A DNA stretch of 23,854 bases from a virus: IMG/VR virus record IMGVR_UViG_3300035698_029499, positions 1-23,854 of that record, one strand, 5' to 3'. The notes under the pieces were generated by a model. That model was not told the DNA's origin and made no database searches. It saw only the letters and a list, made by a program, of their open reading frames with translations. Below, in pieces: positions 1-23,854 of the stretch; within the stretch, counting starts at the first letter, position 1; each line of letters begins with the position of its first letter. Both the position numbers and the translations under genes were made by a program.

Positions 1-1316
1 CCGCCTGTCAATGCTCCTGCGGCTGTACCAGCTCCTGGAATAACTGATCCAAGGAATCCACCAACACCTGCACCAAGTGCAGCAGGAATTCCTACTTGCG
101 CCACTCCACCTAATGCCTTACCGCCTATTTGCTTTGCGCCGGTCATAAAGCGAGACTCATTGCGTTCTAGAGGAGCCTTCTTAAGCTCTTCAAGATACTG
201 TTTTTTATACTTATCAACATCTTTCTTAGCTACTCTATACACATCAGTGTTCAGCGTATCAGTAGGAACATTACCATTTGCCTCTATGACTCTGTTCATC
301 GCATCATATTGAGCTTTATTACTCAATACGCCATACCTGGCAGATTCAAGGATTCTTCTCATTCCTTCGAGAGACTGATGTTCATTAGCTATAGTCTTAA
401 AAAAAAGTTCTGTTTGGTCGTTGGAAATCTTCCCGCCAAAGAGTTCTTTCATCTGAGGAAGAAATTTACCATTATTTTTAATAAACTCTTGTGTGTCATC
501 GCTGAATAAGGCAGATGTATCTAAGCCAAGTTCATCGAAGAAGGCAATCGTTCCTGCTTTATCTAAGCCACCACCCTTAATAAGCTCTAAGTTACGATCA
601 ATAACAGTAATAATCCGATCAGCATCTAGTGCGTTTTCGGTTAATTTATTGATATATCCCTTCTCTTTATCATGTAAACGATTACTTTCTGTTTGAAAGT
701 TTTTTTCCTCATTATCAAGACGATCTCTTAATTTTACAGTTGTAGCATGAGAATTTCTGGGATTATTTAAACGTTGGTTAAGAGAATCTATTTTTGCTTG
801 GCGACCTCTCATAGGACTATTTTTTATTGAGGGGAGAGAAGAAAGTACATCAGGCTCACCTGGTTGATTATTTACTTGTTGCTGTGCATTAGGAGAAAGC
901 TGAGGTGATTTTAAATTTTCTGGAAATCCCTCTGGTACTTGATTCATCATATTAAAGAGTTCATTTCCAGAAGGCACTTGTTGTTGAGGTGATTGCTGCG
1001 TATTTAAGTTATTGAGAACATCATTATATGGCGTAGACCCCTGTGCACCTAAAGGTATATCTCTTGCTGCTTCTGCCTCTGCTCCAAGTAGTTGCCCTTT
1101 TATCTTAGCAGCTTCTGATCCACGAAGCATCGAAGCGAGAATGTGAGGATCAAGTCCAGATGACCCAGGCGGCAACCCCATTTTCATAAGAGACATCTCT
1201 TGAAGTTGTCGATCAGGTGATTTTGCTAGTCCTTGTAGAGCAGCACCTAGGCCAGTACCTAAAGAAGCCCCTAATGTTTGCCCAAATCCACCTCTTGGAG
1301 GTAATATTGTTGCCAT
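1..1316 (-). CDS. Glycine-zipper virion/ejection-type protein, partial (C-terminus beyond window)
   Basis: The frame is open from the ATG at 1316 to the left edge, giving 438 codons with no stop. The ATG overlaps the stop of the preceding gene (TAATG), so the two are probably translationally coupled. The N-terminus is glycine-rich (GQTLGASLGTGLGAAL). It is followed by a Gln/Asn/Pro-rich stretch at about residues 90-160 and a long charged helical region. The last visible 45 residues return to a glycine-zipper, membrane-compatible composition (ALGAGVGGFLGSVIPGAG). Short-tailed phages place large internal ejection proteins with such helices after the tail-hub genes, and this gene has that position. 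The role in DNA or protein ejection is inferred from composition and order. No specific family was recognised. Confidence 0.7.
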   Translation of the reverse strand, partial: MATILPPRGGFGQTLGASLGTGLGAALQGLAKSPDRQLQEMSLMKMGLPPGSSGLDPHILASMLRGSEAAKIKGQLLGAEAEAARDIPLGAQGSTPYNDVLNNLNTQQSPQQQVPSGNELFNMMNQVPEGFPENLKSPQLSPNAQQQVNNQPGEPDVLSSLPSIKNSPMRGRQAKIDSLNQRLNNPRNSHATTVKLRDRLDNEEKNFQTESNRLHDKEKGYINKLTENALDADRIITVIDRNLELIKGGGLDKAGTIAFFDELGLDTSALFSDDTQEFIKNNGKFLPQMKELFGGKISNDQTELFFKTIANEHQSLEGMRRILESARYGVLSNKAQYDAMNRVIEANGNVPTDTLNTDVYRVAKKDVDKYKKQYLEELKKAPLERNESRFMTGAKQIGGKALGGVAQVGIPAALGAGVGGFLGSVIPGAGTAAGALTG

Positions 1317-2005
1317 TACTGTCCTCTCATTTCTTTAAATACTTTCATCATCTCTGGATTATTAGCCATTTGGCTCATCGCAAATGATGGTCCACCGAGA
1401 TAAGAACCTGCTGCTTGTCCACCTGCTTGTAATAATGGACCTGCCATGCTTTCACCAAAACCAGGAGTGCGTGGTTGATAGCTTGATTCTCGTCGACCTA
1501 GCCCTAATAAGTTTTGCAGAAGACCTTGTCGCTGCAGACCATATTGCTGTTTCATAGAAGCGAGAGACTGTTCGAAGTCTGAACCCGCTCCTCCAAGTTG
1601 GTTAAACTGAGCAGATGAACGACCACCGCCAGCTCCCATACCAGTAAAGCGTTCCATAATAGAGGGTAAAGTTTTTTGTTCAAATCCTGAGCGTGCTTGA
1701 TCTTCTATTGGTTGGAAATCAAATTCTTGGCCACCAAGTCTACTGAGCAACTGACTAATAAGTTGATCGAATTGCTGCTGGTTTTCAGACGAGTATGCAG
1801 AAAGACCTTCTTTGTTTTCATCGCTACCACCACCAAAAAGACCAGTCGCTCCACCACCTAAGGCACCGATCCCACCACCTAAGGCAGTTCCTACACCAAC
1901 ACCTATTGGCCCTCCGAGAGATCCAACATATGCTCCTGTTCCTGCACCAGCTAATCCACCAGCGGCTGCTCCCCCTAATCCTGCTCTCCAATTTGGTTGC
2001 GCCAT
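1316..2005 (-). CDS. Glycine-rich virion/DNA-ejection-like protein
   Basis: The protein has 229 residues. I chose the ATG at 2005 because GGAG lies 5 nt upstream; the frame stays open to 2059, but that upstream Met has no ribosome-binding site. Residues 3-60 are an almost continuous glycine/alanine zipper of the kind that forms membrane-inserting helices in phage ejection proteins. The centre (about 60-160) is Gln/Ser/Gly-rich and includes an EQKTLPSIMERFTGMGA segment and a Gly-rich AQFNQLGGAGSD segment. I associate this pattern with uncharacterised proteins of environmental podoviruses. The C-terminus has further Gly-rich helices. It is coupled by TAATG overlap to the next glycine-zipper gene, suggesting the two products act together in the virion. 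Function is inferred. Confidence 0.75.
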   Translation of the reverse strand: MAQPNWRAGLGGAAAGGLAGAGTGAYVGSLGGPIGVGVGTALGGGIGALGGGATGLFGGGSDENKEGLSAYSSENQQQFDQLISQLLSRLGGQEFDFQPIEDQARSGFEQKTLPSIMERFTGMGAGGGRSSAQFNQLGGAGSDFEQSLASMKQQYGLQRQGLLQNLLGLGRRESSYQPRTPGFGESMAGPLLQAGGQAAGSYLGGPSFAMSQMANNPEMMKVFKEMRGQ

Positions 2006-2023
2006 ATTATCTCCAATCAATAG

Positions 2024-2052
2024 TTTCAATTTTATTACACCTATCCTAAAAT
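2024..2052 (+). promoter_or_regulatory. Putative plus-strand promoter for the opposite-oriented fibre gene
   Basis: TTTCAA (2024-2029) is followed after 17 nt by TAAAAT (2047-2052), a 5 of 6 match to the -10 consensus. It overlaps the candidate divergent promoter on the other strand. The -35 is weak. The gene at 2093 cannot be read from the minus-strand operon, so a promoter must lie in this 87-nt gap. Confidence 0.4.
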
Positions 2053-2059
2053 AGGTCAA
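2032..2059 (-). promoter_or_regulatory. Putative minus-strand promoter for the ejection-type genes
   Basis: On the minus strand TTGACC (2059-2054) is followed after 16 nt by TAATAA (2037-2032), about 27 nt before the start codon at 2005. The -35 matches the sigma-70 consensus at 5 of 6 positions and the -10 at only 3. The opposite-strand gene beside it isolates the ejection genes from the upstream operon, so a local promoter is expected. Confidence 0.35.
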
Positions 2060-2092
2060 AGTTTTTTTCTACTTTTTTTACTGAGGACATGA

Positions 2093-2635
2093 ATGGCTAA
2101 ATCATTTTCTGGCGATACGGGTGCATATGAGCAAACAACCCTTATATTCGACCCTCAAGAAGTAAGCCAATTAAAAACAGGTACTCCTGACTTTACGCGC
2201 TTTATGGTCCGCTTAGTAGAAGCTTTTAACCAAGTGTATACCGCAAGCAATAAGAAGGATTTTGGCTATTACAATCCTACTGAACTTATCAATGGCCAAA
2301 CATGGTTTCCTGATACTTCTTTAAATTCAGGAACCTCACAAACACCCATTAGAAGGCAGGTATATAGAAAAGTTATTGATTTTGGGACACTGCCCAATAG
2401 TGCTACTACACATATTGCTCATGGTATAAATATTACTGGTACTGATGGATATGGATCTAATGTTACCTTCACACGCATGTATGGATGCGCAAGTATTCCG
2501 AGTTCTAACTTTGTAGCTATCCCTAATTCAGACATAAAACTTACTGCTGATGCTACAAATGTGACCATTACAACCAGTTCTGCATATGCTGGATATACTA
2601 CGACGTATGTAGTGCTTGAATACATTACCAGCTAA
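2093..2635 (+). CDS. Tail-fibre/receptor-binding-like protein, opposite orientation
   Basis: The product has 180 residues. The ATG at 2093 has GAGGA 5 nt upstream; the nearer ATG at 2089 reads into a stop after three codons. The N-terminal half contains a helical segment (about 33-55, DFTRFMVRLVEAFNQVY) followed by a linker. The C-terminal ~85 residues read as a beta-rich domain: VIDFGTLPN, then AHGI, FTRMYG, TNVTITT and VVLEYI. I know this layout from terminal domains of phage tail fibres. It is the only plus-strand gene among the structural genes, lies between the stabilisation gene and the ejection genes, and has its own promoter candidate and terminator. Fibre function is inferred from the fold-like pattern and neighbours. 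Confidence 0.7.
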   Translation: MAKSFSGDTGAYEQTTLIFDPQEVSQLKTGTPDFTRFMVRLVEAFNQVYTASNKKDFGYYNPTELINGQTWFPDTSLNSGTSQTPIRRQVYRKVIDFGTLPNSATTHIAHGINITGTDGYGSNVTFTRMYGCASIPSSNFVAIPNSDIKLTADATNVTITTSSAYAGYTTTYVVLEYITS

Positions 2636-2677
2636 TGCTAGTGTTGGAATTCATTACTACTCTCCCTTTTTTCTGAG

Positions 2678-2712
2678 GAAGCCTAGAGAAGTTCTCTGGG
2701 CTTCTTTTTATT
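2678..2712 (+). terminator. Rho-independent terminator of the plus-strand fibre gene
   Basis: A 12-bp stem (2678-2689 with 2693-2704, one G-T pair, 3-nt loop) is followed by TTTTTATT on the plus strand. It overlaps the stop codon of the convergent gene at 2708. The minus-strand side lacks a T run, so it works in one direction. Confidence 0.8.
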
Positions 2713-4933
2713 CAAATCTAGAGGAAGTAGTAAGGGTATAAAAGAGAAATGCGTGTAGTTGGAGATCACTCCAGGCAACATTAGAATCAAGCATTTGAGT
2801 ATCTGAAAAGTACATCTTAAATTGAACCACTTCTCCATTCAAATCTGGATAAATAGTATGCCATACTCGTGCTTGTGTCTGTTCGAATGGATAGAGACCA
2901 CTGTTATAGGGCTTTGTTTCCATAACATGTGTTTCTAGAGCGTTTGGTGAAGAGCTTGCATAGGTATCAATAGTAAACTCACCACTTACCGTCTTATCTA
3001 CCATAATATCAATCTGATCTATGGACATATTAACGCCAAGCTGATTGAAGAAATTGTATTGTTTGGTGAGTAGTTGAGGCTGCGACACTCTCGTTAATGT
3101 GCCACCACCCGTATATGTACCCGCAGCAGAACCTATATCTGGCGCTGAGATATCTATTTGAGTAGTGCTTACTACATTAACTACTTTATATATAGCCAGA
3201 AAGGGTCCTGTTAAGCCGTTAAGGTTTTCAGGAGCGACAAAATCATTTTGCATAAGGTTATGGTCAATAACTGTTAAGCGTACCTGTCCAGCCAGGGGTG
3301 TATCTTGTTCTAGTTGGGTAATTTGTAATGATTGTGCATTTTTAGAATCATCTGCATCAACTAAAAAGAGGTATCCTTGTTGGTTTCCGGCCAGTACCTG
3401 ACGAAATCCTTCTATTTGGGAGGGAGAAGACCATTTAAAGATGGCAGTCTGCCATTGTTCATCTGAAGATTCCCATGTACGGTCTTGTTGATTAGTAAAA
3501 TAGCCAAAAGCAGTAATAGAATCATCATTCAGTCCCCAGTTTCCTGTTTTATAATCGTATACTAAAACACGGGTGGGAAAAGTATCAGCATCATCGGATG
3601 AAGGATAGGTCCAGTACACCTGTTCAACAAAATAGTCACGTATTCCTTGCACCCGTTGCGGTCCATTACTCTCATTCATTATATTAAAAACAAGATCAGG
3701 TATCTTATCATCTATTCTTTTCATAGAAGATCCCGCACAGGCATGTATCCCTTGTTGTCCTACACCTATGACCACATCATCAAAGGGAACTACTGAAAAA
3801 GGTGATTCTACCCCAAGTTCGGTATTAATTTGTTGCCATCTAAAGGGAAGAACTTCATTACCGGTATACACCAGTTCCCAGGTAGACCGTTCAAAAAAGA
3901 CAATCAATCGATCACGTAGAAACTCTGCTGATTTAATGGTCTCTTGGGTGGGTGCATCAATATAGCCACCACGACCACCAAGATCTTCTCGCCATGCATT
4001 AGCACTAGTATTAGTGGGATCACCATTCTGTGAGAATCTACATCTATTACCAAACTGAGTGAGTACACTACCGACTGACTCTTCTACTACATTCAATAAC
4101 ACTAAACGATCTTTGAAGGGCATAATAATACGTGCCGTAAATATCTTATTGGTAGCGAGACTATTAAACTGTGGTGAAAGATTAGCCCATGCAGAGTTAT
4201 CCCAATATTTAAGAGTATCCGAGGTTGCATATGAAGCGCTATCAAATTGAAAGTTACTTACAAAGAAATAACTTTGTGACGCCAAAGCACCTCTCCATGC
4301 AGCTGCCCAAAAGAAATCTTGATTATCTCCCTGCCATACACCGGTACCAAGACGTATCCATGCGCCACCACTGTATTGATAGGCAAATCGCGTATCAAAT
4401 ACATACGTAGGAGCGTCTCCTGCTTGGTTAGTATTAAACTGTGTAATACCCATAATTGGTTCAGCAGGGTAGAAGTTTACGGGTGTAGCTGCCTTTGCGC
4501 CCGCTATAGATACTTGACCAGTACTTACATCAAAACTTCCTGTAATGCCACCGCCGGTCGTAAGCATTGTCTGTAATCCGGCAGTATCATCAACTACGGT
4601 GAGTATTCGAATCGCATCAGTAGTATCAAGGAGTGAAAATAGTTGGCCTGCCTTGAAGAATCCACCCGTAACTACAGGAGTAGCTGCAAATGCGCCGCCA
4701 CCGGTAGTTGTACCGACATTGATACGTACACGAGATCCAAGTTGTGCTGTTGCCGTATCAAATTCACTATCTTCATCACGTATTAAATCTGCACCAAAAC
4801 GCTTTCTCATACGACCACGATACACATACATATTACGCAGTTCAGCGTATGAATTGTCCGGTATTAACCATGGCCTTAAATCTGTTTGTAATCCTCCATC
4901 AAGTGGAGCAATAAGAAAACGTTTACCTGGCAT
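2708..4933 (-). CDS. P22 gp10-like DNA stabilisation / tail-hub protein
   Basis: The product has 741 residues. The N-terminus (APLDGGLQTDLRPWLIPDNS, then ELRNMYVYRGRMRKRFGAD) matches the opening pattern of phage stabilisation or tail-tube-type proteins that close the portal channel: a statement about the target surface followed by an RRR/RKRFG motif. Around residues 330-420 there is a beta-propeller-like region with RDRLIVFFERSTWEL and VVIGVGQQGIHACAGSSMKRID. VLVYDYKTGNWG near 455 is another typical repeat of this family. The start codon directly abuts the stop of the fibre gene upstream (TAA then ATG). The neighbours (adaptor, fibre) support a role in the short tail at the portal vertex. The exact structural equivalent (P22 gp10 or T7 gp12) is not settled by reading alone. 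Confidence 0.75.
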   Translation of the reverse strand: MPGKRFLIAPLDGGLQTDLRPWLIPDNSYAELRNMYVYRGRMRKRFGADLIRDEDSEFDTATAQLGSRVRINVGTTTGGGAFAATPVVTGGFFKAGQLFSLLDTTDAIRILTVVDDTAGLQTMLTTGGGITGSFDVSTGQVSIAGAKAATPVNFYPAEPIMGITQFNTNQAGDAPTYVFDTRFAYQYSGGAWIRLGTGVWQGDNQDFFWAAAWRGALASQSYFFVSNFQFDSASYATSDTLKYWDNSAWANLSPQFNSLATNKIFTARIIMPFKDRLVLLNVVEESVGSVLTQFGNRCRFSQNGDPTNTSANAWREDLGGRGGYIDAPTQETIKSAEFLRDRLIVFFERSTWELVYTGNEVLPFRWQQINTELGVESPFSVVPFDDVVIGVGQQGIHACAGSSMKRIDDKIPDLVFNIMNESNGPQRVQGIRDYFVEQVYWTYPSSDDADTFPTRVLVYDYKTGNWGLNDDSITAFGYFTNQQDRTWESSDEQWQTAIFKWSSPSQIEGFRQVLAGNQQGYLFLVDADDSKNAQSLQITQLEQDTPLAGQVRLTVIDHNLMQNDFVAPENLNGLTGPFLAIYKVVNVVSTTQIDISAPDIGSAAGTYTGGGTLTRVSQPQLLTKQYNFFNQLGVNMSIDQIDIMVDKTVSGEFTIDTYASSSPNALETHVMETKPYNSGLYPFEQTQARVWHTIYPDLNGEVVQFKMYFSDTQMLDSNVAWSDLQLHAFLFYTLTTSSRFE

Positions 4934-5551
4934 TTAGATTCCTATTGAAAAATAGGTAAGTATAGTTCCTGTAGAATTTGATCCGCTCCACGTAACCTTA
5001 AAAGATGCTGCGCTAGAAGAATAAATACCAAAACCATTAGACCCAAGTGACGTTTGATTAGTAGTCCATCTTTGACTTAACATTGTTTGATATACAGCTG
5101 AAAACACAGGTATTGTGGCGCCTGTAGGATAAGTTACTTTTCCTTGCAAAGCAGAATCACTTGATCCTCCTTCAAATTTAGAACCACTAGCCTGTCCCCA
5201 TTTTGTCAAAAGACCATTTGGAGCCCTATACCATCCTTCAGTAGTATTTCCTATCGTTGTTGTAATATTAACTTCTGTAGCGGTACCTTTTTTTAAATAC
5301 AAATCTTTATCGTCATTTTTAACAAAAAGTCCTATCTGCCCCGCTAATAATGCAGGATCCATTGCATTTAAAGAATCGGGATCAGGTAAAATATGAATAC
5401 CCTTATGAAATCCGGCATTATCAGAAGAAAAAGTTAGATGATCTTTATCTACCAAAGAATTGATACCAGTAAAGTTAGTAAGTATTTCTGGCTGAGAGTC
5501 TTTCAACCTTTGTGAGGCAGTTGGAATTGCTGCATTATAGGAAATAGCCAT
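4934..5551 (-). CDS. Tail fibre protein
   Basis: The product has 205 residues. The start has AAGGAG about 5 nt upstream. The N-terminal part (residues 1-100) contains LAGQIGLFVKNDDKDLYLKKG, a strand-rich segment common in phage fibres. From about residue 105, GWYRAPNGLLTKWGQ begins a C-terminal fibre tip of the kind seen in gp37/gp53-like fibres, where NGLL-KWG is a recurring signature. The protein ends in an aromatic/hydrophobic strand (ILTYFSIGI), also usual for fibre tips. It lies 8 nt after the adaptor gene and directly before the stabilisation gene, so it belongs to the tail-assembly block. Host-receptor binding is the likely role. Confidence 0.75.
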   Translation of the reverse strand: MAISYNAAIPTASQRLKDSQPEILTNFTGINSLVDKDHLTFSSDNAGFHKGIHILPDPDSLNAMDPALLAGQIGLFVKNDDKDLYLKKGTATEVNITTTIGNTTEGWYRAPNGLLTKWGQASGSKFEGGSSDSALQGKVTYPTGATIPVFSAVYQTMLSQRWTTNQTSLGSNGFGIYSSSAASFKVTWSGSNSTGTILTYFSIGI

Positions 5552-5559
5552 ATCTCTCC

Positions 5560-6585
5560 TTAAAAACCATTATAATAAAAGTCCATTGCACCACCCAATC
5601 CTGCCTGTCCTTCATATATAGTAGTGGTACGCTGGGTGCTTTGTTGTACAAGAGTACGACGCAATACTAAACGCTCCTGCTTTTTAAACTCAGGCATAAG
5701 CATTTGGACAGTTTCTAGATCCATACGATCTTCTAATACTTTTTTAGCAGCTCCATACGCAATATATTGCCACCATTGTTTCAATTCGGGAACATCTCCC
5801 GCAGCTATAAGCTGTGTAGGCTCCGCATAATATTCAAAGCTTAAGGTGTATGGTTGATCTGGAACTGGCCGAACAGTGAGTGCATTATTGTAATAAAGAA
5901 CTGCTGATGGGCGTGCAGCCGTATAGGTAACATAATGAATATTAATAGGCTGCCCAGTAAGCGTATTACCACTAAAATCAAAAGAATAGGCACCCGTATA
6001 GTAGTCTATCGTATTGGTACCAACTGATACATCACCAATTAAAACACCACTCCCATTATCATATACATTTAAGCCACCTCTTGCCGTATCGAGGCAACTA
6101 ATAGAAACACTATTAGGAAGAAGGAATGGTCCGTTATTAGGCAGAAGGGTAGAAGTACTGAGTCCTATACCACTAATAGTGCCACTGAAGGTTCCCGTGG
6201 TTCCGTTTCCGGTACTAATTTGTGATATTTGCTTGTTTTGAGGATAGATATTATAGAAACCATCTTGAGATTGAGAGTAAAATACTTTATATCCATCCAC
6301 ATACATAGGAGGATTCATCGTAATGAGCGCATTAGAAAGCGTCTCTGTGGTAGGATCGTTAGGATCAACAGTAAGCGTACTGAGATCATACGTATCTTGG
6401 AATGGAGACAGTACAAAATCAAATGTTTTGTGGAGTTTAAAAAGCCTGAGCTCTTGTGGAAGATCATACGCAATAAAGGTATTAATGTACTCATTCAGCG
6501 TAGCATCAGTGAGCTGATTTATTGAGGGAGAGCGAGTTAACTTACGTACTTTATTCTGTATTGTTTGGAGAGTTGATGATGCCAT
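5560..6585 (-). CDS. Head-tail adaptor-like protein
   Basis: The product has 341 residues. The N-terminus (TLQTIQNKVRKLTRSPSINQLTDATLNEYINTF) is a helical opening typical of podovirus adaptor or head-completion proteins. The middle, about residues 115-215, is an inserted Gly/Ser/Thr-rich beta domain. The C-terminus returns to helices: LSFEYYAEPTQL, then QWWQYIAYGAAKKVLEDRMD. The last motif resembles gp4/gp11-type adaptors. The ATG overlaps the TAA of the HNH gene (TAATG), and its GGAGG ribosome-binding site lies inside the 3' end of that HNH gene. This places it between capsid and tail genes, where an adaptor is expected. The family call rests on pattern and gene order. Confidence 0.65.
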   Translation of the reverse strand: MASSTLQTIQNKVRKLTRSPSINQLTDATLNEYINTFIAYDLPQELRLFKLHKTFDFVLSPFQDTYDLSTLTVDPNDPTTETLSNALITMNPPMYVDGYKVFYSQSQDGFYNIYPQNKQISQISTGNGTTGTFSGTISGIGLSTSTLLPNNGPFLLPNSVSISCLDTARGGLNVYDNGSGVLIGDVSVGTNTIDYYTGAYSFDFSGNTLTGQPINIHYVTYTAARPSAVLYYNNALTVRPVPDQPYTLSFEYYAEPTQLIAAGDVPELKQWWQYIAYGAAKKVLEDRMDLETVQMLMPEFKKQERLVLRRTLVQQSTQRTTTIYEGQAGLGGAMDFYYNGF

Positions 6586-7184
6586 TATATATGCCTCCAG
6601 CTACGCTTACTTTTTATTTGATAAACAACAGGCCACGAAACGTTAAACATGTTAGCGATTTCTTTATAATTAATCCCATCTTCAAATAGCTTTCTTATTT
6701 TTCTTACTTCTTTATTGTTAAGTTTCGCACTTGCATGACTCTGGCCCTTAGGATGATTATCACGGCGCCGTAAGTACTTATCATTGGCATTATCTTGATG
6801 AGTTCCTAAGCGTAAGTGATCTGGATTAGTACATGCGCGATTATCACAATTATGTAAAACAATTAAATGACCAGGAATTTCACCTTTATGAATTATATAA
6901 GAAACTCGATGAGATTTTATGAGACCCAACTTCCCTTGGCTCATAATCCCATATCCATCTGAAAGATACCCTTTCCACTGCCAACAGCCATTTTGCTTTA
7001 CTACATGTCTTTTAAAATACTTTTTCCAACGCTCTATTTTTTCAGAAAATGTTGCTTTTTCCCAAAATGACTTTGGACCCTTATGGCTTTTTCGCGAACA
7101 TGATAAACCACAATACTTCCCTATTCTATCTTGTCGCGCAGGTGAATATTGCTTTAAGCATCGCTTACATGTTGCAGTTGCCAT
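6585..7184 (-). CDS. HNH homing endonuclease with zinc ribbon and HTH
   Basis: I chose the ATG at 7184 (199 residues) because AAGGAG lies 5 nt upstream; the frame is open to 7235, but the earlier Met has no such site. Residues 6-29 form a zinc ribbon (C6, C9, C25, C29). The HNH core spans about residues 90-135: SHRVSYIIHKGEIP, then VLHNCDNRACTNPDHLRLGT. This is a nuclease finger with two metal-binding His/Asn clusters. The C-terminal 45 residues are a helix-turn-helix (VRKIRKLFEDGINYKEIANMF) that would give DNA specificity. The gene is not inside an intron. It stands free between a conserved phage gene and the adaptor gene, overlapping the adaptor start. Such genes usually spread by cutting unoccupied alleles. 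Confidence 0.88.
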   Translation of the reverse strand: MATATCKRCLKQYSPARQDRIGKYCGLSCSRKSHKGPKSFWEKATFSEKIERWKKYFKRHVVKQNGCWQWKGYLSDGYGIMSQGKLGLIKSHRVSYIIHKGEIPGHLIVLHNCDNRACTNPDHLRLGTHQDNANDKYLRRRDNHPKGQSHASAKLNNKEVRKIRKLFEDGINYKEIANMFNVSWPVVYQIKSKRSWRHI

Positions 7185-7300
7185 CAGGTCTCCTTTGAAT
7201 ATGTGGGCATCATAGCATGGGGCACATATATTCAAAACATTTTGTATAGCGAAAAATAAGAAGAGAATAACCCTTCAATTAGAGCTATTCCCCTATGCTC

Positions 7301-7693
7301 TTATGCTCTTTCTACCGTTACAATATTGCTTGGCGTTGCATCAAAGTCGTCTATATCAACAAACTCTAAGCTTTGAAACGAAGCACGTTGAACTTTATGG
7401 CCAATCTTAAAAGCGGGTCCGCCATCTTCACTTTGCATATGCTTGTGAACTGGATAAGAAAGATTTTTATTTATGTGGCGCGCTACCCCGAGAGGAATTT
7501 CATATACTTCGCCATCAGTCAGACTGAATTTCTCAATAGGATCTTCAGCGAATTCTCGATATACAAATGATAATGTATGCCCGGGTGCTTCATCAAACTT
7601 GAAAATACCCTTAACTTTTTCCCGAAGCTTATCTCGTTTATAGCGTAGATTAGGCTTCTTTTTCTCTGTCGTTGTCTTCTCGGCTTGTGTCAT
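7301..7693 (-). CDS. Conserved phage protein of unknown function
   Basis: The product has 130 residues. The start has AAGGAG 5 nt upstream, placed just behind the T run of the preceding terminator. The N-terminus is Lys-rich (residues 5-30). A mixed core follows with TLSFVYREFAEDPIEKFSLTDGE and YEIPLGVARHINKN, then an acidic C-terminus. I recall similar proteins in environmental podoviruses between the capsid and adaptor genes, but none with a known function. It may be a small head or connector component. A strong terminator separates it from the capsid genes, so it is probably made in smaller amounts. Confidence 0.7.
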   Translation of the reverse strand: MTQAEKTTTEKKKPNLRYKRDKLREKVKGIFKFDEAPGHTLSFVYREFAEDPIEKFSLTDGEVYEIPLGVARHINKNLSYPVHKHMQSEDGGPAFKIGHKVQRASFQSLEFVDIDDFDATPSNIVTVERA

Positions 7694-7704
7694 GCTTACT
7701 CCTT

Positions 7705-7744
7705 AAAAAAGGGGAGGGGGTGAACAAGAGTAAACACCCTCCCC
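7705..7744 (-). terminator. Strong terminator after the capsid/decoration genes
   Basis: On the minus strand a GC-rich stem pairs 7744-7735 (GGGGAGGGTG) with 7722-7711 (CACCCCCTCCCC, bulged), with a 12-nt loop. TTTTTT follows at 7710-7705. It lies between the decoration-like gene and the next gene, whose ribosome-binding site begins straight after the T run. Confidence 0.85.
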
Positions 7745-7756
7745 GTAAAGATACTC

Positions 7757-8824
7757 TTATAGGTTGCTTACATTGAATGATTTACCGGCTATCCAGTACA
7801 TCACATCGTTTGCAGCACCCGCTGGGCCATCAGTACCGTCTCCTGCTGCTCCGAGACCGAGTCTCATTTTGAGCACAGATAGATTAACTGTTGCATCTGC
7901 AAGAAGATCAACATTAGAACTAATTGCTTGCGGTGAATCCATACCAATAGGAATCACTTGTGCAGGTGAGAATGGTACATTTGCACTCAATGGGAATGCA
8001 AATGCAGTAAATGCTGATACATCTACATTTACACGAATAGTATTAGTTACACTATCCGCATCCTGATCACCTATAGCTATTATGGTAGCTTGCACGCCAT
8101 TAAGTTCAGTCATACCAAATGCCAATGCAGTTACTTGTGGTACTTCAAAGCGGATCTTTTGTCCTACCGTGAAGCCATGAGTAACAGACATGGTTATGAT
8201 TGCTTGATCAGCAGCAACAGCAGCATTACCAGTACCAGCAGTACCAGCTGTCGCAACAATTACTTTAGAAATGAATCGTCGTCGTGGATAATAGGCAGGA
8301 TTATTGTCTACTCTACGATTAAGACCCGCTGCTGGAGCAGCTGCTGCTACAATACCATCCATAAATGCGAGTGAAAAGCTATTTGCTCCCACACGAATTA
8401 CTTCGATATCGATACCACCAAGTTGTTGAGCGCCAGTATTGTTATACATACGGATAACATCACCGGTTACGAACCCGTGAGCTGCGCAGGTAACAACACC
8501 AGGTGTCGCATTAGTAATATTAGTGTTTACTGCAGTATTAGCACCAAGTGTTTGCAATGAAGTATTGATAAGTTGGAATCCGCCACTTGCACTGTAATCA
8601 CTTAGATTAGCTGCATTAGCTGCGTTAGACTTGTAGTACACCCATGCGCGATCATTAGCAAAGCCACGTTGCCAATAATATTCAACACCAAGTGCTGTTG
8701 TTTGGTCAGCGTCAGCTATCGTCAAATTATAAACCTTCATCCAATCAATATCTGATCTAATGACAATGTCTTGTGCGACAGCCGTTGCAGCTTGAGTAAA
8801 CCGACCTTGTAAAATTTCTGTCAT
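7757..8824 (-). CDS. Capsid decoration / head-fibre-like protein
   Basis: The product has 355 residues. AAGGAG lies 5 nt before the ATG, and the gene starts 9 nt after the major capsid stop. Two related strand-rich repeats are visible: about residues 115-152 (CAAHGFVTGDVIRMYN, then LGGIDIEVIRV) and about 213-253 (SVTHGFTVGQKIRFEV, then MTELNGVQATIIAIG). Repeats built on HGF-x-GD/Q-I-R and a following GG/NG turn occur in many phage surface proteins (FCCH-like). Position directly behind the capsid gene and before a strong terminator suggests high-level co-expression with the capsid, so a decoration or head-fibre protein fits. It has no enzyme motifs. Confidence 0.65.
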   Translation of the reverse strand: MTEILQGRFTQAATAVAQDIVIRSDIDWMKVYNLTIADADQTTALGVEYYWQRGFANDRAWVYYKSNAANAANLSDYSASGGFQLINTSLQTLGANTAVNTNITNATPGVVTCAAHGFVTGDVIRMYNNTGAQQLGGIDIEVIRVGANSFSLAFMDGIVAAAAPAAGLNRRVDNNPAYYPRRRFISKVIVATAGTAGTGNAAVAADQAIITMSVTHGFTVGQKIRFEVPQVTALAFGMTELNGVQATIIAIGDQDADSVTNTIRVNVDVSAFTAFAFPLSANVPFSPAQVIPIGMDSPQAISSNVDLLADATVNLSVLKMRLGLGAAGDGTDGPAGAANDVMYWIAGKSFNVSNL

Positions 8825-8833
8825 GATTACTCC

Positions 8834-9472
8834 TTACGCTAACGTCATACGTAAATTTATAACCCAGAGATCATTCGTAATACGAGGTACTTCAGCAAAC
8901 TTGTAGCCTGCTGTAGCATAGAGACCTAATGGTCCACCCGCTACTGATGGTGGGCGATAAATAAAGTTAGCACTATAATTGTTTTGTTCTACACATGCAT
9001 AAGCTTCAAGGCCAACACAAAACGCGTTATATACACTTGCATTAAGGTTAGAAGCATTTGCTGATACAGACCCGATAGAGCTCAAGAAGAAACGAAGGTT
9101 TCCAATTGCACCCCATTCAGAATACTGTAATCCAGTTGAAGTTGGATACTGTGCTTTATTAGTAAAACCAGATACGTTATCAAGCTGCCCAATAAGCTCA
9201 GTAGAACCAAGAGCAAAATAAGCATCTCGTACGGGTGCAGTTCCAAACTTATCCTCACCTTCAATCATATGCATCATAGTCTTCGCGTCATTATTACGTA
9301 ATGTACGCACTACACCATCAACATCTGATCGGGTAATTTCAGTAGGAGAATCACCATTAACACCACCTACACAGCTAATTACTGATGCAGTAGAAGCCAA
9401 CATATTACGGGTAAGCTCATCTTCAGATTGACGAAGAGATACACCTAAACGAATTGCTGCTTCATTTAATAC
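8834..9472 (-). CDS. Major capsid protein, exon 2 (N4-gp56 family)
   Basis: This exon encodes the C-terminal 212 residues of the capsid protein, beginning GTA TTA AAT (VLNEAAIRLG). The ATG at 9475 that would make it a separate gene has no ribosome-binding site and lies in the intron end. VLNEAAIRLGVSLRQSEDEL follows directly on the end of exon 1 (VTLQNQDP), reconstructing the NQDPVLNEAA region I associate with N4-gp56-type capsid proteins. The rest contains the HK97-fold-like domain, with FALGSTELIGQL, SEWGAIGNLRFFLS and a C-terminal RITNDLWVINLRMTLA. With exon 1 the protein is 316 residues, a normal length for this family. It forms the head shell. Confidence 0.88.
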   Translation of the reverse strand, partial: VLNEAAIRLGVSLRQSEDELTRNMLASTASVISCVGGVNGDSPTEITRSDVDGVVRTLRNNDAKTMMHMIEGEDKFGTAPVRDAYFALGSTELIGQLDNVSGFTNKAQYPTSTGLQYSEWGAIGNLRFFLSSIGSVSANASNLNASVYNAFCVGLEAYACVEQNNYSANFIYRPPSVAGGPLGLYATAGYKFAEVPRITNDLWVINLRMTLA

Positions 9473-9490
9473 CATTCTGTTACTTGCTGA

Positions 9491-9502
9491 CCTATTGCTA
9501 GG
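9491..9502 (-). other. Intron hairpin with GCAA tetraloop
   Basis: On the minus strand CCTA-GCAA-TAGG forms a 4-bp stem (extendable by a G-U pair) capped by a GNRA loop, 18 nt before the 3' splice site. Such loops dock into group I cores. Which helix it represents is not resolved. Confidence 0.5.
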
Positions 9503-9526
9503 CGGGTAGATCTTCTCAGCCTACCT

Positions 9527-9544
9527 CTCTATGTTTCCATAGAG
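9527..9544 (-). other. Intron hairpin with GAAA tetraloop
   Basis: On the minus strand CTCTATG-GAAA-CATAGAG forms a perfect 7-bp stem with a GNRA loop. It starts 1 nt after the stop codon of the intron endonuclease, so it belongs to the non-coding 3' part expected to hold the ribozyme. It may correspond to P6a or P8. Confidence 0.6.
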
Positions 9545-9545
9545 C

Positions 9546-10586
9546 TCAGAGTTCCGCATCACCATTATTTAATGGCGCCTTCTCGCTAACTACGTTCACG
9601 GTGCCCGGCTTATCGCCTGCTTCCGCCTTGTTGCCTCCAGCACTACCTGGTAAGGGTTCCAAGTCAATCAGAGAAGGTTTATAGACCCCATATTTATTCA
9701 AATCAATTAACTTTCTATAACAATCTTCTCGAAAGTCTTGCTGCTTTTTAGTCTTAAGATATCGACCATACTGAGCAACATGACCCTCGCAAAATTCCAG
9801 TAACATTGACGCCGCTGCTTTTTTTATTCTTAAAAATGGGATTATTTTCTGCAGAAATAAAATAGTATCTCTCTTTTTATAGATTCCAAATCGATAGCAA
9901 AAACCATTGAGAGTCGTATTGGCATTGATCATAAAAAACGATCCTACACCGCAATTATTCATCATATGATATATCCCTGAACTATCAGTCATAGAGAGAG
10001 ATACGACTGGAGAATAGACTCCTGCTCTCGCACCCTTTTCTTTTTTGATAGAAAAAGATCCATCCGTATCCATTATTCCAGCAGCATATGCCCAAAATCG
10101 ATCATCATTACTTACAGATCTAACTCGTCCAAGCGTAATCTTATTTTGAAATGTTTTTGGATTAGTATTAAACATCTTCATTTCTAGCCAGCACTTCTCT
10201 CGAGACATATGTTGATCTTTAGTTATTCTTACGCCACGTGAAAAGGGATTTTCATGTATATACTTATTAAGCAAAGCTACCCTATTTCGCTTTATAACTA
10301 AAAAACTTTCTATATCACTCAAGAATATATGAGAACTTTTCTTCTCAAGCTTCCATGTATGATTAGCCTTTCTGGCCAATCCATCTGATGCTATCCAAGA
10401 CTTTCTGTAAAATATTGATCCACCAAAGGACTCTTTTAGAAAGTTAACGACAGGGCGATAGCTATTAGAGAATTGCACACTGGGATAATACAAGACTGAA
10501 CTCTTATCTATTTTCTTAATAAGAGAAAAGCTCCCATCCCCATCAAGCAATCCACCAATATAAAAACAATCCAACTCGCTTATCAT
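9546..10586 (-). CDS. LAGLIDADG homing endonuclease, intron-encoded
   Basis: The product has 346 residues. GGGAG lies about 4 nt before the ATG, so it can be translated from its own site inside the intron. Two LAGLIDADG motifs mark a single-chain enzyme with two pseudo-symmetric domains: YIGGLLDGDGSF (9-20) and YAAGIMDTDGSF (167-178). The acidic residues D17 and D174 would bind metal. Each motif is followed by a beta-rich DNA-binding half. The last ~33 residues (from GSAGGNKAEAGD) are low-complexity and look like translated intron structure, meaning the coding region runs into the ribozyme. The enzyme would cut intron-less capsid alleles and drive intron homing; some members also help splicing. 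Confidence 0.93.
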   Translation of the reverse strand: MISELDCFYIGGLLDGDGSFSLIKKIDKSSVLYYPSVQFSNSYRPVVNFLKESFGGSIFYRKSWIASDGLARKANHTWKLEKKSSHIFLSDIESFLVIKRNRVALLNKYIHENPFSRGVRITKDQHMSREKCWLEMKMFNTNPKTFQNKITLGRVRSVSNDDRFWAYAAGIMDTDGSFSIKKEKGARAGVYSPVVSLSMTDSSGIYHMMNNCGVGSFFMINANTTLNGFCYRFGIYKKRDTILFLQKIIPFLRIKKAAASMLLEFCEGHVAQYGRYLKTKKQQDFREDCYRKLIDLNKYGVYKPSLIDLEPLPGSAGGNKAEAGDKPGTVNVVSEKAPLNNGDAEL

Positions 10587-10689
10587 AATTCTCCCACATA
10601 AATAGTTATATATAGGAATAATTATATAAGCTGCTTACAGCGTTGTCAATGTACAGTATATTTCAAAGATCGTTATAGAACTAATGGCT

Positions 10690-11001
10690 AGGGTCTTGGT
10701 TTTGCAAGGTTACCTGTTCATGGATTTGGACATATGTTCCATAGAAATCCATTTTCGCATCTATGTCTACCGCCGTAAGTTCTTGTGAAGGCGGAGTGAC
10801 ACCAGATACACCTAGAGGAACTAGAGCACTATTTAAAGCGTTATAACGGCGCATACGAAGCGTAGTACCAGAATTAGCATTCAGCTTCTTTCTCATCGCC
10901 GCAAACTTATGGATAAAATCAGGTGTGGGTACTGCCAGCAACTTATCATCAAATGATTGTTGAACTGGAGCACTTAACACTGATGACGTAGTTATAGCCA
11001 T
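10690..11001 (-). CDS. Major capsid protein, exon 1 (N4-gp56 family)
   Basis: This exon encodes the first 104 residues. AAGGA lies 6 nt before the ATG. The sequence includes a leading Ser/Thr/Val-rich arm, DDKLLAVPTPDFIHKFAAM, LNANSGTTLRMRRYNAL and VDIDAKMDFYGTYVQIHEQ. These fit the N-arm and E-loop opening of N4-gp56-type capsid proteins. Unspliced, the frame would add only Ser-His and stop. Exon length is 312 nt, a whole number of codons, so splicing to 9472 keeps phase. It follows the scaffold gene after a 204-nt gap that contains a terminator-like hairpin. Confidence 0.88.
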
Positions 11002-11044
11002 CGTTATTCCTTAAGTAAGGACCGTAAAATAGACACTTTTTTAG

Positions 11045-11057
11045 CTGGCGAGGCCAG
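11045..11057 (-). other. Small hairpin in the capsid mRNA leader
   Basis: CTGGC and GCCAG form a 5-bp stem with a 3-nt loop about 45 nt upstream of the capsid start. On the minus strand it is followed by A residues, so it is not a terminator there. A role in leader stability is a guess. No convincing promoter was seen in the rest of 11002-11160. Confidence 0.3.
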
Positions 11058-11154
11058 ATATACGCCTTTAGGGTGACGAATCCTCTACGTCGATAAGATG
11101 AAATTGAAGGTGCGACTCTTCATACGCAAGATGAGTTTTAACAAGAGTAACAAA

Positions 11155-11191
11155 GAAAAGCAAACCCCCTGCTCTCTCATGACAACAGGGG
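11155..11191 (-). terminator. Terminator or attenuator between scaffold and capsid
   Basis: On the minus strand CCCCTG (11191-11186) pairs with CAGGGG (11171-11166) around a 14-nt loop, followed by GTTTGCTTTTC. The T run is interrupted, so read-through is likely. It sits just after the scaffold stop at 11206. Confidence 0.55.
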
Positions 11192-11205
11192 AATGAAGTA
11201 GGATT

Positions 11206-11859
11206 TTAAGAGTTAGATGCGGCGTCCTTCATCTCTTTCCAGAGATTTTTACGATGTTCTTCTGGATTATTAGCAAATGATTCTACATTAGAAAGAGGGG
11301 TGGAACGTGCGGATGCTGATGAAGACCGCGGTTTGGTTTGATTCGCAGCGATTTGAGCTTTCTCTTTAGAGAAGTCTTGATCAGTATGAATACCCATCTT
11401 TTTAATATACTTATAAGCAGCAGCAGCTTTTTTATAACCATCAGGCATGTCCCCTATCATTTGTGCGAGTTCGGGATCTGTTTCATTAAGCTTTGCAATA
11501 TTAGACTCAGATAATACTTTATCAATACCGGGGAAATCAGTCTTGAGCTGTAATTCCATGAGCATTTGCCGGGTGCGTTTCTCAGATTCTTTAATATCTT
11601 TTAACTCAGCAAGATCAGAATCATCTCGTTGAGACTCTTTAGCTTTTTTCTCTTCATCGTATTGACGGAATCTCTCTTTATATTCTTTATTTTGCCGTTC
11701 CATCTCTTTGTTCTTCTTACGGAGCGCGACAAGATTCTTTTCTTTATCATCAACAGCCGATGCTTGCGCTTCTTCTATTGATGTTTCAGTAGGAGCTACC
11801 TGTTCAGTGTTATCTACTACTTCTTCAAGAGACGGGGTTTGTTGTTCTGTTGATTCCAT
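11206..11859 (-). CDS. Scaffolding protein
   Basis: The product has 217 residues. I placed the start at the ATG at 11859, which has AAGGA 6 nt upstream; the frame is open to 11907, but the earlier Met has no such site. Residues 1-40 are acidic and Gln/Thr-rich. About 40-100 form a strongly charged coiled coil (LRKKNKEMERQNKEYKERF). The C-terminal part is Lys/Ser-rich, with an ending (NPEEHRKNLWKEMKDAASNS) suitable as a capsid-binding tail. Acidic N-terminus, coiled coil, basic C-terminus and a place between portal and major capsid are the usual marks of a phage scaffold, which guides shell assembly and then leaves. It overlaps the upstream gene by 35 nt. Confidence 0.78.
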   Translation of the reverse strand: MESTEQQTPSLEEVVDNTEQVAPTETSIEEAQASAVDDKEKNLVALRKKNKEMERQNKEYKERFRQYDEEKKAKESQRDDSDLAELKDIKESEKRTRQMLMELQLKTDFPGIDKVLSESNIAKLNETDPELAQMIGDMPDGYKKAAAAYKYIKKMGIHTDQDFSKEKAQIAANQTKPRSSSASARSTPLSNVESFANNPEEHRKNLWKEMKDAASNS

Positions 11860-12349
11860 ACAATTCCTTTGCAAATGTGTTACTCGTATCCTTATCAAAA
11901 ACGGCATTAAGATCTTTCGCCTTCTGCAAAAGGCTACCGTCCCGGAAATCTAGCACATATTGTAATAGTTGTCTTTCGTCATCATGCACATATAGCGCCT
12001 CATTGAACAAGGTTACACAGGCTTCAAGTGAAGGTACCACCCAAACCTCTTCAACACGGTCAGCATCACGAGAATACTTATATACCATCTGCTCATGTTG
12101 TGGGGTAGGGCACGATTGACGGGCAAAGTAATAAAGACGAATAATGTTCTTCATCAATCGTTCTTTTTTAATAAGTACTACCACAAAGAAATCACCCGTA
12201 AACTTCTTCTTCCCTTCTTCTATAGCTTCATGGACGTTCTTATCATAGTCCTTCAGGTGCATAGCAGATTGTTCGGTAGCATTATGGGTATTATCGTGTT
12301 CGTGTTGGCGTAATTCTTGTGATACGGCGCCCGCTGTCTTTTTCTTCAT
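11825..12349 (-). CDS. Conserved phage protein of unknown function
   Basis: The product has 174 residues. The ATG follows the previous stop by 6 nt, with no strong ribosome-binding site, so coupling to the upstream gene is likely. The N-terminus is charged and His-rich (QEHRQ-like, residues 10-30). The core has FFVVVLIKKERLMKNIIRLYYFARQSCPTP and VVPSLEACVTLFNEAL, then ERQLLQYVLDFRDGSLLQKAKDLN. I recall this core (LTKKERLM and C-P-T-P) from a protein in the portal-scaffold interval of environmental podoviruses. No function is known to me. The 3' end overlaps the scaffold start. Confidence 0.72.
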   Translation of the reverse strand: MKKKTAGAVSQELRQHEHDNTHNATEQSAMHLKDYDKNVHEAIEEGKKKFTGDFFVVVLIKKERLMKNIIRLYYFARQSCPTPQHEQMVYKYSRDADRVEEVWVVPSLEACVTLFNEALYVHDDERQLLQYVLDFRDGSLLQKAKDLNAVFDKDTSNTFAKELYGINRTTNPVS

Positions 12350-12355
12350 GCAAAT

Positions 12356-12592
12356 CTACTTACGAACTTTTTTAGGCTTCTTGTCAGCTTCTGAAAGAGC
12401 AATGGCCACAGCTTGAGCGCGACTTTTAACTTTGGGGCCTTTTTTAGAACCGGATCTGAGCTTTCCTTCTTTGAACTCATGCATAACGGTTTCAACTTTA
12501 GCTTCCTGCTTACCACTCTCATTCTTACTTTTCTTTCTGGCACGTTCATTGCTTCTCTTTTTCGTTGCATTGCTTTTTCTTTTCGCTACCAT
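12356..12592 (-). CDS. Small basic protein, DUF6496-like
   Basis: The product has 78 residues. AGAGG lies 6 nt before the ATG. It is very Lys/Arg-rich throughout. Residues about 35-70 read VMHEFKEGKLRSGSKKGPKV and then SRAQAVAIALSEA, which match the conserved pattern of DUF6496 as I remember it. The family is widespread in bacteria and phages with no assigned biochemical role. The charge suggests nucleic acid contact. An alternative frame over the same bases is also open, but it lacks both the motif and a ribosome-binding site. Confidence 0.8.
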   Translation of the reverse strand: MVAKRKSNATKKRSNERARKKSKNESGKQEAKVETVMHEFKEGKLRSGSKKGPKVKSRAQAVAIALSEADKKPKKVRK

Positions 12593-12603
12593 CCTGCGCC
12601 TCT

Positions 12604-12720
12604 TTAATCTTTATATGCTTTAGCCAGCAGAACCAACATATGTCTTTGTTCATTACTCATTACTCTGTAAGAAGGGGACACCCACGTCGCTTTAGGTATC
12701 CCCCGTCTATCTAGTATCAC
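12604..12720 (-). CDS. 38-residue protein, GTG start coupled to the gene before it
   Basis: The GTG at 12720-12718 overlaps the TGA of the upstream small gene (GTGA), a classic re-initiation arrangement. No separate ribosome-binding site is visible. The peptide begins MILDRRGIPKATWVSPSYRV and ends MLVLLAKAYKD. The mix of aromatic, basic and helical residues looks protein-like, and there is no gap to either neighbour gene that would otherwise explain the 117 nt. No family recognised. Being so short, it could also be a leader that simply keeps ribosomes moving to the DUF6496-like gene. Confidence 0.55.
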   Translation of the reverse strand: MILDRRGIPKATWVSPSYRVMSNEQRHMLVLLAKAYKD

Positions 12721-12851
12721 GTTAATAGTGGTGGCTCATTGATTAAGGTCGTCTCTTTTTTCTTACGACGACGCCGGTTATTCTTCATATTATCCGGCTG
12801 CCCTAAGATATCATAGGCAATTTTCATACCCTTACCCTTAGGCCTAATCAT
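12717..12851 (-). CDS. 44-residue basic protein
   Basis: The frame runs from the ATG at 12851 to the TGA at 12717. A second Met at 12827 (MKIAYDILGQPDN) follows AAGGG 7 nt upstream and may be the true start, giving 36 residues. The centre is NNRRRRKKKE, a patch likely to bind nucleic acid or the capsid interior. It begins 8 nt after the 71-residue gene and ends in a GTGA overlap with the next gene. No family recognised. Confidence 0.5.
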   Translation of the reverse strand: MIRPKGKGMKIAYDILGQPDNMKNNRRRRKKKETTLINEPPLLT

Positions 12852-12859
12852 AGTTGGCA

Positions 12860-13075
12860 CTAGAGTACTTCGCCCTTAACAAGGCCTTTCATCTTAGTTT
12901 GCATTCTCAATTGCTTATCAATGCCATCAATAGAATCACTATAGTAAGTTTCTGAGGCATATGATGGGTTTTCTGGATAGTACTTAGTCATGATTTCTGT
13001 AGGCATATTGGCGATTGCGCCTTTATCGTTCTTAACCATGTATCCTGCATCATAGTACTTTTTCTTCATTGCCAT
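12860..13075 (-). CDS. 71-residue conserved-looking phage protein
   Basis: The start at 13075 has AAGGA 6 nt upstream; a second Met two codons in is possible. The sequence is basic at the N-terminus (MAMKKKYYDAGYMVKND) and rich in Tyr and Ser in the middle (MTKYYPENPSYASETYYSD). It ends KMKGLVKGEVL. It is soluble with no membrane segment. It is the first of a run of very small genes between the portal and the scaffold. No function can be assigned. Confidence 0.65.
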   Translation of the reverse strand: MAMKKKYYDAGYMVKNDKGAIANMPTEIMTKYYPENPSYASETYYSDSIDGIDKQLRMQTKMKGLVKGEVL

Positions 13076-13173
13076 AACGTATCCTTAAGTTAGAAAATGT
13101 AGGAACTCCTACTAGGTTAAATAGAACCTCTATCCAACGCCCGTATCCTAGCATGAAAACATAAAGAGAAACA

Positions 13174-15165
13174 CTACTCGCGTGTTTCTTTAGTACGATT
13201 TACCATGGCTCGCAAAGTAAAGAGCTTTTCAAGCTGGCGTAAGTCTATTTCATCTATTTCTTTGAGTGATTTAACCAGGTCTAGAAGTCCGGCCATACGA
13301 TCTTTTGAAGCTTCTGCTTTACGCTCTTCAGCCAAGGCCTGATTTTCGTCAACTCGAGATATACGCTCAATCCCAAGTCCCTCATCAGCAACTGCGCGTG
13401 CTTTCGCAAGCTCAGTTCTTGCTTTCTGTTCTTCAATTTGACCTTGCATCTGCATTTGCTGCATTTGATTTTGTTGTTGTTCTTGCTTAAGTGCATTACG
13501 AACAATTTCAGTTTTATTTTGAATGGTAGCTGCTTCGAGAAGATCTTGCGTTGATATTGGCACGCCAACTTCCCGTAACTGGAGCATTTGAGCAAATTGC
13601 ATTTGTTTTTGAGTTGTTGTATTAAGTCCATCTTCAACTGCTGCATCGTATCTCCCAAACGATTTATTATAGAATTCAGGAGTTGGATCCTCATCAACGA
13701 TTCTTGCTACCTTACCAGGGGTAAAGTTAGCCTGTATATACTTAATCATTAAGTTGCCGAGTTGCTTTTGAGAACGATCAAGCTGATCAAAAAGAATCTG
13801 TAAGGTGGTAAGCCCTGCCCCTTGTCGAAGCATAGAGAGCACCCCTGCTTTATCATCAACAGCCGATCCAAGCAGTTCTTCATTCACTCCGGAGATTTCC
13901 ATTACTTCTTTAGCAAGTAACTCTGAAAGCTGAATCATAGAAGGTGGTACTTGAGGTGGCTGTATTTGCTGCACATCAGTCATCTGAGCTTCTTCTTTCA
14001 GCGCAATACCTTTTCCTTGCCCACTCATATTGAATACATCAGCTGGATTCACCAGCGCATTCTCTTTATAGATCCACCCAGAATTAACCTGTGACTCCAG
14101 GATATCAAGCTCAATTACCCTTCTACGGTTATAGAGATACTGAGCATCACGTAAGTTACGGACAACACCTTGTATTCTATATGGATAGTAGGGTATTTGT
14201 GGATTGAAGTAGCCCATAACTGGCACAAATGGATATGAATCAACACCCATAGGATTAGGACCAGAATACATAATCTGATTCTGCACCCGTATAATAAGTT
14301 TTACGGTAGGAATTTCTTGTTCAATAAGTTGTATTTGAGGATAAAGACGTAAAAATTCGTCTAATTTATCCTCATCGTCATGACTCCACTCTTTTGTTTC
14401 ACCTGTTTGGACATCAACAAGCATTCGTTGCATGCGATAGTCCCGATACCAATATTCATCATAGGCGTAGAGCTTTTTCATGTCTGAAGCATAATTTTCT
14501 GGCATAAACTGGAACTTTCCATCACGAGTGTAACCCGTAGGAAGCATGTTTATTTCACCTTTAAGCGCTGGCATCAAGGAGAGCACTTCAGTCTTAGTAA
14601 GATAGTTACGCTTTAGTATGCCGTTACAATCAGATAGATCGGCTTTCTTAAAATAAGGATCCATGATGAAAGAGTTATACGCACAGTTATCTAACTTCAT
14701 ATTACCGGATATAGGGTCTTCTCTATAATCCATCCAAAGATGCATCAAGTTCATACCCGTAATAAGAGTGCCATTACGGAAAGAGTCAGAGATAGTCTCA
14801 AGCATCTGCTCACGCTGCACAGACCACATAATGATCTTAGTAAACTGATCAGCAGTATCTTGATCTGCATTCTCAATAGGGGTCACTATCATTGATTTAC
14901 GATTACGACGTTGATAGCCATCAATATTATTAATGATTCGTTTAATTCTATTGAATTGGAACTGTCTCTGCCGTACCGGTAAGGCACCATAGAGCTCAGA
15001 CCATACCGATTGATCACCTACCTCAAATCGTGCATCAATATCAGATTCCGCCCATTGCGTTTGATTAGTGGTAATTGCATCATTATAGAAATCGTTTATT
15101 CGCTGGTTTTCATTCTTCCCCTCAGGGGTGAAAAACTCGCTATTTTTGTCTTGCAGAGAAGCCAT
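13174..15165 (-). CDS. Portal protein (P22-like)
   Basis: The product has 663 residues. AAGGA lies about 8 nt before the ATG. The N-terminal half contains the portal core: WSELYGALPVRQRQFQFNRI, then IINNIDGYQRRNRKS (about 75-92). Further on come DNCAYNSFIMDPYF, PFVPVMGYFNP and the GVVRNLRDAQYLYNRRR helix (about 340-360), typical of podovirus portals. Residues about 550-640 form a long Gln-rich coiled coil (EQQQNQMQQMQMQGQ), resembling the barrel helices of P22 gp1. Length agrees with P22-type portals. Twelve copies would form the DNA channel that the terminase docks on and the adaptor extends. Its separation from terL by an accessory island is unusual, as they are often adjacent. Confidence 0.88.
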   Translation of the reverse strand: MASLQDKNSEFFTPEGKNENQRINDFYNDAITTNQTQWAESDIDARFEVGDQSVWSELYGALPVRQRQFQFNRIKRIINNIDGYQRRNRKSMIVTPIENADQDTADQFTKIIMWSVQREQMLETISDSFRNGTLITGMNLMHLWMDYREDPISGNMKLDNCAYNSFIMDPYFKKADLSDCNGILKRNYLTKTEVLSLMPALKGEINMLPTGYTRDGKFQFMPENYASDMKKLYAYDEYWYRDYRMQRMLVDVQTGETKEWSHDDEDKLDEFLRLYPQIQLIEQEIPTVKLIIRVQNQIMYSGPNPMGVDSYPFVPVMGYFNPQIPYYPYRIQGVVRNLRDAQYLYNRRRVIELDILESQVNSGWIYKENALVNPADVFNMSGQGKGIALKEEAQMTDVQQIQPPQVPPSMIQLSELLAKEVMEISGVNEELLGSAVDDKAGVLSMLRQGAGLTTLQILFDQLDRSQKQLGNLMIKYIQANFTPGKVARIVDEDPTPEFYNKSFGRYDAAVEDGLNTTTQKQMQFAQMLQLREVGVPISTQDLLEAATIQNKTEIVRNALKQEQQQNQMQQMQMQGQIEEQKARTELAKARAVADEGLGIERISRVDENQALAEERKAEASKDRMAGLLDLVKSLKEIDEIDLRQLEKLFTLRAMVNRTKETRE

Positions 15166-15241
15166 GCATAGTTCCTTTTTTAACGCACCTTATGCTCCAT
15201 CATAAAAAGAGGACACTTTGGACGCAAGTAAAATAACATAG

Positions 15242-15748
15242 TTATTCTAGAGATACTATCAACGTTATGATGGTCACCGTAGAGGCAATCATCGTACCGC
15301 CAAGACCAAGTAAAGCTACATAGAATTTATACCGCTCAGCTCGTAACTCCTTATCTTTATACTGAAGCTGTAATTGAGCATCGGCCGACTCGAGTTCTTT
15401 TGTTTCAATAGCGTCATCAACAGAATCAGCTATCATTTTCTTCATCAGTTGTAGTCTCACATCCACCTCTTGAGAATCAGAGAGTCGTACCTCTTTCATA
15501 GACCTGATTGCTTGCCACATCTCCTCATCCGGGTACTTACATTCACGCACCCGTGACTTTACTCCTGGCCCGACATGTGTCTTAAACCGTTGGCTATCTT
15601 TACCGAGAAAGAACTGTAAAGCTTTGTAGACATCTTCTTCAGACTGGCTTCCTTGACGAAACCGAATGGTGACTTGGGTATCATTAGATGGAAGCTCCTC
15701 CATTCCATGAATTGGAAGCATTACAAGTAGTAACATGCTTATTCTCAT
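15242..15748 (-). CDS. Secreted, C-terminally membrane-anchored protein of unknown function
   Basis: I chose the ATG at 15748 (168 residues), with AAGGAGG 4 nt upstream; the open frame to 15817 has no such site. Residues 1-16 are a signal peptide (MRISMLLLVMLPIHGM). The middle is soluble and charged, with a likely coiled coil at about 105-135 (ELESADAQLQLQYKDKELR). Residues about 141-167 form one hydrophobic helix (VALLGLGGTMIASTVTIITLIVSL). It would sit outside the inner membrane and be held by its C-terminus. It starts divergently from the plus-strand secreted-protein gene at 15894. The HGME signal ending resembles exported Dependentiae proteins as I remember them. Function unknown; a host-surface or lysis role is possible. 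Confidence 0.65.
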   Translation of the reverse strand: MRISMLLLVMLPIHGMEELPSNDTQVTIRFRQGSQSEEDVYKALQFFLGKDSQRFKTHVGPGVKSRVRECKYPDEEMWQAIRSMKEVRLSDSQEVDVRLQLMKKMIADSVDDAIETKELESADAQLQLQYKDKELRAERYKFYVALLGLGGTMIASTVTIITLIVSLE

Positions 15749-15857
15749 GGGACCTCCTTTGTTACGAACTGATAATACTGTATCAAAAGTAACCATTTTA
15801 AAGCAATTTTTAATCAAAAGCCCTTGATATTACTCCTAAAAAGCGTAACGTGAGTAA

Positions 15858-15892
15858 CGAGTAAGTACTAACATTTAACCATAAAGGAACCG
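15858..15892 (+). repeat. Left copy of two short repeats flanking the plus-strand cassette
   Basis: CGAGTAAGTAC (15858-15868) and ATAAAGGAACCG (15881-15892) both recur at 16829-16849, past the end of the two plus-strand genes, with the words in swapped order. Here the second word contains the ribosome-binding site of the gene at 15894. Confidence 0.6.
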
Positions 15893-15893
15893 C

Positions 15894-16532
15894 ATGAAAC
15901 GTTCTTTGTTTTCTCTTCTCTTATTGTCAGCATTATCACTTAATGGTATGGAAATCGATCATGATTCTGTGCAATCACCTCGACTTGGTAAGGTAGCTCT
16001 TTATCATGGTATCGATGGATTCACAGTACAGGATAATGAAGGATCCCATCTGGTACATTCATATGATGTGCATAAATCATTTCGTGGTAAATCTTCTAAG
16101 GACATTGCTCGCTATGCAAAAGTAGGAGTATTTCTTCTTAAAAAGTATGACAACGGTGAATACCAAGTTGATGAGAGTGGCAGACTCAATGGCGGTGGTC
16201 CTATTTCTGGATCTATTGCATACGGACTAACCAAACTAGTATGTTACGGCGTTGGTGTAGCAGCAGTAGGACAAGCAGCTAATAACCTATCTAATAGTGG
16301 TGTTAGTGGTGCAACGATTGCAATTGGTGCCAATTCTATATCTAATATTGCTTCAACAAATGCTAATGTTGTAGGTGTAGCTATTCTAGGATCCAATAAC
16401 GGACAGAATGCTTTGAATTTAGTGACAGGTACTGCCACTGCAGTAAGCGCTAGTTCAATTGTATCAGGTGGCCTTATAGAAGGACTTGCCTGCAGCATGG
16501 GTGCTCTATTTACTTGGTTACCTTTCCCTTAA
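15894..16532 (+). CDS. Secreted accessory protein, Dependentiae-like
   Basis: The product has 212 residues. AAGGA lies 6 nt before the ATG. Residues 1-19 are a signal peptide ending LNGME. The soluble part (25-100) contains VALYHGIDGFTVQDNEGSH, SFRGKSSKDIARYAKVGVF and YQVDESGRLNGGGP. The C-terminal half (105-212) is Gly/Ala/Ser-rich and hydrophobic, suggesting membrane insertion. I recall proteins with a HGxDGF opening and a GGGP junction before a membrane-like tail from Dependentiae genomes, but no function. It is read against the phage operons and would be expressed independently, as lysogenic-conversion genes often are. A role toward the protist host or in superinfection is speculative. 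Confidence 0.7.
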   Translation: MKRSLFSLLLLSALSLNGMEIDHDSVQSPRLGKVALYHGIDGFTVQDNEGSHLVHSYDVHKSFRGKSSKDIARYAKVGVFLLKKYDNGEYQVDESGRLNGGGPISGSIAYGLTKLVCYGVGVAAVGQAANNLSNSGVSGATIAIGANSISNIASTNANVVGVAILGSNNGQNALNLVTGTATAVSASSIVSGGLIEGLACSMGALFTWLPFP

Positions 16533-16542
16533 TAGGATAACA

Positions 16543-16746
16543 ATGACATTCGTTCAAGCATTTTCCCATACAAGCATGCACGCAATTATATTTATGTTAG
16601 TTATTTACTTAGCAGCGTTTTATATAGCACCACTTACCGGTCAAGTCTCTCCGTTTATACATACTACGGTGCATGAGTTTTTTGGGACGCTTATTGTTTG
16701 GATGTGTGCCATGACTACAGCTACATATATAAGATCTTCTAGATGA
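16543..16746 (+). CDS. Small two-helix membrane protein
   Basis: The product has 67 residues. I used the ATG at 16543, preceded by AGGATAACA; an upstream in-frame ATG lies inside the previous gene. Residues about 13-30 (AIIFMLVIYLAAFYIAPL) and 44-62 (EFFGTLIVWMCAMTTATYI) are membrane helices. It follows the secreted-protein gene by 10 nt and ends before the shared terminator, so the two form one transcript. Two short helices would suit a holin, but no lysis enzyme lies nearby and the sequence matches no holin family I know. Confidence 0.6.
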   Translation: MTFVQAFSHTSMHAIIFMLVIYLAAFYIAPLTGQVSPFIHTTVHEFFGTLIVWMCAMTTATYIRSSR

Positions 16747-16785
16747 GAGATAGAACACTGCTCTATGGAATGTAACAATCCCATA

Positions 16786-16820
16786 GGAAAAAGGAGCCTC
16801 AAGCAGGGGCTCCTTTTTTA
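16786..16820. terminator. Bidirectional terminator between convergent operons
   Basis: AGGAGCC (16792-16798) pairs with GGCTCCT (16808-16814). TTTTTTA follows on the plus strand, and on the minus strand the stem is followed by TTTTTCC. It would end both the plus-strand cassette and the minus-strand SpeD operon. Confidence 0.82.
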
Positions 16821-16828
16821 TTGCAGCG

Positions 16829-16849
16829 ATAAAGGAACCGAGTAAGTAC
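16829..16849 (+). repeat. Right copy of two short repeats flanking the plus-strand cassette
   Basis: ATAAAGGAACCG (16829-16840) runs straight into CGAGTAAGTAC (16839-16849). Both words are also present just before the plus-strand cassette. Here the ribosome-binding-like AAGGA leads into no gene, so this copy looks like a remnant. Confidence 0.6.
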
Positions 16850-16878
16850 CCATTACTGCGGTTTCAACAGTAACATTG

Positions 16879-17301
16879 CTATCGCTTTAAAGCACGTATT
16901 CTTTTGATTTTGCCTCGAAATGCTTGATGGGTAAAGTGCAGTACCGTTAACGGGTTGTATTTTTTGCATGAAAAGATATCGATATAGGCACAGTTAGACT
17001 CATTAGCAAAGTGTGCTGATATATTAGAGGTCTCAATAAGCTGAAACATGGAATAGCCTTCCACCCGTTTATCTTCTCCAAAATGAACGATATGGCATTC
17101 ACCGTAACGCTTCATACCGATAAGATCACACAGAGCAATGACATATGCTTCAATATGGTTCTTATCACGAATAAGCTCAGGATTACAATCTTCGAGATCT
17201 ATTATGGTGTGCCATCCCCACGGTTGACTAGATACAGTAGGCAAAGGTTCTTTAGCAGTAACGGGAAAAAAAAGCAGAGCGAGTAGCGGTAATAGCTTCA
17301 T
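16879..17301 (-). CDS. S-adenosylmethionine decarboxylase-family protein with signal peptide
   Basis: The product has 140 residues. AAGGA lies 5 nt before the ATG. Residues 1-16 are a signal peptide with a VTA cleavage site. The mature part follows the SpeD family: WGWHTIIDLEDCNPELIRD, then KRYGECHIVHFGED, GYSMFQLIET and AYIDIFSCKKY. Ser92, His97 and Cys112 have the same spacing as Ser63, His68 and Cys83 of bacterial AdoMet decarboxylase, so self-cleavage to a pyruvoyl enzyme is plausible. The residue before Ser92 is Thr rather than the usual Glu. Some SpeD homologues are known to decarboxylate ornithine or arginine instead, which could apply here. Export of such an enzyme is odd because AdoMet is cytoplasmic. 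It lies 15 nt after a second SpeD homologue. Confidence 0.82.
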   Translation of the reverse strand: MKLLPLLALLFFPVTAKEPLPTVSSQPWGWHTIIDLEDCNPELIRDKNHIEAYVIALCDLIGMKRYGECHIVHFGEDKRVEGYSMFQLIETSNISAHFANESNCAYIDIFSCKKYNPLTVLHFTHQAFRGKIKRIRALKR

Positions 17302-17316
17302 CGTGGTCCTTTTTTA

Positions 17317-17727
17317 TTAGTTTCTATCGATTATCTTTCTCTCAATTATCTTAGGCTGTAATATCTCTACCATAATTTCTTCAAACTTCTTCCAGTCCGT
17401 ACTCTCACCGCAGGTAAACAGATCAACAAAGACAGACTTATGTTCGGGATAGGTATGTATAGATGCATGGGATTCCATAAGAATAGCGGTACCAGTCATA
17501 GCAGTCTCACCGAACGGGTGCATATAGAAATGAAGCATAGTAGCACCTGATTGTTCTATGCCAATAAGAAAATAACAGAAGAGCCTATGTATATTTTCTA
17601 AGTCTGGAGACTCACATTTCTTGTATGAAGCAATATAATGGGTGCCCTTAAAATCAAATCCACCTGATAGAAAGGACACCCACACTACTAAGAAGGTCAG
17701 ATACGAAAGTTTACTTCTTCTTCTCAT
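17317..17727 (-). CDS. speD: S-adenosylmethionine decarboxylase-family protein with N-terminal hydrophobic anchor
   Basis: The product has 136 residues. The start overlaps the upstream small gene by 17 nt, with only an A-rich weak ribosome-binding site. Residues 8-20 (SYLTFLVVWVSFL) behind Arg/Lys form a signal anchor or uncleaved signal. The rest is SpeD-like: GTHYIASYKKC, GATMLHFYMHPFGE, then ILMESHASIHTYPE and VFVDLFTCGES. Ser86 (in the E-S-H cleavage site), His91 and Cys106 keep exactly the Ser63/His68/Cys83 spacing, so pyruvoyl formation looks intact. The canonical reaction is AdoMet decarboxylation for spermidine synthesis; polyamines neutralise packaged phage DNA. No spermidine synthase lies in the window. 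The substrate is uncertain because some homologues have changed substrate. Confidence 0.85.
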   Translation of the reverse strand: MRRRSKLSYLTFLVVWVSFLSGGFDFKGTHYIASYKKCESPDLENIHRLFCYFLIGIEQSGATMLHFYMHPFGETAMTGTAILMESHASIHTYPEHKSVFVDLFTCGESTDWKKFEEIMVEILQPKIIERKIIDRN

Positions 17728-17890
17728 CTTTTTTTACTACCTTACGTGGCACTTCAGTTAATCTACGTTTCATCCATAAATAAAACAGTGTTAAAAAAGC
17801 AAACAACACCGCAATAGACATTGGTAAAACAATATACCAAATGAAAATCCCTATAAAAATATCATGAATGAAGGGAGAATTAAATAACAT
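17711..17890 (-). CDS. 59-residue single-pass membrane protein
   Basis: The ATG at 17890 overlaps the TAA of the gene before (TAATG), so it is coupled. Residues about 10-40 are strongly hydrophobic (HDIFIGIFIWYIVLPMSIAV, then FAFLTLFYLW), one long or two short helices. The C-terminus is a basic cytoplasmic-type tail ending DEKKK. Its last codons overlap the first SpeD homologue. No family recognised. Coupling suggests it works with the membrane-anchored SpeD homologue. Confidence 0.65.
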   Translation of the reverse strand: MLFNSPFIHDIFIGIFIWYIVLPMSIAVLFAFLTLFYLWMKRRLTEVPRKVVKKDEKKK

Positions 17891-18054
17891 TATATTCTCT
17901 CTTTAAGCCATATGATGAGAGCAGCCATTAAGAATGAAACGCACAGGAGCAGAATCCACCCGTCACTCGTATAAATAGAGCCAATCTGGTAGTAACCGAA
18001 TATGAGACAGATAAGCGCAGCTATAGCTGCATATTCTTTAATTTTTTCTAGCAT
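17890..18054 (-). CDS. 54-residue two-helix membrane protein
   Basis: The ATG at 18054 follows AGAGGAAAGAC, a good ribosome-binding site, and the stop overlaps the next start. Two hydrophobic helices are visible: residues about 8-27 (YAAIAALICLIFGYYQI) and 33-50 (WILLLCVSFLMAALIIWL), with a short polar loop between. It is the first gene of the SpeD operon, directly after an extended -10 promoter. It has the size and topology of small holin-like or accessory membrane proteins. No family recognised. Confidence 0.65.
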   Translation of the reverse strand: MLEKIKEYAAIAALICLIFGYYQIGSIYTSDGWILLLCVSFLMAALIIWLKERI

Positions 18055-18077
18055 GTCTTTCCTCTTAGTATCTACTT

Positions 18078-18086
18078 ATTATAGCA
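18078..18086 (-). promoter_or_regulatory. Extended -10 promoter of the SpeD operon
   Basis: On the minus strand TGCTATAAT (18086-18078) is a perfect extended -10 element (TGnTATAAT). It lies 24 nt before the start of the 54-residue gene and just after the terL stop. The -35 position has no good match, which extended -10 promoters tolerate. Confidence 0.65.
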
Positions 18087-18095
18087 TACCTATAC

Positions 18096-19490
18096 CTAAA
18101 AGTGGTTGGACTTACGGAATGGTGCAGGTAAATCTTGATGGTCTCCATACATGGAAGCATAGTAGCGCCTGTCTAACTCTTCTTTAGTTGTGTTGTTGGT
18201 TTTTATTTGGGGCATTCCCACACATAGATATCTTAAAGCGTCACAATAATGAGAATTATGATCGTGAAGAGGGCGCAGTTTATATTTTTTAAGCTTGCTG
18301 TCCCATTCCTTTCGATAATCTCGTATAGCTGCAATAAGCTTTTTACACTTTTCCCTATCTATCCATATGCGAGGTAACGTAGTCCTAACAGTTTCTATAC
18401 CATCAATGACAGACATATTTGGGGCTAGATTAAACTTAAGTCCCATTTCAGAAGCTTTATCCCACCGAGAAAGGCCACCAGAACTATAATCTCGTACTCT
18501 TATATCATGAGGAGCAATATGTTTTCCGTAGGTATATTCTTTATTTAATACCACATGAATATAATGCTCTAATCCTACTGAATCATTCGCATATACATCA
18601 ATAATTTTTATAGCATTACCTATAACCTGAAAGAACAGTATTATTGTAGAATCAGACATTCCCAAATCCCAGGCAGTGTGAACCTTAAATGACGGTTCCC
18701 ATGGAATAGGGCCAATATGGCTTTCAAGCTCCATACGATTGAGATATGAGCTATAATATGATCCCTGAGCACCAATAGAGAAGTCGCAAAAATACTCCTG
18801 CCTTATTTTATCAGGGCTCATAATGCCCTCTCGTTCTTCCTTTTCTATAAGATCAAGAGAGACTACATCCGTATCTTCCACCGTAAGAAGGTCATCAAAC
18901 CAATCATCTGAATTTTTAGCTACTTCGTAGAGGTGATGAAAATGGTTCTCGCCAAACGGGGTTGAAATAAAAACAGCCCACCCGTCATTTGCTACCAAAA
19001 TAGGCCTCAATGTAGGGTATACCGCTTCATGCTGATATGCGTATTCGCTGAATACGATACCCTTAGGATTCGACCCACGAAGGGTATCGTAAGAATCTGA
19101 CCCAAGAAAATAAATACGTGAGTTATTTTTGAAAGTAATTTTCATTTCTTGGATATTAATTGCCTGGATAAGCTGACTCGGAATAAAATCTAGAAACTTC
19201 TTCCCAGTCATGGTCATCCCTTCAAACAAAACGAGACGAGCTTGTCTGTAGGTAGGAAGAATATAATAATAAGCCCCCACTGTTCTCAAGGCCATTCGAA
19301 TCATTAAGTTAAAACAAGCCACATCTTTTCCAGCGCGCCTGTGCCAAGCGAGAACAGCTCTTTTGATACCTTTATTCTCAATCGCCTCAAACAAGGGAAC
19401 CTGGTAAGGCCGAGCTACAAATCGATTCAAGAGCACCTTAGCATCAAATCCTATTTTTTCTCTCACTCCATCCCCTATGTATAACACCAT
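18096..19490 (-). CDS. terL: Terminase large subunit
   Basis: The product has 464 residues. The ATPase has an adenine-binding RPYQ (27-30), Walker A HRRAGKD (50-56), Walker B IVFSE (145-149) and an STPFG coupling motif (176-180). The nuclease domain has HTAWDLG with Asp275, IDVY with Asp299, PHD with Asp329, and HYCDALRY with Asp417. It cuts concatemers and pumps DNA through the portal. The ATG at 19490 has no ribosome-binding site and lies 47 nt inside the HNH gene, so translation probably depends on coupling. About the first 16 residues share DNA with the HNH 3' end, and homologous sequence seems to begin only near residue 20. An alternative GTG start is at 19439. Confidence 0.93.
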   Translation of the reverse strand: MVLYIGDGVREKIGFDAKVLLNRFVARPYQVPLFEAIENKGIKRAVLAWHRRAGKDVACFNLMIRMALRTVGAYYYILPTYRQARLVLFEGMTMTGKKFLDFIPSQLIQAINIQEMKITFKNNSRIYFLGSDSYDTLRGSNPKGIVFSEYAYQHEAVYPTLRPILVANDGWAVFISTPFGENHFHHLYEVAKNSDDWFDDLLTVEDTDVVSLDLIEKEEREGIMSPDKIRQEYFCDFSIGAQGSYYSSYLNRMELESHIGPIPWEPSFKVHTAWDLGMSDSTIILFFQVIGNAIKIIDVYANDSVGLEHYIHVVLNKEYTYGKHIAPHDIRVRDYSSGGLSRWDKASEMGLKFNLAPNMSVIDGIETVRTTLPRIWIDREKCKKLIAAIRDYRKEWDSKLKKYKLRPLHDHNSHYCDALRYLCVGMPQIKTNNTTKEELDRRYYASMYGDHQDLPAPFRKSNHF

Positions 19491-19971
19491 GAGATCTATC
19501 TTTACATGATCTGCATTGGGTAGTTCTACCCCTTCTTAGCTCTCCACCACTTATAACTTTTTCAACTCCACATACACACAGACAGGTATAATATCTATGA
19601 CCTGGCTTATAGTTTATTTTTTCTACTACCGTCCATGAACCAAATTTTTTACACGGCATAGTATCTAATAAATCACCCTTATTAGATGGATTATTTTCTT
19701 TAGAGGTAACCCATCTACAATTTTCAGGAGAATAGTTTCCATTGTTATCAATTCTATCTATTTGAAGCCCATCCGGCCTTTCTCCCATATCTTCATAAAA
19801 GTAAATAAAGTTTTTCCATCTATCACAGACTTTTATGCCACGACCACCGTAATATTTATACGTATTAACGTTTTCATTATTACACCTACTCTTTATTCCT
19901 ATCCAAATCTTATAGGTTGGAGATCCTTCCATTCCATGCCGCCATGAATGATTTTCTTTCCCTAATTTCAT
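19444..19971 (-). CDS. HNH homing endonuclease with zinc ribbon
   Basis: The product has 175 residues and starts 2 nt after the terS stop. Residues about 17-60 contain the TYKIWIGIKSRCNN and YYGGRGIKVCDRWKNF motifs, which precede the nuclease finger in this family. Residues about 70-90 read LQIDRIDNNGNYSPENCRW, the HNH-like core with Asp at the first position. The C-terminus holds a Cys-based ribbon (CLCVCG, then CRSC). It is not in an intron and lies between terS and terL, its end overlapping the terL start by 47 nt. Free-standing HNH genes beside terminase genes are common in phages, where they spread by cutting lineages lacking them. Confidence 0.88.
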   Translation of the reverse strand: MKLGKENHSWRHGMEGSPTYKIWIGIKSRCNNENVNTYKYYGGRGIKVCDRWKNFIYFYEDMGERPDGLQIDRIDNNGNYSPENCRWVTSKENNPSNKGDLLDTMPCKKFGSWTVVEKINYKPGHRYYTCLCVCGVEKVISGGELRRGRTTQCRSCKDRSHGVIHRGWSERKNRI

Positions 19972-19973
19972 AA

Positions 19974-20495
19974 TTACTTCTTTTGTATTATCTTGGCTAG
20001 ATCCGAAGCGGGGGTCATAATCACAGTGAAATCTTTATTATCATCATTTTCATCTTGTCTTTTTTTAGCTCGTTCATCATGATACGCTTCTGATTCTTTC
20101 CATTCAGGAAGATAGTTGTGCATCGTATACATAGTGCTCTTCTCAGCCAGCTCTTTACGCATCATACCTACTTCACGCTTATCACCCACTGCTTCCATAC
20201 CAATATGATAGTGAGTAGCAAGCTCAGGATGTTTACGCACCCATCCTTTAACTGTCTCTGCACCGTAACCTTTCTGTAAGAAGAAACGTCGCGCAGTGAG
20301 GTGTCTCGTTGCATCGTTATTCATATCAGCAATATGGAAATCTCTGAACTCAATAAACAGCTCTTTTATCTTCTCTTTTGACACGCCTCTTTGGTTCGTA
20401 TAATCACCCGATTCTTCCTTTAGGCGCCGCCATTTTGACTGTGGCCGAGTTTTCCGGACTTTCTTAGGCTCTGTGCTATTATTACGAATTTTCAT
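19974..20495 (-). CDS. terS: Terminase small subunit
   Basis: The product has 173 residues. The ATG overlaps the rusA stop (ATGA). The N-terminus is basic (residues 10-30), followed by an HTH-like region (KIKELFIEFRDFHIADM, then ARRFFLQKGYGAETVKGWV). The centre KHPELATHYHIGMEAVGDKREVG and the LPEWKESEAYHDE segment match small terminases that bind the packaging site and hand DNA to TerL. The acidic linker (DENDDNKD) precedes a C-terminal helix likely to contact TerL. Position immediately before the HNH gene and terL supports the call. Confidence 0.8.
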   Translation of the reverse strand: MKIRNNSTEPKKVRKTRPQSKWRRLKEESGDYTNQRGVSKEKIKELFIEFRDFHIADMNNDATRHLTARRFFLQKGYGAETVKGWVRKHPELATHYHIGMEAVGDKREVGMMRKELAEKSTMYTMHNYLPEWKESEAYHDERAKKRQDENDDNKDFTVIMTPASDLAKIIQKK

Positions 20496-20863
20496 AAAGC
20501 TTTCTCTATAGTGAACTCTGTACGTGGTTCTTTGCCATACTTCTTATATGCAGTAATAGAACTAATAAAGCGATCATCATCGTAAATAACACCACTACCA
20601 ATATCCTCTACAAATTTAATAAGATTGGAAAGATCAGGCTTACTTGCGTGTGGATTATCAGACAAGTCTTTCTTTTGGGGCATTTTAAGATAGAAGACTA
20701 TATGTAAGTGAAGAGGACCGGTAAAAAAAGGAAGATCTCCGTGCTGTTTGCGTAGGTCGAGTCCCGCAACAAGCTTCTGGTGTCTTTGTGAGTCATATAC
20801 CCGTTTAGTAGAGTGACGAGCTCGCGCTAAAGGTACTGGGTCTCCTTGTATAATATATCTCAT
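20492..20863 (-). CDS. rusA: RusA-family Holliday junction resolvase
   Basis: The product has 123 residues. AGGAG lies 5 nt before the ATG. The family pattern is clear: GDPVPLARAR at the N-terminus, LHLHIVFYLK strand, then SKPDLSNLIKFVEDI and GVIYDDDRFI. Asp77 and Asp95-97 fit two of the metal-binding positions. The third, Asp in the well-known enzyme (PDLDN), is Ser79 here. RusA cuts four-way junctions that would block packaging of replicating DNA, and its place at the head of the packaging operon suits that role. Confidence 0.85.
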   Translation of the reverse strand: MRYIIQGDPVPLARARHSTKRVYDSQRHQKLVAGLDLRKQHGDLPFFTGPLHLHIVFYLKMPQKKDLSDNPHASKPDLSNLIKFVEDIGSGVIYDDDRFISSITAYKKYGKEPRTEFTIEKAL

Positions 20864-20895
20864 GCTAACTCCTGTAGTTTTGGAGGAACTCTAGC

Positions 20896-20901
20896 ATTAT
20901 A
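20896..20901 (-). promoter_or_regulatory. -10 element for the packaging operon
   Basis: On the minus strand TATAAT (20901-20896) is a perfect -10 about 32 nt before the rusA start. The -35 position 17 nt upstream (TCGCTC) is a poor match. It lies after the dnaB terminator, where a new transcript must begin. Confidence 0.5.
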
Positions 20902-20915
20902 AATTCGTTTAATAT

Positions 20916-20970
20916 AGTGAGCGAACTACACTTCAAGATGAAGCTCGCCTGTCTCAAGGCTAAGCTCACT
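20916..20970. repeat. Inverted-repeat element between dnaB and rusA
   Basis: AGTGAGC (20916-20922) and GCTCACT (20964-20970) are perfect inverted repeats. Inside is a smaller CTTCA-AGA-TGAAG hairpin (20931-20943). The element lies upstream of the rusA -10 and downstream of the dnaB terminator, so it could be an operator or a structured RNA. Confidence 0.4.
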
Positions 20971-21025
20971 ATGAAAGAAGTAATGAATAAGCTTGTAGAG
21001 CAGTTTGTAGAAAGCATGGATAAGT

Positions 21026-21049
21026 AAAAAGAGGGGGAAGCTTCCCCCT
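21026..21049 (-). terminator. Terminator of dnaB
   Basis: AGGGGGAAG and CTTCCCCCT (21032-21049) form a perfect palindromic stem. On the minus strand it is followed by CTTTTTA. It begins 4 nt after the dnaB stop. Confidence 0.82.
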
Positions 21050-21052
21050 GAA

Positions 21053-22366
21053 TCATTGTTCGTATCTTGTCTTGGTATCACGAAAAGTAATAAGAGAGCG
21101 AATAAACTCTAACATCACGTGTCCTGTTGGCCCATTTCTATGCTTGCCAACAATAAGCTTTGCTTCGTTTGGATCTGCTTCAATATCATAGACATACTCC
21201 CTATGCAAAAACAGTATCACATCCGCATCTTGCTCTATAGCACCCGAGTCACGTAAATCAGACATTCTCGGTTCTTTATTCTCACGACTTTCTAGATTAC
21301 GGGAGAGTTGTGAAAGAACGACCACTGGTATATCAAGCTCTTTAGCCAATCCTTTAAGTGAGCGAGTAATATCAGCAATCTCAAGGTTTCTATTTTCTCT
21401 TTGCTTTAGGCCACTAATAAGCTGAAGGTAATCTATAAACAATATATCAAGCCCATTCTTACGTTGAATATCACGTGCTATTGAACGAATATCAAACGAG
21501 GTAAGCATTGCCTCATCTTCAATATACATAGGCATACTGGATATCTTTCCCACTGTTGCCGTTAATGTTACCCATTCTTCTGTAGTAAAATTAGCTGTTT
21601 TAAACTTATGCGCATTAATCTCTGTAGCGTGGGTAAGTAAGCGGAGGGCAATCTCTTCACCAGACATCTCCATCGATATAAAGCCAACTCTTTTGCCATT
21701 ACAAAGAGCTGCATATGCCATATTGAGCGCAATACCAGTCTTACCCATAGCAGGACGTGCTGCTAATACAATAAGATTCTTTCTTTGAAAGCCATGCAAA
21801 ATATCATCAAGCGTTGGTATTCCCGTCGCAACGCCGTATAAGTTACCCTGACCAGAACTAAGGTTAGTGAGCAGTGTATGCATATATGTTTGTACGTGCA
21901 TTTGCTCAAGACGATCTCTGCGACGTGATAGTTTATGGATCTTCTTTTCAAGCATATCAATTGATTCATCCAGCCCTGCTGCATCTTCTTTATACGCAAG
22001 ATCAACAATCTTAGAAGCTCCTTCAAGCGTATTGCGAAAGAGAAACTTACTCCTCACAATAGATATGTACTCAGCTATATTGTCTTTTGTCGTAACAGAC
22101 TCAACCAAGCTTTCTAGATAAGAGATCCCACCCAAATCTTCTTGCTTGTCGTTTAATTGATCTGATACGGTCACCACATCTATCGGCTTACCCGCAGTAT
22201 AGAGCGCCTGACAGGCAGTAAATAGTAGAACGTGTGCCTTATCATAGAAGAAATCTGATTGGAGAGTCCCTTCTAGATTACTAAACGTATTAGGAAACTT
22301 CAGTATCCGGCCAATAATAGCTTTTTCAGCCTGAAGGCTATACGGTGGTGTATTTTTGAGAGGCAT
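21053..22366 (-). CDS. dnaB: DnaB-type replicative helicase
   Basis: The product has 437 residues, close to bacterial DnaB. AAAGGA lies 6 nt before the ATG. The N-terminal helical domain (1-150) carries PYSLQAEKAIIG. The RecA-like domain begins near 180 with TGIPTLDDILHGF and includes Walker A ARPAMGKT (203-210), catalytic Glu233 in SMEMS, Walker B LDILFIDYLQL (306-316), SQLSRNLESR (352-361) and the arginine-finger region KHRNGPTG (408-415). It unwinds DNA at the phage fork and recruits primase. No primase is in the window. It ends at its own terminator and is preceded by a structured leader. Confidence 0.95.
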   Translation of the reverse strand: MPLKNTPPYSLQAEKAIIGRILKFPNTFSNLEGTLQSDFFYDKAHVLLFTACQALYTAGKPIDVVTVSDQLNDKQEDLGGISYLESLVESVTTKDNIAEYISIVRSKFLFRNTLEGASKIVDLAYKEDAAGLDESIDMLEKKIHKLSRRRDRLEQMHVQTYMHTLLTNLSSGQGNLYGVATGIPTLDDILHGFQRKNLIVLAARPAMGKTGIALNMAYAALCNGKRVGFISMEMSGEEIALRLLTHATEINAHKFKTANFTTEEWVTLTATVGKISSMPMYIEDEAMLTSFDIRSIARDIQRKNGLDILFIDYLQLISGLKQRENRNLEIADITRSLKGLAKELDIPVVVLSQLSRNLESRENKEPRMSDLRDSGAIEQDADVILFLHREYVYDIEADPNEAKLIVGKHRNGPTGHVMLEFIRSLITFRDTKTRYEQ

Positions 22367-22396
22367 TAGACTATCCTTTAGGAGTTATTATTAGTT

Positions 22397-22455
22397 AAAG
22401 CTGCTTTCTACTCTGGTCTATGCAACCAGGGGTTATAAGGAGGCAGCTTTTTTAT
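22397..22455. other. Structured element upstream of dnaB
   Basis: AAAGCTGC (22397-22404) pairs with GCAGCTTT (22443-22450). Inside, CTGGT (22413-22417) pairs with ACCAG (22425-22429) around a 7-nt loop. On the plus strand the outer stem ends in TTTTTTATTT, so it can act as a terminator there. On the minus strand it lies in the dnaB leader. The inner arm resembles an anticodon arm, but no tRNA can be folded. Confidence 0.5.
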
Positions 22456-22534
22456 TTAGATTGACTCTATTTGAAAAATTATTCAACTTCATATCTAACT
22501 TATCATTAATTGAACCCGAAGATAAAGGCTTTCA

Positions 22535-22879
22535 GTGACTAATTTTCTCTCTGGACTTATAGAAAAATGTGCTCATGCCCTGAAATATGAAACGTTTGAA
22601 AAAGAGATGACCCCTAGTCTTGAGAAGATATGGATATATTACGATAATCTTTTCAGAAAAAGAGGTTGGACCAAAAAAGCTAAAAAGCGTATTGCTCAAA
22701 TAACAATCGATGCTTATATGTTGGAATTGGAGCTATACATTATAGAGAGAGAGGGGATAGGCCCAGCTGGTATTAAGCCTCACGACCTCTATGACGCACT
22801 AGAGGAAAAAAACTCTCGCAATCGTCTATTGGTTCCTCTGATTTCACTCTATCCCGTACCGCGTTCACTGCATTCCTAA
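22535..22879 (+). CDS. Small helical protein of unknown function, GTG start
   Basis: The product has 114 residues from GTG at 22535, with AAAGG 6 nt upstream. It reads as a helical soluble protein: SGLIEKCAHALKYETFEKEM, IWIYYDNLFRKRGW, then KKRIAQITIDAYMLELELYI. The final ~35 residues lie over the 3' end of the convergent replication gene (107-nt overlap) and look less protein-like, so the original stop may have been lost. It is divergent from dnaB. No family recognised; no DNA-binding motif is certain. Convergent expression could dampen the replication gene. Confidence 0.5.
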   Translation: MTNFLSGLIEKCAHALKYETFEKEMTPSLEKIWIYYDNLFRKRGWTKKAKKRIAQITIDAYMLELELYIIEREGIGPAGIKPHDLYDALEEKNSRNRLLVPLISLYPVPRSLHS

Positions 22880-23854
22880 CGCCAAACTGTTGCAGCTCCT
22901 TTCTCAAAAACGCGGGATAATCTCGTGTGTAGGCATCTTTTATATCCATAGTTAATTCATACAATCCTTTCCAGCGTTGTTGCACCGGCACAACTATAGT
23001 CTTGGCCTTTTCCACCCTTCTTTTACGCTCTTTAAATGCCGGGTGCGCTCCGAGCAACAATGTAAGGTTATTAGATATAGCCCTTAAGCGATCGGGAACG
23101 CATATCATTTCTATCTTTTCCAGTCGGTTAAGTAGTGAGGTCATGTAGTAGTTAGAGCCTTTGTCTGGAAGCGAATGCAGTTCCTTTATGTGGAAACGTA
23201 CTGCCCTGGCAGGATAGCATAGAAGCCTAATCAGGTGGTTTGTATAGAGCTTTGTGAGCGACTTACTGGTTTTACTGCAAGAATCAGCAAGATACTGAAT
23301 GATTGTATCTCGCAGAAGACCAGTCGCATCTCCACTCTTGATTATTCGTTTTACCTGGAAAAGTAATTTAGATTTATCTTCCCCTGGAGTGAGACGAAGG
23401 GGGTATACAATGTCTTCCTTAGAGAGAGAGTTATAACTCTCTCTTTCTTCACTAGGAAGGGGGACATTTTTTTTGCTCAATAATAATGCAAGCTCTAGAC
23501 GCTTTAAATGACGAAAATGCCACGCCCTTCTTAAGGCCGGAGTAAATGCTTCTTTATTAAATTTATATTGGTTGAGTGCCTTGTATCTATTTTGATGCTT
23601 AGATATCCATCCAAGATCAGCAAATTTCTTTACTGCACGCTTGACGGTGCGCGGATCACATCTTAGCTCTGCTGCAACAAGCTTAATTGCATAGGTAAAC
23701 GATCCCTTCCAGAAAAAACGAAGGAATTGAGAGAGGATACCCTTTTCAAATGGCGTAGTAGCCTTCTGAACCCGATCAAGACGCTGCTGGATACGTGGAT
23801 CAACAGACGCTTGGCGTATATATTTGGGCTCAATAGAAAGAAAGTCTTTGTTTA
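22773..23854 (-). CDS. Replication-initiator-like protein, partial (N-terminus beyond window)
   Basis: The frame is open from the right edge to the stop at 22773, showing the last 359 residues; a TTG at 23480 that could mimic a start lies within it. Near visible residues 40-95 a winged helix is apparent: EKGILSQFLRFFWKG, then AAELRCDPRTVKRAVKKFAD, LGWISKHQNRYK. This resembles N-terminal domains of phage and plasmid replication proteins (RepA/DnaD-like). The rest is basic and helical (SKTSKSLTKLYTNHLIRLL, KAYTRDYPAFLRKELQQ-like) and ends acidic then basic. Lying just before dnaB, it may bind the origin or load the helicase. The specific family is not recognised. Confidence 0.65.
   Translation of the reverse strand, partial: NKDFLSIEPKYIRQASVDPRIQQRLDRVQKATTPFEKGILSQFLRFFWKGSFTYAIKLVAAELRCDPRTVKRAVKKFADLGWISKHQNRYKALNQYKFNKEAFTPALRRAWHFRHLKRLELALLLSKKNVPLPSEERESYNSLSKEDIVYPLRLTPGEDKSKLLFQVKRIIKSGDATGLLRDTIIQYLADSCSKTSKSLTKLYTNHLIRLLCYPARAVRFHIKELHSLPDKGSNYYMTSLLNRLEKIEMICVPDRLRAISNNLTLLLGAHPAFKERKRRVEKAKTIVVPVQQRWKGLYELTMDIKDAYTRDYPAFLRKELQQFGVRNAVNAVRDRVKSEEPIDDCESFFPLVRHRGREA

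Follow-up and report, generated by a model that had tools for sequence, protein, structure and literature searches.

Group I introns interrupt protein genes in several phages. The mycobacteriophage LittleE carries a capsid intron with a LAGLIDADG open reading frame (ORF), and its splicing was demonstrated by RT-PCR and N-terminal sequencing; the lactococcal phage Tuc2009 is also cited as a precedent for a capsid intron (PMC3706429). Much smaller elements have been described in Phialophora, whose SSU rRNA contains mini-introns of 63-75 nt with P1, P7, P10 and a helix between the intron and the 3' exon. One of these, PaSSU (67 nt), was spliced in vitro with ~300 nt of flanking sequence (PMC3160393). 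In the open literature, with few subscription papers and preprints, we found nothing closer than the Phialophora introns when looking for introns in N4-gp56 genes or for group I introns without a core.

Here we describe an insert in the N4-gp56 major capsid gene of an uncultivated phage. The analysed stretch of DNA, hereafter the window, is a complete IMG/VR virus record of 23,854 bases. From sequence comparison, the insert is almost certainly a mobile group I intron that lies after codon 104 and is spliced to give one mRNA for a 316-residue capsid protein. It shares with the LittleE intron a group I-type structure, a position in a major capsid gene, a U at the end of the exon, a terminal G, a LAGLIDADG ORF and a presence in only some relatives. 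LittleE differs in being an actinobacterial siphophage with an HK97-type capsid, in having the ORF on the opposite strand, in its proven splicing, and in having one intron, whereas the relatives of the window are interrupted at ~25 alternative sites (PMC3706429). The introns of T4 td, nrdB and nrdD, Twort, SPO1 and Bastillevirinae resemble the window intron in core topology, the U.G pair of P1 and the terminal G, and also in carrying an endonuclease ORF and interrupting a gene for a conserved phage protein (PMC3984707, PMC11878797). Unlike them, the window intron is negative for the Rfam model RF00028, displays no P7.1/P7.2, resides in an N4-gp56 capsid gene, and holds its ORF within P1, upstream of the guide. 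The preliminary description of this DNA regarded a capsid gene as a less usual location for a phage intron, which is fair, but LittleE and Tuc2009 are precedents (PMC3706429) and the window intron adds to a known kind.

The interrupted capsid gene

The capsid gene is found as two minus-strand ORFs, 11001-10681 and 9475-8834, and is divided as follows.

11001-10690, minus strand: exon 1 of the N4-gp56 major capsid gene, codons 1-104, 3' end ...GAC CCT
10689-9473, minus strand: insert between the capsid exons, 1217 nt, 5' AGCC, 3' GAATG, terminal G at 9473
9472-8834, minus strand: exon 2 of the major capsid gene, codons 105-316 plus stop (212 codons)

Joining 10690 to 9472 produces a single 316-residue frame that aligns end to end with ~50 uninterrupted relatives. 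The same junction was recovered by spliced profile-to-DNA alignment using a profile of intact relatives; the aligner prefers T before and G after inserts, and the point is fixed equally by the reading frame and the relatives. The junction cannot slide, since exon 1 ends in T and the insert in G, while the insert starts with A and exon 2 with G. The joined protein scores 132 bits against NCBIfam TIGR04387 (cut-off 60) over model positions 1-320, and the fragments taken separately score 45 and 71 bits. The exon and insert coordinates, the 10690/9472 junction and its inability to slide had all been given in the preliminary description and proved correct, and the alignment with intron-less N4-gp56 capsids that it proposed is provided by the ~50 uninterrupted relatives. 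An intein is ruled out by an in-frame TAG at 10683-10681, following exon 1.

Neighbouring genes in the window encode a P22-like portal, tail proteins, the terminase large subunit and a DnaB-type helicase. At least 465 IMG/VR stretches encode a relative of the capsid protein, and no close capsid or portal was found among the isolates in the phage collection. Two contigs with capsid relatives, L323 (JANQJL010000105.1) and L325 (PLSG01000101.1), have been binned as Simkaniaceae and Parachlamydiaceae, respectively. That two of the four matching contigs are binned with Chlamydiota is a weak hint of chlamydial hosts, bins being poor evidence. Between portal and terminase, at 15242-17727 of the window, are four ORFs with signal-peptide-like starts that are possibly host-derived; three of the four have no match in the related loci.

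The group I core

By covariation, P1, P10 and its terminal G, the insert is identified in comparative analysis as a group I intron, and the preliminary description's reading of an intron with a LAGLIDADG endonuclease in the major capsid gene is supported. The core maps as follows.

9695-9473, minus strand: guide and core, P3-P4-P5-P6-P7-P3'-P8-P7'-P9-P9.1-P9.2, 184 bits with covariance model R1
9677-9671, minus strand: 5' strand of P3, CCUUCUC, partner P3' GAGAAGG at 9584-9578
9591-9588, minus strand: 5' strand of P7, AGUU, partner AACU at 9553-9550, the guanosine-site helix

P3 and P7 form the pseudoknot that defines group I introns, and P1, P3, P4, P6, P7, P9, P9.1 and P10 can all be formed by the window sequence. 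The topology was written by hand from the window sequence, and pairs were then counted over an alignment of 14 complete related cores from four insertion points, the window included. Consensus pairing was seen in 89.2% of cells, against 68.8% with the 3' letters shuffled and at most 44.4% when slid by 1-3 columns; drawing the structure from one member favours it over the slid versions, and the double changes are independent of that. Both sides had changed in 40 of the 51 base pairs. Pairing was retained in 98% of cells for P3 and in 100% for P4, P6 and P7, with double changes in every one of these helices, and the changes in P7 include C-G to G-C and A-U to U-A swaps. No P7.1/P7.2 was seen in the alignment and the R element reads AACGACUA, features that may point to an IB-like subgroup.

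Model R1, built from the 14 cores, gave 76 matches across 87 related loci. The core is its sole real match within the window, and the score of 184 bits is not independent, as the window itself contributed to the model. A search of the window intron with RF00028, suggested in the preliminary description, gave no match even at E up to 5, and Rfam scans of the window and the related loci tested, run at the gathering score and with E as high as 10, likewise gave no group I match. We read this miss as a false negative because the comparative structure reveals a group I core; RF00028 is a detection model and not a defining feature of group I introns.

The exons would be brought together by two further helices.

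9689-9683, minus strand: internal guide GGGGUCU, pairing with AGACCCU of exon 1 (10696-10690) to form P1
9694-9690, minus strand: P10 strand AAUAU, pairing with GUAUU of exon 2 (9472-9468), 5 bp

P1 places a U.G pair at the 5' splice site, as it does at nearly all mapped sites in relatives, and it co-varies: GATCCT in the exon accompanies GGGATC in the guide in L047 and L221, and GACCCT accompanies GGGGTC elsewhere. P10 has a mean length of 3.49 bp over 99 full introns, that of the window among them, and of 0.85 bp in mismatched controls.

Distribution of the introns among relatives

At the codon-104 boundary, where ~50 relatives are uninterrupted, an insert is present in 26 other loci. The empty site reads GATCCN or GACCCN followed by GTN in nearly all intact relatives. 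The shortest insert has 219 nt and no ORF, and the longest has 1421 nt; most finish with a common motif, AAGTAACAG(A)nTG, or with something close to it. GACCCT occupies codons 103-104 in 24 of the 26 genes with the intron, compared with 6 of the 48 intact genes, an enrichment as expected if P1 requires this exon sequence or if the flank is carried along during homing. On a 90-row capsid tree, the 25 occurrences of the intron need 20 changes, an approximate figure as the tree is quick and its deep support weak. Locus L041 has no insert, and L247, whose capsid is nearly identical, has four. This patchy presence among closely related genes is in keeping with a mobile element and not with a conserved switch, leaving without support the earlier proposal that splicing sets the timing of capsid production.

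Altogether, 63 interrupted relatives were annotated, with inserts down to 22 nt allowed in the spliced alignment, and these reveal ~25 insertion points in the capsid gene, which in a single locus can hold as many as four full introns (L034, L211, L301). The bias of the aligner towards T/G insert ends applies here too, and P1, which is present at nearly every insertion point, served as a further check. Predicted short inserts without P1 in L211 (119.0) and L249 (112.2), and weak calls in L221 (216.2) and L314 (98.2), were treated as artefacts or unsure.

The insert could instead be a free-standing homing endonuclease gene that has split the capsid gene into two parts, which are translated separately and co-assemble with no splicing. 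Such an arrangement is reportedly found in the split phage enzyme Aeh1 NrdA, and here both fragments start in frame (11001 and 9475), the in-frame ATG at 9475 immediately before exon 2 making separate translation conceivable; the RF00028 result also fits it. However, no clear ribosome-binding site precedes 9475, many of the ~25 insertion points in relatives would yield exons much too short to stand as separate chains, and an intron-free split does not explain an insert with group I ends, P1, P10 and a covarying catalytic core. We consider this explanation highly improbable and retain that of a spliced group I intron.

Other genes of the phage group appear to be interrupted as well. In L212 (10006-7703, minus strand) the gene for the terminase large subunit is broken near residue 53 by ~1.1 kb, suggesting that introns are not confined to capsid genes. 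The window has two further endonuclease-like ORFs on the minus strand, an HNH ORF (PF13392) at 6585-7235 before a tail gene and a homing-endonuclease-like ORF at 19444-19971 before the terminase large subunit. Neither was found to have a group I core nearby, and both are probably free-standing.

The intron-encoded endonuclease

10586-9546, minus strand: LAGLIDADG homing endonuclease ORF, 346 codons, within the intron
10649-10621, minus strand: promoter-like TTGACA-17-TATAAT, a 12/12 sigma-70-type match, by consensus only

The ORF has the two motifs LLDGDGSF and IMDTDGSF with both catalytic aspartates, D15 and D173, invariant, and matches Pfam PF00961 above the cut-off. GGGAG lies five bases ahead of the ATG, in agreement with the earlier description of a two-motif gene with its own ribosome-binding site. 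The AlphaFold model has a mean pLDDT of 76.9 and is mostly confident over residues 1-298, which are predicted to form two alpha-beta-beta-alpha-beta-beta-alpha domains; Foldseek retrieved I-CreI-derived meganucleases, I-MsoI and I-OnuI (E 1e-15 to 1e-11). The product is thus predicted to have the LAGLIDADG endonuclease fold and would be expected to cut DNA. Like I-CreI, I-MsoI and I-OnuI, it has two copies of the fold (predicted) and both acidic motifs; it differs from them in its 12-18% identity to solved structures and in a disordered tail coded in the core. This tail, residues 299-346 (pLDDT ~23-33), corresponds to the last 48 codons. A scan with the endonuclease protein returned seven loci, all of which hold the ORF or a remnant of it in the capsid gene at codon 104.

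Since the guide is located 3' of the ORF body, the ORF occupies the loop of P1. In codon-104 relatives, the guide, P3 and P4 also encode a conserved protein end, NKYGVYKPSLIDLE; the window ORF reads on through P6, P7, P3' and P8 and stops directly after P7'. Endonuclease ORFs overlapping the core are known from other group I introns (PMC3984707). That the ORF runs through the core, and that P8 and the P5 extension are longer in the window than in most relatives, might indicate a degenerate intron, formerly mobile and now a poor splicer, on the contig of a defective phage. Against this, the window sequence can form every one of P1, P3, P4, P6, P7, P9, P9.1 and P10, the reading frames of the endonuclease and of the two exons are open, and the overlap is of similar length in L077, L083 and L085, which makes degeneration extremely improbable.

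The promoter-like site lies within the intron, ~35 nt upstream of the endonuclease start, and its match to the consensus suggests that the endonuclease may be expressed separately from the capsid transcript. No equally good promoter was found in related introns. A motif, (G/T)TCTTTGA(A/C)AT, occurs near the 5' end of the ORF-bearing introns of L022, L031, L059, L084 and L151 and at 10670-10650 of the window, and is possibly a promoter or an RNA element.

We propose that the last seven bases of exon 1 would pair with the guide to form P1, that the P3-P8/P7 core would bind guanosine, and that exon 1 would be cleaved after U10690. P10 would then align exon 2 and, with G9473 in the guanosine site, the exons would be joined into a single mRNA for the 316-residue capsid protein. 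The endonuclease encoded in the P1 loop, probably produced from its own promoter, would cleave capsid genes that lack the intron, at the point where the exons meet, and repair would copy the intron in. As the ORF crosses the guide, P3, P4, P6 and P7, its full translation should unfold the ribozyme, and on each transcript endonuclease synthesis and capsid splicing should compete.

Putative micro-introns at codon 88 in relatives

A second kind of insert, of 28-53 nt, follows codon 88 in 24 loci, among them L022 (974-1003), L027, L031, L032, L034, L098 and L207. All 24 meet a stop on read-through and end in G. The preceding codon is GGT in every case, compared with 10 of 48 intact genes, in which GGA is commonest. 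Each has an exon-complementary guide (ACGGU with GCCGU, or GCUGU in L241), and in all 24 the three bases ahead of the guide pair with codon 89 as P10, the two changing together (ACC/GGU 14, ACU/AGU 5, ACA/UGU 3, ACG/CGU 2). These inserts are too small to hold a catalytic core. A full intron comes next, 26-86 nt downstream, in all 23 loci where the following insert is visible; it lies after residue/phase 96.2, 104.2 or 116.2, and in one locus after 104.0, and contains an R1 core. The codon-104 site is the partner in one relative, L221; the window has only the full codon-104 intron.

In its second half, every micro-insert can pair with exon sequence lying immediately before the splice site of the next intron. 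This docking helix ends 7-9 nt before the splice site in 20 of 23 cases, and is better than shuffles (p<0.05) in 20 of 24 loci; the four that are not individually significant have a bulged (L065, L078, L247) or short (L090) helix. Its score is 21.0 with the insert's own exon and 12.1 when exons from another partner class are used, and the docking target switches along with the partner. In local folding of eight examples, the helix directly abuts the P1 of the partner, and in the minimum-energy folds of L024 and L027 the P1 hairpin of the micro-intron itself gives way to other pairing.

Judging by these pairings, we think it fairly probable that the next full intron supplies the ribozyme that excises the codon-88 micro-introns, which would be addressed to it by the exon helix beside its P1. 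Homing could transfer a micro-intron together with its partner and so account for their linkage, but it leaves the partner-specific docking helix unexplained. Translational bypass at codon 88 was rejected, as take-off and landing codons do not match and P10, the terminal G and the link to the next intron would be unexplained. Skipping of exon 89-96 was also rejected, as coding constraint is kept there (385, 162 and 1137 pairwise differences at codon positions 1, 2 and 3). Locus L289 has a complete 217-nt intron at codon 88 (181 bits). Excision by the neighbouring ribozyme has as its simplest reading that the micro-introns are full introns whose core was lost since that of the neighbour could serve both. 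They share P1, P10, an intron/3'-exon helix and the lack of a standard core with the Phialophora mini-introns (PMC3160393), and differ in their length of 28-53 nt, their location in phage protein genes, their terminal G, and the position of the exon helix, which abuts P1 of a full group I intron further downstream.

Implications

Few introns have been known from phage capsid genes, and the window intron is a clear further case that Rfam does not see. It suggests that capsid genes recorded as 'missing' or 'split' may in part reflect mis-annotated contigs. With ~25 sites, many gains or losses, and near-identical capsid proteins bearing from zero to four inserts, the relatives offer a natural setting in which to study intron invasion. 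We conclude that the window intron is genuine and belongs to a known kind, and that the micro-introns of its relatives are what merits an experiment. If our reading of them is true, they would count as some of the smallest introns of group I type, and one intron would depend on the core of another, which would bear on the evolution of dependent introns and of shared splicing machinery.
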